64,000 nt of DNA. Source: a virus. Positions 1-64,000 of this stretch are shown here, piece by piece. A program made the position numbers and the translations under genes. The first letter of the stretch is position 1; the number at the start of each line of letters is the position of its first letter. The stretch covers positions 50,214 through 114,213 of IMG/VR virus record IMGVR_UViG_3300029319_000010; one strand, given 5' to 3'. The notes below the pieces were generated by a model. The model was not told the origin of the DNA, did not search any database, and worked only from the letters and a program-made list of their open reading frames with translations.

Positions 1-1092
1 AACAATAGCTGTAAGAGCTTCTTGTATCATAGAATTGCCGTATTTATCAATAAAGGGCGGCATAGACCATTGTTCTGGTATAAAAAGACCTGCAATACCA
101 ATACCTCCCTTTTCATCCATTAGATCTGTTTCTACAGCAAATATATCATTTGCCTGTGGATTAAGTATCATTTCTTTTAATGGGTTGCATTGATCAAGAT
201 CACCCACTGATCCTGCAGCAATAAACATACCTGTAGTCATCATACCTGAAGACATTGCTGGTCTAATGTACTCATATGTTTGATCCATCTTTGGTGCAAT
301 ACCAGCCTCTTCATGAAAAAAATAAGTACAAGGTCCACCTACACCTGTTGTAGCATTCTTTTCAAAAGATGCTCCTTGTATTTTAGACATAAGTCCTTTA
401 TTTGTTTTTCTATTATTTATTCTAACTTCTATCTTTTGCTCCCATAATAATACTTTCTCAGGTGTACATGGTCTATACCATGCAGTATGTTCATTAAGAA
501 ATGTCTTATATTCATCTAAAAACTTCCAAGAACCTTTATCATTAATATAATCTTTTAGTGATGCTCCCATCTTACATATAGATCCTTCTTCAAACCAAAA
601 TTGATTTATAAGTTTAGCCATATGAAAATATGATGATGCTATCTGTCTTTTCTTTAGAATAGCTGCATGTTTATAATTAAGTTCTGCTAGAAGCTCATAT
701 ATAGCCATATGATATTGTGCATCTCTTACTTTAGCAAAGCCATACTTCTTTTCCTCTTTATCAAATATTGGTAAAAAGTTTAACCACATATAGTAGTCTC
801 TTGTTAGATACCATGTTTCCTTTTTTCCTACGTAAATTACACCATCTCTACACTTTTTCTTTTGATCATTCCAATAATTTATAAAATCTTTAGATCTAAA
901 TGGTTTATCACAATAATATCCTTGCTCATTAAAAATCTTAGCCTCTTTATTAAAGAGATATGCAGTTTTATCAAAATTATATTGACCTGGCTCTTTAAAT
1001 AAAACTACTACAAACTTTTTAAACTCATCTTGTGTCTTAAAATCTGTAGTAGTCCACTTATTATCTTTATATGTAGGTATAGATTTATACAT
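1..1092 (-). CDS. terL: Terminase large subunit (partial, C-terminus off left edge)
   Basis: Packaging motor ATPase that would drive DNA into the prohead. I translated 364 codons from the ATG at 1092 to the window edge with no stop. A Walker-A-like stretch KKRQIASS lies at residues 147-154 and a Walker-B-like TYFFHEEAG at 256-264, the catalytic Glu pair being EE; a following IAAGS segment near 291 fits the coupling motif. This arrangement matches TerL of crAss-like and related phages. The nuclease domain should lie beyond the edge. The start overlaps the end of the GroES gene by 8 nt, so the two are probably translationally coupled. Late gene block. Confidence 0.85.
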   Translation of the reverse strand, partial: MYKSIPTYKDNKWTTTDFKTQDEFKKFVVVLFKEPGQYNFDKTAYLFNKEAKIFNEQGYYCDKPFRSKDFINYWNDQKKKCRDGVIYVGKKETWYLTRDYYMWLNFLPIFDKEEKKYGFAKVRDAQYHMAIYELLAELNYKHAAILKKRQIASSYFHMAKLINQFWFEEGSICKMGASLKDYINDKGSWKFLDEYKTFLNEHTAWYRPCTPEKVLLWEQKIEVRINNRKTNKGLMSKIQGASFEKNATTGVGGPCTYFFHEEAGIAPKMDQTYEYIRPAMSSGMMTTGMFIAAGSVGDLDQCNPLKEMILNPQANDIFAVETDLMDEKGGIGIAGLFIPEQWSMPPFIDKYGNSMIQEALTAIV

Positions 1093-1354
1093 CCTCTATA
1101 GCCCAAATATCTTGTTGCTTTAATAGAATATGTTCATCTCCCATATGAGATACTTTTACAGGTTGAATAAATTGATTAAATAGAACAACTTCACCTTCAT
1201 GTATACCTTTAACATCATCTCCAATTGCTACAACTGTTCCTTTGTCTTCTGACTCTTGTGCTGTTTCTGGTATATAAATACCACTACTTGTTTTTTCTTC
1301 AGCTTTGTGTCTTATAATTAGGAGCCTGTCTCCTACTGGTCTTATACTTTTCAT
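1085..1354 (-). CDS. groES: GroES-like co-chaperonin
   Basis: Small co-chaperonin that would cap GroEL rings. The N-terminal pattern IRPVGDRLLI, the central GIYIPETAQE, the GTVVAIGDD strand and the ending KQQDIWAIED follow the GroES family across its length. From the ATG at 1354 the protein has 89 residues, close to the family length of about 95. An upstream in-frame ATG at 1378 would add eight residues without family support and overlap the preceding gene by 14 nt. It lies between a 172-residue gene and TerL in the packaging block, where a phage GroES would most simply assist capsid protein folding by host GroEL. Confidence 0.9.
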   Translation of the reverse strand: MKSIRPVGDRLLIIRHKAEEKTSSGIYIPETAQESEDKGTVVAIGDDVKGIHEGEVVLFNQFIQPVKVSHMGDEHILLKQQDIWAIEDV

Positions 1355-1364
1355 AGTTTTAAAT

Positions 1365-1883
1365 TTATAATTGATCATATGCTAACCCTTGTCCACCGCG
1401 GACAGAGCTTTTTTGTTCATCTTTCATATCATTATATGCTCCTTTAAATGACTGTCTTATTTGGTCAAATTTAGCAGCAGTATTAACTAAAGATGTTAAA
1501 TTACCGTCTCTACCATGTTCTATAGATGTAGTTTCCATATATCTTGCTAATCTATCTAACATTGTCTTAATACCTTTATATGCTCTATATGTAGGCGTTT
1601 GATATAATTCTTTACAAGTATCTAAACCATGTCTTATTGGACCATCCTCTGGTGAATCCTCTAAACCTATTTCTTCTATAATCATATCTTCTTTTTCATG
1701 CTCAGGCATATTAAAAAATGGATTCATATCAGGATCAGGACATGTCATGTAAAATATATACTGATATATAGACAAATAAGTTTTAGGATATTTATCCATA
1801 ATAGTCTTTAGAGACTTTAATGTATAGCAGTGTTCAGTAGGAACAACTTTGCCATTTTGTATGTCAAATAATTTTATTAGCAT
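1365..1883 (-). CDS. Unknown acidic protein upstream of groES/terL
   Basis: 172 residues, not recognised. The middle is acidic (MIIEEIGLEDSPEDG) and the C-terminal half looks helical. Its place two genes before TerL makes a small-terminase or packaging accessory role possible, but no HTH motif is evident, so this is position-based inference only. Its start overlaps the stop of the PD-(D/E)XK gene by 7 nt and its end abuts groES. Confidence 0.75.
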   Translation of the reverse strand: MLIKLFDIQNGKVVPTEHCYTLKSLKTIMDKYPKTYLSIYQYIFYMTCPDPDMNPFFNMPEHEKEDMIIEEIGLEDSPEDGPIRHGLDTCKELYQTPTYRAYKGIKTMLDRLARYMETTSIEHGRDGNLTSLVNTAAKFDQIRQSFKGAYNDMKDEQKSSVRGGQGLAYDQL

Positions 1884-2710
1884 TGTGGATTATCTTTTAA
1901 CCATTTAATTATACTTTGTACTTCATCTTTTAAATACTTTAATGTATATATTTTAATATCTTCTATTATAGGTTCACCTTGCTCATTCTTTTCTGTAATA
2001 GGATATCCATGTTCATTATCACCTATCTTTTTAAATTTTACATGTTGTATTTGTAATTTACCTATTTTTAGTTTAGGATTATGCTTTTTTATTATATAAG
2101 CATATAAACTTAACTGTAAATTATAATGATTAAGATTACAATCATCTAAATGACTTACAGGATTATACATTTTAGATGTTATACCTTCCCAGTTAGTAAA
2201 TCCTTTTTCCTTTATTTCTTTATTAGTTTTATAATCAATAATATGTATTTGATTATTAACTATAGTTACTAAATCTGCTTGACCGCATATACCTAAAGAT
2301 TTAAGATAAACAAAATGTTCTGGATATACACCATCAGAAACTTTTTGATCCGGTGCAATCTTTGTACCGCTACCATCTACTATAGGTCTAACAATAGGAA
2401 CAACTACCCCATCTCTTTCTATAGTTTTAAATTCACATAAGTTTTTTTCTCTTTGATCATGATACCAATTACCAAGTTCAATAGCTCTTTGAGATTCACC
2501 ATCCCAAGCTGCTAGTATTTCTTTTGGTGTCATACCATGCCATTTAGATCTTTTGTTTTTAGATGATTTTTTTGCTTGTGCCTCAGCATCAAACTTAGGT
2601 TTAAATAAACCAACAAAAGATGTAACACTAGTCCATTTAATAGCATCTTTTGAAAGATCTTCATTTAAACTTTCATATATGTGACCATCCTCTTTAAATA
2701 TTACTGTCAT
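1877..2710 (-). CDS. PD-(D/E)XK nuclease, Cas4/RecB-like
   Basis: 277 residues with the motifs of the PD-(D/E)XK nuclease superfamily: a GNWYH segment (His84), GQADLV with Asp146, IHIIDYKTNKE with Asp159 and Lys161, and a downstream QLSLYAY helix (Gln199). Such proteins are Mg-dependent DNA exonucleases or endonucleases. This copy sits in the late packaging block, unlike the second PD-(D/E)XK protein at 27197 in the replication block, so a role in processing packaged or recombining DNA is plausible. It overlaps the preceding gene by 17 nt. Confidence 0.8.
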   Translation of the reverse strand: MTVIFKEDGHIYESLNEDLSKDAIKWTSVTSFVGLFKPKFDAEAQAKKSSKNKRSKWHGMTPKEILAAWDGESQRAIELGNWYHDQREKNLCEFKTIERDGVVVPIVRPIVDGSGTKIAPDQKVSDGVYPEHFVYLKSLGICGQADLVTIVNNQIHIIDYKTNKEIKEKGFTNWEGITSKMYNPVSHLDDCNLNHYNLQLSLYAYIIKKHNPKLKIGKLQIQHVKFKKIGDNEHGYPITEKNEQGEPIIEDIKIYTLKYLKDEVQSIIKWLKDNPQC

Positions 2711-3086
2711 CTTCTCTAAGTTTTAAATTTTTACTCATTTGTTTTATTTTTTCATCATGCTCCTTTTTTTCATCTGCAATTATTTGTTGTTTAAGTAAAT
2801 TTTCTATTGCACCTGGCATTACTGCTTTCCATCTACCTTTTGGACATGCTGATGATAAAGCTCTTAATTTTAAACTTAAACTGCATCCACAATCAGAACA
2901 ACAGGGCTGTGTTCCATTAACAGCACATGCTTTACCTGTCTTATCTAATAAAGGACATATTTTACATTCTAGCCATCTTAATTTAGCTACAGCTTCTACA
3001 TCATCTTTTTTAAATACTTTATTCTTTACACCTTCAGTAATTTGTTTTATATTTCCTAATGCACCTAATAATTTACTTATTCTCAT
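2694..3086 (-). CDS. Small zinc-binding-type Cys-rich protein
   Basis: 130 residues. A cluster of eight Cys (41, 44, 54, 62, 63, 66, 68, 81) in the order CxxC, C, CCxxCxC, C suggests one or two bound metal ions. The segment CSDCGCSLSLK followed by CPKGRW is a pattern I know from small proteins of Bacteroidota phages with no firm function. N- and C-termini are basic and helical. It overlaps both neighbours (14 and 17 nt). Confidence 0.75.
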   Translation of the reverse strand: MRISKLLGALGNIKQITEGVKNKVFKKDDVEAVAKLRWLECKICPLLDKTGKACAVNGTQPCCSDCGCSLSLKLRALSSACPKGRWKAVMPGAIENLLKQQIIADEKKEHDEKIKQMSKNLKLREDDSNI

Positions 3087-3432
3087 TTTTAAAATCCTTT
3101 TTTTGTTGTATTTTTTTATTTAATTCAAGAAGAGCTTTTTCCATTTGTTCTAACTTATTTTTTACAGCTACAGACTTTTCATAACCTTTGTATGTAGTCT
3201 TTTGCAAATTACCTAATATATCTTTATTTCTCTTAATTGCTTTTTCAAGTTTAGTTTTGCGTAAACTAAATGTGCCTAGATTAGGTAATATAATTTTACT
3301 TGATGTTAGATTAGATAAATTATCTCTAAACTTCTCATAGAAAAAATATACTAAATCTGCAACTACATCTTTATGTACATCTGCTTTTTCTGCTACTTCT
3401 TTATAAAATTGTTTACTCTTCTTGGGATTCAA
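3073..3432 (-). CDS. IHF/HU-like DNA-binding protein
   Basis: 119 residues. The first 60 or so fit the HU/IHF fold: helices KKSKQFYKEVAEKADVHKDV and VADLVYFFYEKFRDNL, then IILPNLGTFSLRK, which corresponds to the conserved GFGxF strand. The tail is a Lys-rich helix. HU/IHF-like proteins bend DNA and are among the genes commonly conserved in crAss-like phages; here it lies near TerL. Role in DNA condensation or packaging is inferred. Confidence 0.7.
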   Translation of the reverse strand: MNPKKSKQFYKEVAEKADVHKDVVADLVYFFYEKFRDNLSNLTSSKIILPNLGTFSLRKTKLEKAIKRNKDILGNLQKTTYKGYEKSVAVKNKLEQMEKALLELNKKIQQKKDFKNENK

Positions 3433-3784
3433 AACTTAATATTTTATAATCTAATAAGATTGTTTCTTCTGTTTGTATATTCATAATAGGATTTATCTTT
3501 ATAATCTTCTTATTCTTACCTTCTTTTACTATTAAGTTTTTCTTTTCTGCTTTTGATAAAGCATTTCTACATGATTGTGAACTTTTAAAAATACCACTGC
3601 TAGATATATGCTCACAAAATTTAGTTAATTCAATAGAATCAAGTTTAGATAACTCTAATAAACAATTAAGATCTGACAAACTTATTTGTATATTATTTAA
3701 AAAGCAATAAGTAAGGATCTGATATTTTATTACCATATCCTTACTCATTCTTACTTTCTTGTCAACTTTATTAACTATAGCCAT
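3413..3784 (-). CDS. Putative winged-helix/HTH regulator
   Basis: 123 residues. The segment FKSSQSCRNALSKAEKKNLI resembles the recognition helix and wing approach of small winged-helix proteins (a segregating HTH followed by a basic turn and strand LIVKEGKNKKIIKINP). No known family is claimed. It overlaps the IHF-like gene by 20 nt and the peptidase gene by 10 nt. It could regulate late transcription or act as a DNA-binding structural protein. Confidence 0.6.
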   Translation of the reverse strand: MAIVNKVDKKVRMSKDMVIKYQILTYCFLNNIQISLSDLNCLLELSKLDSIELTKFCEHISSSGIFKSSQSCRNALSKAEKKNLIVKEGKNKKIIKINPIMNIQTEETILLDYKILSFESQEE

Positions 3785-4392
3785 GAAGTAACAATATCTT
3801 TACTATCTAGTAATGTATATGTAAAATTATTATTCCATGTATCTCTAGCTTTTCTACATATTTTCATAAATAATCTCCAATCATCATTAGAAGCTATCAC
3901 TTGACAACCTGCTGACCATTTATCTACTTGACTAGATTTTTTACCAGCATATTTAGTTGCTCTATGAATGTTAATACCAAAAAGCCCTGTTTGCGTATTA
4001 TTATCATCTAGATCATAATTATTATCCCTATTATTATCTCTATAGACTGTCATAGGGTTTTGCTGACCAAGAGCTTCATATCTACCTTGATGTTTTCTAA
4101 TCTTATGACTATGCCTATATTGACCTGGTTTTAGTACAGCAACTCCTTCTTTTCTCATTATGTTCTCAACCCAATGAGTACCTGGATCTGTTGTACAATC
4201 AAATGTATGAAATTTCCATATGCCATTTTCTTTGTAAGACAAAGTCATTAAATCATCAAATCTATTTGTAACTTTAAAACCTGTTGAAGAGTTTCTGATC
4301 CCAATTACGTTAAGATTATATTCACCTCTTGTGAAGTACTTATATTCTTTTTGTTTCATAGTCTCTTCTATTTGTTCTCTAGTATATTTCAT
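3775..4392 (-). CDS. Probable cell-wall peptidase/endolysin, L,D-transpeptidase-like
   Basis: 205 residues. The C-terminal half has FGINIHRATKY (His143) followed by WSAGCQVI (Ser160, Gly162, Cys163), the H...SxGC arrangement of the YkuD-type catalytic site. Bacterial YkuD proteins cross-link peptidoglycan; phage proteins with this pattern near lysis genes are more likely to act as wall hydrolases. No signal peptide is visible, so release would need a holin; candidates are the small membrane protein at 4833 and the 3TM holin at 35169. Lysis role is inferred from motif and context. Confidence 0.6.
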   Translation of the reverse strand: MKYTREQIEETMKQKEYKYFTRGEYNLNVIGIRNSSTGFKVTNRFDDLMTLSYKENGIWKFHTFDCTTDPGTHWVENIMRKEGVAVLKPGQYRHSHKIRKHQGRYEALGQQNPMTVYRDNNRDNNYDLDDNNTQTGLFGINIHRATKYAGKKSSQVDKWSAGCQVIASNDDWRLFMKICRKARDTWNNNFTYTLLDSKDIVTSWL

Positions 4393-4757
4393 GATTTTGC
4401 ACGTTTTAAAGATCTTTTCATATCTTTCTTAATAGATTCTGCCATTTCCTTTCCGGATTTAGCAGCAGATTCAACAGAACTAAGATCTGGTTTTACATTC
4501 GTAGTTGGAGAAGGTGTGGAAGGTGCAGCAGGCATATCATCATTACCTGGACCTGCCATACTTTGAGCAATAAACATTTGTGCCTGTAATCTTTCAGCAC
4601 GTGTTTTTTCTATATCTCTTAAGAGACCTTCATATTCTAACTGAGTTTTAAGAGATGGAATTGTGCTTTTATAATAAGCATGAATCTCTTTTCTTTTCTT
4701 TTCCATTTCCTCCTTAGACATTTCTGCAGGATTTGGAATATTGGTTTCATTTGCCAT
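4389..4757 (-). CDS. Unknown helical protein
   Basis: 122 residues. An N-terminal charged helix (KEEMEKKRKEIHAYYKST) is followed by a long helix, a Pro-rich linker (PAAPSTPSPTTNVKP) and a basic amphipathic tail. Not recognised. It is the first gene after a host-type promoter box (4786-4793), so it may begin its own transcript with the lysis and packaging genes downstream. Confidence 0.65.
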   Translation of the reverse strand: MANETNIPNPAEMSKEEMEKKRKEIHAYYKSTIPSLKTQLEYEGLLRDIEKTRAERLQAQMFIAQSMAGPGNDDMPAAPSTPSPTTNVKPDLSSVESAAKSGKEMAESIKKDMKRSLKRAKS

Positions 4758-4785
4758 GTTAAAAAAATTTTAATTAATAATAAGG

Positions 4786-4793
4786 CAAATATA
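4786..4793 (-). promoter_or_regulatory. Host-type -7 promoter box
   Basis: TATATTTG on the minus strand matches the Bacteroidota -7 consensus TAnnTTTG. It lies 29 nt ahead of the ATG at 4757 in a 75-nt intergenic gap, a suitable distance for a short leader. Confidence 0.6.
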
Positions 4794-4832
4794 AACAAAT
4801 AAAATTTAAATCAAAAAAGTTTAGGATATTTT

Positions 4833-5048
4833 TTATTTTCCTTTAATTTTTTCAAATGAACTTATACCAAAGCTACCTAATGTAACAATAACAAATGAGT
4901 TATATATAACTTCGTTTATAACTAGTTCCATACCACACCATCCTGTAATTAGATCACATATAGCAAATATTACCATTAAAATAAATGATGCAAAGCCAAC
5001 TATAGCTTTTTCATTTATATCATTTTCATCTTTAAATAATTTCCACAT
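4833..5048 (-). CDS. Small membrane protein (holin-like)
   Basis: 71 residues with two hydrophobic segments, VGFASFILMVIFAICDLI and NSFVIVTLGSFGI, and charged ends. Size and topology suit a small phage holin or a spanin-type partner, and the cell-wall peptidase is two genes downstream. No sequence family is recognised. Confidence 0.6.
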   Translation of the reverse strand: MWKLFKDENDINEKAIVGFASFILMVIFAICDLITGWCGMELVINEVIYNSFVIVTLGSFGISSFEKIKGK

Positions 5049-5051
5049 AAC

Positions 5052-5387
5052 TTAACATTTCCATTTTTTTCTTGCAAGACATGCTCTTTTCTTAGGAGTT
5101 TTCCTGCAATCTATATTAAACTTTTTAATTTGACCTAAATTTCTTGCACAGAAAGATCTTTTACGCGGCCCTCCTCCTGGTTGAGGTGGTTTTAAATTAG
5201 ATCCTGTTTTACGGTTAATCATCTTACGGCCTTTAGCTGTAAGTCCCCCTGATTTACTTTTACAACCATTTTTAATTGTACAGCCTGCCATACCACCTTT
5301 TTTGAATGATTCATACATTCCTGGTACTTTTCTGTTTCTATCATCATATATTGGGGCAACATCTGTCCCTGCTAATATTTGACTCAT
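5052..5387 (-). CDS. Basic Cys-containing small phage protein
   Basis: 111 residues from the ATG at 5387; an upstream in-frame start lies inside the preceding gene and is not needed. A Gly-rich middle (KSKSGGLTAKGRKMIN) leads to TGSNLKPPQPGGGPRKRSFC and ends in a Lys/Cys-rich tail. The SGGLTxxGR...NLKPP...SFCAR pattern is familiar from small proteins of marine phages of unknown function. Strong positive charge suggests contact with DNA inside the capsid. Confidence 0.7.
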   Translation of the reverse strand: MSQILAGTDVAPIYDDRNRKVPGMYESFKKGGMAGCTIKNGCKSKSGGLTAKGRKMINRKTGSNLKPPQPGGGPRKRSFCARNLGQIKKFNIDCRKTPKKRACLARKKWKC

Positions 5388-5388
5388 T

Positions 5389-5601
5389 TTATTTCTTTTT
5401 ATTTTTTTTCCAACTAATTCTTTTTTTACTGGTTTTTTTTCTAGCCGCAGATGTACATTGTGCTTTAGTAGGTCTACAAGCAGGATATGGTCTTTTAGAA
5501 TCAGTTCTAGACTTTCTTCCACAAGGCTTTCCAGTCTTACAATCTATCCAACCTTTACCCTGGTTTCTACTAAACCATTTACGTAAACCTTCTTTAGCCA
5601 T
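5389..5601 (-). CDS. Basic small protein, Cys-rich core
   Basis: 70 residues: GWIDCKTGKPCGR followed by RPYPACRPTKAQC and a Lys-rich tail. The spaced Cys could bind metal. This pattern recurs in marine phages next to the kinds of proteins found at 5052 and 5601. It ends one base before the next ATG, so the three genes form a tight set. Function unknown. Confidence 0.7.
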   Translation of the reverse strand: MAKEGLRKWFSRNQGKGWIDCKTGKPCGRKSRTDSKRPYPACRPTKAQCTSAARKKTSKKRISWKKNKKK

Positions 5602-5807
5602 TATTTTTTCTTTTTCTTCTTTTTAGAATTACCCCAATTAGCAGCACCTACCTTTCTACACTTTACTAAAGCTCCTGATCCATAAGCAGATGGCCAGGTA
5701 CCTCCATTTCTAGTATATCTTGCTTTTACTTTATAATAGCATGCATCTTTTTTACTACCACCTTTTTTATATTCTTTATCTTCTTTAACTTTTTTTAATA
5801 CTGACAT
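5601..5807 (-). CDS. Basic small protein, DUF5872-like pattern
   Basis: 68 residues from the ATG at 5807. The segments ACYYKVKARY, WPSAYGSGALVKCRKVG and AANWGNSKKK form a pattern I associate with DUF5872-like viral proteins; the family name is from memory. Charge and Lys tail resemble the neighbours. The longer in-frame start at 5864 overlaps the upstream gene and is rejected. Confidence 0.7.
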   Translation of the reverse strand: MSVLKKVKEDKEYKKGGSKKDACYYKVKARYTRNGGTWPSAYGSGALVKCRKVGAANWGNSKKKKKKK

Positions 5808-5811
5808 CTTT

Positions 5812-6045
5812 TTATTTTTTACTATGTAATTTCTGTACTTTAAATTTAGCAACAAGTGATGCACCTTTATGTGGTTTAAACTTGCCTGTATGCTTCATTA
5901 ATTTATATCCAGATCCACTTTTCATCCAGTGAAAGCCAGCAGGAGCCTTTACAGACTTCATACTAGTAGATCCACCTTTTTTATAAACACTCTTAGGCAT
6001 TTTAGCATTTGACTTTGTAACTTTTCTTTTATTTAAATGTCCCAT
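5812..6045 (-). CDS. Small basic Lys/Gly-rich protein
   Basis: 77 residues, strongly basic, with YKKGGSTSMKSVKAPAGFHW in the centre. Not recognised as a family. Same composition as the adjacent small genes; likely an internal virion or DNA-associated protein. Confidence 0.65.
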   Translation of the reverse strand: MGHLNKRKVTKSNAKMPKSVYKKGGSTSMKSVKAPAGFHWMKSGSGYKLMKHTGKFKPHKGASLVAKFKVQKLHSKK

Positions 6046-6047
6046 AA

Positions 6048-6392
6048 TTAAAACGGTATTGTTATTGTTAAACTTCCTGAACCTTTACCTATATTTAAAC
6101 TACCCCATATACACATTCCATATTTGCAAAACCCCCTTGATGGTGGTTGTGTGCATTGACAATTAGGTAGATTTAATCTAGGATCACCAGTTCCACCTAC
6201 TTGTTCTGTAAATTTAATTTGTGCAGCTAAAAAACTTCTTAATTCAGCTAGTGTTAATTTATCTTCTTTTAATTGTCTAGCTCCTGCTTCTCCTCTTCTT
6301 CTTGCTATAGTATTAAATATAAATTCAGATGTATCTATAAGGGTATCACTATCTACAATGATTTCATGATATGTTTTTACTTGATCATTCAT
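6048..6392 (-). CDS. Unknown small protein
   Basis: 114 residues from the ATG at 6392, which lies just past the stop of the nuclease gene. A mixed N-terminal domain (EIIVDSDTLIDTSEF) leads to a Cys-containing segment (CQCTQPPSRGFCKYGMC) and a short beta-rich end (GSGSLTITIPF). Not recognised; a virion role fits the block. Confidence 0.65.
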   Translation of the reverse strand: MNDQVKTYHEIIVDSDTLIDTSEFIFNTIARRRGEAGARQLKEDKLTLAELRSFLAAQIKFTEQVGGTGDPRLNLPNCQCTQPPSRGFCKYGMCIWGSLNIGKGSGSLTITIPF

Positions 6393-6393
6393 T

Positions 6394-6774
6394 TTAAAAA
6401 GTTTTACGTTTACCACCGTCATACTCCACGGCATAACCTTCTTTTACAAGACAATCATTTACACAAACTTTAGTTATTGTGTCTTTGCCTGCTATTTTAT
6501 CTATATGTAATCTACCAAGAACTCTACCATATTTACCCAGCTCTTGTGATTCTAACTCAAAACAATTAGCCGCACCATCTAACATATCTGTTAGCCTTTC
6601 TTTTGCAGCCAAACCTAATTTCTTTTCAACTTTATTTCTTGTTCTAGATTCTGGTGCATTAATACCAGCAAGTCTAATCCTTTTTTTAACGTGTACACCA
6701 AACCCTAGATCTATCATTGCATCTATTGTATCACCATCAACTACCTTTACACACTTTGCATTATAGTTATACAT
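6394..6774 (-). CDS. Thermonuclease (staphylococcal nuclease homologue)
   Basis: 126 residues from the ATG at 6774. The catalytic pattern is present: VKVVDGDTIDA (Ca-binding Asp pair), RIRLAGINAPESR (catalytic Arg and Glu) and GKYGRVLGRL (second catalytic Arg). These are Ca-dependent phosphodiesterases cutting DNA and RNA. There is no signal peptide in this start choice, so it would act in the cytoplasm or from the virion. It overlaps the preceding gene by 8 nt. Confidence 0.88.
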   Translation of the reverse strand: MYNYNAKCVKVVDGDTIDAMIDLGFGVHVKKRIRLAGINAPESRTRNKVEKKLGLAAKERLTDMLDGAANCFELESQELGKYGRVLGRLHIDKIAGKDTITKVCVNDCLVKEGYAVEYDGGKRKTF

Positions 6775-7078
6775 TATTAAATATTTTATTCTTAATCTTG
6801 AGCAACTCTGCACATTTTTCATATTCTTCTAGATCTTCATAATAATATATTGTATCATTATAAACATCTTCATCTGGCTCATCACTTGGATTATATATCA
6901 TAATTGCTTTTAAACCATACTTATCATTTACATCTAAAAGATCCTCAAATGAAGCTTTTTTTGTTAAAACCATATACGAGTTTTCAAATGCTTGTTCTAC
7001 AATATAGTTTTCATATTCTATTTTTTCTTCAAGACTCATCTTTTCAGATGATTCTTCATTGAAAGGATCTTTTGACAT
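6767..7078 (-). CDS. Unknown acidic protein
   Basis: 103 residues, very acidic (SLEEKIEYENYIVEQAFENS; NPSDEPDEDVYNDT). Not recognised. The contrast with the basic neighbours suggests a partner or DNA mimic, but that is only a composition argument. Coupled to the thermonuclease gene, so it could be an inhibitor of that nuclease. Confidence 0.6.
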   Translation of the reverse strand: MSKDPFNEESSEKMSLEEKIEYENYIVEQAFENSYMVLTKKASFEDLLDVNDKYGLKAIMIYNPSDEPDEDVYNDTIYYYEDLEEYEKCAELLKIKNKIFNNV

Positions 7079-7097
7079 AATTTTAAGTTTTAGTTTT

Positions 7098-7271
7098 TTA
7101 ACCTCTTCCTCTACTTCTCTTTAGAGAAGAAGAACCTTTGAATCTTGCAGCTTCCATTCTTGGGTCCATATTATGAGATCCACCATACATCATGTATCCC
7201 ATACCCATAGTTTTAGGCTTCTTTTTGTCACCACCCGCACGGTAGTTCATTCTTTTTCTAGTTCCTGGCAT
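7098..7271 (-). CDS. Short basic Met/Gly-rich protein
   Basis: 57 residues, translated by eye: starts MPGTRKRMNYRAGG, has a Met/Gly centre (MGMGYMMYGGSHNMDPR) and ends KRSRGRG. The YGGSH segment resembles GGSHMMM in the 44-residue gene at 35784. Continuous open frame with its own ATG and no overlap with neighbours supports it as real. Confidence 0.55.
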   Translation of the reverse strand: MPGTRKRMNYRAGGDKKKPKTMGMGYMMYGGSHNMDPRMEAARFKGSSSLKRSRGRG

Positions 7272-7300
7272 AATTTTAAATTTTAATAGTTAATAAATAA

Positions 7301-8008
7301 TTACATCATGTTTCTTCTAAACATTCTGTCTCTTTTTCTATCCATACGTCTATCACGTCTTGCTTGCTGTCTCTCTGTTCTAGCATCTATTCTACCCATC
7401 TTTCTAGCTTGTCTGTCCATACGTCTATCCATTCTTCTTTCTTGTCTGTTCTCTCTTCTGTCCGCTCTACGTGCTTGTCTTTCCTCTCTTCTATCAGCTC
7501 TTCTAGCTTGTCTCATCTCTCTCATTAGGTCACGACCTTCTTTTCTAGCCGCTCTACGCATAAATCTGTTTCCTATTCTAGTTAAAGCTGGATCTGGTCC
7601 TCCCATTCCAGGTGCCATATAGTTAAATCCCATAGTTCCTGGTCCTGACATTCCCATCATATTAAATCCTGGTCTTGCATAAGCTGTTTGCATAGGGTTT
7701 ACAACAGGCATTATATTTGATCCTGTACCCATGCCTGCTTCAACGGCAGAGCTTAAATCTCCAGTAGTATTATAATTAGCTATTCCTTCATCAACCATAT
7801 CTGGATTTAGACCTGCATCTATTAATTCTTCTCTAATTTCTCCCGTATCTTGATACGAAGTCAATTTCTTTCTAGTTCCGCCTCCATACCCCATTCTTCT
7901 ACGAGCTGTCCCACCAGATTTAAGATAACCCATTTTCTTTCTAACACTAGGGTCTAATGCTCTTAATCCGTTATATTTTTTACCTTTTGGTATTGCTTTA
8001 AGTGCCAT
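7301..8008 (-). CDS. Arg-rich repeat protein, first gene of left late block
   Basis: 235 residues. The N-terminal 30 residues are basic and Gly-rich; residues 40-75 look like a small UBA-like helical region (EELIDAGLNPDMVDEGIANY); then a Gly/Met/Pro linker; then about 90 residues of Arg/Asp/Gln repeats such as RRADRREERQARRADRRENR. The repeat part probably forms a long charged helix able to bind nucleic acid. It follows the minus-strand motif at 8075-8087. Likely an internal virion protein; not recognised. Confidence 0.65.
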   Translation of the reverse strand: MALKAIPKGKKYNGLRALDPSVRKKMGYLKSGGTARRRMGYGGGTRKKLTSYQDTGEIREELIDAGLNPDMVDEGIANYNTTGDLSSAVEAGMGTGSNIMPVVNPMQTAYARPGFNMMGMSGPGTMGFNYMAPGMGGPDPALTRIGNRFMRRAARKEGRDLMREMRQARRADRREERQARRADRRENRQERRMDRRMDRQARKMGRIDARTERQQARRDRRMDRKRDRMFRRNMM

Positions 8009-8233
8009 AATTTTTATTTTAAAATTAGTATTTCATTTTTAAGTTACCCTTCTGTAAAGGATCCCCTCACTATTTAATATACAAAAACTCCCCCGGTAAT
8101 GCAAAAATAATGTGTTTAAGGTTCTAATGGGGTTTATGTTTTTGGCTCCCCCAATAAAGTCCGGCAGTGTACTACCCCCAGGTTGTATACTGGCAATATA
8201 TATAAATCTTAAATAAATTTAAAATTAATAGCT
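8009..8233. promoter_or_regulatory. Divergent intergenic region
   Basis: 225 nt between the leftward late block and the rightward region. It holds the minus-strand motif at 8075-8087, C/G-rich tracts unusual for this genome (ctcccccgg, ggctccccc, tacccccagg) and a hairpin CAGTGTAC/GTATACTG at 8165-8172 and 8185-8192. No clear TAnnTTTG box was seen for the rightward gene at 8234. Confidence 0.4.
8075..8087 (-). promoter_or_regulatory. Putative phage late promoter motif
   Basis: Reads TTTTTGTATATTA on the minus strand, 67 nt ahead of the first leftward start at 8008. The same 13-mer recurs at 37038-37050 and 44738-44750, each ahead of a leftward block, with a shorter copy at 47064. Confidence 0.45.
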
Positions 8234-8569
8234 ATGGCGACAATAAAAATTAAGAACCACGGTTCTCAAATATTAGTAACTGACTCTGATGTAGTCAGAG
8301 ATGTGCAAGGTAATGAAAAGTGTAATGAAGAGTTTCCTTTTCTAAAAGATGTACCAATGTTAAACATTGATCCAACCGGCAAAGTTGGCATCCTTCCATT
8401 AAAGAAAGGATCCAAAATGGCTGAAGTATTTCTTGGCTTACCCAAAGGTACAAAAGTACCTGTTGAGTTAACCAAGAAAGAAATAGAAGGTGCAGATGGT
8501 AAAATCTACTACCGTGCAAGATTAATCTCTTCATACTTTACAGCAATAAAAGCAAAGGCAGATAAATAA
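8234..8569 (+). CDS. Unknown small protein
   Basis: 111 residues, a mixed alpha/beta composition with several short strands (TIKIKNHGSQILVTDS; KVGILPLKKGSKMAEV). Not recognised. Its stop codon lies in the loop of a strong terminator hairpin, so it is a single-gene transcript, possibly made early and abundantly. It is separated by 768 nt of structured, gene-free sequence from the next ORF. Confidence 0.75.
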   Translation: MATIKIKNHGSQILVTDSDVVRDVQGNEKCNEEFPFLKDVPMLNIDPTGKVGILPLKKGSKMAEVFLGLPKGTKVPVELTKKEIEGADGKIYYRARLISSYFTAIKAKADK

Positions 8570-8583
8570 ATCTGCTTTTTGCT
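8551..8583 (+). terminator. Intrinsic terminator overlapping stop codon
   Basis: GCAGAT (8558-8563) pairs with ATCTGC (8570-8575), followed by TTTTT; the stem extends outward AGCAAAG with TTTTTGCT. The stop TAA is in the loop. Confidence 0.75.
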
Positions 8584-8600
8584 TTAGCTTGTCTTATGGA

Positions 8601-8634
8601 AGCTACGGTAATATGGAACTTACTGTAGCTTTTT
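8601..8634 (+). terminator. Second intrinsic terminator
   Basis: AGCTACGGTAA (8601-8611) pairs with TTACTGTAGCT (8620-8630), 11 bp with one G-U, then TTTT. It backs up the terminator 20 nt upstream. Confidence 0.7.
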
Positions 8635-8698
8635 ACCTGCTTATATAGCAATCCAGGTCCTGAACTTACGCAGAACAGTTGTACCTGCAACTATACAG

Positions 8699-9275
8699 CA
8701 ACTTTTTTATCTTTTTGCTCCCAAAATAATTTTTGCACAGCAAAAAGTTGTGTGTGTTAGTGTGTAAAGATGAGGTATACAATACCACATTTTACCACTT
8801 AACACCACATGGTCTAACGGAATGAACCGTATTAAATAATATAGCTATAACTACTACATCAGGCGTGCCAAACAGAAGAGTACAAGGTAGTACTCACGGA
8901 TTGATAGTAGTAGTTGTAGTCTTATGTTCTCTCTCTATAGGATAAGAGACATAGTAACCGCAAGGTTATAAATTGGAATTAAATAAATAGAGGTTTAGTT
9001 CTTCGGTAATATAAGTAAAGCACAGTAGGATGCTGTTGAGGAGTATTACTGCACCGGTCTACAAAGCTAGTAGATTGCCAGAGATCTTAGGTAGAAACAC
9101 TACTTAGTCTATTAGAGATGTAGTTATAATATATGTGCACAATGTATTATAACTCTCTCTTCTTATAATCTAACAGAGTAAACTGTATAAAAGAAACTAG
9201 GAGAAGTTAACTGCACATGGTTGCAAACATAGATGCAGAGGGTTAGGAGTAATTACCTAATCTTCTGTCTTCTCC
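8699..9275 (+). ncRNA. Candidate large structured noncoding RNA
   Basis: No ORF of note in 8570-9337. Reading along the + strand I find successive stems: CTTTTTGCT/AGCAAAAAG (8711-8719, 8739-8747); GTGTTA/TAACAC with GTAAA/TTTAC and GGTAT/ATACC nested (8754-8805); AACTACTAC/GTAGTAGTT (8849-8857, 8907-8915) enclosing GAGTAC/GTACTC; TATGT..CTCT/AGAGACATA (8923-8953); TAACC-GCAA-GGTTA with a GNRA loop (8955-8968); GTAATA/TATTAC (9006-9049); TCTAC/GTAGA (9058-9074); AGTTATAATA/TATTATAACT (9122-9154); GGAGAAG/CTTCTCC (9200-9275) enclosing CTGCA/TGCAG and GGTTAGG/CCTAATC. The density is far above what the AT-rich background should give. Strand and ends are inferred; it could be several RNAs. Giant phage RNAs such as GOLLD or ROOL, often near tRNAs, are a comparison, not an identification. 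Confidence 0.45.
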
Positions 9276-9280
9276 ATCAC

Positions 9281-9324
9281 ATAACGTCCACATACTACGT
9301 TCAAAGTATGAATTCACTTAAATT
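9281..9324 (+). promoter_or_regulatory. Pseudoknot-type leader element, copy 1
   Basis: 44 nt, 38 identical to the copy at 9714. AACGT (9283-9287) can pair with ACGTT (9297-9301), and CATACT (9291-9296) with AGTATG (9305-9310), giving an H-type pseudoknot with 3-nt connecting loops. The ATG in AGTATG opens a 7-codon ORF ending in TAA, in frame with and 6 nt before the real start at 9338. Confidence 0.6.
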
Positions 9325-9337
9325 TAATTAACTAAGA

Positions 9338-9616
9338 ATGGAAACATATGAAATAAGAATCTATCCTCATGAATATATGGATAGAGCTAAACAAGATCAC
9401 TTTGCTGCATTTAATATAGCAGATAAAATATCTAATGTAATAAAATTAATGTTAGATTCTGATACTGAAGTAAAATATATTGATGAATCAACTAATGATA
9501 GTTATCAGTATTTAATACTTAATCCAAATAGTCTTGTTACAAAGGAACTAAGAAAGAAAATAGAATTAGTTTTTCCTAAAGTACATTTTGGAAATAGATG
9601 GAGAGAGGTAGCTTAA
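9338..9616 (+). CDS. Unknown small protein with structured leader
   Basis: 92 residues with balanced composition (YEIRIYPHEYMDRAKQ; KELRKKIELVFPKVHF). Not recognised. It is preceded by pseudoknot copy 1 and a seven-codon in-frame leader ORF. The ATG at 9338 is used since the leader frame is closed by TAA. The leader suggests translational control. Confidence 0.7.
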   Translation: METYEIRIYPHEYMDRAKQDHFAAFNIADKISNVIKLMLDSDTEVKYIDESTNDSYQYLILNPNSLVTKELRKKIELVFPKVHFGNRWREVA

Positions 9617-9634
9617 TGTTACCTCTTTACTATT

Positions 9635-9708
9635 GGACCGTAACTCACCTATCTTTGGTTGGGCTTGATCACCTGTAATCATTGATCCAAATGACGTGAG
9701 TGAGGTCC
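9635..9708 (+). ncRNA. Nested-stem RNA domain before pseudoknot copy 2
   Basis: Stacked stems: GGACC/GGTCC (9635-9639, 9704-9708), ACTCAC/GTGAGT (9643-9648, 9696-9701), TTTG/CAAA (9654-9657, 9688-9691) and GATCA/TGATC (9667-9671, 9683-9687). The closing stem ends 5 nt before the pseudoknot, the same spacing as GGAGAAG/CTTCTCC has before copy 1. A TATCTTTG box (9650-9657) inside matches a host promoter by chance or design. Confidence 0.5.
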
Positions 9709-9713
9709 TCATT

Positions 9714-9757
9714 ATAACGCTTGCATACTGCGTTTAAAGTATGAATTCACTTAAATT
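9714..9757 (+). promoter_or_regulatory. Pseudoknot-type leader element, copy 2
   Basis: Homologous to 9281-9324 with six differences, all transitions. AACGC (9716-9720) pairs with GCGTT (9730-9734): relative to copy 1 a T-A pair became C-G, a compensatory change. CATACT/AGTATG is invariant. The ATG in the 3' arm (9741) opens directly into the 96-residue ORF. Confidence 0.6.
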
Positions 9758-10031
9758 AAATGATATGAACTTAGGAATAAAAATATTTAATAAAGCAATG
9801 TTTAAAAGATTTATGGGATTTGCTGACCAAGGTCAAGTATTTAAAAAGGACGCTCTTTATGTACTTAGAAATGAATGGAAATATTCAGATGGAAGTACAG
9901 GAAAATTCTTTGTTACAGGTAAAATGATTTATCAAGCACTAAATGACTCTACAAGTAATGACAGATTTAGTGATATAGATATTAATCATAAAGATTTTAT
10001 TAATCAAATGATTCTAAATCTTTGCGTGTAA
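9741..10031 (+). CDS. Unknown small protein starting inside pseudoknot
   Basis: 96 residues from the ATG at 9741; the first eight residues MNSLKLND are encoded by the repeat element, matching the leader peptide MNSLKFN of copy 1. A second Met at residue 9 (9765) could be the native start. The body is aromatic-rich (FNKAMFKRFMGFADQGQVFK; GKFFVTGKMIYQAL). Not recognised and not obviously related to the 92-residue gene upstream. Confidence 0.65.
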   Translation: MNSLKLNDMNLGIKIFNKAMFKRFMGFADQGQVFKKDALYVLRNEWKYSDGSTGKFFVTGKMIYQALNDSTSNDRFSDIDINHKDFINQMILNLCV

Positions 10032-10033
10032 AG

Positions 10034-10101
10034 TAACAACGTCACCACTGACGTACAAACAATACCAGTATTAAAAGTACTGTTATAGTAAACAGTTGTT
10101 A
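10034..10101 (+). ncRNA. Three-way-junction RNA element
   Basis: TAACAAC (10034-10040) pairs with GTTGTTA (10095-10101) and encloses GTCA-ccac-TGAC (10041-10052) and CAGTATT-aaa-AGTACTG (10066-10082). Gene-free gap before the tRNA. Confidence 0.4.
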
Positions 10102-10125
10102 TGATTGTTTATTTAAGTGGGTAGT

Positions 10126-10170
10126 GATTAAGGAGGGACATTATAGCTACTGTTCTTCCTTAATCCGTTT
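10126..10170 (+). terminator. Strong hairpin just upstream of tRNA
   Basis: GATTAAGGAGGGACA (10126-10140) pairs with TGTTCTTCCTTAATC (10151-10165), 15 positions with two G-U pairs and one mismatch, 10-nt loop, followed by CGTTTT. It could be a terminator or a processing site for the tRNA, which begins 6 nt later. Confidence 0.55.
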
Positions 10171-10171
10171 T

Positions 10172-10245
10172 GGTCTCATAGCTCAATTGGATAGAGCAAC
10201 AGCCTTCTAAGCTGTAGGTTCTAGGTTCAAGTCCTAGTGGGATCA
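10172..10245 (+). tRNA. tRNA-Arg (anticodon TCT)
   Basis: Complete cloverleaf: acceptor GGTCTCA with TGGGATC; D arm GCTC/GAGC; anticodon stem ACAGC/GCTGT with loop CTTCTAA, giving anticodon TCT; T stem CTAGG/CCTAG with loop TTCAAGT; discriminator A at 10245. CCA is not encoded. It reads AGA, by far the commonest Arg codon in these genes, so it would supplement a less AT-rich host. Confidence 0.95.
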
Positions 10246-10272
10246 CGAAATAAATTGTATAACTTAATAATA

Positions 10273-10731
10273 ATGACTATGAATCTAAATAATATTTTAA
10301 AGAAACTAATAACAACAGAAGATAGAAAAAACTTACATGACTATGTTTTTAATATGCTATTACACAATACAGATACAGCAGTATTAGAGTATTGTATACA
10401 TGTTATCTGTGAAGATAAAAAGCCAATGAGAATAGATATAGCTGATGATATATGGTTTGACCCTAAAGATAATATGTATGACCTTGAAGATGTACTTATG
10501 TATAAAGATAGATTAATTGATGCTAATCTTATGACTGAAGAAGGTCTACTAAAAGGCAAAATTATATCAGACACAAGTTATAAAGAAGAATGTAACCCTT
10601 ATGCAGCAGAATATAAAGTAGAATTTGGTATGAAAAAGTTTAAAGATATTGATAATACCAACTTCTACAAAGAGATAAGGGTTAAAAGACAAAACATATG
10701 GGGAATAGTAGAACCAGAAGATTTGGTATAG
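10273..10731 (+). CDS. Unknown protein downstream of tRNA
   Basis: 152 residues from the ATG at 10273; a longer frame from 10237 would start inside the tRNA and is rejected. Acidic and helical (DIADDIWFDPKDNMYDLEDV; KDRLIDANLMTEEGLLKG). Not recognised. It overlaps the HTH gene by 34 nt. Confidence 0.65.
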   Translation: MTMNLNNILKKLITTEDRKNLHDYVFNMLLHNTDTAVLEYCIHVICEDKKPMRIDIADDIWFDPKDNMYDLEDVLMYKDRLIDANLMTEEGLLKGKIISDTSYKEECNPYAAEYKVEFGMKKFKDIDNTNFYKEIRVKRQNIWGIVEPEDLV

Positions 10732-10952
10732 TTGACCATGATGTTGTCACTGATCCTGATTTGTCTCTACAAGCTAAAGGTGTTTATGCAGTCATAAGCA
10801 CCTTTTGCAACACCAACAGAACTTGTTATCCATCCATTGCAACTATTGCAGATTTATGTGATGTGAGTACAAGAACTGTGGATAGAAAGCTTAAAGAATT
10901 GAAAGATAAAGGTTATCTTCATAGAAATGGAAAAATAATTAAATTATTATAG
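10698..10952 (+). CDS. Helix-turn-helix protein (HTH_36/RepA-like)
   Basis: 84 residues. FGIVDHDVVTDPDLSLQAKG followed by VYAVISTF is the N-terminal half of the DnaD/RepA-like winged-helix domain; CYPSIATIADLCDVSTRTVD followed by RKLKELKDKGYLHR is a clear HTH and wing. Such domains open plasmid and phage replication initiators or regulators; here only the DNA-binding part is present. A regulator of the rightward module is the simplest reading. Confidence 0.75.
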   Translation: MGNSRTRRFGIVDHDVVTDPDLSLQAKGVYAVISTFCNTNRTCYPSIATIADLCDVSTRTVDRKLKELKDKGYLHRNGKIIKLL

Positions 10953-11017
10953 CTATATATATGCTATATTTATTTATTGCTGTCTCAATTAGATTAGTAT
11001 AAATAAATATAATAGTA

Positions 11018-11025
11018 TACTTTTG
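11018..11025 (+). promoter_or_regulatory. Host-type -7 promoter box
   Basis: TACTTTTG matches TAnnTTTG and ends 5 nt before the ATG at 11030, so the transcript would be nearly leaderless. Confidence 0.45.
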
Positions 11026-11029
11026 TGCT

Positions 11030-11296
11030 ATGATATATCAATTACCAAACGGGCGTATAATAGAACTGACATTAGAACAATACCTAGATTTAACTGATGA
11101 TGAGTTAAAAGATTTAAACGGTCTAGATTCTAGCTACACTACTGACCCTAAAGGTCCTTTCTATAAATCAATTCTTGATAAAGCAAAGAAAGAAAAGAAA
11201 GATATCTCTTCTTCAGGTAATTATGAACCTGGAGTTGATGAGATATCCAAAGATGATATCATTAATGATGAATATTTTCATCGTGATGATACCTAA
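11030..11296 (+). CDS. Unknown small acidic protein
   Basis: 88 residues. The start MIYQLPNGRIIELTLEQYLD and the following LTDDELKDLNG form a pattern I have seen in small phage proteins of unknown function. The rest is charged and probably disordered. First gene of the rightward replication module. Confidence 0.65.
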   Translation: MIYQLPNGRIIELTLEQYLDLTDDELKDLNGLDSSYTTDPKGPFYKSILDKAKKEKKDISSSGNYEPGVDEISKDDIINDEYFHRDDT

Positions 11297-11329
11297 ACAA
11301 CCAAATTAATTAACTAAATATTTTTAAAA

Positions 11330-11917
11330 ATGATTGAAAACAACCAACCAGTTGTCATTTCACGTGATGAAAGTGGCAACATTATTAGAGTATCAAAGAA
11401 CAATCCTGAATACGGCTTTGTTAGAGTAGAGCAACCAACTTTTGCAATAGCAGGAGGATGGGTAGATGACAAAACTAGATCTGCAATTATCAACGGTAAG
11501 CTTGAAAAACTACAAAGAATGCTACCAGCGTTAGAAAAAAATGAAAAGAACTTAAAAGGACAAATTATTATTACTGAACAGTTTGATCCATTCTTTACTA
11601 ACACTGAACATCCTAAGTATGAGCAATTAAGAGATAAAAATCTTAAAGTTGCAGGTGATACAGGTGTAGTTCTTAAAGGTGTAGATCCTGAAACAGGTGA
11701 AGAAAGACCTATTTATAGAAAAACTGAATTCACTAGTGATATGAATGCTACTGATACTTTTATTTCTCACATTAACAGTGATGAGATAAGAGCAGCACAA
11801 GCAGGAACTACAACTAAAGAAGCAAAAGAAGATTTCATGGCAGCAGCAGAAGAAGCTGACAAAGAAGTTGAGAAAGAAGAAGAAGTAGAAATGCAAGATG
11901 AAACTTTTGAGCTATAG
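11330..11917 (+). CDS. Unknown protein with acidic C-terminal tail
   Basis: 195 residues. The N-terminal 130 look beta-rich (QPVVISRDESGNIIRVS; GQIIITEQFDPFF); the tail is a strongly acidic stretch (KEVEKEEEVEMQDETFEL). An acidic tip ending in an aromatic is typical of single-strand DNA-binding proteins, so an SSB-like role is possible, but the OB fold is not demonstrated. Followed by a strong terminator. Confidence 0.65.
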   Translation: MIENNQPVVISRDESGNIIRVSKNNPEYGFVRVEQPTFAIAGGWVDDKTRSAIINGKLEKLQRMLPALEKNEKNLKGQIIITEQFDPFFTNTEHPKYEQLRDKNLKVAGDTGVVLKGVDPETGEERPIYRKTEFTSDMNATDTFISHINSDEIRAAQAGTTTKEAKEDFMAAAEEADKEVEKEEEVEMQDETFEL

Positions 11918-11959
11918 GTCTGTTAACACCTTAAGTTAATAATTTATTTCAAGTGAATT

Positions 11960-11989
11960 AGGGATTGTTAGAAATAGCAATCCCTTTTT
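11960..11989 (+). terminator. Intrinsic terminator with GAAA loop
   Basis: AGGGATTGTTA and TAGCAATCCCT form an 11-bp stem (one G-U) closed by a GAAA tetraloop, followed by TTTTTC. Clear terminator after the 195-residue gene. Confidence 0.85.
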
Positions 11990-12017
11990 CTTTATACAAA
12001 CATTTAAATAAATAATC

Positions 12018-12503
12018 ATGTTAGATAAAAATCAAGCAAATAAAATAAAATTACAACAAAGAAAAGATAGATACGAATACATGGGTTTACTAACTGAGTA
12101 TCAATTAGTTATGAACACAGGTAGTTTCGTTGAGTATACTAAATTAAATCCAAAGCAACACTTTATATTTAAAAGAGTATTGCATGGTCTAAAGATGTAT
12201 AATGAAGCAGAGATTGCTAAAATGCATTGGGATAAAAAGAGAAGAGTGATTAAAGTATGGAAGCGTGGTCAAGAGGTTATTAATGAGTTAAAACAATGGG
12301 TAGCTTATAAGCAAGTTCAACCTATTTTTCGTATATTTGCTAAGTCTGAATTAGGCAGGGCAATATATGAATCTGAGTTTGAATATTTACCAGACTACAG
12401 GAATAAACATACACTTAAAGACTTAGGATTAAACTATTCAGATTTAATTCTAAAGTTTATGAGTGTAGGATTAGTTCCTAAAAACTTTTATAGTTTAAAA
12501 TGA
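12018..12503 (+). CDS. Unknown basic protein
   Basis: 161 residues, basic and helical (KIKLQQRKDRYEYMGLLTEY; KMHWDKKRRVIKVWKRGQEV), suggestive of nucleic-acid binding. Not recognised. It overlaps the HNH-like gene by 4 nt (ATGA), so the two are coupled. Confidence 0.7.
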   Translation: MLDKNQANKIKLQQRKDRYEYMGLLTEYQLVMNTGSFVEYTKLNPKQHFIFKRVLHGLKMYNEAEIAKMHWDKKRRVIKVWKRGQEVINELKQWVAYKQVQPIFRIFAKSELGRAIYESEFEYLPDYRNKHTLKDLGLNYSDLILKFMSVGLVPKNFYSLK

Positions 12504-12763
12504 GACAGAAATCAAAAAAAATGCAGAAGCTTGATGCAAAGTATAGTAAATTAAGGAGGGTATTTCTTGATGACTATCCTATGTGTCAAGCTGCACTGCC
12601 TAAATGTACTGTTAAATCTACAGATGTGCATCATAAGAAAGGTAGGGGGATCTACCATAATGATGTAAGTACGTGGTTATCAGTATGTAGGAACTGTCAC
12701 AACTGGATAGAACTAAATCCAGTAGAGGCAGAAGAATTAGGATTTTCAATTAAAAGAATATGA
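12500..12763 (+). CDS. HNH-like/zinc-finger nuclease-type protein
   Basis: 87 residues. CQAALPKC then STDVHHKKGRGIYH then WLSVCRNCHNWIE: two Cys pairs surround a tandem His and a further His, the arrangement of a small HNH (beta-beta-alpha metal) nuclease. Such proteins in replication modules act as structure-specific or recombination endonucleases. The short length gives only the catalytic core. Couples with genes on both sides by 4-nt overlaps. Confidence 0.7.
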   Translation: MRQKSKKMQKLDAKYSKLRRVFLDDYPMCQAALPKCTVKSTDVHHKKGRGIYHNDVSTWLSVCRNCHNWIELNPVEAEELGFSIKRI

Positions 12764-12996
12764 TTAAATTATTACAATACTTAGCAGTAACTTTAAAAAG
12801 AGAAGATTTATATAATCTTGCAATGTTTTTGTCAGAGAATCCTGACATTATAGATCAAGAAACTTTAATGCATATAGTAGATGAAGTTGATGGATGGAAC
12901 AGTAACAATGAACTGTACCGTGAAGAACACAATAAACTTATTGAAGATAAAAAACTTAAAGATTTATTAAGAGATAATAACATTAATTTAAATTAA
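12760..12996 (+). CDS. Unknown small acidic helical protein
   Basis: 78 residues (TLKREDLYNLAMFLSENPDI; IDEVDGW-like centre). Not recognised. 4-nt overlap with the HNH-like gene. Confidence 0.6.
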   Translation: MIKLLQYLAVTLKREDLYNLAMFLSENPDIIDQETLMHIVDEVDGWNSNNELYREEHNKLIEDKKLKDLLRDNNINLN

Positions 12997-12997
12997 G

Positions 12998-13195
12998 ATG
13001 AGAAAAAAAATTTTTAATATGAGTAAACATTTATTAGTATTACTTATAATGTTAACAGCACTTAGTTGCGGATCATACGGTATGTTTTATACACTATTTC
13101 ATGGATGGGTATACATAATATTATTTATAATTAGTGGTGCATCATTTGCACTTAGTATGTTTATACTATATACACTTTCTAATCAATCAAAATAA
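12998..13195 (+). CDS. Small membrane protein
   Basis: 65 residues with a basic start and two hydrophobic segments (LLVLLIMLTALSCGSYGMFY; WVYIILFIISGASFALSMFI). TALSC could be a lipobox, but the second segment argues for an inner-membrane protein. Function unknown. Confidence 0.6.
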   Translation: MRKKIFNMSKHLLVLLIMLTALSCGSYGMFYTLFHGWVYIILFIISGASFALSMFILYTLSNQSK

Positions 13196-14301
13196 TGGAA
13201 GTGAAGGAAATATCAAGAGATAAAGTACAAGCTGATGCATTAGATGTAGCAATACAGAATGTAAGAGCAACTCTAGCAGTATCTATGGGAGTAGGTAAAA
13301 CTAGAGTTGCTATTCAGCATTTAATGAAACTATATGATTCTTTTATAAGGGTGTTAGTTGTTGTACCAAAGTGGTCTGTAAAAGATTCTTGGGAAGATGA
13401 ACTACAAAAGATGGGTGAGCTTAGACTTGTACATCATATAGAGTTTTGCACATACTTATCATTAAATAAAAAGAATCCAAATGATTATGATATAGTCTAT
13501 CTTGATGAATGTCATAGCTTATTAGAATCACATGAATCATTTCTCTCTGAGTTTAAAGGTAGAATACTGGGACTTACTGGTACACCACCAAGATCAGGAG
13601 AGAAGCTAAAGATGGTTAATAAGTATTGTCCTGTTAAATATACATTTAGTGTAGATGATGCAGCTGACAATGATATACTTAATGACTATCAGATTATAGT
13701 ACATGAACTTGAATTATCAAGAGTAAAAAATGTTAAGAAGTCTACAAGAGATGGAAGAACATGGTATACATCTGAGAAAGCAGATTATGATTACTTTACT
13801 GGTGCACTGGGAGATGCACAAACACCAAAGCAGAAACAATATTTATCTATTATGCGTATGAAAGCAATGATGGATTATCCTACTAAAGAAAATTATGCTA
13901 AAGGTATAATTAAAAATATAGGATCTAAATGTATTGTCTTTGCTAATACGCAAGCACAAGCAGATAGAATGTGTCAACATAGTTATCATTCTAAAAACAC
14001 TGCATCGGAGGATAACTTACAGTTATTTAGTGATGGTAGAATAGATAAGCTATCTTGTGTATTACAACTAAGTGAGGGAGTTACTATACCTAACTTACGT
14101 CAAGGTATTATTATGCATGCATATGGCAATGAAAGAAAATCAGCACAACGTATTGGTAGGTTGCTGCGACTTAATCCTACTGAGACTGCTACATGTCATA
14201 TATTATGTTATAAGAATACACAAGATGTTAAGTGGGTTAACTCCGCACTTAGTTCTTTTGATGAAACTAAAGTTAAATATTATAATCCGTTAAATAAATG
14301 A
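13195..14301 (+). CDS. SF2 helicase (SNF2/DEAD-like)
   Basis: 368 residues. Motif I MGVGKT, motif II DECH, motif III TGTPP and motif VI QRIGRLLR are all in order; the C-terminal domain is shorter than in long SNF2 proteins. It would unwind or translocate on DNA using ATP, for example at replication forks or in recombination. SF2 helicases of this kind are regular members of crAss-like replication modules. Next gene overlaps by 4 nt. Confidence 0.88.
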   Translation: MEVKEISRDKVQADALDVAIQNVRATLAVSMGVGKTRVAIQHLMKLYDSFIRVLVVVPKWSVKDSWEDELQKMGELRLVHHIEFCTYLSLNKKNPNDYDIVYLDECHSLLESHESFLSEFKGRILGLTGTPPRSGEKLKMVNKYCPVKYTFSVDDAADNDILNDYQIIVHELELSRVKNVKKSTRDGRTWYTSEKADYDYFTGALGDAQTPKQKQYLSIMRMKAMMDYPTKENYAKGIIKNIGSKCIVFANTQAQADRMCQHSYHSKNTASEDNLQLFSDGRIDKLSCVLQLSEGVTIPNLRQGIIMHAYGNERKSAQRIGRLLRLNPTETATCHILCYKNTQDVKWVNSALSSFDETKVKYYNPLNK

Positions 14302-14417
14302 CAGAATTAATTGCACTTGGCACAGCCCTTATCCTTGCGTTAGGGGCTGGTGTCATTATAGGAATGTACGTTACAACACAAATAGGATCATGGATAGACA
14401 AGAACACCAAGAAATAA
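14298..14417 (+). CDS. Tiny membrane protein
   Basis: 39 residues: one hydrophobic helix (LIALGTALILALGAGVIIGM) followed by a polar tail ending DKNTKK. Translated by eye; its ATG overlaps the helicase stop (ATGA), supporting real translation. Confidence 0.5.
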   Translation: MTELIALGTALILALGAGVIIGMYVTTQIGSWIDKNTKK

Positions 14418-14596
14418 TTTGTTGCTTATGTAATAAAAAGTTTACAGGTTATGGACATAATCCATTACCTCTATATAATTCAGAAGGAAGAGCTTGTTCT
14501 GCATGTAATATGTTAAAAGTTATTCCTGCAAGGTTAATACTAAAAAATCATAGAGATGGGAAAGATGAAAAACATCTACATTCAGATGAAGAATGA
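14390..14596 (+). CDS. Small zinc-ribbon protein
   Basis: 68 residues. CCLCNKKFTGYGHNPLPLYN then GRACSACNMLKVIPARL: two CxxC pairs about 25 residues apart form a zinc ribbon. The GYGHNPxPL...C..CN..VIPARL pattern is widespread in phages with no assigned function. Overlaps the tiny membrane ORF by 28 nt. Confidence 0.75.
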   Translation: MDRQEHQEIICCLCNKKFTGYGHNPLPLYNSEGRACSACNMLKVIPARLILKNHRDGKDEKHLHSDEE

Positions 14597-14690
14597 AAAC
14601 TGGAAGGGAACTCCAGCAGAATACTTAAAGAAAATAATTAAAGAAAAAGAATATAAAAAAAATGTTGAAGAATTATACAAAAAGAATTAA
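14565..14690 (+). CDS. Tiny basic protein
   Basis: 41 residues, starting MKNIYIQMKNENWKGTPAEY and continuing Lys-rich. Overlaps the genes on both sides by about 30 nt in other frames, so support is weak beyond an open frame and good composition. Confidence 0.35.
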   Translation: MKNIYIQMKNENWKGTPAEYLKKIIKEKEYKKNVEELYKKN

Positions 14691-14916
14691 TGAATGGGAT
14701 CTAGATATAGAATATAAATATATACCAGCTGAACTTGCTACACATGACTATCCTGGTACAGGATCTACTGTAGAAATAGGAGCTATTTACTTATGGAATG
14801 ATGCTATAAATGTATCAACTGATGAACCGGTTGATATGTCTAGTTTCTTTTATGAGTTGTGTCCAGAGACAATGTATGAGTTAGAAAAAGAAATAACAGA
14901 ATATCATGAAGGGTAA
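14662..14916 (+). CDS. Unknown acidic small protein
   Basis: 84 residues (DLDIEYKYIPAELATHDYPG; PVDMSSFFYELCPETMYELE). Not recognised. Overlaps the next gene by 11 nt. Confidence 0.6.
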   Translation: MLKNYTKRINEWDLDIEYKYIPAELATHDYPGTGSTVEIGAIYLWNDAINVSTDEPVDMSSFFYELCPETMYELEKEITEYHEG

Positions 14917-15289
14917 TTTCTTTTCAATATTAAAGAAAGTGGATGGAGAACTTGTCCACACTATAAAAGCAAAAGGTACACTCTATAAGAATTGGGTTAA
15001 AGAGTTACCTGAAGATACAAAGGTAGAAATATTTGTTAGTGTGGCTGGAGAAGATGGAACTAATGCACAACTTGCAAAGATCCATGCTATGATCAGAGAG
15101 TTAGCAAATGAAGTTGGCCATACCTTTAATGAAATTAAACTTGAGGCTAAGAGAAATACAGGTTTATGTTTTGTTAGAGATAAGCAAGAGTATTGTAAAT
15201 CATTTAAGGACTGCAGTAAGCAAGAATTAAATCTAGTTATACAGTCCTTAATTGAAATGGGGGATTTTGCTAATACTAATCTTCGTTAG
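14906..15289 (+). CDS. Unknown protein, possible recombination accessory
   Basis: 127 residues. The stretch QLAKIHAMIRELANEVGHTF and LKLEAKR-like GLCFVRDKQEYCKSFKDC look like a compact helical domain seen in phage replication regions, loosely like NinB-type recombination mediators, but I cannot confirm the family. It ends against the converging gene at 15276 (14-nt overlap of 3' ends). Confidence 0.6.
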   Translation: MKGNFFSILKKVDGELVHTIKAKGTLYKNWVKELPEDTKVEIFVSVAGEDGTNAQLAKIHAMIRELANEVGHTFNEIKLEAKRNTGLCFVRDKQEYCKSFKDCSKQELNLVIQSLIEMGDFANTNLR

Positions 15290-15869
15290 TTTTTTTATCC
15301 TTGTCAGTGATACCTTCTATAGGTTTATAGTCTTTAGTTATGTTGTCTATTTCTTCTTGAGTAACTTCATAACTAGGATCATCTTGTAGTTTACCTATAA
15401 ACTCTGTTATATTATCTCCTATAGATTGATTTGTAGCTAATAATTTTCCTTGTTCTTGAGCTTGAAAATTTATTTCAGTTAATATACTCATTAGACACCA
15501 TATAGCCATATCTCCAGATGTTATCTTTTTAGGATCTTTTATACCTTCAAAGTCTGTTTGTATATTGAGCATGGCTCTTAATACTTCATCTTTAGACATT
15601 CTAGACATACAAAAGTTTAATGTATCTTGGATAGCATTTTTAAATGTACCTGATATAGGTATATTTATAATAGCTTCATTAGGAATTACAAAAGATTTTT
15701 GTTTGTATGTATCAGAGTTTCTTAATTCATGTTGTTTTTTTCTCATTGCTTCCCATTCAGCCTGATCTTTGGCTATATATGGGTCTTTGAGCTTTTTCAT
15801 TTCTTCTTCAGAAATAATTTTAATTTTTTTATTTATTTCTTCTGGAGTTTGTTCTTTTTTCTTAGCCAT
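15276..15869 (-). CDS. Unknown protein, lone leftward gene
   Basis: 197 residues from MAKKKEQTPEE at 15869. An upstream in-frame ATG at 15890 falls inside the promoter box 15888-15895 and is rejected. The protein is charged, with a helical middle (NAIQDTLNFCMSRMSKDEVL) and an acidic end. Not recognised. It is the only leftward gene in a 26-kb rightward module and has its own host-type promoter, so it is expressed independently, perhaps as a regulator or defence-related function. Confidence 0.7.
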   Translation of the reverse strand: MAKKKEQTPEEINKKIKIISEEEMKKLKDPYIAKDQAEWEAMRKKQHELRNSDTYKQKSFVIPNEAIINIPISGTFKNAIQDTLNFCMSRMSKDEVLRAMLNIQTDFEGIKDPKKITSGDMAIWCLMSILTEINFQAQEQGKLLATNQSIGDNITEFIGKLQDDPSYEVTQEEIDNITKDYKPIEGITDKDKKTNED

Positions 15870-15887
15870 AATAATATTATTTATAAA

Positions 15888-15895
15888 CAAATATA
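15888..15895 (-). promoter_or_regulatory. Host-type -7 promoter box (leftward)
   Basis: TATATTTG on the minus strand, 19 nt ahead of the ATG at 15869. Back to back with the rightward box at 15923. Confidence 0.65.
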
Positions 15896-15922
15896 TAGAT
15901 AATAATATTAATAAAAAAATAT

Positions 15923-15930
15923 TATATTTG
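15923..15930 (+). promoter_or_regulatory. Host-type -7 promoter box (rightward)
   Basis: TATATTTG, 20 nt ahead of the ATG at 15950; predicted to start the DnaA-like/DnaB replication operon. Confidence 0.65.
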
Positions 15931-15949
15931 TAAACTTAAAAAAATCAAA

Positions 15950-16495
15950 ATGTTTAAAGAAGATATGTTGAATATGACAAATGATATTCATAACTTTAAG
16001 AATTCATTTGAATCAAAATACAATAAAAATATAAGTATATTAGTGACAGAAAATTCTGATGTTGTTGTAAATGTAAAACAATGGCAAGATGAAATAGAGG
16101 CCATGAAAGATGCACATCAGGATAGAACTATACAGATACTAGAAAAACTAGTATTAAGTACAATGCGTACATTATATCCTGAATTTAAAGGATGGAGATC
16201 TTTAGGTAAAGATTGTAGAATAAGAGAGTTTGTAATATTTAAACAACTTTTTTGTTATATGTGTAATAGAATAGGATTTACACTACAATATACAGGTAAC
16301 CATATTAATAAACATCATGCTAGTGTATTACATAGTATTAGACAAGTAGAAGGTTTATTAGATATTGGTGACCCTCAAATGTGTGAAGCTTATAATAAAT
16401 TAAAAGAAAATATTAAAAATTATGTTAGAACTATTCCAGAAGATATTAAAAGACAAGCTTACACCCAACCAATTACTTCTTTTGTATGGGATTAA
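15950..16495 (+). CDS. DnaA domain IV-like initiator protein
   Basis: 181 residues. The part RIREFVIFKQLFCYMCNRIG then HINKHHASVLHSIRQVEGLL matches the DNA-binding domain IV of DnaA: a helix-turn-helix followed by the signature HxTVLHAxRxIE, here HHASVLHSIRQVE. There is no AAA+ domain; the N-terminal 80 residues are helical and unassigned. It would bind an origin-like sequence and recruit the helicase encoded two genes on. Its 3' end overlaps the next gene by 74 nt. Confidence 0.7.
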   Translation: MFKEDMLNMTNDIHNFKNSFESKYNKNISILVTENSDVVVNVKQWQDEIEAMKDAHQDRTIQILEKLVLSTMRTLYPEFKGWRSLGKDCRIREFVIFKQLFCYMCNRIGFTLQYTGNHINKHHASVLHSIRQVEGLLDIGDPQMCEAYNKLKENIKNYVRTIPEDIKRQAYTQPITSFVWD

Positions 16496-17027
16496 GAATA
16501 GCATTTCTTTTCCTAATTACCCTGAAGCTAAACAGTATGATGTAGGTCAATTAATTAAGTTAGGTTTATTAGCATTTAAAGAAGGAGCAAACTATTATGT
16601 AACGCCAAAAGGTAAATCTATTGTTACAAAGTATAATAATTTATACAAAGTAGCAAAGAAGAGAACTACTAAACAGTTATTGGGTGAAAACTATACAGAA
16701 TTTCTTAAGCTATATAGAGAAGCATTTCCTAAAGGTAAACTACCAAGTGGTAAACCTGCAAGAGTTAATATGAGAACATTAGAAAATTGTTTTAGATGGT
16801 TCTTTGAAACTTATGATTATACTTGGGATGAAATTGCACAAGCTACTCTTATGTATGTAAGTGAGTATGAAGATAAAGAGTATATGTATATGAAAACAAG
16901 TCAATACTTTGTCTGTAAACAAGACAAACATAAAGTAAAACATTCAGAGCTAGCTGATTATTGTGATATGGTACGTGATGGTATACAACCTGATACTAAT
17001 GAACCTTTTAAAGAGAAAGTTGTATGA
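16422..17027 (+). CDS. Unknown replication-module protein, winged-helix-like start
   Basis: 201 residues. DKLTPNQLLLLYGIKNSISF then YDVGQLIKLGLLAFKEGANY reads like a winged-helix domain with wing strand YYVTPKGKSIV; the rest has a conserved-looking NMRTLENCFRWFFETYDYTW. It lies between the DnaA-like and DnaB-like genes, so a helicase loader or initiator partner is plausible. The 74-nt overlap with the DnaA-like gene codes for meaningful protein in both frames. Confidence 0.7.
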   Translation: MLELFQKILKDKLTPNQLLLLYGIKNSISFPNYPEAKQYDVGQLIKLGLLAFKEGANYYVTPKGKSIVTKYNNLYKVAKKRTTKQLLGENYTEFLKLYREAFPKGKLPSGKPARVNMRTLENCFRWFFETYDYTWDEIAQATLMYVSEYEDKEYMYMKTSQYFVCKQDKHKVKHSELADYCDMVRDGIQPDTNEPFKEKVV

Positions 17028-17977
17028 GTAAAATTAAACCAGCATGGGACGGACAATATCAGTCTTTTAATGAAGCACTGAAATATATGCTAGCTAGGCA
17101 GAGTGGTAAAGAGAAATCTATACAAACACCATGGCCTAAGTTTAATGATGCTATTACAGATGGATTAGAATGGAACACTCTTACTGTGATTGGTGGTAGA
17201 CCAGGATCAGGTAAAACTTTGATTAAAGATCAAATAATACGTGAGTCTTTCATTCTTAATCCTGAAGAAGAATATAGAGTACTTGAATTTCAATTTGAGA
17301 TGGTAGGTAGAACATCAGCACTTAGAGAGTTTAGTTCTTTAACAGGTAAAACTTATAAAGAATTATGTAGTGCTGGTACTAAATTAACTAAGGATACATT
17401 TGACCAATGTCATATGTATGCAAAGAATAGGATTAAGAGTCCTGTTGATATTATTAGTACACCTATGACTGTTAATCAAATGAGAGATCAAGTTGATATC
17501 TATATGAATATACATCAAAAGAAAACTATTATCACCTTAGATCATAGTATTCTTGTTAAGAGAGCACCTTATCAAAACAATAGATTAGATATGTTGTTTG
17601 AACTAGGTGAGTTCTTTACTGAAGTTAAACGTAAATATCCTTGTATGTTTATATGTTTATCACAATTAAATAGGAACATAGATAATCCTGATAGAGCACA
17701 GAATGGTAAGTATGGTAACTATGTATTAGAATCAGATATATTTGGTTCAGATGCAATGCTACAACATGCTGATACCTTAATTGGTATTAACCGTCCTGCT
17801 AAACAAAAGATTAGATACTATGGTCCTGATAGATTTATAATAGAGGATGATAGAACTCTTGTATTACATTTTCTAAAAGCAAGGAATGGTGATACACGTA
17901 TGAGTTTCTTCAGAGCAGAATTTGAAAATATGAAAATAACTGAGATGGATACACCACCTCAACAAGAAAGAAGATAA
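17024..17977 (+). CDS. dnaB: DnaB-like replicative helicase
   Basis: 317 residues, RecA-fold core only. Walker A GRPGSGKT at 58-65, an E-containing strand VLEFQFEM, Walker B TIITLDHS, the SQLNR sensor and the HADTLIGINR segment match the C-terminal ATPase domain of DnaB. The N-terminal primase-interaction domain of cellular DnaB is missing. It would be the ring helicase unwinding the fork, working with the primase at 20001. Confidence 0.85.
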   Translation: MSKIKPAWDGQYQSFNEALKYMLARQSGKEKSIQTPWPKFNDAITDGLEWNTLTVIGGRPGSGKTLIKDQIIRESFILNPEEEYRVLEFQFEMVGRTSALREFSSLTGKTYKELCSAGTKLTKDTFDQCHMYAKNRIKSPVDIISTPMTVNQMRDQVDIYMNIHQKKTIITLDHSILVKRAPYQNNRLDMLFELGEFFTEVKRKYPCMFICLSQLNRNIDNPDRAQNGKYGNYVLESDIFGSDAMLQHADTLIGINRPAKQKIRYYGPDRFIIEDDRTLVLHFLKARNGDTRMSFFRAEFENMKITEMDTPPQQERR

Positions 17978-18477
17978 TGATTAAAACTAAAAGTATGACT
18001 CCACAAGAGCGTAAAGCAAAAGTATTAGAATTAAGAAAAGAGCATGAAGATTACTTTCAAAAAGAAGGTAATGTAAATGCATTATATATTCCTAAGATGG
18101 CATATAGACCATCTGGTAAAGATGAACTACACGTATCATTCTTTCCAAGTGAGTTTCAAAAGGGTAGAGATATCTATACTGAGTTTGTTAGTATAGAGTA
18201 TGACTCTGAAGATCCTAAAAGAACTTTGTATTTATTAAAACATAATCCTGATTGGTCAAATGATTATGAGATAGTAACTAGTAGTTCAGGATTTGAAAGA
18301 CATATTGTTCCTGTAAGTAAGTTGATAGTTATTAATGATATTACAGATAGAGTTAAGATTGATTCACTAATTAATCCAGTGCCTGAAATTAAAAATCCAG
18401 ATGAAAGAGATATAGTAGATGTTCTTAAAGGTATTGAAAGAGCATTATTAAGTATAAACCAAAAATTAAGTAAATAA
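17977..18477 (+). CDS. Unknown replication-module protein
   Basis: 166 residues, charged, with MTPQERKAKVLELRKEHEDY at the start and a beta-rich centre (ELHVSFFPSEFQKGRDIYTE). Not recognised. One-base overlap with both neighbours places it firmly in the helicase-Sak4 operon. Confidence 0.7.
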   Translation: MIKTKSMTPQERKAKVLELRKEHEDYFQKEGNVNALYIPKMAYRPSGKDELHVSFFPSEFQKGRDIYTEFVSIEYDSEDPKRTLYLLKHNPDWSNDYEIVTSSSGFERHIVPVSKLIVINDITDRVKIDSLINPVPEIKNPDERDIVDVLKGIERALLSINQKLSK

Positions 18478-19160
18478 TGGCACAATCTGTATTAGTTATA
18501 GCTGACTCCGGGTCAGGTAAATCTACATCTATCAGGGATTTAGATCCTAAAGAGACATTTATTATTAACATTGCAAATAAACCTTTACCATTTAAAGGAT
18601 GGAAGAAGAATTATACAGCAATTAGTAAAGATAATCCTAAAGGTAATATGACACCAGTGTCGTCTGCTGCAGGGATTATGAAAGCTATGATGCATGTTAA
18701 TGATAAGATGCCTCATATAAAGAATCTAGTAGTTGATGACTGGCAATATATGTCCAGCTTTGAGTACTTTGATAGAGCTGATGAGAAAGGTTATGATAAG
18801 TTTACCTCTATTGCAAAGAATCTTGCACAAGTTGCTAAGATGCCTAAAGATATGAGAGATGACTTATATATATTCTTCCTTACACACTCTGAAGAATCAA
18901 CAGATGTGAATGGACACAGAAAAGTAAAAGCAAAAACTGTAGGTAAAATGATAGATAATGCTTTAACTTTGGAAGGTCTATTCTCTATAGTCTTATTTGG
19001 CAAGGTTGTCAAAAATGAGGATGATAAGTTAAGTTATGTATTTGAAACAGTTAATAATGGAGAGAATACTTGTAAATCACCAGACGGTATGTTTGATGAT
19101 GCACGTATAGATAATTCATTACAAGTTGTTAAAGATGCAATTATTGAATATGAAAATTAA
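18477..19160 (+). CDS. Sak4-like RecA-fold ATPase
   Basis: 227 residues. Walker A ADSGSGKST at residues 9-17, Walker B LVVDDWQYM and a YIFFLTHSEE sensor strand match the Sak4 type of phage single-strand annealing or recombination ATPase. Sak4 works with a phage SSB-like protein, and the next gene has the properties of one. Confidence 0.75.
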   Translation: MAQSVLVIADSGSGKSTSIRDLDPKETFIINIANKPLPFKGWKKNYTAISKDNPKGNMTPVSSAAGIMKAMMHVNDKMPHIKNLVVDDWQYMSSFEYFDRADEKGYDKFTSIAKNLAQVAKMPKDMRDDLYIFFLTHSEESTDVNGHRKVKAKTVGKMIDNALTLEGLFSIVLFGKVVKNEDDKLSYVFETVNNGENTCKSPDGMFDDARIDNSLQVVKDAIIEYEN

Positions 19161-19165
19161 TAAAT

Positions 19166-19861
19166 ATGAATGAAGTAAATAAGAAAGTTATGTTAAATAC
19201 TAAAGACATGTCTGCAGGAAGTGGACGAACAAAACCTGTATTAGATCCGGGTAATCACGTAGTTAAGATTAATTCTATTAGTCTAGATCAAACACCGTAT
19301 GATGCTGATTCATACAATATACATTTACATGTAGAGACTGCACCTATTGGTGGTGGCTTTGAAGGTTTCTTCAGAGACTATAATGATCAATCTAAAGGTA
19401 GATATGACGGTCAAATAGGTAGAGTAAGAATTAGTCCTTATCCTTTTAAAGATACTACATTACCAAGTGGTAGAGAAATTAGCAGAGATCAAGAGATCTT
19501 AAAGCATATGATTACTCTTGCTGAGACATTAGACATGAGAGATGGACTAGATTCTATTGAAGCAGAAACTATTGAAGATTTTATGACTGAGTGTGATAGA
19601 TTAATGGGTGGTTCTAAACTTATTAACATGTGTATAGGTGGTCGTGAGTGGGAAAACAAAGAAGGTTATATAAATAATGATCTTTACTTACCACGTATAT
19701 CTAAAGATGGTATTGCTATGGAAGCATTAGATAAAGAAAACTCTAGATTACTTAAGTTTGATCGTGCTGTGCATGTAAAAGCTTTAGTTAAGAAAGAGAG
19801 TTCTAATGATGAAACTCCATTTAAAGCAGATTCAGGGTCAGGTTCTGACTTTGAATTATAA
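19166..19861 (+). CDS. SSB-like partner of Sak4
   Basis: 231 residues. Beta-rich N-terminal part (VLDPGNHVVKINSISLDQ) and a low-complexity tail ending GSGSDFEL, an acidic tip closing on a hydrophobic residue, as in single-strand DNA-binding proteins. Five nt after the Sak4-like gene. Single-strand DNA coating during replication and recombination is the expected role; the OB fold is inferred rather than seen. Confidence 0.65.
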   Translation: MNEVNKKVMLNTKDMSAGSGRTKPVLDPGNHVVKINSISLDQTPYDADSYNIHLHVETAPIGGGFEGFFRDYNDQSKGRYDGQIGRVRISPYPFKDTTLPSGREISRDQEILKHMITLAETLDMRDGLDSIEAETIEDFMTECDRLMGGSKLINMCIGGREWENKEGYINNDLYLPRISKDGIAMEALDKENSRLLKFDRAVHVKALVKKESSNDETPFKADSGSGSDFEL

Positions 19862-19865
19862 TAGT

Positions 19866-19946
19866 TGCAGGTATTAATTTTAAACTTAGTAAGGAGTTTT
19901 ATTGACTGTCCTGCACCGGAGTGAATACCGCATAAAACAGTCAATA
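19866..19946 (+). promoter_or_regulatory. Candidate cis-regulatory RNA before primase
   Basis: In a 139-nt gap: TGCAGG (19866-19871) can pair with CCTGCA (19910-19915); TGC-GGTATT (19866-19875, one bulged A) can instead pair with AATACCGCA (19924-19932); TATTGACTGT (19900-19909) pairs with ACAGTCAATA (19937-19946). The pairings compete or form a pseudoknot. A terminator follows 16 nt later, as in attenuators and riboswitches. Confidence 0.5.
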
Positions 19947-19961
19947 GAAATTTAGATTAAT

Positions 19962-19994
19962 ATATAGGGGCACTTACTTGTCCCTATATTTTTT
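19962..19994 (+). terminator. Intrinsic terminator 6 nt before primase start
   Basis: ATATAGGG (19962-19969) pairs with CCCTATAT (19982-19989), then a T tract. It would separate the Sak4/SSB operon from the primase unless bypassed. Confidence 0.75.
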
Positions 19995-20000
19995 AGAATT

Positions 20001-20954
20001 ATGATAAGCACAAAGAATCTCATATTAGATGGATCTAAAGTTCCAAGTACATGGGTGTTTGAGTTCTATCTGGATCTACCAGAAAGACTGAATGGACAGA
20101 ATGTGCAGATTAAATCTGTATTTCATCCGTCAGAAAGAACTCCAAGCATGTGGATATTTGTGGACAAAGGTCAATATAAGTTTAAAGATTTTTCAACCGG
20201 TAAAGGTGGTAATAAAATTGATTTAGTTAAAGAGTTATTTAATATGGATTATTCTAAAGCTGTATTTAAAATAGGTCAAGATTATAATAAGTTTATTTCA
20301 GATAAAGGTGTATACACACAGTCTACATTAAAACCAGAAGCAAAGTATAAAGTTGACAGTATAATGACAAGAGATTGGAAAAGGCATGATGTAAAATTTT
20401 GGCTACAATTTAATATTGATGCAGCAATGTTAGATAAGTATAATGTAAAAGCACTTGAATATTATCATATGGTTAAAGGAGATAATAAGATAACTATTCA
20501 ACAACCTTATATATATGGTTACTTTAGTAAGAATGATGTTTATAAGATCTACCAACCAAGAAATAAGAAGTTTAAATTTATTAAAGTTAAACCTCAACTT
20601 CAAGGTTTAGATCAGTTAGAGTATAATCAACCTTATCTTATTATATGTTCTTCTTTGAAAGATGCAATGTGTTTAAAACAATTTGGGTATAACATTGAAG
20701 TTATTGCTCCTGACTCAGAGAATACTATAATAAAACCTTATATTATTGAAAATCTTAAGAAAAAGTATAAAAAAGTTGTAACTTTATTTGATAATGATGT
20801 TGCAGGACATAATGCAGTTCACAAGTACAGAGAGCTGTATAACATTTCTGGCACATGGTTATACAGTAGCAAAGACATTGCTGATCTTGTAAAAGAGAAA
20901 GGCTTTACTGATGCTCACAAAGAAATTAAAGTTAAACTTAAAAGTGTTTTATGA
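20001..20954 (+). CDS. DnaG-type primase with degenerate TOPRIM
   Basis: 317 residues. The N-terminal FHPSERTPSMWIF and FKDFSTGKGGNKIDLV correspond to the CHC2 zinc domain of DnaG, but the Cys/His ligands are missing. The TOPRIM part has LIICSSLKDAMCL, where the usual catalytic Glu is replaced, then LFDNDVAGHNA with the DxD Asp pair and KDIADLVKEKG. It would make RNA primers at the fork, or have a modified activity. A terminator and structured leader precede it. Confidence 0.75.
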   Translation: MISTKNLILDGSKVPSTWVFEFYLDLPERLNGQNVQIKSVFHPSERTPSMWIFVDKGQYKFKDFSTGKGGNKIDLVKELFNMDYSKAVFKIGQDYNKFISDKGVYTQSTLKPEAKYKVDSIMTRDWKRHDVKFWLQFNIDAAMLDKYNVKALEYYHMVKGDNKITIQQPYIYGYFSKNDVYKIYQPRNKKFKFIKVKPQLQGLDQLEYNQPYLIICSSLKDAMCLKQFGYNIEVIAPDSENTIIKPYIIENLKKKYKKVVTLFDNDVAGHNAVHKYRELYNISGTWLYSSKDIADLVKEKGFTDAHKEIKVKLKSVL

Positions 20955-21358
20955 AATGGTTTATACCAGGTAACGTACCAAGTAGTAAGAATGGACGTAG
21001 ATGGACAGGTAAATATTTTATATCTAGCAAAGCTACTGCAAAGTATAGAAAGGATACAAAACAATACTATGTTAAATTAAGAAAGAGTTTTACTGAAGAA
21101 CTCTCTAAATATAAGTTACCGGTTAAAATATCATTTAAATTCATCAGAGGTACCAAGCATAAGTTTGATTATATTAATCCTGCACAGACAGTGCAAGATG
21201 ATATGGTTAAAAACCATTGGATTGAAGATGATAATTGTAAATACATTATACCTGTATTTGAACCTTATGAATATGATAAGGAAAATCCTGGTGTAGAAAT
21301 TAAGTTAATAAAAGATGGAAACAAAACTAAAAAGAAACATAGCAGTTCAAGTGATTAA
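20951..21358 (+). CDS. RusA-like Holliday junction resolvase
   Basis: 135 residues. The start GNVPSSKNGRRW, the acidic stretch FDYINPAQTVQDDMVKNHWI and the ending EDDN...PVFEPYEYDKENPG match RusA: a basic K/N start and three or four Asp around the metal site, with the partner Asp in the DD/DN pairs. It would cut Holliday junctions before packaging. The last residues (HSSSSD) are low complexity. 4-nt overlap with the primase gene. Confidence 0.7.
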   Translation: MKWFIPGNVPSSKNGRRWTGKYFISSKATAKYRKDTKQYYVKLRKSFTEELSKYKLPVKISFKFIRGTKHKFDYINPAQTVQDDMVKNHWIEDDNCKYIIPVFEPYEYDKENPGVEIKLIKDGNKTKKKHSSSSD

Positions 21359-21692
21359 AGATCACAATATAGCAAAAATAGAAGTAGATTATAGTGGTGG
21401 TGGTGATGATGGATGTATAGATGACGTTAGATATGAAGACATTGATGAAAATAAGATTGATATTCTCATGGAACCTGATGTATCAGCAGAATGGGATGAT
21501 TTAATATATGATATGTTAAGTCACCACATAGAGTGGGATTGGATTAATAATGAGGGAGGATATGGTCAAATGATGATTGATTGTACAAAAACTCCTTGGA
21601 AAGTTAATATTAATCATTCACAACGTGTTTTAGAAGATCATTACTATGATGATATAGATTTTGATACTGATAAAAAACAACATTTCTTTTAA
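21315..21692 (+). CDS. Unknown acidic protein, DUF6878-like pattern
   Basis: 125 residues. IAKIEVDYSGGGDDGCIDDV and HIEWDWINNEGGYGQMMID form a pattern (GGGDxG ... W.NNEGGYG) known from uncharacterised phage and bacterial proteins; the DUF6878 name is from memory. Overlaps the RusA-like gene by 44 nt. Confidence 0.65.
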   Translation: METKLKRNIAVQVIKDHNIAKIEVDYSGGGDDGCIDDVRYEDIDENKIDILMEPDVSAEWDDLIYDMLSHHIEWDWINNEGGYGQMMIDCTKTPWKVNINHSQRVLEDHYYDDIDFDTDKKQHFF

Positions 21693-22039
21693 TGGCACAT
21701 CCAAATATTCATGCCAAGTCTTCTGTAAAGAAGTTTGGTGGGTGTCCTGATGATTACATACATATACATAACTGGTTAGATGCAACAAAAAGTTGGGTGG
21801 GCAATCACTTACACAGAATGTTTCGTCATCACAGTGAAGGTATATTTGAATGTGAAAGAAAATTTGGACCAGTATTCACAAATTCAGATGGTAAACCTGT
21901 TTATACAAGATATGTTGCAGAGCAGCATGTAAGAGAGGATTGTAATAATTACATTCCCTCTGCAAAAGAATGGTTGGACAATATTCACAAGAAAAAGCTA
22001 CCCTTGTGGATGATTAAAACAATGAAAATCAATGATTAG
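21692..22039 (+). CDS. Unknown conserved phage protein, DUF6915-like pattern
   Basis: 115 residues, His-rich: AHPNIHAKSSVKKFGGCPDD, YIHIHNWLDATKSW, HRMFRHHSEGIFECE, and RYVAEQHVREDCNNYIPSAK. I associate this pattern with a DUF6915-like family common in phages; function unknown. The many His could bind metal. One-base overlap upstream, 8-nt overlap downstream. Confidence 0.7.
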   Translation: MAHPNIHAKSSVKKFGGCPDDYIHIHNWLDATKSWVGNHLHRMFRHHSEGIFECERKFGPVFTNSDGKPVYTRYVAEQHVREDCNNYIPSAKEWLDNIHKKKLPLWMIKTMKIND

Positions 22040-22454
22040 TTTAGAAGAATATAAAAAATTAAGAGAACTTCTCCATGGATCTGATGAAGATTATGAGGTT
22101 GCATGTGAGAATATAAAGAACATAAAAGAAATAACATCTGTTACAAAAATGTTATTTGCTAAATCTTTGGCGTTTGGTAGAAGACAAGCTTTTTGTGAAA
22201 AGTTTAAGATAGACTACCATGGTATTAAAGAATGGAATAAAATGTTTAAAGATCTTAATAATACTTTAGGTATAAGAACTGAACAAGAGATTATAGAGTT
22301 TGAAGTACATAAACAAATGCTTCCTGTCTTTACAAGTACTTGGAGTTTTATTAAAGATGTTAAGATTAAACTTGATTGGGAGCATGAGCTACCAATTGAA
22401 CCAGTTAGTAAAGAGGATCAACGTGAAATAGATAAAATAGTAAATAATTTATAA
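22032..22454 (+). CDS. Unknown protein ahead of VWA/MoxR pair
   Basis: 140 residues, helical and charged (SLEEYKKLRELLHGSDEDYE; NIKEITSVTKMLFAKSLAFG). Not recognised. One-base overlap with the VWA gene suggests it belongs to that cluster. Confidence 0.65.
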   Translation: MISLEEYKKLRELLHGSDEDYEVACENIKNIKEITSVTKMLFAKSLAFGRRQAFCEKFKIDYHGIKEWNKMFKDLNNTLGIRTEQEIIEFEVHKQMLPVFTSTWSFIKDVKIKLDWEHELPIEPVSKEDQREIDKIVNNL

Positions 22455-23620
22455 TGGACATACAAGATAAACTAGCAAGAGCTTGTAAGTCACTAATATT
22501 AAGAGAGCCCTTTTATGGGCTCTTTCTTATTGGGCTTAACAAGAAAATAAGAAAGGACGTCCCAACAGCGGGTGTCAGTAAAAATGGTATAGGTATACAA
22601 CTATCTATCAACCCTGATTTCTTTATGGGATTACCAGATGAACACCAGATAGGTCTACTTAAACATGAACTACTGCACGTTTCATTTGGACATCTTATGA
22701 TGAGAGACTCTTATCCTAACAAGAAGTTATTTAATATTGCTGCAGATCTTGAGATCAATCAGTATATAGATAGTAACATGCTTCCTGAAGGTGGTTTGAC
22801 TCTAGATAGTTTTGCTGAACTAAAGCTACCAAAGAAAGCTGGTACTAAAAAGTATTATGATTTATTGGAACAAGAGTGCAAGGATAATCCTTGTCAGTCA
22901 CTACAATCTATATTAGATCAGATGGATGGTGATAGTCAGTATGATCATAAGACATGGGAAGAGTTTGAAGATCTTACAGAAGCAGAGAAGAAGCTAGTTG
23001 AAAAACAAATTGAACATCAACTAAAAGAAACTGCAGAACAAACTGAAAAGAGAAGAGGAACTATTCCCGGTGAGTTAGCTGAATTAATTAAAAAGCTAAG
23101 AACCATACATCCTCCATCATTTGATTGGAAAGGTTATTTAAAAAGATTTGTGGGTAACTCCGTGTTTACTTTCACAAAGAAGTTGAGAAGAAAATTCAAC
23201 AAAAGGTATACAGATAATCCAGGTCTTAAGATTAAACACAAGAATCATATATTGATTGGTGTTGATACTTCTGCATCTGTTAACACGAAGGAACTAGAAC
23301 ACTTTATGAGTGAGATGGTTCATGTACAAAAGACGGGACATCAGATAACTGTAGCACAATGTGACACAGGTATTAGTGATATATCCCCCTTTAATAGTAA
23401 AAAGGATTGGCAAATAAAAGGTAGAGGAGGTACATGCTTCCAACCGGTTATTGACCACTTCAATGAAATGAGAGGTAGATATACTGCCCTTATATATTTA
23501 ACAGATGGTGAAGCACCTGCTCCAGAGAACTGTCCAAAGAACACATTATGGGTTCTTAGTGCAAGATCTCAGTGGACAGATCATTTACCAGGGAAAACAA
23601 TACAATTAAACACGCATTAG
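22454..23620 (+). CDS. Metallopeptidase-VWA protein (DUF2201-like)
   Basis: 388 residues in two parts. The N-terminal part has GLLKHELLHVSFGH (HExxH at 71-75 and a further His80) then FNIAADLEINQYI, as in the putative metallopeptidase domain that precedes VWA domains in DUF2201 proteins. The C-terminal part has the MIDAS motif VDTSAS (Asp271, Ser273, Ser275), GRGGTCFQP and YLTDGEAP, typical of VWA metal-ion-dependent adhesion sites. VWA proteins of this type work with MoxR AAA+ ATPases, and one is encoded next. A hairpin lies at codons 17-24. Confidence 0.82.
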   Translation: MDIQDKLARACKSLILREPFYGLFLIGLNKKIRKDVPTAGVSKNGIGIQLSINPDFFMGLPDEHQIGLLKHELLHVSFGHLMMRDSYPNKKLFNIAADLEINQYIDSNMLPEGGLTLDSFAELKLPKKAGTKKYYDLLEQECKDNPCQSLQSILDQMDGDSQYDHKTWEEFEDLTEAEKKLVEKQIEHQLKETAEQTEKRRGTIPGELAELIKKLRTIHPPSFDWKGYLKRFVGNSVFTFTKKLRRKFNKRYTDNPGLKIKHKNHILIGVDTSASVNTKELEHFMSEMVHVQKTGHQITVAQCDTGISDISPFNSKKDWQIKGRGGTCFQPVIDHFNEMRGRYTALIYLTDGEAPAPENCPKNTLWVLSARSQWTDHLPGKTIQLNTH

Positions 23621-23621
23621 A

Positions 23622-24884
23622 ATGGCACAAGTAAATTTAAATATTGATGAATTAAAAGGTTTTGTAAACCATATAATAAAGAATAATAGATTCTTACAAG
23701 AGCAAGGGAAGAACCCGGTTGCTGTAGAAGTAGTTGGTGAATCAGGTATTGGTAAGACATCTGCTGTACTAGATCTAGCTAAAGAAAATGATTTAGATTT
23801 TGTTAAGCTTAATCTTGCACAGATAGAAGAATTAGGTGACTTAGTTGGTTTTCCTGTTAGACAATTTCAAATGTATAGAGAGAAGCAAGTATCTAAGAAG
23901 ATTGATGATCTTCAGTATACAGTAGCTCAGAAAGCTGCAGCATCTGCACAAGTTGCAGACTCTACCATGACTAAGAAGATTGGTCAATGGGTTGATGAAC
24001 TTGCAGTTGAAGAGTATCTTAGAAAAGGATGGAAGATGACCGGTAAAAATAGAATGTCTTACTGTGCACCAGAGTGGATTGCTGATAAGAAGAAAGGTGG
24101 TATCCTGCTTCTTGATGATTGGAACCGTGCAGATGTTAGATTTATTCAGGCTGTAATGGAGTTGGTTGACAGACAGCAGTATATATCATGGTCTTTACCG
24201 GCTGATTGGCATATTATACTAACTAGTAATCCAGATAATGGTGACTACATGGTTAATAGTATTGACTCAGCACAAAAGACTAGATATATTACTGCTAACC
24301 TGAAGTTTGATGCAAATGTTTGGGCAAGATGGGCTGAAGAGCAGCACATAGACACACGTTGTATTAACTTCCTGTTACTACATCCTGAGTTAGTAAATAA
24401 AGAAACTAATGCAAGATCCATCACAGCATTCTTTAACTCTATTTCAAGTTTTGAAAAGTTTGAAGATGACTTAAGTATGATCCAAATGATTGGTGAAGGT
24501 TCTGTTGGGGACACATTTGCTTCTATGTTTACTACGTTTATTAACAACAAGCTGGATAAGCTGGTCACACCTAAAGATATGTTAACACATGATAACCAAG
24601 ATTGGGTTATTGGAGAATTAAATAGTGTTCTAGGAAAAGGTGACACATATAGAGCAGATATTGCATCTACTCTTGCAACAAGGTTGGCTAATTATTCAGT
24701 TGTTTATGCTAATGAAAATACTGTAACACCAAAGATCAATGAAAGATTGATAGCATTATGTACTAAAGATGTATTTGCTAATGATTTGAAGTATCTTATT
24801 GTTAGAACTATTTTCAACGGTAATAAAACTAAGTTTAACAAAATGATGATGAATCCAGAAATCATCAAAATGACAATGAAATAA
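23622..24884 (+). CDS. MoxR-type AAA+ ATPase
   Basis: 420 residues. Walker A GESGIGKT at 39-46, Walker B GGILLLDDWNRAD, then LVDRQQYISWSLPADWHIIL and TSNPDNGDYMV with sensor Asn, matching MoxR/RavA-like AAA+ proteins; the pre-sensor insertion and the C-terminal helical lid fit. MoxR proteins remodel partners, typically with a VWA co-factor. The pair with the upstream VWA gene is separated by one base, so it is one operon. Confidence 0.82.
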   Translation: MAQVNLNIDELKGFVNHIIKNNRFLQEQGKNPVAVEVVGESGIGKTSAVLDLAKENDLDFVKLNLAQIEELGDLVGFPVRQFQMYREKQVSKKIDDLQYTVAQKAAASAQVADSTMTKKIGQWVDELAVEEYLRKGWKMTGKNRMSYCAPEWIADKKKGGILLLDDWNRADVRFIQAVMELVDRQQYISWSLPADWHIILTSNPDNGDYMVNSIDSAQKTRYITANLKFDANVWARWAEEQHIDTRCINFLLLHPELVNKETNARSITAFFNSISSFEKFEDDLSMIQMIGEGSVGDTFASMFTTFINNKLDKLVTPKDMLTHDNQDWVIGELNSVLGKGDTYRADIASTLATRLANYSVVYANENTVTPKINERLIALCTKDVFANDLKYLIVRTIFNGNKTKFNKMMMNPEIIKMTMK

Positions 24885-24885
24885 G

Positions 24886-25944
24886 ATGGCAAAAGTTTAT
24901 AATTGTACTTTCAGTGCTATAAAGGAACAGTTAGAAGACTTTGGTTTAGATGGGCAGCCTGTATATCAGGTTGCTCTATCTAGGCAAAGTTGGGATATGG
25001 GTCAAGCTATATTCTGTAACCTTAATAACACTTATAAAGTATTTCAAAACATGTTTGATCGTGAGATAGATGTAGTAGATCTAACTCAATATAAGAAAGC
25101 TTTTATACTTCCAGGATGTCCGGTTTCATTACCTAGAATGAAGGAAGCATTAAGAGAGCATAAGATTACTGTAACAAATGATTTTAATAAAGCTGATTGT
25201 TTTATAACTCATGATGAATATGGTCAATATCATTGTGATGGTGAGTCAATTAGAATTAATAGTATGCTATTCAAAGCTATGAACTATGAAGCTATGGATA
25301 TTAGTACAAGTATAGATTTAGCTAATAATCAAGGTGAACCAAATGTTGATGCTAATATTCCAATTGTATTTGATAGTAAGATGGCTGAGACATATAGCAG
25401 AAGTAGTATTGACTATGATGCAGATTTATATGAGTCTTATGTATTTACTCCTTTAGCTGTTCAGATTGCTTATAGAATTAGACATGAACAAATACCTGTT
25501 ATATATGCTGGTACATGTTTAAATGAATCAGCAAACAAAACGGTTCTTGATAATCAATTAATGGATGATATGATTAGAATGATTAAGGATGGTAGTTCTG
25601 AAGAGCGTGAGCTTGTTAAGAAAATGGTTCCTGCTATTGACTATAGAAAGAAGAAACACCTTCTATGGAATATGGCAAGAGAAGTTAGTGGTTATATGTA
25701 TATGTTTAATAGAGATAAAGACATGAACTATTGGATAGATAAATCTAACTTTACTAAATATTCACGTGCAACTGCTGAAGATATGATTAAGTATCTTGAA
25801 GAAGAAGAATACCTTGATTCAGAATCATTTAGATATCTTGAACCTATTGTTCGTAAAGAGATTGTTATTAGTAATAGAGACTTATATACATTTAAGGTAC
25901 AAGTTAAAGAAGAGTATAGAAAATATTTAAAACCAAAGATATGA
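24886..25944 (+). CDS. Unknown large protein A, MoxR cluster
   Basis: 352 residues, not recognised. It contains a segment CPVSLPRMKEALREHKITVT followed by NDFNKADCFITHDEY. A comparable segment occurs in the next protein (FPRLSLSRDKVKVLQEKFDL, then KRDFHQADYGIVSEKYF). So the two seem to share a domain. No catalytic motif is evident. One base after the MoxR gene. Confidence 0.75.
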   Translation: MAKVYNCTFSAIKEQLEDFGLDGQPVYQVALSRQSWDMGQAIFCNLNNTYKVFQNMFDREIDVVDLTQYKKAFILPGCPVSLPRMKEALREHKITVTNDFNKADCFITHDEYGQYHCDGESIRINSMLFKAMNYEAMDISTSIDLANNQGEPNVDANIPIVFDSKMAETYSRSSIDYDADLYESYVFTPLAVQIAYRIRHEQIPVIYAGTCLNESANKTVLDNQLMDDMIRMIKDGSSEERELVKKMVPAIDYRKKKHLLWNMAREVSGYMYMFNRDKDMNYWIDKSNFTKYSRATAEDMIKYLEEEEYLDSESFRYLEPIVRKEIVISNRDLYTFKVQVKEEYRKYLKPKI

Positions 25945-27200
25945 CAGATTTAAAACAATTATGGTTAATTGATATTGACCCAAATAAAATGGACACAGTA
26001 AATAATACTTTAGTAATGCAAAGTGGTTGTCTTAAAGTAAAACAATTGGGTCATTATATAGAATCAGCTAAGAATAGTGGTGGGTATAGAAAGAGTTCTA
26101 ATACAAAGATTAAAGAGATAATGAATGATATTGGAACTATTACATCTGATGATCTTAAAAATGCTAATTCATTATATAGATTTCCTAGACTTAGTTTATC
26201 AAGAGATAAAGTAAAGGTACTACAAGAAAAGTTTGATCTTAAGTTGAAAAGAGATTTTCACCAGGCAGACTATGGTATTGTATCTGAGAAGTATTTTGAT
26301 GGATTATTTGTTACTAGATGGCTTGCTAAAGCAGATGTTGCAGATGTACTTTCTTGGGCACAAACTTATCAAGATTGTTTTGAAGAGGATCTTTTTGATG
26401 AAATTGTAAATGATTTAAACAAGATACCTGCAGATGCTTATATTGTATTTGAGTCAGAATGGTTTAGTTCATATTACCACGATGGTGCTAGTAATATTGA
26501 TAGATATTCTAAGATGGCTGAAAAAGCAAGAAACATAGGTAGAAATACTCAATATCATTATTACATTGAATCATTAGATCAGTGGAATGATATACAAGCT
26601 AATATGTCTAAACTTGTTTGGGACAGCAATATGAATGATCTTGCTACAGAAGACTCTGAAGTATTAACAGAAGAGATGTATATACAACTTAAAACTATGC
26701 TTGGTTGGGAAAAGACTGAAAGTGGTTGTGGTTGGCAAGGTACTAGAGACAAAGAGAATATGAATCTAGCTTTGAGCATTATTGCTAATTGTAATATTCA
26801 AAAGTCTCATACATATATAGCTTTATTATTTTCATTCTTAAGTGACTCTATGAAAGATTCATCTGTTTGGAATACTGTTAACTTTAAATCTGTAAGAAAG
26901 AAGTTTGATAAGTATATACAAATGAATGGTTGGAACTGGTGTCATAGTTATAATTATTTAATTGAATATTTAATTAAAGATAATGCATTAACTGAATACG
27001 CTTGGAAAGAAATTGCTCAGAAGATGTATGATGATGTATTGTCATCTCAGATGGGTGTTGATAGTAAAAATCATTTTAGTATTAGTCCTGATAGTATTCA
27101 ATTAAAACCGGAACTTAAAGAAAAGGTTATACCAAGTCAAGAAGAACTTCAGTATATGGAAGATCTTGTTGATATGCACACTGAATCACATAGATTATGA
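25941..27200 (+). CDS. Unknown large protein B, MoxR cluster
   Basis: 419 residues, not recognised. Shares the segment described for protein A near residues 75-115. The middle is acidic with several Trp (VFESEWFSSYYHDGASNIDR; LGWEKTESGCGWQGTRDKEN). It overlaps its neighbours by 4 nt on both sides. Presumably a partner or substrate of the VWA-MoxR pair. Confidence 0.75.
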   Translation: MTDLKQLWLIDIDPNKMDTVNNTLVMQSGCLKVKQLGHYIESAKNSGGYRKSSNTKIKEIMNDIGTITSDDLKNANSLYRFPRLSLSRDKVKVLQEKFDLKLKRDFHQADYGIVSEKYFDGLFVTRWLAKADVADVLSWAQTYQDCFEEDLFDEIVNDLNKIPADAYIVFESEWFSSYYHDGASNIDRYSKMAEKARNIGRNTQYHYYIESLDQWNDIQANMSKLVWDSNMNDLATEDSEVLTEEMYIQLKTMLGWEKTESGCGWQGTRDKENMNLALSIIANCNIQKSHTYIALLFSFLSDSMKDSSVWNTVNFKSVRKKFDKYIQMNGWNWCHSYNYLIEYLIKDNALTEYAWKEIAQKMYDDVLSSQMGVDSKNHFSISPDSIQLKPELKEKVIPSQEELQYMEDLVDMHTESHRL

Positions 27201-28183
27201 TAGATAAAATTAAAGAAGATCTGTTTTACAAGGGAGAGTTTAGCTTTAGCTACTCTTCCTTAAACAGGTTATTGTTTTCACCCAAACTCTTTTATAGAGA
27301 TTATATTCTTAAAGAAAGGGAACTTAAGATGGAAAAACATCTTATTGAAGGTAGGTTAGTACACTTACTTCTTCTTGAGCCAGACCGGTTTGATGAAGAG
27401 TTTAAAGTAGTGCCTACTAGAATTCCTTCAGACTCTCTTCGTAAAGTATTGTATGATATTAGTCAACACACTGATCTTACAGAACTTAGTATTATAGATG
27501 ACAAAATAATATTGCAATCACTTAAAAATGTTGGTCTATACCAATCGTTGAAAGATGAATCTAAACGTATTGCTAAAGTACGCACTATAGAATGTGAAGA
27601 TTATTATGGTTTCAAGACAAACTCAAAAGGTTTAGAAGTTATTGATAATGACATGTTAACCAGAGCAACAGAAAGAGTTGATATAATAAAGTCTAACAAA
27701 GATGTTATGGCTTTACTTATGGAACAAGGTACTGATTGGGATTTAGATCATATTCAAGTATATAATGAGAAGAAATTAAACTGTGATTTAAATAATTACA
27801 AGTTTGGTTTAAAAGGTATTATAGATAAGTATATAATTGATGATGAATCAAAGACAATAACTATTGTAGATCTTAAAACTACTGCAAAACCATTAGAAAA
27901 CTTTGCAGAAACTGTAGATTTTTACAATTATTGGCTTCAAGCAGCTATATATTCATTGCTTGTTATTAAAAATGTTGATGAAAGACAACAGGATTATAAA
28001 ATTATTTTTAAATTTGTAGCTATAGATAAGTATGATCAAGTCTATACATTTCCTGTATCAGAGTCAACACTACTAAGATGGATGAATGAATTAAATAGAG
28101 CATTAAAACTAGCAAATTATCATTACAGTGAAAGAAGATATGACTTACCATATGAATTTGCAAACGGTAATGTAATACTATGA
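27197..28183 (+). CDS. PD-(D/E)XK exonuclease (replication block)
   Basis: 328 residues. FSYSSLNRLLFSPKLFYRDY and HLIEGRLVHLLLLEPDRFDE form the N-terminal helices and the G...H motif; FGLKGIIDKYI provides the Asp, ITIVDLKTTAK the D-x-K catalytic pair, and YWLQAAIYSLL the Q-containing helix. This is the RecE/Cas4-like exonuclease pattern found in recombination modules with Sak-type annealing proteins. The first 60 nt carry a strong hairpin (27221-27267). Confidence 0.8.
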   Translation: MIDKIKEDLFYKGEFSFSYSSLNRLLFSPKLFYRDYILKERELKMEKHLIEGRLVHLLLLEPDRFDEEFKVVPTRIPSDSLRKVLYDISQHTDLTELSIIDDKIILQSLKNVGLYQSLKDESKRIAKVRTIECEDYYGFKTNSKGLEVIDNDMLTRATERVDIIKSNKDVMALLMEQGTDWDLDHIQVYNEKKLNCDLNNYKFGLKGIIDKYIIDDESKTITIVDLKTTAKPLENFAETVDFYNYWLQAAIYSLLVIKNVDERQQDYKIIFKFVAIDKYDQVYTFPVSESTLLRWMNELNRALKLANYHYSERRYDLPYEFANGNVIL

Positions 28184-28734
28184 AGAAAATTTATGAATCT
28201 TATTTTCAAAAGAGCAAGGTGTTTTTATACCCCTTGCTCAATATACCTAAAGGTGTTAGATTTGTACCCAGTCAAACATATTTAACTTGGGAGGATCAGT
28301 TTGATCTATCTAGATATAAACTAATAGCACTTTATAAAATTAATCCTGACTGTAAAGACTTTCAACCATTTCATAAAGAAACATTAAAAGCTAATCCTTT
28401 TTATGAATATTATGAAAAAATAGATAAAGAATCTCATATATATGTATTTAGCATAGCTAGCTATAAAAATGATATAAATAAATTTATTAAAGGTCAGTAT
28501 TCAAAAATGACAAAAAAAACTAAAAAAATAATTACTAAGTTTTTTGGAGCTTCTGGCACTATATCAGAATATATTGAAAGTTATCTTTATCCTGAAAAAT
28601 ATTTTGAAATTTATTCAGATATACTTAATGTACCTGTAGAAGATTTAGAAAATGTAGGAGAGCTTTGTGATAAACCAGATTTAGAAAGAGAAACATTTAA
28701 AAATATTTTGGTTGCACTAAGTTTATTTAAATAA
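28180..28734 (+). CDS. Unknown protein
   Basis: 184 residues, aromatic and Lys-rich (KGVRFVPSQTYLTWEDQFDL; YPEKYFEIYSDILNVPVEDL). Not recognised. A hairpin GAGCAAGG/CCTTGCTC lies at 28212-28239 inside codons 11-20. Last gene of the long operon before the box at 28741. Confidence 0.65.
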   Translation: MKKIYESYFQKSKVFLYPLLNIPKGVRFVPSQTYLTWEDQFDLSRYKLIALYKINPDCKDFQPFHKETLKANPFYEYYEKIDKESHIYVFSIASYKNDINKFIKGQYSKMTKKTKKIITKFFGASGTISEYIESYLYPEKYFEIYSDILNVPVEDLENVGELCDKPDLERETFKNILVALSLFK

Positions 28735-28740
28735 TTTATA

Positions 28741-28748
28741 TATATTTG
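28741..28748 (+). promoter_or_regulatory. Host-type -7 promoter box
   Basis: TATATTTG, 22 nt before the ATG at 28771, in a 36-nt gap. Confidence 0.65.
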
Positions 28749-28770
28749 TAAAAACTAAAAATCAATAACT

Positions 28771-29202
28771 ATGGCTAATAAAGTAGAAAAATCAATGATG
28801 CTCGTTAAGAGTTCTTTTGGTCCAATGAAAAGCTTCAAGCTTATGCCTATCTCTAATGATTGTCCTTTTGTAGAATGTTTATTCTCACCATCTGAAAAAA
28901 TTATGGTGATTATATCTAAAGTAAAGAAACAATCTTATCATATGGTTGCAAAATTAGATGATAATGGAGATGAGGTACCTGTTAAAGGTAAACCAAGAGC
29001 AAATGGAAAGAAAGTCAAAGAAGAAAGAAGAATGGTTGATACCTTCTCTGAGCACTATATAGTGACAGAAGAAGAGATTAGAGAGATAATCAACATGTTT
29101 GCAATCAATCCAAAAGCTTTTGATCTTGATGAATTTTTCAGTTTAGAAACTGGATCTAATCTTATTACTCCAAAAATGGAGCCTATAACTACAAAAGCGT
29201 GA
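28771..29202 (+). CDS. Unknown protein
   Basis: 143 residues. Beta-rich N-terminal half (MMLVKSSFGPMKSFKLMPIS; KIMVIISKVKKQSYHMVAKL), a basic loop, then a helical part with TEEEIREIINMF. Not recognised. Own promoter suggests high or separate expression. Confidence 0.7.
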   Translation: MANKVEKSMMLVKSSFGPMKSFKLMPISNDCPFVECLFSPSEKIMVIISKVKKQSYHMVAKLDDNGDEVPVKGKPRANGKKVKEERRMVDTFSEHYIVTEEEIREIINMFAINPKAFDLDEFFSLETGSNLITPKMEPITTKA

Positions 29203-29360
29203 TCAAGTTTATAAAAACATTAGCTGGTATGCTACTATTAAGTTTACTAGTTATAGTATTTATAATACTTGTTATATTTAAAGTTATAGTTATTACTGTA
29301 ACTTATATAGAAAACTCTTTGTGTGAAATGATAAAAAAATGTTTGGGCACTGATCTTTAG
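29199..29360 (+). CDS. Small membrane protein (GTG start)
   Basis: 53 residues starting with GTG that overlaps the previous stop by 4 nt. One long hydrophobic helix (MLLLSLLVIVFIILVIFKVI) and a Cys-containing tail. No ATG upstream in frame. Function unknown; membrane or lysis-related at a guess. Confidence 0.45.
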   Translation: MIKFIKTLAGMLLLSLLVIVFIILVIFKVIVITVTYIENSLCEMIKKCLGTDL

Positions 29361-29386
29361 TGCTTGGTTGTTTGTTTTCATTTTTA

Positions 29387-29420
29387 GGGAGGTTGTGTCA
29401 TGGCAACCTCCTTTTTTTTT
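29387..29420 (+). terminator. Intrinsic terminator
   Basis: GGAGGTTG and CAACCTCC form an 8-bp stem followed by nine or more T. No promoter box is visible between it and the next gene at 29432. Confidence 0.88.
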
Positions 29421-29431
29421 AAATTAAAATT

Positions 29432-30142
29432 ATGAATGTAAAAGAAATACAAGAAAAATTTATGAATAAGCTCTCAGATGCTGCTGAGAGTCCATATGAA
29501 AGCTGGGTAGATGCACTTTGGAATACAGTAAATTCTAAAGCATTCTCTGATCCACTATTAGAATTAGCTAAAGAAGTTGATAATGGTAAGAAGTTTACAC
29601 CAAAATTTCCTGATTTACTTAAAGCATATGAGATGTGTCCATATAGAGATCTTAAAGTTGTTATTGTTGGACAAGATCCATACCCTCAAGAAGGAGTTGC
29701 TGACGGAATAGCATTTAGTTGTTCAAAGACTAACAAGGAACAACCATCATTAAGGTACATCTTTGATGAATTACAAAGACAGTATCCAGATGCAACCAGA
29801 GACTGTGATCTAAGTAGATGGTCTAAGCAAGGCGTGCTTATGTTAAACACAGCACTTACATGTGAAGTAGATAACATTGGGGCTCATGTTAATATATGGA
29901 AGCATTGGAGTCAATGTATATTTGGACATATTTTAACTGATCATCCAAAGATACTTGAGTTTGTATTTATGGGTGCTAAAGCAAAACCATTTGCAAAATC
30001 TATTTCTAATGATCATAATAAACATTTTGTTGCACATCCTGCAGCTGCTGCATACCGTGGTGGTAAATGGGATTCAGACAATCTATTTAAAAAAATAAAT
30101 GAAAACTTAATTAATAATGGTGAAGAACCAATAAATTGGTAA
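29432..30142 (+). CDS. ung: Uracil-DNA glycosylase, family 1
   Basis: 236 residues. Motif GQDPYPQEGVADGIAFS has the catalytic Asp (DPY) and the motif near the end AHPAAAAYRGG is the family-1 HPSPLSAYRG site with PSPLS changed to PAAAA. The FVFMGAKAKPF strand also fits. It removes uracil from DNA, keeping U out of the phage genome or limiting damage after deamination. Confidence 0.9.
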   Translation: MNVKEIQEKFMNKLSDAAESPYESWVDALWNTVNSKAFSDPLLELAKEVDNGKKFTPKFPDLLKAYEMCPYRDLKVVIVGQDPYPQEGVADGIAFSCSKTNKEQPSLRYIFDELQRQYPDATRDCDLSRWSKQGVLMLNTALTCEVDNIGAHVNIWKHWSQCIFGHILTDHPKILEFVFMGAKAKPFAKSISNDHNKHFVAHPAAAAYRGGKWDSDNLFKKINENLINNGEEPINW

Positions 30143-30144
30143 CT

Positions 30145-30369
30145 ATGAGTTCAAGAAGTAAATGGAAATTATATTATTTTGCATTATTTTTATGGTATTT
30201 ATTTTTAGCTTCTCTTGTTGGTTGCGAAAAGCAACTTGAAGAACAGATATGTTGTGATTGGGATGCTACAAATTTTGATCCTGAATATAATGGTCATAAT
30301 GTAAATCAACTATACTTTACAAACAGTTCATTATGTAATGATGATGTTTGTATCTATGAAAACTATTAA
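30145..30369 (+). CDS. Small predicted lipoprotein with one GCTD-like repeat
   Basis: 74 residues from the ATG at 30145; the ATG at 30136 lies inside the upstream gene. A hydrophobic signal (LYYFALFLWYLFLASLVGC) ends in a lipobox LVGC. The mature part CCDWDATNFDPEYNG then SSLCNDDVCIYE resembles a single repeat of the large T9SS protein at 38133. Would be anchored in the envelope. Two bases before the DNA polymerase gene. Confidence 0.6.
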   Translation: MSSRSKWKLYYFALFLWYLFLASLVGCEKQLEEQICCDWDATNFDPEYNGHNVNQLYFTNSSLCNDDVCIYENY

Positions 30370-30371
30370 AT

Positions 30372-32276
30372 ATGAATCACTGGGTAATGGATTATGAAAC
30401 CCTAGTGGACTGTTTTGTTGGTGTATTTAAACACTACAAGACTGAAGAAACTAAAATCTTTGCAATATGTAAACAACGTAATGATTTTAGTAAGTTCCTA
30501 GAGTTTCTTAAAGAAAATACGGAAAATAAAGAGTGGCATATATCCTACAATGGATTAGCATTTGATGCACAGATCACTCATTATATTATAAAACATTACA
30601 AAGATTGGAAATCAATGAAAGGAGAAGACATTGCTCGTGAGATATATTCTTATGCACAGAGTTGTATAGATAAAGCTCATAGTGGTGAGTTTCAAGAGTA
30701 TCCTGAATGGCATATGTGTATTAAACAAATAGATGTATTTAAATTAAATCATTGGGATAACATGGCCAAGAGATCTAGCCTTAAATGGATAGAGTATACT
30801 ATGGACTGGGATAATATCTTAGACATGCCTATACACCATGATACAGAGATAAATACACAGGATCAGTTAGATTTAGTTATTGAATACTGTATTAATGATG
30901 TAGAAGCAACTAAGGAAATCTTTAATAGATGTAAACCTTTGATTGCATTAAGAAAGAACTTAACTGAGAAATATAATATTAATTTATTTAGTGCATCTGA
31001 ACCAAGAATAAGTAAAGAAATCTTTGCTTACTATCTTAGTAAAGAACTAGACATGCCACGGTATGAAGTTAAGAAGTTAAGAACATTTAGAAATGTAATT
31101 AAAGTTAAAGATCTTATACTAGACTATATTAAGTTTGATACAGTAGAGTTTAAATCTTTACTAGAAAGGTTTAGGACAGTTGAAGTTAATCCTAATTATA
31201 CTAAAGGTGGATTTAGATCTTCGGTTGTATATAAAGGTGTAAAGACTGACTTTGGGTTAGGTGGTGCTCATGGTGCTACTGCACCTGGAGTGTATGAGTC
31301 TGATACTGAGAGAGTTATAATGTCTTCTGATGTTACTAGCTTCTATCCTAACTTAGCTATTGTTAATAAGTATGCACCGGCTCATATACCAAAAGAAAAG
31401 TTTTGTGAATTATATCAATGGTTCTTTGATGAAAGAAAGAAGATACCAAAGAGTGATCCAATGAACTATGTGTATAAAATTATCTTAAACTCAACTTATG
31501 GGTTAAGTAATGATAAAAACTCTTTTCTATATGATCCGCAGTTTACTATGTTTATTACTGTTAATGGTCAACTTACACTAATGATGTTATATGAAATGAT
31601 TATGACTAGGATACCAAATGCTGTAGCACTTATGCAAAATACTGATGGCGTAGAAACTATCATACCACGTGAGCACATAGATGCTTACATGGAAGTTTGT
31701 AAAGAGTGGGAGCAGATAACCGGTCTTAATCTTGAGCATGATCAGTATAGTAAACTAGTGTTAGCTGATGTTAATAACTATATAGCAGTAGATACTAATG
31801 GTAAGTCTAAATGTAAAGGTAGATTTGAATATGAAGGTTTAGCTCTTCATAAAAACAAGTCTAAACTGATCATTCCAAAAGCATTGTATGCATACTTTGT
31901 TGATGGAACTTTACCAGAACATACAATAAAACATAATAGAAATATTTTAGATTATTGTATTGGAGCTAAATCTAAGGGTGCATGGAGACAGCACTCTGTA
32001 TATGTTAAAGATGGTGTTGCACATAAAGATGTGCTACAAAAAATTAACAGATACTACATCTCTAACAAAGGTTGTAAGATAGTTAAGATAAATAAAAGTG
32101 ATAATAGAGAAATTCAATTAGAGTCTGGACAATGGGTTCAAACTGTAATGAATAAGATAGAAAATAAAAAGTGGTCAGACTATGACATTAATGAGAAATA
32201 TTATCTAAATGCAATTGAGAAAGAGATTAACAATATAATTGGTGTGAAAAATAATCAATTATTATTGTTTGAATAA
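30372..32276 (+). CDS. polB: Family B DNA polymerase with 3'-5' exonuclease
   Basis: 634 residues. Exonuclease motifs: DYET (Asp7, Glu9), NGLAFDA (Asp65) and EYCINDVEAT (Tyr172, Asp176). Polymerase motif A SSDVTSFYPNLAI (Asp320), motif B KIILNSTYGLS (Lys369), motif C QNTDGVET (Asp425). Motif C has TDG in place of the usual DTDS. The length is short for PolB. The last residues NNQLLLFE contain QLLLF, the bacterial beta-clamp-binding consensus QLxLF. It replicates the phage genome and probably borrows the host clamp. Confidence 0.92.
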   Translation: MNHWVMDYETLVDCFVGVFKHYKTEETKIFAICKQRNDFSKFLEFLKENTENKEWHISYNGLAFDAQITHYIIKHYKDWKSMKGEDIAREIYSYAQSCIDKAHSGEFQEYPEWHMCIKQIDVFKLNHWDNMAKRSSLKWIEYTMDWDNILDMPIHHDTEINTQDQLDLVIEYCINDVEATKEIFNRCKPLIALRKNLTEKYNINLFSASEPRISKEIFAYYLSKELDMPRYEVKKLRTFRNVIKVKDLILDYIKFDTVEFKSLLERFRTVEVNPNYTKGGFRSSVVYKGVKTDFGLGGAHGATAPGVYESDTERVIMSSDVTSFYPNLAIVNKYAPAHIPKEKFCELYQWFFDERKKIPKSDPMNYVYKIILNSTYGLSNDKNSFLYDPQFTMFITVNGQLTLMMLYEMIMTRIPNAVALMQNTDGVETIIPREHIDAYMEVCKEWEQITGLNLEHDQYSKLVLADVNNYIAVDTNGKSKCKGRFEYEGLALHKNKSKLIIPKALYAYFVDGTLPEHTIKHNRNILDYCIGAKSKGAWRQHSVYVKDGVAHKDVLQKINRYYISNKGCKIVKINKSDNREIQLESGQWVQTVMNKIENKKWSDYDINEKYYLNAIEKEINNIIGVKNNQLLLFE

Positions 32277-32286
32277 GTTTTATTAT

Positions 32287-32294
32287 TATATTTG
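32287..32294 (+). promoter_or_regulatory. Host-type -7 promoter box
   Basis: TATATTTG 12 nt ahead of a structured leader and 89 nt ahead of the ATG at 32383. Confidence 0.65.
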
Positions 32295-32305
32295 TAAAAG
32301 TCCAG

Positions 32306-32358
32306 GGGGAGCTAAGGTCGTGTATAAAGATTTACACTTCATTCGTGCACAGCTCCCC
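32306..32358 (+). promoter_or_regulatory. Structured leader RNA of the DUF932 gene
   Basis: GGGGAGCT (32306-32313) pairs with AGCTCCCC (32351-32358) and encloses GTGTA/TACAC (32320-32324, 32333-32337). Begins near the expected transcription start. No terminator follows, so control of translation or stability is likelier than attenuation. Confidence 0.5.
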
Positions 32359-32382
32359 ATGGCAACTAAAAACCAATAAATT

Positions 32383-33198
32383 ATGGGATATACAAGACCA
32401 AGAAAAACTACTAAAGATTACTTGGTAGCAGCACCGCTACCTAATCATGGAAAAACTTACACAGTTATTCCTCATAAAGATGTTATAGAGACAACTAAGA
32501 CTCTATTAGACAACAGTGGATTTCAGATCACTAAAGAACTTTACAGGGCAAACATGAATGCTAAAGTAGCACAAGGTGTTTATCACCTTGCTTCAGATCA
32601 AGATGAAGAAATGGGGATGATGTTTGCTTGGACTAATTCTTATGATAAAAGTACACGGTTTCAGTGTGCTGTAGGAGCTTTCGTAAATGTATGTAGCAAT
32701 GGTATGTTATGTGGAGACATGGCAAACTATGCTAGAAAACATACAGGTAAAGCAGATCATGATATTCATACTCAAATAAGTTCACAAATTAAATCAGCTA
32801 ACAAGTATTATACTAAGTTAATTGATGATAAGAATGAGATGAGAAAAATATTTCTACCTAAGAAAGATCAAGCAGAATTAGTTGGAAGATTATTCTTAGA
32901 TGAAGAGATTATTGATTCATCACAAGTTTCTTGCATAAAAGCAGAAATGAAAGAACCATCTTATGATTATAAAGCTGATCTTAATAATGCTTGGACATTC
33001 TACAATCACATAACACATGCACTTAAAAAGTCACATCCACGTACATGGATGAGTGATCAAGTAAAGTTTCATGAGTTTATGACTGCAGAATTACTTAGTC
33101 AAGCTGCACTTAAGAAGCAGGATACTAGTTGGCCTGTAGATTTTATAGCAGATATGGAAGCTCAAGAGTATGATACATTTGAAGAGTTTAAAATATAA
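32383..33198 (+). CDS. DUF932 phage protein
   Basis: 271 residues. Contains FAWTNSYDKSTRFQCAVGAF and VNVCSNGMLCGDMANYARKH, the pattern of the DUF932 (LGT-like) family, which occurs widely in phages and plasmids; function unresolved, though some members modulate host processes. One-base overlap with the radical SAM gene. Confidence 0.75.
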   Translation: MGYTRPRKTTKDYLVAAPLPNHGKTYTVIPHKDVIETTKTLLDNSGFQITKELYRANMNAKVAQGVYHLASDQDEEMGMMFAWTNSYDKSTRFQCAVGAFVNVCSNGMLCGDMANYARKHTGKADHDIHTQISSQIKSANKYYTKLIDDKNEMRKIFLPKKDQAELVGRLFLDEEIIDSSQVSCIKAEMKEPSYDYKADLNNAWTFYNHITHALKKSHPRTWMSDQVKFHEFMTAELLSQAALKKQDTSWPVDFIADMEAQEYDTFEEFKI

Positions 33199-34034
33199 TG
33201 CCAATAAAATATCAAAAGACTAGAACATTAGTTACCAAGACAAATAACAATAGTAGTGACTGCATAGCACCAAATATAATTTACGGGTGCTACGGGGGCT
33301 GTGTAGACACCTATTGTTATATGTCTAGGTTTAATGGTAATAGAGTATTTGTTAACAAAAATGTTAATGATATATTTAATTCTGTAGTAGAATGGGAAAA
33401 ATCTTATAATAAAGTTCCTAATCAACAGGATCCTGTTTACACTATGGTAGACATTGCTTGTAATTCAGATTTAGTTTTGATGCAGAAGCATATGCCAGAA
33501 CCACTTCATGATTATCTTAAAAGGTATGATGATCATCAACAGCTTAATAGTACTATGGCTACTAAGTATCCAGGTCTGCTTAAGTTAGATGTAAATCATT
33601 TTAATAAAAGGCCACGTGTGCGTGTTAGTCTTATGCCTCAAGAGTACTCTAACATTCTAGAACCTAAAATGCAGAAGATATCGTCAAGAATAGATGATGT
33701 TAATAGGTTAAAAGGTCTAGGATGGGAAGTACATTTAAACTATTCACCTCTTGTATTTTATCCAGGATGGAGTAAAGAGTATGAAAGTTTATTTAAAGAA
33801 GTAAAAGAGAAAGCCGGTGAGAATAAATGTGAAGTTATTGCACTTACTAATCATGTTCATCAAATGAATAGAAGCAGTGAGGAAGCAAGGGAATTAATGA
33901 AATATTCTGATGAGATCAAAAATGGTAATGGAATAATGCGTTATCCTATACGCCAGAAAACAAGAGCTTTAGCTAACTTTAAAATGATCTACAGTAAATA
34001 TTTTAATTTACAAACTATTAGATATATATTTTAA
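33198..34034 (+). CDS. Radical SAM protein, spore photoproduct lyase-like
   Basis: 278 residues. IIYGCYGGCVDTYCYMSRF gives three Cys (31, 35, 40) in CX3CX4C, one residue longer than the CX3CX2C of classical radical SAM proteins; the following FVNKNVNDIF mirrors YVNxxEI of spore photoproduct lyase. In the second half VRVSLMPQEY, SRIDDVNRLKGLGWEVHLNY and SPLVFYPGWSKEYESLF match the SPL core (RIxAAxxVxxAGY...P..YYEGW). Likely acts on DNA, perhaps on pyrimidine lesions, via a 4Fe-4S cluster. Not proven that this family member has lyase activity. Confidence 0.75.
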   Translation: MPIKYQKTRTLVTKTNNNSSDCIAPNIIYGCYGGCVDTYCYMSRFNGNRVFVNKNVNDIFNSVVEWEKSYNKVPNQQDPVYTMVDIACNSDLVLMQKHMPEPLHDYLKRYDDHQQLNSTMATKYPGLLKLDVNHFNKRPRVRVSLMPQEYSNILEPKMQKISSRIDDVNRLKGLGWEVHLNYSPLVFYPGWSKEYESLFKEVKEKAGENKCEVIALTNHVHQMNRSSEEARELMKYSDEIKNGNGIMRYPIRQKTRALANFKMIYSKYFNLQTIRYIF

Positions 34035-34035
34035 A

Positions 34036-34119
34036 ATGACTGATGACCAAAAAGAAGCTGTTGTAAGATTAATATTAGTAATAATATTATTAATAGTATT
34101 TGTATTAATTCAATTATAA
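34036..34119 (+). CDS. Tiny membrane peptide
   Basis: 27 residues, one hydrophobic helix (AVVRLILVIILLIVFVLIQL). Starts right after the radical SAM stop and ends the rightward module before a terminator. Confidence 0.4.
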   Translation: MTDDQKEAVVRLILVIILLIVFVLIQL

Positions 34120-34123
34120 AGAA

Positions 34124-34151
34124 AGGGGGTCAATGGTAGCGTGAACCCCCT
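34124..34151. terminator. Bidirectional terminator between converging blocks
   Basis: AGGGGGT (34124-34130) and ACCCCCT (34145-34151). Between the rightward module and the leftward block ending at 34208. Confidence 0.6.
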
Positions 34152-34157
34152 CTCTGT

Positions 34158-34191
34158 TCTCTGTAAAATTCAACCTGCACGGTTACAGAGA
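34158..34191. other. Second hairpin at converging boundary
   Basis: TCTCTGTAA (34158-34166) and TTACAGAGA (34183-34191), perfect 9-bp stem; probably the leftward-side termination or stability hairpin. Confidence 0.5.
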
Positions 34192-34207
34192 TATATAAGA
34201 AGTGTTA

Positions 34208-34342
34208 TTATCTACCTTGACCTCTATACTTTTTAGTATAATTGCTACCTCCCTTATTGAATGTAGTTCTACTCTTAGCATGTCTACCATGAGATTTTCT
34301 ACTATTAGGCATAAATGTAAATGTATTTTTCTTTGTCGCCAT
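34208..34342 (-). CDS. Short basic protein
   Basis: 44 residues, translated by eye: starts MATKKNTFTFMPNSRKSHGR and ends KYRGQGR. ATG overlaps the stop of the upstream gene (TAATG). Basic, probably a virion-internal or DNA-associated protein. Confidence 0.5.
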   Translation of the reverse strand: MATKKNTFTFMPNSRKSHGRHAKSRTTFNKGGSNYTKKYRGQGR

Positions 34343-34722
34343 TATACTCTTGTAAAGAATGCATATACTACATTTGTAACTGCAGTATCATACTTTAATT
34401 TTGCACCTGTTCCATCTTCAACTACAAAAAATGCAAAATCACCAACTCCTAATTTAGTTAAGTTAGTGCTTCCACCATCATTAGTAACAAGTATATTACC
34501 AGTTCCAGTACCACCACCATTAGTTCCTGTATTATGAACAAATAAATATGTATCACCTTGACTTGTAGGAATAATTGATTGATTTAAAGCAGCATATGTC
34601 GTTATACCAGCTGAAGTTACTGTGCTTTCTTGTACAGTAATAACAGGGTTTAAGGTTATAGACACAGGATCACTTTGACCAGTTATAGTACCTGTAAGAT
34701 TAAATAAAGTTTGTAAATTCAT
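34342..34722 (-). CDS. Small beta-rich virion-type protein A
   Basis: 126 residues: a T/G/S/N-rich beta-type sequence (FNLTGTITGQSDPVSITLNP; NTGTNGGGTGTGNIL). Related by order of blocks to the proteins at 34746 and 36462 (LFVHNTG/YVRNVGANG/FIQNTDLAN; FFVVEDGTGAKLKYDTAVTN / FIPLIAQAGLKAVYDNSVTT / FLCCDGGEGLELISDTAACV). Three paralogues in one block are typical of head decoration or fibre proteins. Confidence 0.65.
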   Translation of the reverse strand: MNLQTLFNLTGTITGQSDPVSITLNPVITVQESTVTSAGITTYAALNQSIIPTSQGDTYLFVHNTGTNGGGTGTGNILVTNDGGSTNLTKLGVGDFAFFVVEDGTGAKLKYDTAVTNVVYAFFTRV

Positions 34723-34745
34723 TTTATTATTATTTTATATTATTA

Positions 34746-35150
34746 TTAATGTCTTTTTAGATAAGCATAAACATATGTAGTAACTGAGTTATCATATACA
34801 GCCTTTAAACCTGCTTGTGCTATCAAAGGTATAAACATTGCATCACCAACATTTAAATGTGCTATGTTTGTTCCAGCACCGTTTGTAAGTATAACTTTAC
34901 CTCCAGTACTAAGATCTCCGTTTGCACCAACATTTCTAACATACACATACTGTGTAGAACCTCCAGCTGCAGGTGCAGCAGATGTTCCTAGTATTTCAAA
35001 AGGTGTACCATTTACGGTATTTCTTGATGCAGATGTTAGAGAAGGATTTTCAACGTCTAATTCAAAGTCAGTAAAATTAATACCTACTGAATCACTTTGA
35101 CCTGTTAAACTTCCGTTTAAACTTAAACTAAATTTTACTTTATCAGCCAT
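34746..35150 (-). CDS. Small beta-rich virion-type protein B
   Basis: 134 residues, paralogue of the 34342 protein (NGSLTGQSDSVGINF; YVYVRNVGANGDLSTG; KVILTNGAGTNIAHLNVGDA). Virion surface role inferred from composition and position. Confidence 0.65.
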   Translation of the reverse strand: MADKVKFSLSLNGSLTGQSDSVGINFTDFELDVENPSLTSASRNTVNGTPFEILGTSAAPAAGGSTQYVYVRNVGANGDLSTGGKVILTNGAGTNIAHLNVGDAMFIPLIAQAGLKAVYDNSVTTYVYAYLKRH

Positions 35151-35168
35151 TTTTTTAAATTTTAAATA

Positions 35169-35570
35169 TTATTGTTTCTTCTTATTAAATTTTTCAACAG
35201 ATCTACCACCAAAATAGGCACCAATCACTGTTATTAATACTAACTGTAGAAGATCAGTCCACTTTTCTTCTACGGTAAATGTTAATGCACCAGCATCAAT
35301 AAAGATCAATAACATAGTACATACTATTAAAAATATAAGAACCATAGGTCTTACATTTTTACTTAACCAACTATCAGAATTCATATCTGCCGTCCAACGG
35401 TCAGTTATATTTTTTTCCATTTGAGCTTCATGATTCATGATTAGCTCTTTTAGTTTTCTTTTAGCGTCTAGTTTTTCTTCATCTGTTGTTACTAAGTTAT
35501 CTATCACACCACCAACTGATTCTACCAAGTTGCTTCCGGCACCTGAGAAAATCTTTTTTAGTATACTCAT
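35169..35570 (-). CDS. 3TM holin
   Basis: 133 residues. DRWTADMNSDSWLSKNVRP followed by VLIFLIVCTMLLIFIDAGAL and QLVLITVIGAYFGGRSVEK matches the three-TM holin family (GTA_holin_3TM type). The N-terminal helical part is charged. It would form lesions that release lytic enzyme at the end of infection. The putative endolysin is in the left block at 3775. Confidence 0.8.
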   Translation of the reverse strand: MSILKKIFSGAGSNLVESVGGVIDNLVTTDEEKLDAKRKLKELIMNHEAQMEKNITDRWTADMNSDSWLSKNVRPMVLIFLIVCTMLLIFIDAGALTFTVEEKWTDLLQLVLITVIGAYFGGRSVEKFNKKKQ

Positions 35571-35587
35571 ACTTTAAGTTTTTAAAT

Positions 35588-35764
35588 TTACAATACCCCG
35601 TTAGGACCAATAGAACCAACAGAACCTCCATATTTAGCAAATATGTCACTGGTACCAGTTCCATAACCACCTACCCTCGACCCTCTTTTCATTGCTTTTC
35701 TTTTTTCTCTTCTATCTTGTCTTCTATTTCTTCTATCTTGTCTTTTTTCTTTATTTCCAAACAT
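35588..35764 (-). CDS. Short Arg-rich protein with GPNGVL end
   Basis: 58 residues: starts MFGNKEKRQDRRNRRQ, ends GSVGSIGPNGVL. The Arg/Asp-rich repeat resembles the tail of the 235-residue protein at 7301. The final GPNGVL is shared with 35784 and in variant form with 35915 and 44191. Confidence 0.55.
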   Translation of the reverse strand: MFGNKEKRQDRRNRRQDRREKRKAMKRGSRVGGYGTGTSDIFAKYGGSVGSIGPNGVL

Positions 35765-35783
35765 AATATTTATTTTTTAATAT

Positions 35784-35918
35784 TTATAATACCCCATTAG
35801 GTCCCACAGACTTCATTAATGGTTTGTGATATTCACCACCACACATCATCATGTGAGATCCCCCACACTTATAAGTCTTTTTCTTTTTCTTATCTTTCTT
35901 TTTCTTTTTATACATCAT
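35784..35918 (-). CDS. Short Lys/Met/Gly protein with GPNGVL end
   Basis: 44 residues: MMYKKKKKDKKKKKTYK, then CGGSHMMMCGGEYHKP and SVGPNGVL. It starts in a 4-nt overlap with 35915. Composition is simple, but the C-terminal motif and tight overlap support it. Confidence 0.5.
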   Translation of the reverse strand: MMYKKKKKDKKKKKTYKCGGSHMMMCGGEYHKPLMKSVGPNGVL

Positions 35919-36148
35919 AATAAACTATTTGGTCCCATGTTCATACCATATGGACAACCGCAACCCTGCACCTGTCCACCTTCAGCTTTTTTAAAGCTTT
36001 TTAATGTTTTAGCTAAGTTACATCTACGTTTTGCTTTAGTAGATGGAGGATTCTTGCAATATTCTGAGATGCTCTTTCCTTCAGCTTTAGCAGCTGCAGT
36101 CAAAGCACCTGGTTTTTTTATTGCTTTTTTTATCCAATTCTTAGCCAT
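35915..36148 (-). CDS. Basic small protein with GPNSLL end
   Basis: 77 residues. KNWIKKAIKKPGALTAAAKA, then a Cys/Lys part (KRRCNLAKTLKSFKKAEGGQ) and the end CGCPYGMNMGPNSLL. Not recognised. Likely virion or DNA associated. 3-nt gap from the CDGSH-like gene. Confidence 0.6.
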   Translation of the reverse strand: MAKNWIKKAIKKPGALTAAAKAEGKSISEYCKNPPSTKAKRRCNLAKTLKSFKKAEGGQVQGCGCPYGMNMGPNSLL

Positions 36149-36151
36149 ATT

Positions 36152-36457
36152 TTAATCTTCACAAACATTTGAGTGGGAGCCATCACAGTATCCATCAGGA
36201 TCTGAAGTGGTACCACACACACATTCTTTCTTATCTTTAACAAAGAATCTATCATATGCACCTTCTTTAACTGTCTTTACAAAAAGTTCAAATTGATCTT
36301 TTGTAAACTCAGTATAGCCTTCATCTTCTCCACCAACAATTACTTTGTCAGATTCGGTTGAGATGTCAATTGCTGGACAACTCTTACAGCTAGCACAAAA
36401 AGTCATTTGTGATCTGTTTGCACTAATTTTTACATTTTTTAATCCTTCTAATTCCAT
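36152..36457 (-). CDS. CDGSH-like iron-sulfur protein
   Basis: 101 residues. The end CVCGTTSDPDGYCDGSH carries the C-x-C...CDGSH signature of 2Fe-2S CDGSH proteins (three Cys and one His ligands), with two extra residues between Pro and the Cys. The N-terminal part has a further FCASCKSCPAIDIS cluster. Redox or sensor role. Unusual among late small virion-type genes; function in the virion or host unknown. Confidence 0.65.
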   Translation of the reverse strand: MELEGLKNVKISANRSQMTFCASCKSCPAIDISTESDKVIVGGEDEGYTEFTKDQFELFVKTVKEGAYDRFFVKDKKECVCGTTSDPDGYCDGSHSNVCED

Positions 36458-36461
36458 TGGT

Positions 36462-36830
36462 TTATACTTTTTTAAATTTAGCGTAATTAACTACACATGC
36501 AGCAGTGTCAGAAATTAATTCTAATCCTTCTCCACCGTCACAACATAAAAACATGAAGCTACCTGGAAAGAGTTTAGCATATGTATTATTTGCCACGTCT
36601 TGAACAGTTACAAAATTGGCAAGATCTGTATTTTGAATGAATATATAAGTATCAGCAGCAGTAGTTGGAATAATCTCTGTAGCAGATGTTGGTATTGACA
36701 TAGATTTTGATTCTACGTCAGTATTATCAAAATTTACAGTGTCTAAAACTGTGCTATTTAAACTAAATATACCACTAACTGTGTCAGCAGTATTAAGGTT
36801 TAATGAGAGATTAAGTGCTTGTGTTGCCAT
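36462..36830 (-). CDS. Small beta-rich virion-type protein C
   Basis: 122 residues, third paralogue of the 34342/34746 type (LSLNLNTADTVSGIFSLNST; ADTYIFIQNTDLANFV). One-base overlap with the next gene. Confidence 0.6.
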   Translation of the reverse strand: MATQALNLSLNLNTADTVSGIFSLNSTVLDTVNFDNTDVESKSMSIPTSATEIIPTTAADTYIFIQNTDLANFVTVQDVANNTYAKLFPGSFMFLCCDGGEGLELISDTAACVVNYAKFKKV

Positions 36831-37012
36831 TATATTTCAAATCCAAAGTTAAATATCATAAATCTAAATCTTTTACAATTTGGCTGTTTGTTTTCACAAA
36901 ACCAGCATGGGCAAAAGTATAGTTCTAATAATGTTAATTTACCAAGTCTAAGGTTTAATTCATAAACCTCTTTCTTATTTCCTGATTTCCAGGAATTAAT
37001 CCAATTTATCAT
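36830..37012 (-). CDS. Unknown small protein
   Basis: 60 residues, with YFCPCWFCENKQPNCKRF, four Cys that may bind metal. Not recognised. First gene downstream of the promoter-like motif at 37038. Confidence 0.5.
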   Translation of the reverse strand: MINWINSWKSGNKKEVYELNLRLGKLTLLELYFCPCWFCENKQPNCKRFRFMIFNFGFEI

Positions 37013-37037
37013 AATAAAATAATTTATGTTATATTAT

Positions 37038-37050
37038 TAATATACAAAAA
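37038..37050 (-). promoter_or_regulatory. Putative phage late promoter motif
   Basis: TTTTTGTATATTA on the minus strand, 26 nt before the ATG at 37012, inside the 50-nt gap after the beta-barrel gene. Confidence 0.45.
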
Positions 37051-37062
37051 AATAAGTGAAAA

Positions 37063-38136
37063 TTAAAGTATGATATAGTTTATTCCAAACTTGAAATCAT
37101 GCCAGTCACGGTTCCAGTATTTGTTATATTTTCCTTCAATAAAGATACCTAGGTTCTTATTGATCTTATAACCAAATATTAAACCACCTGAATAATCTAT
37201 CCAATTGCCACCATTAAAATTATGATATGAGTACTCACCCCCTGTATCCAAATGCACCGGTAGTAGGTTCGCCCAAGAATGAAACCATATTGTTTTAGTG
37301 TAGTGATAGTAGTCTAAACCAACTACTAGAGAATGACACCACTGAACAGGTAATGCATCCTTTTTTGATTTCACATAATCATTAAGAACTTGGGGGACCA
37401 CTACCTCTTCCCATACTTCACTACTTGTAGCCACGACTGCTCCACTAGGGTCTAAGTAGCTTATTCCTGTTGGGTCAAACCCAATTGTGTAGCCTTCCTC
37501 TAAAGCAAGGTTTGTGTAGTGTATGTTTCCATTAGATAGTACCCACTCAGCTAAAGGGTCATAACCGTAAGGTTCTGATATTCTTTGTACAGCTCCTGCA
37601 GTAACTGAAAGTTTTCTACCTATCTTTTGTCTATATCGTTGTGACGCTTCCATGTATTCTACATCAGCAAAGCCGTCTTGTAAGTACTCTATCTTAACCA
37701 CCCATCTATCTGCTAAGTATCGTAAAAAGTGATGTTGGTCTACATAAGAGTTACCTTGTTGTCTTTTATAATCTGCCTCAAACAAAAACTCAAATCCTCT
37801 AGTTCGTCCAATAGTAGCGGCATCAGAGTAAGAAGTTTCTGTACCATCTTTGAATGTATTAGCTTTATTCTCGTATCCAAATCTTTGTATCTTTCTTACA
37901 CCTACAGTAAAAGCATAGTCAAATGGAGTTTCTATTACATCGGTTTGAAGTCCATCTAATATAGAATATGTATTCTGATCTGAAATAGAGGTACCACCAT
38001 TTACTGCAGCGTAGAATGTAGAGAACTTAAAAGTTTTCTTAAGTTCTGTTTTAAACTTGCTATCCTGAGCACAACACTTTTTAGGTGCTACACAAGACAA
38101 TAATAGTAATAATATGGTTAGTAGTATTTTTTTCAC
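37063..38136 (-). CDS. Exported beta-barrel-like outer membrane protein
   Basis: 357 residues. N-terminal signal KKILLTILLLLLSCVAPKKC followed by CAQDSKFK: either lipobox LLSC or cleavage after CAQ, common in flavobacteria. The rest alternates charged and aromatic strands and ends FKFGINYIIL, as in outer membrane barrels. Starts in a 4-nt overlap with the T9SS gene, so the two are coupled. Would insert in the host outer membrane during infection, possibly altering receptors. Not recognised as a named family. Confidence 0.65.
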   Translation of the reverse strand: MKKILLTILLLLLSCVAPKKCCAQDSKFKTELKKTFKFSTFYAAVNGGTSISDQNTYSILDGLQTDVIETPFDYAFTVGVRKIQRFGYENKANTFKDGTETSYSDAATIGRTRGFEFLFEADYKRQQGNSYVDQHHFLRYLADRWVVKIEYLQDGFADVEYMEASQRYRQKIGRKLSVTAGAVQRISEPYGYDPLAEWVLSNGNIHYTNLALEEGYTIGFDPTGISYLDPSGAVVATSSEVWEEVVVPQVLNDYVKSKKDALPVQWCHSLVVGLDYYHYTKTIWFHSWANLLPVHLDTGGEYSYHNFNGGNWIDYSGGLIFGYKINKNLGIFIEGKYNKYWNRDWHDFKFGINYIIL

Positions 38137-41100
38137 AACTTAATTATTTTCTTGGTTATTCTTATTTTATCATATGTAATAATCAAATTATACATTCCAT
38201 CGGGATAATCTGATAAATCTATTCTTTTAATATTATCTGTTTGTATAATCTCTCCTACCATATTATATAGTTCTACATCAACATCTAGTCTTGTTTCTAT
38301 AGTAAATGTATTTGCTGTAGGATTGGGGTATACAATTATATCACTACCTGATAGCTCATCTAAGTTAACTGGCCATCCTTCTTCACAATAATTATACATA
38401 GATTGACAGGTCTCATCCCATACCTCAGTACAACAATAGTTATCTATATCTATAACCCAAGCATAACAAGGATCATTTAACCAATAAGGTTCTCCAGGTC
38501 CACCATAGCAACCAGCATCATAAAGACAAGTGGTATTATCTGGTAAGTTAACTAACGGATCATAGTTATATGCATTAGGATCAGCACATCCTTCTATTAT
38601 AACTACACAACTACCATCATCAAAACAAGCATCTTCATCATAGTTTAGTGCAGTACTATCTGTACAACCTCCAACATAACAACATGAATTATCTAAAGTA
38701 TTTGCTAACGGATCAAAGTTAAGAGCCATTGTGTCTGTACAACCATATACAAATTCTATACACGTACCATTATCTGTATTTGCTAATGGGTCATAGTTAA
38801 ATGCAGTAGAATCCATGCAACCATATACATAAGGTATACAGTTACCGCTATCAGTATTTGCAGTAGAATCATAATTAAACATGGTAGAATCCATACATCC
38901 TATAATAACACCTTCACAGCTTCCATCATCTGTATTGGCATCTGCATTATAGTTAAAAGCCTCTGGATTGGTGCAACCTAGTATAGGGTATATACATCCA
39001 TTATTAGTATTTGCTAACTCATTATAATTTAACGCAGTTGAATCTGTACAACCAATCACAACATCAATACATGAGCCGTTGTTTGTATTTGCTGTGGCAT
39101 TAAAATTAAATGCACTTGGATCTGTGCATCCATATATAGCATATATACACCCTGAATTAGTATTAGCGGTAATTTGATAATTTAAAGCTGTATCATCAGT
39201 GCATCCTATTACTACTGGTTGACATGAATCATCATCAATATTAGCATTTACATTAAAGTTAAATGCTGTTGGGTCAGTACATCCTAGAACAGGATATACA
39301 CAACCTGAGTTAGTATTAGCTAGTTGATCATAGTTTAGTGCTGTATCATCTGTACACCCTATAACAACATCAACACAACTATTGTCAGTAGTATTAGCTT
39401 GTGGATTATAGTTAAATGAATCAGGATTTGTACAACCATAAACAAATGAAATACATCCTACATTTGTGTTAGCAGTTTCATCATAATTATATGCTTCAGG
39501 ATCCGTACATCCATATGCAAACTCTATACATGATCCATCATCAGTGTTTGCATTAACATTAAAATTAAACATTGTAGGATCCATACAACCATATACAAAT
39601 GGCTCACATGGATTATTTTCATCTGCTGTATTAGCTTCTGCATTATAATTAAATGCTGTTTCATCTAAACAACCGTATATAAATGGTTCACATAAATTAT
39701 TATTTGTGTTAACATCTACACCATTTATTCCTGTTAATGGATTTCCTACTCCATCATTATCATAATCATTATATGTATAAGAGTTTGGATTTAAACAACC
39801 ATATACAAAAGGATAACATGAGCCATCATCGGTATTAGCTAGCTCATTATAGTTAAATTGATTTGACTGTGTACAACCTTCAACAACTGGTTCACAACTA
39901 TCATCATCTACATTTGCATCTGGATAGTAATTAAATGCTTCATCATCTGTACAGCCATACACTATTTCTATGCAAGAGTCATTATCTGTATTAGCGTCTT
40001 CATCATAGTTAAACGCAGCAGAGTCTGTACAACCATTAATAACAGGCTGACATGATCCTGGTTCTAGAGTATTTGCTTCTTGATCATAATTAAATGCTAA
40101 TGGGTCTGTACAACCTAATATAGTTGGTATACAAGGATCTGTTTCATCTTCAACAGCTACTTGATTAACTGTTGCTAGTTCATTATAGTTATATGCAGTT
40201 TCATCTATACAGCCGAATATAGCATATACTTCACATGTTCCATCATCAAAATCTGCTTCTATTGCATTTTGTTCTATATAATTATAATATTCAATATAAG
40301 CTGCATCAGTACAACCAGGGTTGTAATAACAGTCATTACTGCTTGTATTTGCTATTGGATCAAAGTTAACTGCTTCTAAATCTAAACAACCATAAATTTT
40401 AGGAATACAGTTATTACCACACAGAGCTTGACCTTGATATAGAAAGTTGTATTGATTATAAGAAAGTATTGGATTTGTATAAGGGTTAGTTCCACCTTCT
40501 AATATAATGTCTCCTATAGGGTTAATTATTTCAAAGCTGCATTGTTCTGTTGTTTGTTGAGATTGACCAAAAGAATAAAAATAAGCTTTAACCATTTCAC
40601 TGGTATTAAAATTAATTTCAGTTTCAAAAACTGTTTGATCACTTTGTAATGTAAAAGGCCCCCACCACTGATCACCTTGTGTAACTACTAAAAATGAACC
40701 TGCCCAACCATTATCAGCCCAATCCGTCAATCTTAATGTATTTGTACAATTAGGGTTTGATAGTTGTGTATTTGCATCAGGGTTAAAATTAAAAGCATCA
40801 GGGTTTATACAGCCAAATATTCTTTCTGTTTCACATGATCCGTCATCTTCATTAGCATAAGGGTTAAACTCTAAATACTCATTGTTTGTACATCCTTGTA
40901 CAGTCTCTGGTGCACATGGTGTTACTTGACCAACATCAATTATAAGCTCTCCAAAATCACCTATACCTTCTGATATTGTATCACCACATTCTGTATATAC
41001 CGCCCAAGTACCATCTATACCACCCCATTGAGCTCCACCAAGACCATCTCCATATGAGTCTTGTAACCAAAACATTATGTTAGTATTGTCATCAATGCAA

Positions 41101-42299
41101 GTTTGATATTCTACTGTAGTACCTACTGGCACACCACAATACGTTGTGTTATCATTTACTTCTGCTAAAGGTGTTCCATCACCATACTGATCATATATTA
41201 TCCAACTAGTTTCACAGCCATACTGATCCACCATTATTTCAACTGTAACTAAAGTTTTACCTGCTGTGCATGTTATATCTCCTCCATTACATGAACCATC
41301 GTCTGTAGTTGCTGCAGGGTTATAACTAGCTGCTTCTGGGTCTGTACAACCTGGTATGTTAATACAAGATCCATCATCAATACCTGCTTCTTCATTATAG
41401 TTTAATGCATTTGGGTCTGTACATCCATAAATAAAAATACAAGGATCTACCTGCCATGTTTCTCCTACTACAGCATTTACATTTACACCTGGAGTATTTG
41501 TATTAGGGTTTCCATCTGCTTCTGCTTGTGTTGATACTACATAGATTAATGTTGTGGGTGAATTACAACCTCCACCATCAAAAGCTACAGCATCTATAAA
41601 CCATTGTTGTCCATTATCACCAACATATATTCTTGCACCAATTTGTAGAATATCTTGATATTGTAAATAAAATTCGGGATCAACTCCAAAGTGAGTATTA
41701 GTAAAGGATACCAAGTTACATGTTGAACCTGGTGTTATAATGCCTGTTGGTATATCTGCTGCAAGTGGATTATAATTAAATGCAAACTCATTTATACATC
41801 CATAAATATATGTACAACTACCATCATTAATTAAGGCATCTTCGTTAAAGTTTTCTGCTAATTCATCTGTACAACCTTGTAAAGGAGGAGCACAAGGTGC
41901 TATAGTTAATGTATCTACTAAAGATATTGGTCCGCTAGGTTCTGTTGTTAGTACTGAATCTTCATAAAAAGCACCTTCTACATACATTAAACTATCTTGA
42001 CAAGCATTACTTATTGAAAACCATCCATTATTACCACCCCAAAAAGATCCAGCTAAACCATCACCATAAGCATCATTTAATGAAATAATATATTCACCTG
42101 CTGGTATACTTATTATAGTATCATGTAAAAATTCTGGCAATAAAAATGGTTCATTTACAGCTATTGCAGCACCGCTAATATCATAAAGTTCCCATGATGT
42201 TTCACCAGGATATTGGTCTGTTTGTAACTGTATATGTATCCAAGATTCTTGAGTAAATACTAGTATAGGAACTAGTAATAAGAATATTAGTTTTTTCAT
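38133..42299 (-). CDS. Giant secreted repeat protein with T9SS sorting domain
   Basis: 1388 residues. Signal peptide MKKLIFLLLVPILVF; then two short beta domains resembling WIHIQLQTDQYPGETSWE with AYGDGLAGSFWGG; then about 29 Cys repeats of the form GCTD..A.NYN..AN plus DDGSC, each with two Cys and several Asp/Asn; then a CCTEVWDETCQSMYNYC Cys-rich piece. The last 70 residues (DIIVYPNPTANTFTIE ... DGMYNLIITYDKIRITKKII) match the T9SS type A C-terminal sorting domain: PNPT, GxIxxxxxI, GxYxL, KKIIK. The Asp/Asn repeats may bind Ca. Would be exported and attached to the host surface. Unusual in a phage. Confidence 0.85.
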   Translation of the reverse strand: MKKLIFLLLVPILVFTQESWIHIQLQTDQYPGETSWELYDISGAAIAVNEPFLLPEFLHDTIISIPAGEYIISLNDAYGDGLAGSFWGGNNGWFSISNACQDSLMYVEGAFYEDSVLTTEPSGPISLVDTLTIAPCAPPLQGCTDELAENFNEDALINDGSCTYIYGCINEFAFNYNPLAADIPTGIITPGSTCNLVSFTNTHFGVDPEFYLQYQDILQIGARIYVGDNGQQWFIDAVAFDGGGCNSPTTLIYVVSTQAEADGNPNTNTPGVNVNAVVGETWQVDPCIFIYGCTDPNALNYNEEAGIDDGSCINIPGCTDPEAASYNPAATTDDGSCNGGDITCTAGKTLVTVEIMVDQYGCETSWIIYDQYGDGTPLAEVNDNTTYCGVPVGTTVEYQTCIDDNTNIMFWLQDSYGDGLGGAQWGGIDGTWAVYTECGDTISEGIGDFGELIIDVGQVTPCAPETVQGCTNNEYLEFNPYANEDDGSCETERIFGCINPDAFNFNPDANTQLSNPNCTNTLRLTDWADNGWAGSFLVVTQGDQWWGPFTLQSDQTVFETEINFNTSEMVKAYFYSFGQSQQTTEQCSFEIINPIGDIILEGGTNPYTNPILSYNQYNFLYQGQALCGNNCIPKIYGCLDLEAVNFDPIANTSSNDCYYNPGCTDAAYIEYYNYIEQNAIEADFDDGTCEVYAIFGCIDETAYNYNELATVNQVAVEDETDPCIPTILGCTDPLAFNYDQEANTLEPGSCQPVINGCTDSAAFNYDEDANTDNDSCIEIVYGCTDDEAFNYYPDANVDDDSCEPVVEGCTQSNQFNYNELANTDDGSCYPFVYGCLNPNSYTYNDYDNDGVGNPLTGINGVDVNTNNNLCEPFIYGCLDETAFNYNAEANTADENNPCEPFVYGCMDPTMFNFNVNANTDDGSCIEFAYGCTDPEAYNYDETANTNVGCISFVYGCTNPDSFNYNPQANTTDNSCVDVVIGCTDDTALNYDQLANTNSGCVYPVLGCTDPTAFNFNVNANIDDDSCQPVVIGCTDDTALNYQITANTNSGCIYAIYGCTDPSAFNFNATANTNNGSCIDVVIGCTDSTALNYNELANTNNGCIYPILGCTNPEAFNYNADANTDDGSCEGVIIGCMDSTMFNYDSTANTDSGNCIPYVYGCMDSTAFNYDPLANTDNGTCIEFVYGCTDTMALNFDPLANTLDNSCCYVGGCTDSTALNYDEDACFDDGSCVVIIEGCADPNAYNYDPLVNLPDNTTCLYDAGCYGGPGEPYWLNDPCYAWVIDIDNYCCTEVWDETCQSMYNYCEEGWPVNLDELSGSDIIVYPNPTANTFTIETRLDVDVELYNMVGEIIQTDNIKRIDLSDYPDGMYNLIITYDKIRITKKIIKL

Positions 42300-42302
42300 A
42301 TT

Positions 42303-42626
42303 TTAAAATTTATTAGCAAGTATTTCGTCAATATATGCTTGCACTTCTTTTGCATCTGCTTTCATAGTAAATGATATATCTGCTTGATATCTTTTTACTT
42401 CTTCACCATCATCAAATATTATAATTGTAGGAACTACTGCTATATTATGTTTTTCTTGTTGTTTTGGTTTGTCTGCTATATCTACATATGCTATATCACA
42501 ATCAACTAAATCATTACACCATTCTACATCATTTGTAGAGTTCCATCCTGCATTATATTGAACAACTTCTACCTGTCCATAGGCAATAGAAGACATCAAA
42601 CAAAATATAAAGAATATATTTTTCAT
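42303..42626 (-). CDS. Exported thioredoxin-fold protein without CxxC
   Basis: 107 residues. Signal peptide MKNIFFIFCLMSSIAYGQ cleaved after YG or YGQ. The mature part has VEVVQYNAGWNSTND, EWCNDLVDC, AVVPTIIIFDDGEEVKR: thioredoxin fold with the cis-Pro (VVPT) but no CxxC. Periplasmic thiol exchange with two separated Cys or a purely structural role. Precedes the repeat protein by 3 nt, whose many Cys pairs would need oxidation, so a folding helper is plausible. Confidence 0.7.
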   Translation of the reverse strand: MKNIFFIFCLMSSIAYGQVEVVQYNAGWNSTNDVEWCNDLVDCDIAYVDIADKPKQQEKHNIAVVPTIIIFDDGEEVKRYQADISFTMKADAKEVQAYIDEILANKF

Positions 42627-42904
42627 TTTAATCTATCTATTTTATCTTCTATACGTTTTAAATCTTCTTTTATTTCCTCAACATCATCTTGAGTATTTTG
42701 AATTGTTAAACGTATATTTTTATCTTTCATATCAAACTCCATTCTTGTTACATCTGGATTTGGTGGTACAGGTAGCTCTTTAGCCTCAGCAATATCTGCC
42801 TGTAAAACAAACCACATACTTACTAAAGTAGTAATTAAAAAACCTATTCCACCTAGTGTCTTTAGGCTTATTTCAAATTTGGAATCTTCTGATATTTCTT
42901 TCAT
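42623..42904 (-). CDS. Small TM/coiled-coil protein
   Basis: 93 residues: one membrane helix (LGGIGFLITTLVSMWFVL) then a periplasmic charged coiled coil (TQDDVEEIKEDLKRIEDKI). Shape of a spanin or tail tape-like accessory. Overlaps its neighbours by 4 nt. Confidence 0.6.
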   Translation of the reverse strand: MKEISEDSKFEISLKTLGGIGFLITTLVSMWFVLQADIAEAKELPVPPNPDVTRMEFDMKDKNIRLTIQNTQDDVEEIKEDLKRIEDKIDRLK

Positions 42905-43308
42905 TTTGTACCTCCTTTTCTCATATAACCCTGGCCTGAAAATATAATCATCTTGTCTTTGTTTGCACCTCCTCTTTTCTTTGGTGATTTCTTAGCACCA
43001 GGATTTGACGTTTTTAATTTTCTTACATTATTTGTCATTGAAGTCAACTTATTCTGATTTTCTAGAAGTTTATTTTGACTCTCAATTAGTTGGTTATTGA
43101 GTTGAAGTTGTTTAATAATCTCTTTTTGATTATTCATTATAGATTGTTGATTAAGCATTGCTTGTTCATCAGGGTTAGGAACTTTATTAGGATCCATTTG
43201 AGGAACATCTACAAAATCAGATACAGCGGGTCTACCAATCCTAGATACCTTTCTAGGACCGGCATGATTATTAGGACCTCCCGCTCTATATTGTCTAATT
43301 CTACGCAT
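42901..43308 (-). CDS. Unknown Gln/Asn coiled-coil protein
   Basis: 135 residues from MRRIRQYRAGGPNNH at 43308; the longer start at 43335 lies in the preceding gene. A Q/N-rich coiled coil (QQSIMNNQKEIIKQLQLNNQ) and a basic Gly end. Not recognised. Possibly a virion internal or tail protein. Confidence 0.6.
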   Translation of the reverse strand: MRRIRQYRAGGPNNHAGPRKVSRIGRPAVSDFVDVPQMDPNKVPNPDEQAMLNQQSIMNNQKEIIKQLQLNNQLIESQNKLLENQNKLTSMTNNVRKLKTSNPGAKKSPKKRGGANKDKMIIFSGQGYMRKGGTK

Positions 43309-43312
43309 ATTA

Positions 43313-43696
43313 CTATGAAGTTGTATCCCAGTCAATTACAATTGATCCACAAACTACTCCAAGATTAGTTGCATTAGGAGCAATTTCAAGAAATCTTGCA
43401 TTTGCTGGATTAGTAATTTCAGTTGTACCTGCTCTAGCTAAAAATTCTGTAATTGCTCTTTGCAATTTTAATGCTTCACCAGTTGTTGTTATTGATGCTT
43501 TACAATCTTTTCTAGTATGTCCTAACCAAGTACCACTATGACCAGCATCTAGAAAAAAGATTTCAAGAGTATTTGCATCTGCTATTCTCATATTAACATT
43601 ATTTCCTGATCCAACTGGATAGGATATAATATCTTCTGTGTCATCAGCATATGTCATAATCCATTTTGGTAATGCTGCTAAATTTAATTCTGCCAT
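43313..43696 (-). CDS. Virion-type protein D
   Basis: 127 residues, paralogue of 43723 (both begin MAELN, contain LPKW, FLDAGHSG/ILDAGHDS, ARAGTTEITN/ARAGSTEITN). Beta-rich and with the conserved DAGH. Likely head or tail structural protein. Confidence 0.65.
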   Translation of the reverse strand: MAELNLAALPKWIMTYADDTEDIISYPVGSGNNVNMRIADANTLEIFFLDAGHSGTWLGHTRKDCKASITTTGEALKLQRAITEFLARAGTTEITNPANARFLEIAPNATNLGVVCGSIVIDWDTTS

Positions 43697-43722
43697 GTTT
43701 AAAAAATTTATTAAGTTAATTA

Positions 43723-44148
43723 TTATGCTATTATATCTTCTACTACCTCTAAGTCAGTAACAGTTGCTCCTAAAAAAGTATTTACATCACTTAAAACATC
43801 TCCATCAAGATATATCATTCTGTTATTATCTGTATTAGTAATTTCTGTAGATCCTGCTCTAGCTACCCACCTTGTAAAATTTCTTACTATATTAAGTCTA
43901 GTAGCATCGTCATCAGCATGTGTAAATACAATTGCCATATCACGTCTTGCACCAACAACACCTTCACTATCATGACCTGCATCCAATATACACACTAATG
44001 TTTTAGTTGGTGCACCTCCTGTTCCAGTATTACAAGATTTAAAAAATACTCTTGCACCCAAACCAATAGGTACTGATACACTTTTATTTTCTCCTGTGTC
44101 TTTAGCCATAACCCACTTGGGTAGTATTGCTTTGTTTAATTCTGCCAT
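43723..44148 (-). CDS. Virion-type protein E
   Basis: 141 residues, paralogue of the 43313 protein (MAELNKAILPKWVMAKD; ILDAGHDSEGVVGARRDMAI; WVARAGSTEITNTDNNRMIY). Function inferred structural. Confidence 0.65.
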   Translation of the reverse strand: MAELNKAILPKWVMAKDTGENKSVSVPIGLGARVFFKSCNTGTGGAPTKTLVCILDAGHDSEGVVGARRDMAIVFTHADDDATRLNIVRNFTRWVARAGSTEITNTDNNRMIYLDGDVLSDVNTFLGATVTDLEVVEDIIA

Positions 44149-44190
44149 ATTTAAAATATTTTAATTGTTTATATTCTTGTTTGTTATATT

Positions 44191-44691
44191 TTATAAAACC
44201 CTATTAGGTCCTGCTCCTCCTCTTGCTCCTTTTGCTCTGTTATAAGCTACAAGTTCAGTTGCTAAATTATTAGATCTTGTTGTATTTCTACTTTGTGCAT
44301 CTGTTCTTGCACGTAATGCTACATTATAACGGCTTAGATCTGCTGGGTCTAATGTATAATAAGCCAGTCTATCAGCAGTAACCGCACCTCTAGTGCCCGG
44401 ACTTACACGTCTTGCACTTCTATATATAGCAGGATTAGGTGCATCTGGAACAGTCTCTGGTGCAAATTTACTTTGTCTTGTACTAGGTTTTATTAAAACA
44501 TCTCTATTAATAGGATTTCTTGTACCTTTTGTTTGAAATTTTGCTGAAAACTTACTTGTAGGAAGTGGGGTTTCTGGTTTAACCAATAACTGTGCAGATA
44601 AATTATTACTTGGCGTAATACTGTTTAATGCATCGTTTGTTCTTTGACCATGAGATTGTTTCTCTTGGTCTGCTCTTTTTCTTGAAGCCAT
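44191..44691 (-). CDS. Basic protein with GPNRVL end
   Basis: 166 residues, Arg/Thr/Asn-rich and probably disordered (KRADQEKQSHGQRTNDALNS; ARTDAQSRNTTRSNNLATEL), ending KGARGGAGPNRVL. First gene of the leftward block, after the motif at 44738. Not recognised. Confidence 0.6.
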   Translation of the reverse strand: MASRKRADQEKQSHGQRTNDALNSITPSNNLSAQLLVKPETPLPTSKFSAKFQTKGTRNPINRDVLIKPSTRQSKFAPETVPDAPNPAIYRSARRVSPGTRGAVTADRLAYYTLDPADLSRYNVALRARTDAQSRNTTRSNNLATELVAYNRAKGARGGAGPNRVL

Positions 44692-44714
44692 AACTTTAAT
44701 TAATTAATTATTAT

Positions 44715-44722
44715 TATATTTG
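44715..44722 (+). promoter_or_regulatory. Host-type -7 promoter box (rightward)
   Basis: TATATTTG, 40 nt ahead of the ATG at 44763. Divergent from the leftward motif at 44738-44750. Confidence 0.55.
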
Positions 44723-44737
44723 CTATTCTTATATAGA

Positions 44738-44750
44738 TAATATACAAAAA
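44738..44750 (-). promoter_or_regulatory. Putative phage late promoter motif
   Basis: TTTTTGTATATTA on the minus strand, 47 nt before the ATG at 44691; drives the block 44691 to 37063 if functional. Confidence 0.5.
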
Positions 44751-44762
44751 AAACTTTGAAAT

Positions 44763-44948
44763 ATGAAAACACATGAATTTAAAATAGAATTTCTAACAGA
44801 TAGTCCACTATTAGGACTACATATGACACAATTTGATAGAAAGAATAATGATACCTTAAGATGGAATCCAACCATCAAAATCTCTTTAGGTTTTTTATTT
44901 TTTCATTTTACTTACATAAATACAGATTATACAATAGAAAAGGATTAA
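44763..44948 (+). CDS. Unknown small protein
   Basis: 61 residues (EFKIEFLTDSPLLGLHMTQF; LGFLFFHFTYINTDY). Not recognised. Opens the rightward RNR island. Confidence 0.55.
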   Translation: MKTHEFKIEFLTDSPLLGLHMTQFDRKNNDTLRWNPTIKISLGFLFFHFTYINTDYTIEKD

Positions 44949-44968
44949 ATTTTCACTATATTATTATT

Positions 44969-44985
44969 ACCTGACTATCTCAGGT
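44969..44985 (+). other. Small hairpin before RNR gene
   Basis: ACCTGA-ctatc-TCAGGT, perfect 6-bp stem 31 nt before the RNR start; no T tract. A possible regulator or a mere palindrome. Confidence 0.4.
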
Positions 44986-45016
44986 ATCTCAATTATTAAC
45001 TACTAAATACAATAAA

Positions 45017-46876
45017 ATGGAATTGAATAACAAGATTCTAAGTGATATTACTGTCCACATGAAATATGCACGGTATAATCCTGAATTAAAAAGAAGAGAG
45101 ACCTGGGAAGAACTGGTCACTAGAAATATGAATATGCACCTTAAAAGATATCCTAAACTATCAGATGATATAAAAGGGGCCTATGATTACGTGCTTGATA
45201 AAAAAGTACTACCATCTATGAGATCTATGCAGTTTGGTGGCAAACCAATAGAAATTTCTCCTAATAGAATATATAACTGTGCTTATCTTCCTATAGATAG
45301 TGTAGATGCATTTAGTGAAACTATGTTTTTGCTACTTGGAGGAACCGGTGTTGGTTACTCTGTACAAAGACATCATGTAGATAAACTACCACTAATCAAT
45401 AAACCATATAAAAAAAGAACAAGACGTTACCTAATTGGTGACTCTATAGAAGGCTGGGCAGATGCTATTAAGATGTTAATGAAGTCTTACTTAAATGGTA
45501 AAAGCTCACGCATAGTATTTGACTATTCAGATATTAGACCTAAAGGTGCTAGGTTAGTAACATCAGGTGGTAAAGCTCCTGGCCCACAACCATTAAAAGA
45601 ATGTATACTTAAGATCACAGGTGTTCTTCAAAATAAAGAAGATGGTGATTCACTTAGTACACTTGAAGCACATGATATTATATGTTACATAGCTGATGCT
45701 GTATTAGCTGGTGGGATTAGACGTGCTGCTCTTATTAGCTTATTTAGTGCTGATGATGATGAGATGATATCTTGCAAGTCTGGTGCATGGTGGGAGCTTA
45801 ACCCTCAGCGTGGTAGAGCTAATAACTCTGCTGTTCTAATGAGACATAAGATAACTAAGTCTTTCTTTATGGATCTATGGAAGAGAGTTGAGTTAAGTAA
45901 AGCCGGTGAACCTGGTATCTACTTTAACAATGACAAAGACTGGGGAACTAATCCTTGTTGTGAGATTGCTTTACGTCCTTTTCAGTTCTGTAACTTGTGT
46001 GAAGTTAATGTAAGCAACATTGAATCTCAAGAAGATCTTGAACTAAGAGTTAAAGCTGCTGCATTTATAGGAACACTTCAAGCGGGATATACTAACTTCC
46101 ACTACCTCAGACCAGTATGGCAAGAGACTACAGAAAAAGATGCACTTATTGGTGTATCTATGACTGGTATAGGATCTGGCAGAATACTTGGGTATGATAT
46201 GGAAGCTGCCGCTAAAGTAGTTAATAAAGAGAATACACGTGTTGCTAAATTAATTGGTATCAGAAGGGCTGCTAGAACAACAACAGTAAAACCTGCTGGT
46301 ACAACATCATTAACATTAGGAACTAGCTCTGGTATACATGCATGGCATAATGATTACTACATTAGAAGAATACGTGTAGGTAAGAATGAAGCTATATATA
46401 CATACCTTGCTAACAATCATCCTGCCCTTGTAGAGGATTGTGTGTTCCGTGGTCATGATACTGCTGTAATAAGCATACCTCAATCAGCTCCTAAAGGCTC
46501 TATTCTTAGAACTGAGTCTGCTTTTCAATTACTTGAAAGAGTAAAAAGAGTGGCAACGGAGTGGGTAAAGACTGGACATAGATCTGGGTCTAATACTCAT
46601 AATGTATCTGCTACTATCAGCTTAAAAGATGAAGACTGGGAGTTAGCTGGTGACTGGATGTGGAAAAATAGAGATCATTACAACGGTCTAGCTGTTCTTC
46701 CATATGACGGAGGTACTTATACCCAAGCTCCTTTTGAAGATATTTCTAAAGAAAAGTATAATGAAATGGTTAAGTCATTAATGGATATTGATCTATCTAA
46801 GATCACTGAAGAAAATGATGAAACCAATCTAACAGGAGAGCTAGCATGTGCTGGTGGTAATTGTGAAGTCAAGTAA
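45017..46876 (+). CDS. nrdJ: Class II (B12-dependent) ribonucleotide reductase
   Basis: 619 residues, RTPR-like. N-terminal NCAYLPIDSVDAF and LLLGGTGVGYSVQRHHVDKL, central NPCCEIALRPFQFCNLCEVN (catalytic Cys and Glu) and TVKPAGTTSLTLGTSSGIHA match the monomeric adenosylcobalamin-dependent type; the end ELACAGGNCEVK has the redox Cys pair. It reduces ribonucleotides to deoxynucleotides without oxygen dependence, using cobalamin from the host or medium. Lies on a rightward island between leftward late blocks. Confidence 0.9.
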   Translation: MELNNKILSDITVHMKYARYNPELKRRETWEELVTRNMNMHLKRYPKLSDDIKGAYDYVLDKKVLPSMRSMQFGGKPIEISPNRIYNCAYLPIDSVDAFSETMFLLLGGTGVGYSVQRHHVDKLPLINKPYKKRTRRYLIGDSIEGWADAIKMLMKSYLNGKSSRIVFDYSDIRPKGARLVTSGGKAPGPQPLKECILKITGVLQNKEDGDSLSTLEAHDIICYIADAVLAGGIRRAALISLFSADDDEMISCKSGAWWELNPQRGRANNSAVLMRHKITKSFFMDLWKRVELSKAGEPGIYFNNDKDWGTNPCCEIALRPFQFCNLCEVNVSNIESQEDLELRVKAAAFIGTLQAGYTNFHYLRPVWQETTEKDALIGVSMTGIGSGRILGYDMEAAAKVVNKENTRVAKLIGIRRAARTTTVKPAGTTSLTLGTSSGIHAWHNDYYIRRIRVGKNEAIYTYLANNHPALVEDCVFRGHDTAVISIPQSAPKGSILRTESAFQLLERVKRVATEWVKTGHRSGSNTHNVSATISLKDEDWELAGDWMWKNRDHYNGLAVLPYDGGTYTQAPFEDISKEKYNEMVKSLMDIDLSKITEENDETNLTGELACAGGNCEVK

Positions 46877-47015
46877 ATTTAGTCCATATTTTTACAAAGA
46901 CAAAGACGGTAATACAGTCATGACCGTAGCATATCATCTAAAAAGAGGATATTGCTGTGGTAGTGGCTGTAAACACTGTCCTTTTAAATCAAAAGACCCA
47001 AAGCAAAAGCACTAA
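46863..47015 (+). CDS. DUF5522-like small protein (GTG start)
   Basis: 50 residues from GTG at 46863, overlapping the RNR end by 14 nt; an internal ATG at 46919 is too late to include the N-terminal part. SSKFSPYFYKDKDGNTVMT then YHLKRGYCCGSGCKHCPF matches the DUF5522-type pattern YCCGxGCxHCPF, found in Bacteroidota and eukaryotes. The Cys cluster suggests metal binding; role unknown. The family name is from memory. Confidence 0.65.
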   Translation: MKSSKFSPYFYKDKDGNTVMTVAYHLKRGYCCGSGCKHCPFKSKDPKQKH

Positions 47016-47063
47016 CCATTAGCATTATGTATATATAATTGGTAACATTTACTCTCATATAAA

Positions 47064-47074
47064 TAATATACAAA
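47064..47074 (-). promoter_or_regulatory. Copy of the TTTGTATATTA motif at converging boundary
   Basis: TTTGTATATTA on the minus strand between DUF5522 and the giant gene. Leftward transcription from here would run antisense through the RNR gene before reaching 44691. Confidence 0.35.
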
Positions 47075-47107
47075 TCTAATATTAAGTATACGTTAAGGAA
47101 TTGTTAA

Positions 47108-50100
47108 CTATTTGTTACCTGTATATACATCTGTTTCATCATCAAAGTTTTTCCATCTTTGAATTGAATATGCCCAAGGAGTTATATCACCTATTTCTTT
47201 AATATACTTAGGCAGACCTCTTTTATTACCTCTTTGATAGAAGAATCTTTTATCTCTTTTAAGTTTTCTAAGAAGATCTTCATCAAAATATTTTGCATAT
47301 TGTATATATGGTATATGATGCAAGCTTGTTGCCACGTCCACCATTTCTCCTATAACTCTAGTAATTGGAAGTGGATCCGTGGTTTTCATAGTTATCAAAT
47401 CAGGTAAATTAAAAGGTGTAAAGAATAATACTTCTTTTGCTAACTTTCTTAATGAGTATCTTGCAAAATAACGGAATCTTCTTAAAAAAGTTCCTTTGTC
47501 ATGCGGGTTATCACCTCCAAATAAGAAAGCGGCTAAAGCTAAAGATGTTGCTATTACAAGATAATCATATAAAACCTTATATGCATTTCTTCTTCTAACC
47601 AAAGATATATCAGGATTTTGCGCATCAAAAGTTGCCTTGGCAGTTCCTTTATATATTTGTGCTACAAAGTTACCAAGAGCTCTTTGTCTACCTTCTACCC
47701 AACCTAGGTTTTCATCAAAATACAATGGAGAATATGCTGCTCTACCTAAAGGAGCAACCCACTTACCAAACTGCATTGCAAGCTCACCAAGGAAACTTGC
47801 CTGTAATTGTGTTTTATCATCATAAGCATAGTTACCATGTGCTTGTATATTAAGCTCTCTTATATCATTTCTTATTTTTGCATAGAATTTTTCAAACTGT
47901 TGTTTTGTCTGAACAGGAGTTGCAATTCTTTGATCACCATTTTCAGTAACACTAAGAGTTCTATTTTTAGTATCCATATAGTGTGTAAATCTACCACCTT
48001 CAGCAGCAATATCTAACTTATATTCACCTGTTGTTGAGTCAAAAATACCAATGTTTAATAAAGACTTTTCTTCTAATACTTTACCATCCTTATCTCTAAC
48101 TTGCATCTTAATAGTATCTAGATAAGATCTACCTAATATTGTTTGAACCTTATATTCTACACCATTATTTAAAGCAAAGGCTATATTTGCGGCACTTTCT
48201 GCAACGCCTGCCTGTTGAGCTCTTTGTCTCCCAATCTCTGCAACTTCTGCATAACTATCCATCATTCTCCAATAATCAGTTGATGCCCAGTATTCATTAG
48301 GAGCTTTCATTTTATCAAATCTACCTGCACCAGTAAGCCATGCATATGAACTTCTATGTCCCAGTTTAGCAAATAAACTAGGAAGTGCAGTGGCATAATA
48401 AGCTTTTGTTGCTCTAGCAACAGATCCTCTAGTTACCCAGTTTTGCCCTACAGCTTCTCTCCATGTTGCATTTGTACCTTGTACAAGGTTACCAAAGTTA
48501 GCAATAGGACTTGACCCAACATACAAGAATGATGTAAAAAACTTAAAATTATTTAATATCTTAGGCATATTAGCTTCTTGTCTACCCTTTCCTATATTTC
48601 TATAGAATGTATTTTTCATCCACGTTCTATATCTTTCTGGAAGTTTTGATTCTGATGCTGGTTTAGTTGCTAAACCTTCTGTGCTTGCTCCTCCTGGTTC
48701 AAGTGGATCATACAAACGCCCAGTTCCAACACCAGGAACAATACCTGCTGCAAGATCTGTATAACCTTTATTACCCACTAAACCTCCCGGTTGATATTTT
48801 GCACCATCAATTATATCTTGCACACTATTTAAAAAACCTTTTATTTGGCTCATATTATCATAATGATTTGCCATAGCCATAAAATCTATTAAATTACTAG
48901 CAGCATTTAAACTCATTTCATTTTTTGTAGGTGCATCTTCTAATAACATTATCCTTTGATCTATTTTTTCAATTTCTTCTTTATATTCTTTGGATGTTAT
49001 TTCATCATTATTTCTTTTAACTATAAGCTCTTCTTTTAACTCATATAGTTTTTCAATAGCATTATCATCTTTTGCATTTCCAACATACATAATTGGAGGA
49101 AGTTCTATATGCACACCAGCAATTTTATCAAAAGCAGAGCTTGCAGCCATAGTAGGTTTTAATGGATTTAATCTTGATTTAGCAAATTTCTTTCTTGCAT
49201 CTTTATTTGCAAAATTCCATCCACCCATTTTTTCATACATCCTTGTAAAGTAAGATCCCTCATTACTTAAATTATTAAAAAACTTATTAAATATTAAAGG
49301 ACTTTTACCATTAAATGATTGTTTAGCAGAAGCAGGGAGCATATTTAAATACTCTTCCATAAGCTTTGTATACATTAAATAGAATTCTTTTTTAGCTACA
49401 CCTAGCTGATCATTTGGATCAACTTCCATTATAGCTTTATACTTTGGATTTACAAGATTATCTCCATTTTGAGATACATCTCTAGGAATCCTAGTTAACT
49501 CTCCGTCTACAACTTTTCTATCAAAATCTTTTGGGGGTAAAATTTCTACAACACCTGTTGGTCCACCACCTAAAAAATCATATTCCATTTTTTGATAATC
49601 TTTATCAGGTTTATCTTTCCATTTGTTTCTCCACTTTTGATACTTATATCTACTAACATCAGATTTCTTTTGCCATTTACCACTAACAGTATTAAAATAT
49701 GCAACTTCTGCTCTAGCTTTTTTATAAGCATCGGTGTGTTTGTGATAATCACCATCTCTATATGTATATACACCATCAACTTTTTCTACAGTTTCTGGAG
49801 CATAAAATTTTGCAGCTCTTACTTTAGCTTTATGAACTTTAATATTATGAGCTTTATCCTTATCTGTTAAAACACTTGCATCTTTAATTATATATTCTAA
49901 CGGTTCTCCTAAAGCATCTCTAGTATCTTTTGTTTCTCTGTCCCATATAGCTTGATAATTTTTCCAATCTGTTTTTTGTACAATATTACCAGTAAAGTCT
50001 CCATTCTCTTTAAACTCATACATGTAATGAAAGAAATCTTTTACAAATCTTTTTTGACCTAATATATTTGTTGAAGGTTGTAGTCTTTCCAACTTCTGAA

Positions 50101-52864
50101 CAAGCGGTAAAACTTCATTCTCAATCCTTTTTTCAACCGTATTCATCCCATTTATCTTAGTTGATTTAAATAATTGATCAGCTAATGCTAATAAAGGATT
50201 ATCTGATCCTGCAACTGTACCAAGATAATAATCAGTACTTGTTTGATCTTGTATAAAATTTAAAAGATCATCTAATGCTGCCTCATCAAACTTTTCAGAC
50301 TCTCTACTATAAAATGGATTATTAGTATTATTCATTATATAGAGTTTGATTGCAGACTTTTTACCTTCAAGCAGTAGAGATTTTTTATTTTTTCCAGTAC
50401 CCATCAACTTATTAAGTTGTCTCTTTACTTTGTCTCTTAACTTGTTCTCTGAATCAGAAAATTTTATATCATTAGGTTCTATATTAAGTTCTTCAAGACT
50501 AGCTGAAGCATCTGCTAAGCTACTAAATGAATCAATAAAGTTTCCAAAGAAGTCAAGTGCACTTAAATAATCTTTATAGTTTACCATTTTTTTAGGATCA
50601 TTTATATAATCCGCCATCTTTTCAATTTCTTTTGATGCATTTGTTAACATCTTTTCATAGGTAAGATCAAAAGCTCCTGCTTCTAGACCATGTGAAATAA
50701 GACTATTATTTATATCAATAAACTTAAGTGTCTTTGCAGCAACAGAACCATCATCATTTAAAACTTTTTGTGAATTGATTGCACGTGTAGCTTTTTGTAG
50801 ATTTATAAATTCAACTCTATAGTCTTCTAATACTTTTGCACGTAACTTATTTGTAGCTATCCCTTCAAAAACCTCACGGTTGCTAAGATCTTTAGCTGCA
50901 GCTTCATAAGCATTTGATTCTATTTCTTCATCTGATAATTTAGATAATTCTTCTGATAAATTTTCTGATGCATCTTCTACACTTCTGTCTCGTGTAAGAG
51001 GTTTTACAATAAGATCTGTGTAATCTGTATAATTAGATATATCTTGGGAGATAGGGGCTTCTACTGTTCCATCTGCTTTTATAATTATTGTCTTAGCTTT
51101 GTCACTAGTTTTATAGCCTTTATTTTGTAATATCCTTAGTTGAGCACTAGCCTCTATACCAAACAACATCTTTCTTGTAATACCATCAGGTAATAATTTA
51201 GAAAATGCTCCATTTTGATTTAACTTTAAAGTTTCAATAATACCCGCATCTCCAATATCATTAAATATATTTATAGGTGTAAGATCACCATTCTCTTCAA
51301 TAGCAAGCAAACTTATTGTGCTAGCACGTTTAGACTTTGTATCTGCAACAACTACATTTGGGACTATAACAGCACCTATTTCTTTATATCCTCTTACTCT
51401 TTCAGATAGTCCTTCATATATTTTTTTTATATAGTCTTCATTATTTATTGTCTTTAACTTAGATATGTCAACATCTTGATTTAATATAACAGCCTCTGCA
51501 ATTATATTTAAATCTTGTGATCTTTCTGTTACACCTTCTTGACTAATATCAAGTTCAACACCCATATAATCCATGACAGATTCACTTACATCATTAACAT
51601 CATCTATATTATAGTATTTACCATCAACATTTATTACTATAGGATCTTCTAATTGTTTTATATAATCTGCTGCTGTAAAATTTTCTATGTTTCTTTCTGC
51701 TTCTCTACTTGCATATGTAAGTCTATCAACTATATCTTTTTGTTTATCAGTTGCTTCTTCATTTATTTGAGTTATTAATGCAGATCTATTATCAGACAAT
51801 GCAAACTGAACTGCTGTATTTTTAATTACCTCATCATTTAAATTAAACTTTAAATCTTTTGTATTTAATAACTTAGTTATATCTGATATAGTACTTGTAG
51901 ACTTGATATCTGCTACAGAAAGATTAGCCCCGGATATATATTTAAATAAGTTTTTTACAACATTACCAATAAACTTTAGCAAGTCCATTACTCTTTGCTT
52001 CCAAGTATTTGTAGGTTCTTGTTCAAACTCCTTATTAAAGTTATTACTTAACGCTTTAGTTAAAAACTCTCTGTCTAAGTTCTCTTGAGTATAGTTCTTA
52101 TATATCTCTTGTGTTTGTTCTAGTAGCTCTGGATATATCTTTTTAGCCTCTGATAATAAATTTTTATATAAAGCATTGTTCTCTGCCTCCACTGTGTTTA
52201 CAAACGGGTGTAGTATTTCTTCAGCAACTGTCTCCGGGCTTACACTACCTTTTACAATCTTAACTGTATTATCAACATAGTAAGCTTTAACATTAAAGAA
52301 TGATGATCCATAACTTAATTCTTTTTGTTCTTCACTAAGATTATCATAATATGCTCGTGCCTCTTGTCTACTAACTACATCTATATCAAGCTGAGGAAAC
52401 ATTTTTAACATATGATCTATAACATCTAGTGAGTGAGCATCATTATCTCTAGATAGAATCATATTAGATTTATTAAACTTAGAAGCATCTATTTCTAAAA
52501 CTAAACCATCTCCCATAAACTTTACACTATAACTTGAAGGCGGAACACTCCAAACTTTCATAAGTCTATATATCTTTTGAGTGTTTTTAGTTTGATCTGG
52601 TTTAACCATATACATGTCACCAACTCTTGTTACTAAATTTCTATTTGAAAAATTATTTAGTAATATATTTTTATATGAGTTTTGATCAACAGACATAGCC
52701 TCTTCCTTTTGTCTCAAGAATGTATTTACATCTTGCAAAGAAGGCAGGGCCTCTGTGTTATTACTTTCTTGCCACTTAGTCATAATGCTATCTACAACTA
52801 TAGGGTTCTTATACTTAGCATTTATAGCTTTCCATTGGGCTGTATTTCTATTAAAACATGTCAT
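47108..52864 (-). CDS. Giant virion protein 2 (putative ejected/cargo protein)
   Basis: 1918 residues. Residues 210-225 TVAEEILHPFVN resemble a zincin helix, but the first His of HExxH is Glu, so any metalloprotease is inactive. Large charged helical parts (residues 600-1000), a Gly/Pro-rich part, and near residue 1800 a hydrophobic segment (VIATSLALAAFLFGGD) that could span a membrane. The N-terminus is a short structured domain; the C-terminus ends ETDVYTGNK. Long adjacent proteins beside the giant polymerase-like gene are typical of crAss-like cargo proteins injected with the genome. 3-nt gap to the larger gene. Confidence 0.6.
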   Translation of the reverse strand: MTCFNRNTAQWKAINAKYKNPIVVDSIMTKWQESNNTEALPSLQDVNTFLRQKEEAMSVDQNSYKNILLNNFSNRNLVTRVGDMYMVKPDQTKNTQKIYRLMKVWSVPPSSYSVKFMGDGLVLEIDASKFNKSNMILSRDNDAHSLDVIDHMLKMFPQLDIDVVSRQEARAYYDNLSEEQKELSYGSSFFNVKAYYVDNTVKIVKGSVSPETVAEEILHPFVNTVEAENNALYKNLLSEAKKIYPELLEQTQEIYKNYTQENLDREFLTKALSNNFNKEFEQEPTNTWKQRVMDLLKFIGNVVKNLFKYISGANLSVADIKSTSTISDITKLLNTKDLKFNLNDEVIKNTAVQFALSDNRSALITQINEEATDKQKDIVDRLTYASREAERNIENFTAADYIKQLEDPIVINVDGKYYNIDDVNDVSESVMDYMGVELDISQEGVTERSQDLNIIAEAVILNQDVDISKLKTINNEDYIKKIYEGLSERVRGYKEIGAVIVPNVVVADTKSKRASTISLLAIEENGDLTPINIFNDIGDAGIIETLKLNQNGAFSKLLPDGITRKMLFGIEASAQLRILQNKGYKTSDKAKTIIIKADGTVEAPISQDISNYTDYTDLIVKPLTRDRSVEDASENLSEELSKLSDEEIESNAYEAAAKDLSNREVFEGIATNKLRAKVLEDYRVEFINLQKATRAINSQKVLNDDGSVAAKTLKFIDINNSLISHGLEAGAFDLTYEKMLTNASKEIEKMADYINDPKKMVNYKDYLSALDFFGNFIDSFSSLADASASLEELNIEPNDIKFSDSENKLRDKVKRQLNKLMGTGKNKKSLLLEGKKSAIKLYIMNNTNNPFYSRESEKFDEAALDDLLNFIQDQTSTDYYLGTVAGSDNPLLALADQLFKSTKINGMNTVEKRIENEVLPLVQKLERLQPSTNILGQKRFVKDFFHYMYEFKENGDFTGNIVQKTDWKNYQAIWDRETKDTRDALGEPLEYIIKDASVLTDKDKAHNIKVHKAKVRAAKFYAPETVEKVDGVYTYRDGDYHKHTDAYKKARAEVAYFNTVSGKWQKKSDVSRYKYQKWRNKWKDKPDKDYQKMEYDFLGGGPTGVVEILPPKDFDRKVVDGELTRIPRDVSQNGDNLVNPKYKAIMEVDPNDQLGVAKKEFYLMYTKLMEEYLNMLPASAKQSFNGKSPLIFNKFFNNLSNEGSYFTRMYEKMGGWNFANKDARKKFAKSRLNPLKPTMAASSAFDKIAGVHIELPPIMYVGNAKDDNAIEKLYELKEELIVKRNNDEITSKEYKEEIEKIDQRIMLLEDAPTKNEMSLNAASNLIDFMAMANHYDNMSQIKGFLNSVQDIIDGAKYQPGGLVGNKGYTDLAAGIVPGVGTGRLYDPLEPGGASTEGLATKPASESKLPERYRTWMKNTFYRNIGKGRQEANMPKILNNFKFFTSFLYVGSSPIANFGNLVQGTNATWREAVGQNWVTRGSVARATKAYYATALPSLFAKLGHRSSYAWLTGAGRFDKMKAPNEYWASTDYWRMMDSYAEVAEIGRQRAQQAGVAESAANIAFALNNGVEYKVQTILGRSYLDTIKMQVRDKDGKVLEEKSLLNIGIFDSTTGEYKLDIAAEGGRFTHYMDTKNRTLSVTENGDQRIATPVQTKQQFEKFYAKIRNDIRELNIQAHGNYAYDDKTQLQASFLGELAMQFGKWVAPLGRAAYSPLYFDENLGWVEGRQRALGNFVAQIYKGTAKATFDAQNPDISLVRRRNAYKVLYDYLVIATSLALAAFLFGGDNPHDKGTFLRRFRYFARYSLRKLAKEVLFFTPFNLPDLITMKTTDPLPITRVIGEMVDVATSLHHIPYIQYAKYFDEDLLRKLKRDKRFFYQRGNKRGLPKYIKEIGDITPWAYSIQRWKNFDDETDVYTGNK

Positions 52865-52866
52865 AT

Positions 52867-55800
52867 CTATTTACCTTTACATTTTTTAATATCCTCCATA
52901 AATTCCTCTTTTGTATCATATAGTTGTTTAGGATCTTGATACAAAGCTATCAAATCTTCTGCACTTCTCACACCTAAACCACCTAAATTTTCTGCTACAG
53001 CAATATTTTGTTTTTCTGACTCTGTAAGTTTATCATACTCTTCAGTCAAAAACTTAACATCCTCATTTTGTTCACCGGGTATTTCAAGAGCATCTTCTTT
53101 TAATCCTGTTAAATCTATTTCTAACTCTTCTTGTGCTTCTTCTAATTCCTCTGCAGTAAATTCAAGATCTTTAAATGGATCAAGCCCCTCTTGCTCTTCA
53201 GTTATTTTTACTTCTTTTGGTTTAACATCTGCCCCTTTCTCATTTTTAAAACCTTGCTCAGTGGCACTTATAGCATCACCTAATTCTCCTAACTGATTAG
53301 TATCTTCTTCAGCTAGTCCTTCTACTAAGCTAGTAGGATCAGTTTCCATAAACTCTTGCATAGGTATCTTATTTTCTAATCTGTCTTTTCTATTTTCCAT
53401 CAATAAGCTAAACGCAGGTCTTTTACTTGTAAATACATCACCTATATCTGTTGCACTATCTACACCTAAAGATTCAGTTTCAGTGTATATAGCATTAACA
53501 CCTAATATTTCACTAACTCTACCATCTGTTTCTGATTTTAAATTATACATTAAAGTTTGTTGATCAGCACCTCTATCTAAAATCTTTGGTACAGTAACAC
53601 TTGTTAACACTTCTGTAATAAACGTTGTCTCTTTTCCTGACCCAGTTTTAATTTTTCTAACTAATGGGAATTTAATTAAGTCATAATCTTTATTATTGAT
53701 TGTAAGATTAACAACCTCAAAACCTTTTCCTTTTAATTGTTTTTTATTTAAGCTCAATCTCTTTTTAAAAGCCTCAACACTAAGTTGTTTACCATATTGT
53801 TTTTTCTTTTGAGCTTCATACTTTCTTATAAGTCTACCTTTGAGTTTTCTATCTTGAGCAGGGCCAAGTTTTGCAAATAAGTTTACATAAGTTTCACCTA
53901 GACCTGAATCAAATTGAACTGCTCCACCTTGAACTGCTGCAGGTTGTTTTTCTGCAACTTCTTCTGTAGTCTTCTTTACAAGAGTTAAATAACCTTTTAG
54001 TCTTGAATCTGTATTAGACATTGCATCATAATACTCTTTAGTATATCCTGTTAAAATAGAAAATTTTGATGAAAAGTTTTTTACACTTTTTTGTTTCTTA
54101 GTTAATCTTATTATATCAGTAATTTCATATGGATTACCCTCTGCACCTATTCGTATAATATGACCCTTCTTTGCATTAGCATATAGTTTATTCTCTGTAG
54201 ATATTGCTTTTATCTGACCAGAAAATAATCCCTCTTCTAATGATATGTCTTTTTTATATCTACTATCTTCAGCAGCTATATTATAGTTTAAACTTGACTC
54301 ATCTTTAAATTCTTTTAATGCTAATCTTGCATTACCTGCCCTACTAACTTTTAAATTAAAACTATTTTTATGTGATAGCAATATACTTTTTACAACTTGA
54401 TTAGTTATTTCATTTAACGTTGCTCCAAAAACTTCTCTATATCTTGTATCATCTAATGTTTCTGATTTTAAAAGACTATGTGCAGGGCTTACAGCACTAA
54501 TGATATCCTTCAACATTACAGGAGGCATAACATTTATAAAAGAATCTCTTGCAAAAGTAAAGCCATCTTTAACTAATAAATAGTTTAATAGATGGTTCAT
54601 GTCTTGATAGTTTTGTTCATCTTTTGTATAGATGTTTGCTATATCACGTCCTATCTCTATCATCATTGCATCTGGAACTGTCTTCCAAGTATTTGCAACA
54701 ATCCTATCAATCATTTGCTTATTATTAGGATTATCATATGTAATAGGTTTTAAGAAGTCATATAAGAAGTAACTATCAGGATTATTTTTCATAAGCCTTC
54801 TCATTACATCCATAATAATTAATGGTGTATTCTCACTTGCTTCAGGATATATAATACCATTATCTAGTGTTACTAACCTTTTTCCATCACCTCTAGTTTT
54901 TAGTCTATGTATAAAAGACTTTGCTGTTAAATATGATATTATACTTTTCTTTATTTCACCTCTACTCTCAACAGATCTTGCAGCACCTTTATAGTGAGAA
55001 AGAACTATATCAGTTATTTGTTCAAAAGGTTTTGTTTTAGAAATAAACACAGAAGGAGTAACTTTATTAATCATACTTGCCATTCTATATAATGTTGTCA
55101 AATATGGTTGTGTTTTAACTCCACCAATATCATTTATCTGACCAAAGAACTTTCTAAAGTCTACAGGTACACTACTATTTTTAAAATCACTATCTGATTT
55201 ATTTATATCTAAGTCATCTAAAGATTTTAAAGATCTTTCTAGGTCTAAAGTTGATGATCCTATACCATCTATAAAGTTTGGTAGAGCAATAAACTTATTT
55301 GTTGCTCGTTTAATTCTTTCTAAAGTTAAAAATTGTTGTAAAACTTTAAGCTCTGCTTCTTCTAATTTTTCATATGCTTCTGAGCCAACCTCAACTTCAC
55401 CCGTAAACGTTTTACTTAAAGTTTTTACACCTCCAACATACTCCCATGCATTTAATTGTTCTGTTAAAACTTCTGTTGACATACGTAAAGTAGCAGCATT
55501 TTCTAGAAGGAATGGTTTATCGGTTGTCATTGCTTCTATCTTTTTTTCTATAATTTTAGAAATATTAGCAGGTTCATTATTTCTAATTTTACTACTATAC
55601 ATTCTATATACATCTTTAATTGTAGGATGATTAACCATCATTACAGGAATTCTAATTGGCATACCAAGTGCTACACCATTTGCTACTGTAGATAGTGCTT
55701 GTTTATTAAGACCTAAGAAATATGCTATATTGTATTTAGCATTGTCTGTCATCCCTGTGATCTCTGCAGATCCCATAAACGCTCTTCTTATAAGTTCATT

Positions 55801-58800
55801 TTGATTTTTTGGATCTAAAATATAAGGGTTTGTAAATTCATTATAGTTTTGACCATCTATAACTAGTTTGCCAAACTGTGATCCATCTCTTAAATCTAAA
55901 CCATATTCTGAAAATATATGAAAGTTCAAGTTTTGTGGAACTATAGAACCAATGTTCTTTGCACCATCATGAAAACTATCATATATCCTTAGTATATCAT
56001 TTAAGAAATCTGTATCAGTTGAAGAATCAAAAATTCTTTTTCTATTAGCAAAAGACTTAACTTGACTTTCTAAGTTGGTAAGTAAATCAGTTAATGGATC
56101 TATAGAAGTAGGCTCATTAGCAACACCAACACTACTATATTCAGAAGGTGCTTCCATTCTTGGATTAGACTGTAATGCTATTTTAGTATCTAGAAGTATA
56201 TTATTATTTGCTGCCTCATAAGGCTCTATTTTAAATTTATTTTTATAATCAATATACTCTTCTTTTGACTTTGGTTTATTTAACTGATGCAGTGCTCCCA
56301 AAATTTCTTCTTGACTTATATCTACTTTTATATATTTAGGCCCAAACTCATCTTCCTTTTTATTATATGTAAAGTCCTCTGCCTTTGCAAATCTTAATTT
56401 TGATTCTTTTGCATTCCATCCTGGTACTGTCTGATCTTCATTTTCTCTAAGCCACTCAGTCCACATAACTTCTACCTCATCCTCTTCATATAAAAGTTTG
56501 TATTCTTCTTCAAGTGCTCCTGGATTTTTTCTTTTATACTTTCTAAGAGCAAGATTATATATAGATCCTGACCTTTGCACTTCTCTTTCTACAAAGTTTA
56601 AGTACTCTTCATATAATGTATCCTCTGATTTATTATTTACACCCTTAGTTGATCTATTAGGATCTACTGGCACACCATCACCATACTCAATAATTTTACC
56701 ACCCTTTACATATACATCTTTTTCTTGATTATATACTTGATCAATATCAAGGTCACGTCCAGAACGTAGCATATAAGATTGAGAAATCATACCTGATGAT
56801 GCCATCCATGGTGGTAAAAAGTCTACTATCTTACCATAAGCAGCAGAGTGAGCATCCTGTGCAGGTACAGTAGCAGTATATAAATCACTTACTTCATCTG
56901 GTATAACTTCATCATTTTTTATTTGACTCATGTAAGATCTTTGAGGTGCAACAATCATTTCATGATATCTTAAATCACTCTTTGATCCATCTTTATTTAA
57001 CTTAACTACACTACCTCTTAAACCATCTATAAATAAATCTCCTACTTCTAATGGCTTATCTAAAACTTGATCTAGATATTCTTTTGTAATGTTATCTTCT
57101 CTTTTTAAGTTCAAAGGCTGACCTGTTCTTGTTAATCTTAAAGCTTCTCTTTGATCTGATGGTTTTAATTCATAACCTCTAACAACCTCCCAAGCTACAG
57201 GTATACCATCTTCTATAAGTTTTACTCTCTTAACTCTAGCTCCTAATGCATTTGTAATTAATGTTGTATTAAAACCAGGAACTCTTTCATTAAATGTACT
57301 ATTAAAGAATGTTAAAAATAATTGTTCAAACTTTGTTGAAGTTAAACTATTATTAAGATCAGGTGAGTTTTTAAATAACTCTACCATTTGATTATTTGCC
57401 TGAGATGCCTCTAAAGATGATATTGCATAGTCTTTAAAAGTTTGTAAATCTGGTGTCATTTTACCTAGATCTCTAGCTTCTTCAAGTGCTACAATAGCTT
57501 CATCTAAAGTAAATATTAAATTCATTTTAGATAGTAAAGAAGACTTAGCTTTTTCTCCCTCTACTTTATTATATATACCTCTTAGTTTTCCTAAAGTCAT
57601 TGACTCACCAAATACATTTATATCTGCACTATTATCTTGCTCAGATGAAACTATAATTTTCATTTGTTTAAGATTGCTAATTGTATTTTTACCAGCAACT
57701 TGTTTTTGTTGTTGATACATAAAGTTTGCATCAAGATATGTAATTGAGTTAGTTAAATCTTTAGGACTTAATGTTTCACTTAGTGTAGAAATATCTTCAA
57801 AGCTTAATACTTTACTCTTTTCTGCTTTTGATGCAGAAGCAGGAGTAGCTAAAGCAACAACTTCTTGATTAGCTTCTATTGCTTTTAAGTTTTCATGAAT
57901 AGCAAAAAACTCTGGGTTTGTTATAGATGGAGTTGTAAAGTTTGTAGAAGGATCTCCAACTATCTGATCTGATAAAAACATAATAGACATTTTATCATAA
58001 ATCTTACCATCACCATAAGCAAACTTTTCACTTTGAACCTGACCACCTAAAGAAAGTAAGCCATTCACTCCTTCAGATCCTAAAATTTCACTAACGTTAA
58101 TAATTTCTCCTTGCTCAATTCTGTTTATTAATTCTAGTTTAGCTTTAGAAGTACCAACCCCATAGTTTAAATACTTTGCACCTTTCATTGTTGCAAATAT
58201 CAAACCATCAGTTTCTTCCATACCTTTAAATTTTCTATCTTCAAAAATAACTTGAGCAATAGAATTTTTACCCATAGTATGAGTAATACCAAACTCAGGT
58301 GCTATAGTTTCAAAAGCTACATCTCTACCAGTTATTGCAAACTGTTTATTTCTTTTGTTCTCAACTGTTGCATCTGCTAAACTTTTATTTGTATTACCAA
58401 GTAAAGCTTTATTTATTGTAGACGCATTTAAATAAGCATTAAAAAATATTTGTCTTAGGTTATGTTGTTGTTGACCCGCAACTAAATTTAAATCTTGAGT
58501 AACAGTGCCTGCTACAGGATCACCTGCTGATGTATTTAAATTACCAGAGATATTACTAGTTACTAGCTTTAAAATATCCTCATTTACTATCATATCATTA
58601 AACATAGTAAACTTATTCTCAAGTGTTTCCATCACCTGATATTGTAATTGATCTATAAGTATACCTGGAGTTTCTTCAACTGCCTCAGTAAAAGTATATA
58701 GTTCATTTGTTTCTGGATTTTTTGTTACAAGTAAATCCTCAACTCCTGTTATAATAGAATCATCTTCTATAAATTCATCAGTAGATTCTGTAAATAAACT

Positions 58801-61800
58801 AACCTCTTCCTCAGATAACTTATCTAAATAATACACAGTATATTTATCTTTACTATCTTCTTTTAAAAAGTTTCTTATTGTAGCATTATCAGTATAGTAT
58901 GTTTTATTACCTCTTTTAAATGAAAAAGCTTTACTAAGTCCAACAGCACTAGTTTTTACTTCACCACCTAGTAGTTTTTTCAAAATCTCATCATAGTTAA
59001 AATTATCTATTGATCCAGATCCAAGATTATCTAGTGAGTAATTCTTTTCATTAATTTTAACTAACACTTTTTCTCCTTGTGGATAACCTTCTTTTTTTGC
59101 AGTAGCATTTTTTCTAAGAATAACTGTTGAACCTAGACCTTCTAGTCCTTGTTGTTGTACTTTATTTAGATATGGTGCCTTAAAGTTTTTATCTATACCC
59201 AATCTTGTCTTTTGTTGAGTAAAGTATTCTCTTGTCTTTTTAAATCTTCTCCATCTACCATTCTCTGTATCATTATAACCTTGTATGTCTCCTGGTATAA
59301 ACGTTTCACCACCCTGATATCTTTCTTGATATTCTCTTTGTATTTCATAGGCTTCTGCTCTTATCTTATCAAAAACTCTATCTACAGTTTCTATTGTAAT
59401 ATTAGACTTTCCATTCTTAAACTCTACAGTTTTAACTATAGGCATGTTAATGTAATCTAATGTACTATTAGCTTCTAGAATCCTAGGGTAGATTCTTGCT
59501 GTTGCATACCTTGCTATTCTTATACCCGCATCACTCTCTTCTTGGTATTCTTTTAAATCTAACTTACCAGTCTGTGGTACAAAGTCTATAAAGTAACCAT
59601 TTATAACAGAAGCTATTAGATCTCTCCCGCCAAAGTTAGAAGCATCTACACCCGGCTTTCTGTTAACATCTAAGTTATTATTCATAACATAGTATCCTTC
59701 ATCAGTTCTACTAAACTTACCTAGCTTATATCCTGCAACTCTGCTTATTCTTAACTCATTGTTCTCAGCCATATCTCTAATATCAGGACTATTAACAAGT
59801 AGTTCATTTTCATAGAAAGGATCTGCTTTTAAATTATCTAAATAATTAGTATCATTTAACTGTCTAATTAACTTCATATGTACAGAAGCTAATTGTTGTG
59901 AGTATATTCTTTTACCTGAAGGAGTTATATGTGTAGAAGCACCAACAGTTTCATTAAATGCAGCATCTATTCTACCTAATCTTGCAAATCTACCAGCACT
60001 TCCAGGATCTTTCTCAGATGTTTCTTCAATATTTTTCCCTTGTAAAAATGCATCAGTATATTTTGTAAATAAAACAGGAATAGACTGATTGTTTGCATCT
60101 GTTTTATTTAGCCCAGCTATTATAGCATTTATATCAGTTGCTGTAACTGTTTCTAATCTACCAAACTGACGTAAAAATTTTCTTTGGTTTGTATTAGGAC
60201 TTTGTATGTTTGATAAAATTGCATATCTTAAAAATCCAGGAGTAAAATTAATACCAGTTGTTCTAAATATTTCAGATTGAACACTACCTGCAGCTGTACT
60301 TATTTTTTCTTCTAATTTTTTATCTGTAATTGACTTTCTCCCCATCAACTTTGTAAGATCTTTTAAAGCACCAACTGCCTCAGATCTAAACTGAGCATTA
60401 TTTTTTAACTCTGGATATCTTGCAGCAAATGCATTATTCCATCTCTCCATAGTCTGATTTGCATCATCCTTTTTAGTTGCTGACATTATTTGTAATGCTC
60501 CTGTTTCTTGATCTAACTGATCATAAGAATAATCTACTCTAGTTTGATTTTTAAAATGATTAATAAAATCTTGATAGAATAAAGGATTTTGAATTTGCTT
60601 TGGTATTGTAAAACCATCTTGCATAATATCTTGCCTAGTTAGCCCTATCTTATCAAGCACTCTTTCAACAATAGCAAAAGTTTGCTCTGAGTCATTGGAG
60701 AATCTAACTAAAGATTCTAACACATCAACCTCTGTAAATGCATCTGATGTAGCTTTCATTAACCCTTCATAACCAGTTTGAAAATGAACTGTCTGAACAA
60801 CACTTCTACCAAACATATCTTTTGAACTATATGTTGTAGTTGCAATTAAATTACGCATATACTGACTGAATGATTTTAATCCACCAATTTCATCTTGTGA
60901 CTTTTCATATTCAGCAATACTCTTTATATTATTAGTTCCTACACCTGGTTCTATAACTTGATCAGAAGTTTTCTCTATAATGACATCCATTCCTCTTAGG
61001 TATGTTGAAACTGCATTAATAATATCACCACGTACAGAGAAAGGTCTTGTTTGAAGTAGAGAAGCATATACATCTTTTATTTGTTTTTCTTGATTTATAT
61101 AATCTTCTGGGCTTAATTCTTCTTGTAATACAGTGGGGTTGTAAGTTTCTATATAATCTGCAACTGCATTTTCTAATATATTTAAAGGGTTATATGGCCC
61201 TGTAATATTCTCAATATAATCATTATATATACGTGCAATATTTGCAACTAGTTGATTCTGCATATTAGGATCAAAGTATGTATTAACAGACTTTCTTATA
61301 GTAGTACCATCATCTCTCTTAATAAACAATCTCTTAGATCCATTTCTAATATTTTTAAATGCTAATCTATTTACACCAACAGCATATGCACTAGTTTCAG
61401 GTCTAGTAAATTGATTATCTACAATATCTGCATACTTAAAACCACCAGATAAAATTTTATCATATAAAGCTTGTATATCAAATGGAGACTTAGTTCTAAA
61501 TAAACCCTTTATAAAGTCTAATACCTTTTTAAAGAATAGCACTATCTTGCCAGTAAAAGTTTTTTTCTTATTTGCATAGTCTTGGAAGTTGTCCCATATA
61601 AACTCTTCAACTAGTCTATCTGTAGCTTGTTTATCAGTAGCTCTTACACGTGCATAATCCTCTAATTTCCAATTAGTTATCTCATCTTTAAGATTCTTAC
61701 CATCTGCTTTAAGTTGCTTTAAGTATTTAGATTTTTCTTCTTTTATATATCCTTGCTGTTGTTCATCTGTAAGTAGCAATCTCCATACACCATGACCTGC

Positions 61801-64000
61801 TTCATGATATGCAAACTGTGTAACCTCTGGTAAATATATAATACCACCTTCTACTCTAGCACCTACAGTAGCCATGTTCAAGCCAAAAGCAGCAACAGTT
61901 TCTTGATTATCTACAAGTCTATCTTTTAATACTTTAAGATCCTCTACAGTAAAGAACTCAGGTAAGATAGTTTCCATCTCACTTATAAAGTCTTCTCTAT
62001 TTACTGCTTGTAAACCATCTAATAGCTCACCTCTTTCTAATACTTTATTTGCAACATCATCACCTAAATTATCAAATCTTTTTAATTGTCTCTCTAATTC
62101 TATTCTCTTTGTATCAAGTTCAATTACTCTAGGATCTTTTAATACAGCCTCATCTAATTTTTTATGTAGAGTAACTGCTTTTATATTTGGATTTTCAGAT
62201 TTTATTAGATCTACTTTCTCTAGTTTTAACTCTTTAACCAGATCTGCATACTGTTCAGTGACATCATCAAGTTTGTTTTGTATTCTTTCTTCTTCAGTCA
62301 TATTATCTTCATATGACTCTAATAAAAGATCTTGCATTTCAACATTATCATCTATTGCTTCTTCTTTTACTGAACGTATATAACTCTCATTAGCATCATT
62401 ATTATCAACCTGTTTATTATCTAAATATTGATGAACTTGATTTACAAAATTAATATCTGTCTCACTATACTCATACATCTGACCATCTAACATACTAATA
62501 AGATCATCTATTGCAGCAGCATATTTTTTAGCTATGTTATCAGTAAGTTCAGTGATATTATCTTCTGCTTGTTTATTTTCTTGATTAGCTCCTTCATCCA
62601 CCACTTTATTCTTTGGAACATTATCTGATGGTTTCATGTCTGCAGCTTGCTCTCTAGAAGATTTTCTACCTGTGCTCTCTAATGTAATATTTAAACTTCT
62701 ACCTTTTCTTATATTTCTAACCACCTCTGCAGTAACTAGACTATTTAACTCATTATTTAATTGATCTGTAGTAAGAGTTTTATCTAAATTCTTTACAAAA
62801 TTATCTAAGGTTAATTTAAAATTTTGTATAGGTCTATAATTTTCATATCCCTTGATATTCTTTCCATTTTTAACAAAGTAGTCTTGAACTTGCTTAAATC
62901 CTTTATTTACTTGATCTAAAAACTCTTGCATTGTTTTAGCCTCAGCAAGTAATTTATTTGCCTCTTTGTTAAACATAACCTTAGCTCTACCGTTCTTACC
63001 TACACTCTCATCTGTTAAATTTCTATATGTTACTTGGATGTATCCATTTTCATTAAATTCTATACCAACAATAGTACCTGGATCATATTCTATATAAAAA
63101 TCTCTTTGTAGTTTATTATTAAATTCAGCTATAGGTTGTAAATCTTTAACACTTTCATCAGCATTTCTATCTGCATCAATCTTTTGTTGCATTTCTTTTA
63201 TCTCAGTAAATACTTCATTTAGCTTGCTTACTTCTTGCTTCATAGGCCTTAACCTAAAAAAGGTTATAGTTCCATTAGGTTCTTTTACCGCCATAGAATA
63301 TCTACCTATAGGGACATCTGCAAGCGTAGTATTAGAATTACCATTATTAAAATTATTCTTAATATATTCTACTAACTCTCTTTGAATCTCTGAACGTGCT
63401 TTGCCCTCTGCAGTAGTATAGTAATCAAAAGTTGGAGTAATCTTACCCTCACTATATGTATTATATTTATCTATAATAAAAATTTGATTATTTATTTTAG
63501 TGTATTTAAGATTTTCAAGTAAATTTTCTGCAGGTTTATTGTTAACTTGATATCCTGGACTACCTGCAGTTGCTTGTATATTTATAGGAACTGATGATAA
63601 TGGTACATCTACAGTATTTTTATTACCTAATTTAGATCTTAGCAGATCGTTTATTTCTATTAGTGTTTGATAATTACTTTGAATTTCTTTATAGGCATTT
63701 GGATTACCTTCAGTTATAAATAATTTTTCTGCTTGTAATGCATTTATTGTAGAGCCATTAATAATTTTACCATTATCTAATAATGTTACCAAACCTACAT
63801 TTCTTAATTTAGCAATAGGTTGATTATCTAAAACTAGAGTAACCTCAAACTCATTCATACCAAAGGCAAGATCATCATTTGGTTTATTTCTTTTATCAAA
63901 CTTATTGTTCTTATCAAACTCTGGAAACTTAACTTCACCTTTTTCTGCCCTCTTTAATGTTTCTTGATACTTTTCATATTGTGGATTTCTATCTATTGTT
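52867..64000 (-). CDS. Giant zincin + RNA-polymerase-like virion protein (partial)
   Basis: At least 3710 residues: the frame from the ATG at 63858 continues upstream to the window edge (47 more codons, no stop), so that ATG is probably internal. Numbering from 63858: HEAGH (His685 to His689), a zincin site, in FAYHEAGHGVW; and near 2350 the segment KIVDFLPPW followed by LRSGRDLDIDQVYNQE, with Asp2369, 2371 and 2373 forming DxDxD. This matches the catalytic loop of the two-barrel RNA polymerase of crAss-like phages (DFDID in phi14:2 gp66), including the upstream VDFLP. Such polymerases enter the host with the DNA and transcribe early genes. The C-terminal 200 residues are Glu-rich (KEVKITEEQEGLDPFKDLEF). 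Confidence 0.75.
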   Translation of the reverse strand, partial: TIDRNPQYEKYQETLKRAEKGEVKFPEFDKNNKFDKRNKPNDDLAFGMNEFEVTLVLDNQPIAKLRNVGLVTLLDNGKIINGSTINALQAEKLFITEGNPNAYKEIQSNYQTLIEINDLLRSKLGNKNTVDVPLSSVPINIQATAGSPGYQVNNKPAENLLENLKYTKINNQIFIIDKYNTYSEGKITPTFDYYTTAEGKARSEIQRELVEYIKNNFNNGNSNTTLADVPIGRYSMAVKEPNGTITFFRLRPMKQEVSKLNEVFTEIKEMQQKIDADRNADESVKDLQPIAEFNNKLQRDFYIEYDPGTIVGIEFNENGYIQVTYRNLTDESVGKNGRAKVMFNKEANKLLAEAKTMQEFLDQVNKGFKQVQDYFVKNGKNIKGYENYRPIQNFKLTLDNFVKNLDKTLTTDQLNNELNSLVTAEVVRNIRKGRSLNITLESTGRKSSREQAADMKPSDNVPKNKVVDEGANQENKQAEDNITELTDNIAKKYAAAIDDLISMLDGQMYEYSETDINFVNQVHQYLDNKQVDNNDANESYIRSVKEEAIDDNVEMQDLLLESYEDNMTEEERIQNKLDDVTEQYADLVKELKLEKVDLIKSENPNIKAVTLHKKLDEAVLKDPRVIELDTKRIELERQLKRFDNLGDDVANKVLERGELLDGLQAVNREDFISEMETILPEFFTVEDLKVLKDRLVDNQETVAAFGLNMATVGARVEGGIIYLPEVTQFAYHEAGHGVWRLLLTDEQQQGYIKEEKSKYLKQLKADGKNLKDEITNWKLEDYARVRATDKQATDRLVEEFIWDNFQDYANKKKTFTGKIVLFFKKVLDFIKGLFRTKSPFDIQALYDKILSGGFKYADIVDNQFTRPETSAYAVGVNRLAFKNIRNGSKRLFIKRDDGTTIRKSVNTYFDPNMQNQLVANIARIYNDYIENITGPYNPLNILENAVADYIETYNPTVLQEELSPEDYINQEKQIKDVYASLLQTRPFSVRGDIINAVSTYLRGMDVIIEKTSDQVIEPGVGTNNIKSIAEYEKSQDEIGGLKSFSQYMRNLIATTTYSSKDMFGRSVVQTVHFQTGYEGLMKATSDAFTEVDVLESLVRFSNDSEQTFAIVERVLDKIGLTRQDIMQDGFTIPKQIQNPLFYQDFINHFKNQTRVDYSYDQLDQETGALQIMSATKKDDANQTMERWNNAFAARYPELKNNAQFRSEAVGALKDLTKLMGRKSITDKKLEEKISTAAGSVQSEIFRTTGINFTPGFLRYAILSNIQSPNTNQRKFLRQFGRLETVTATDINAIIAGLNKTDANNQSIPVLFTKYTDAFLQGKNIEETSEKDPGSAGRFARLGRIDAAFNETVGASTHITPSGKRIYSQQLASVHMKLIRQLNDTNYLDNLKADPFYENELLVNSPDIRDMAENNELRISRVAGYKLGKFSRTDEGYYVMNNNLDVNRKPGVDASNFGGRDLIASVINGYFIDFVPQTGKLDLKEYQEESDAGIRIARYATARIYPRILEANSTLDYINMPIVKTVEFKNGKSNITIETVDRVFDKIRAEAYEIQREYQERYQGGETFIPGDIQGYNDTENGRWRRFKKTREYFTQQKTRLGIDKNFKAPYLNKVQQQGLEGLGSTVILRKNATAKKEGYPQGEKVLVKINEKNYSLDNLGSGSIDNFNYDEILKKLLGGEVKTSAVGLSKAFSFKRGNKTYYTDNATIRNFLKEDSKDKYTVYYLDKLSEEEVSLFTESTDEFIEDDSIITGVEDLLVTKNPETNELYTFTEAVEETPGILIDQLQYQVMETLENKFTMFNDMIVNEDILKLVTSNISGNLNTSAGDPVAGTVTQDLNLVAGQQQHNLRQIFFNAYLNASTINKALLGNTNKSLADATVENKRNKQFAITGRDVAFETIAPEFGITHTMGKNSIAQVIFEDRKFKGMEETDGLIFATMKGAKYLNYGVGTSKAKLELINRIEQGEIINVSEILGSEGVNGLLSLGGQVQSEKFAYGDGKIYDKMSIMFLSDQIVGDPSTNFTTPSITNPEFFAIHENLKAIEANQEVVALATPASASKAEKSKVLSFEDISTLSETLSPKDLTNSITYLDANFMYQQQKQVAGKNTISNLKQMKIIVSSEQDNSADINVFGESMTLGKLRGIYNKVEGEKAKSSLLSKMNLIFTLDEAIVALEEARDLGKMTPDLQTFKDYAISSLEASQANNQMVELFKNSPDLNNSLTSTKFEQLFLTFFNSTFNERVPGFNTTLITNALGARVKRVKLIEDGIPVAWEVVRGYELKPSDQREALRLTRTGQPLNLKREDNITKEYLDQVLDKPLEVGDLFIDGLRGSVVKLNKDGSKSDLRYHEMIVAPQRSYMSQIKNDEVIPDEVSDLYTATVPAQDAHSAAYGKIVDFLPPWMASSGMISQSYMLRSGRDLDIDQVYNQEKDVYVKGGKIIEYGDGVPVDPNRSTKGVNNKSEDTLYEEYLNFVEREVQRSGSIYNLALRKYKRKNPGALEEEYKLLYEEDEVEVMWTEWLRENEDQTVPGWNAKESKLRFAKAEDFTYNKKEDEFGPKYIKVDISQEEILGALHQLNKPKSKEEYIDYKNKFKIEPYEAANNNILLDTKIALQSNPRMEAPSEYSSVGVANEPTSIDPLTDLLTNLESQVKSFANRKRIFDSSTDTDFLNDILRIYDSFHDGAKNIGSIVPQNLNFHIFSEYGLDLRDGSQFGKLVIDGQNYNEFTNPYILDPKNQNELIRRAFMGSAEITGMTDNAKYNIAYFLGLNKQALSTVANGVALGMPIRIPVMMVNHPTIKDVYRMYSSKIRNNEPANISKIIEKKIEAMTTDKPFLLENAATLRMSTEVLTEQLNAWEYVGGVKTLSKTFTGEVEVGSEAYEKLEEAELKVLQQFLTLERIKRATNKFIALPNFIDGIGSSTLDLERSLKSLDDLDINKSDSDFKNSSVPVDFRKFFGQINDIGGVKTQPYLTTLYRMASMINKVTPSVFISKTKPFEQITDIVLSHYKGAARSVESRGEIKKSIISYLTAKSFIHRLKTRGDGKRLVTLDNGIIYPEASENTPLIIMDVMRRLMKNNPDSYFLYDFLKPITYDNPNNKQMIDRIVANTWKTVPDAMMIEIGRDIANIYTKDEQNYQDMNHLLNYLLVKDGFTFARDSFINVMPPVMLKDIISAVSPAHSLLKSETLDDTRYREVFGATLNEITNQVVKSILLSHKNSFNLKVSRAGNARLALKEFKDESSLNYNIAAEDSRYKKDISLEEGLFSGQIKAISTENKLYANAKKGHIIRIGAEGNPYEITDIIRLTKKQKSVKNFSSKFSILTGYTKEYYDAMSNTDSRLKGYLTLVKKTTEEVAEKQPAAVQGGAVQFDSGLGETYVNLFAKLGPAQDRKLKGRLIRKYEAQKKKQYGKQLSVEAFKKRLSLNKKQLKGKGFEVVNLTINNKDYDLIKFPLVRKIKTGSGKETTFITEVLTSVTVPKILDRGADQQTLMYNLKSETDGRVSEILGVNAIYTETESLGVDSATDIGDVFTSKRPAFSLLMENRKDRLENKIPMQEFMETDPTSLVEGLAEEDTNQLGELGDAISATEQGFKNEKGADVKPKEVKITEEQEGLDPFKDLEFTAEELEEAQEELEIDLTGLKEDALEIPGEQNEDVKFLTEEYDKLTESEKQNIAVAENLGGLGVRSAEDLIALYQDPKQLYDTKEEFMEDIKKCKGK

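Follow-up and report, generated by a model that had tools for sequence, protein, structure and literature searches.

Why would a virus encode a large repeat protein that carries the export signals of a bacterial secretion system? The question is raised by a stretch of 64,000 nucleotides (the window), which covers positions 50214-114213 of a 114,213-base IMG/VR virus record. A minus-strand gene of the window encodes a protein with a sorting domain of the Type IX secretion system (T9SS), hereafter the cargo. The initial annotation had held that this gene is not a stray host fragment, a claim strongly supported by the phage portal, terminase and capsid of the contig (phrog_6547, E 6e-96; phrog_6681, E 3e-61; phrog_11589, E 2.5e-30) and by the conserved viral cassette in which the gene lies. 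Together with a plus-strand replication block, these matches identify the contig as phage rather than host DNA. The portal is similar to those of crAss-like and Cellulophaga phages. By the relatedness of portal, terminase and capsid the contig meets the description of a crAss-like phage, without this being a formal placement in the Crassvirales. Giant minus-strand open reading frames leave both ends of the contig (window 52867-64000, 3710 aa; contig 1-4660, 1553 aa). Both could belong to a single gene of ~5260 aa that spans the contig ends, the genome then being permuted or circular. The phage also carries a spore photoproduct lyase match (window 33198-34034; PF20903, E 3.8e-17) and a B12-dependent class II ribonucleotide reductase (window 45017-46876; TIGR02505, E 3e-80, below the equivalog cut-off).

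The cargo gene lies exactly where it had been annotated, at 38133-42299 on the minus strand, with an ATG start and 1388 codons for amino acids. The proposed signal peptide was borne out by a classic N-terminus (MKKLIFLLLVPILVFTQ, residues ~1-17, 42249-42299) that is kept in complete family members. The call rests on inspection and this conservation, with no dedicated predictor. A non-repeat N-terminal domain read from the sequence (ESW..ETSWELYD..DAYGDGLAG; residues ~18-140, 41880-42248) precedes the repeat region (residues ~142-1262, 38514-41876). The repeats follow the consensus GCTDSTAFNYNxxANTDDGSC in units of 25-26 aa with two Cys each, and the cargo contains 79 Cys in total. Calcium binding by the Asp/Asn loops, for which the annotation had thought them suited, is putative. 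About 29 Cys/Asp repeats had been annotated, in line with 25 matches to a strict pattern (0.015 expected from the shuffled protein; maximum 1 in 2000) and 29-31 matches to looser patterns. Twenty-one units stand in a tandem register of 24-27 aa, and three non-repeat inserts break the N-terminal half of the region. The repeat region is hypervariable among phages except at its C-terminal end, and the Cys-rich cap that follows (YWLNDPCYAWVIDIDNYCC..WD..C; 38364-38513) is kept family-wide. AlphaFold2, run on the last 303 residues with 43 viral relatives as input, modelled the repeats at pLDDT 90-93. No solved structure resembling the repeats was seen in a Foldseek search with this C-terminal model. 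Neither the 50,697 phage records nor the 72,556 plasmid records searched contained a relative of the cargo. The gene had also been assigned to a leftward operon with phage genes, putatively a late one. The minus-strand run is indeed tight, as the cargo stop overlaps the GTG start of the next gene (38133-38136) and the cargo start lies 3 nt from the stop of the upstream gene. A scan for promoters and terminators gave results near chance.

The C-terminal domain (CTD; residues 1323-1388, 38136-38333) is of T9SS type A. A match to TIGR04183 had been proposed as a check of this assignment, and lack of a match to T9SS sorting domains as a refutation. Residues 1323-1387 score 48.4 bits with this profile, where the cut-off is 23 (E 6.9e-13), and match PF18962 with E 2.2e-11, so the assignment was not refuted. 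The computed fold agrees with the profile identity. The tail model has the Ig-like CTD fold that the translocon recognises, superposes on the CTD within the Flavobacterium johnsoniae translocon (8glk) with TMt 0.78 and rmsd 1.7 A, and further matches translocon-bound CTDs (8glj, 8gl6) and the CTD of RgpB (5ag8). All best structural matches of the C-terminal model fall on the CTD. A signal peptide and a CTD are reported to be sufficient for the export of sfGFP (reviewed in PMC9127263). Secretion of the viral cargo in vivo is inferred. The closest functional analogue is SprB-SprF of F. johnsoniae, where the gene of a huge T9SS-exported surface adhesin neighbors that of a dedicated outer-membrane protein, which the adhesin requires in order to be exported (PMC9127263). 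A big surface cargo with a co-encoded outer-membrane protein is common to both; SprF/PorP, however, serves a cargo of type B (TIGR04131), whereas the viral tail is of type A. No TIGR04131 tail was found in the cargo, with only TIGR04183 above cut-off.

Three neighboring genes on the same strand complete the cassette. Directly downstream, a gene of 357 codons (37063-38136, GTG start) encodes a signal peptide and a predicted 12-stranded outer-membrane beta-barrel. The family is well kept, with 57-99% identity to the window copy. The AlphaFold2 model shows 12 long strands (pLDDT 79, pTM 0.73), and Foldseek retrieved NanC and FapF with probability 1.00 at a TM of only 0.33-0.35, which is why these matches support the fold class alone. 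A viral model, A0A516LKJ4, is closer (TM 0.67); our guess that it belongs to Tenacibaculum phage PTm1 was not borne out, being either wrong or undetectable. The transmembrane beta-barrel fold is thus a prediction from modeling only. The barrel has no sequence relative in the PDB and, one chance hit aside, none of 63 members matched a Pfam family. Three barrel queries retrieved no relatives from the phage and plasmid records mentioned above. PorP/SprF (PF11751) was rejected as a parent family (hhalign probability 27%, 19 columns, N-terminal end only). Lacking profile similarity to PorP/SprF and carrying a different tail type, the viral genes fail as members of the SprB-SprF type B system on both features tested.

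Upstream of the cargo lies a gene for a secreted protein of 107 aa (42303-42626) whose thioredoxin fold is supported by profile matches to solved thioredoxins. Across 57 aligned members the active site reads N-A-x-W-N and the cis-Pro motif VPT is kept. An active thioredoxin making the disulfides of the cargo was rejected because CxxC is absent. The fourth gene (42623-42904) encodes a highly conserved protein of 93 aa with a single transmembrane segment, present in 130 loci, for which an inner-membrane anchor with a periplasmic coiled coil is inferred from sequence. Further leftward phage genes (42901, 43313, 43723 and 44191) adjoin the cassette (42901-44691, minus strand).

Is the cargo a lone acquisition or part of a viral system? 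A cargo-based scan of viral contigs retained 80 loci of 92. Nearly all of their cargos have a signal peptide, repeats and a tail, and the recurrent neighbors are the barrel (69 loci), the thioredoxin-like protein (65) and the coiled-coil protein (64). All relatives are uncultured contigs, some of them near duplicates. As a guard against circularity, we also searched with the barrel alone, which at least 585 viral contigs encode. Among the best 80 of these, flanks of at least 4.5 kb on either side were available for 42 loci, and every one of the 42 encodes both the thioredoxin fold and a GCTD cargo whose sorting tail is canonical in 36 and of a shorter kind, described below, in six. Seven of the 42 repeat contigs of the first set by name, which leaves about 35 additional ones. 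In 13 long phage records that have a canonical tail, the number of T9SS cargos is exactly one per record. The cargo belongs to a four-gene module and is not a lone gene, and the same four-gene cassette occurs in hundreds of marine viruses of inferred Bacteroidota hosts. In favour of a mere host gene that the phage picked up, or that mis-assembly joined to it, with no viral role, is the existence of similar repeat proteins in hosts. This explanation is effectively refuted by the complete linkage; the independent contigs and the purifying selection described below also speak against it. The barrel is moreover absent from five host bins and occurs in two others only on cassette-bearing contigs that resemble binned phage DNA. 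One record of 245 kb, IMGVR_UViG_3300030098_004828 (L194, L195), contains two copies of the cassette, which may be two separate modules or the product of chimeric assembly.

The cassette travels on at least two phage backbones, crAss-like and T4-like. The second is exemplified by contig L045, regarded as T4-like because it encodes UvsX, a gp32-like SSB and DnaB-like genes. The portal and terminase of the crAss-like backbone were not found on this second backbone. The gene order in L045 is cargo, barrel, coil, thioredoxin and endolysin. A holin-like gene lies within reach of the cassette in 50 loci, and in the window a lysis-region marker of this kind, a holin-like protein with three transmembrane segments, is encoded at 35169-35570 on the minus strand (PF11351, 25.6 bits against a cut-off of 24.8). 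The proximity of holin and endolysin genes makes a role in lysis or outer-membrane disruption one of the main rivals to superinfection exclusion. The coil would then act like a spanin and the barrel as its outer-membrane partner, while the cargo would load or weaken the outer membrane at lysis. The coil does have a weak match to Rz-like spanins (E 0.041), but no outer-membrane spanin lipoprotein was identified as its partner, and a hypervariable, horizontally swapped ectodomain is unexpected in lysis proteins. We consider a lysis module improbable.

The swapping of ectodomains is visible between close relatives. The window phage (G000) and its nearest relative (L027) share flanking cassette genes at 97-99% identity, and their cargos (1388 vs 994 aa) agree at 95% in the signal peptide and 93% in the last 200 aa but at only 47% in the middle. 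The converse is found between G000 and L002, with 96% identity in the ectodomain and 44% in the thioredoxin gene, and between L029 and L034, with 90% in the ectodomain, 53% in the barrel and 56% in the thioredoxin. DNA alignments show the same pattern of exchange. Across 58 complete cassettes, the Spearman correlation with the barrel is 0.41 for the ectodomain and 0.61 for the cargo C-terminus. Selection within ectodomain alleles is purifying (omega 0.06-0.21). On these sequence comparisons, the ectodomains are discrete, functional types that are shuffled among stable backbones while the ends of the protein remain constant. Three of the adjoining leftward genes, 43313 and 43723 (related small proteins) and 44191, are also strongly divergent from L027 (39-60%), and window 43313-44691 might be another variable locus, for surface or decoration proteins.

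The repeats are not confined to proteins with a signal peptide. Large Cys-rich, virion-like proteins without a signal peptide carry GCTD repeats near the cassette in seven of the 80 loci (L016:1240-5856, L060:369-4844, L051:1462-5907, L049, L059, L039 and L042). Such proteins could suggest that the cargo itself is a virion component, assembled on particles or coating them at release as a receptor-binding or decoy protein. We regard this as very improbable given the signal peptide and T9SS tail of the cargo itself, the lack of a virion-like version in most loci, and the finding that in six of the seven loci the virion-like repeats are no closer to the cargo of their own phage. Mimicry of the phage's own fibre by repeat similarity holds in only one of the seven testable loci, and the other six disfavour simple mimicry.

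We consider it very likely that the cargo is displayed through the T9SS as part of a functional module. Sec would export it, the host Type IX translocon would recognise its CTD, and the infected cell would then display it on the surface, or release it, as a long rod of disulfide-stapled repeats. The barrel, the thioredoxin fold without active site and the inner-membrane coil might be helpers for folding, transit or anchoring, roles that are inferred. Such display would most likely block or re-specify the adsorption of phages to the infected cell and to its debris, and would thus serve superinfection exclusion in phage-phage competition. Control of adsorption would explain the swapping of ectodomains among otherwise stable backbones. 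Among the roles suggested in the initial annotation, hypervariability favours superinfection exclusion because phage competition would select for the exchange of exposed parts and, by analogy, because other phages use envelope proteins in this way. Phage T5, for example, encodes the envelope protein Llp, which halts further adsorption (PMC9586334). Llp differs in being a small periplasmic lipoprotein that jams FhuA, neither surface-secreted nor linked to a T9SS. No role is demonstrated, and the function of the displayed cargo in superinfection is inferred and remains tentative, with doubt somewhat outweighing belief. A surface-display module serving most likely for superinfection exclusion is nevertheless the best overall explanation, although our confidence in it stops just short of even.

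Hypervariability suits any surface arms race, and is also compatible with adhesion, grazer avoidance and evasion of host defences. The displayed rod might instead convert the cell surface for adhesion, gluing infected cells together or attaching them to particles or new hosts, or hiding them from grazers or defence systems. In favour of the display module as such, marine Flavobacteriales that have SprA contain repeats and tails of the host-like kind. In favour of adhesion, GCTD repeats with T9SS tails are common among surface proteins of marine Flavobacteriales. A virulent-looking phage would gain little from adhesion, however, unless lysis is slow, and a single cargo per genome with strict linkage to helpers disfavours a generic adhesin. 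We consider adhesion unlikely, if less so than lysis. Returning to superinfection exclusion, a bolder version is conceivable but earns less trust than the exclusion role as such. The four parts would form a hitherto undescribed viral system across both membranes that assembles a swappable coat on infected marine Bacteroidota, and the ectodomain alleles would be exclusion types circulating by recombination among unrelated crAss-like and T4-like phages. Bacteroidota are major degraders of algal polymers in the ocean. If surface display for exclusion is correct, a large marine phage group recruits the host Type IX machine together with viral helpers, rebuilds the surface of the infected cell, and trades the exposed part of the displayed protein among phage lineages. 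Superinfection exclusion in Bacteroidota would then have a molecular basis that can be tested.

That phages encode T9SS cargo was already known, with Cryophage and crAss-like phages with BACON repeats preceding the present case. According to the accessible part of Bellas et al. 2020 (PMC7468147), Cryophage encodes cargos with T9SS type A tails (an endoglucanase, a GH39 protein and a PA14 protein) that are highly variable among phage variants, and superinfection exclusion was already proposed for them. The likeness to the present cargo lies in the phage origin, the tail type and the variability. The same part of that article makes no mention of GCTD repeats, a barrel, a thioredoxin fold or a fixed cassette. 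For cluster 2 of the crAss-like phages, the available portion of de Jonge et al. 2019 (PMC6949934) reports T9SS sorting-domain proteins near structural genes, one of them fused to BACON repeats. These are likewise crAss-like phages with T9SS sorting-domain proteins, but they differ in being gut phages with BACON repeats, and a cassette is not described in that portion. The repeat family, the fixed cassette, the distribution over two lineages and the tail swap are not described in either source as far as it is accessible. Full-text literature searches returned no further paper, and none for the repeat string. What looks new is the system, comprising the four-gene cassette, ectodomain exchange and two tails, and it is a serious possibility that the module in its entirety represents a distinct system.

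The second tail ends about one third of the cargos in the first set (~25). It comprises 40 residues, LIxITDLLGRPx..KNxLLFFIYDDGTVEKK, and is recognised by neither TIGR04183 nor PF18962. Its origin as a truncated type A CTD is unsupported (hhalign probability 7%). In each of six small marine Flavobacteriales bins, 9-32 proteins end in the same short tail, and most of the complete host reading frames inspected begin with a signal peptide and terminate precisely with the tail. SprA was found in four of these six bins, and all six have 20-57 canonical tails. We infer that the short tail is probably a second, unannotated class of T9SS sorting tail in marine Flavobacteriales, to which swaps in the phages also point. 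In three phage pairs (L035/L081, L028/L063 and L036/L070) the same ectodomain is joined to the canonical tail in one phage and to the short tail in the other, providing a natural test in which the two tails are interchangeable.
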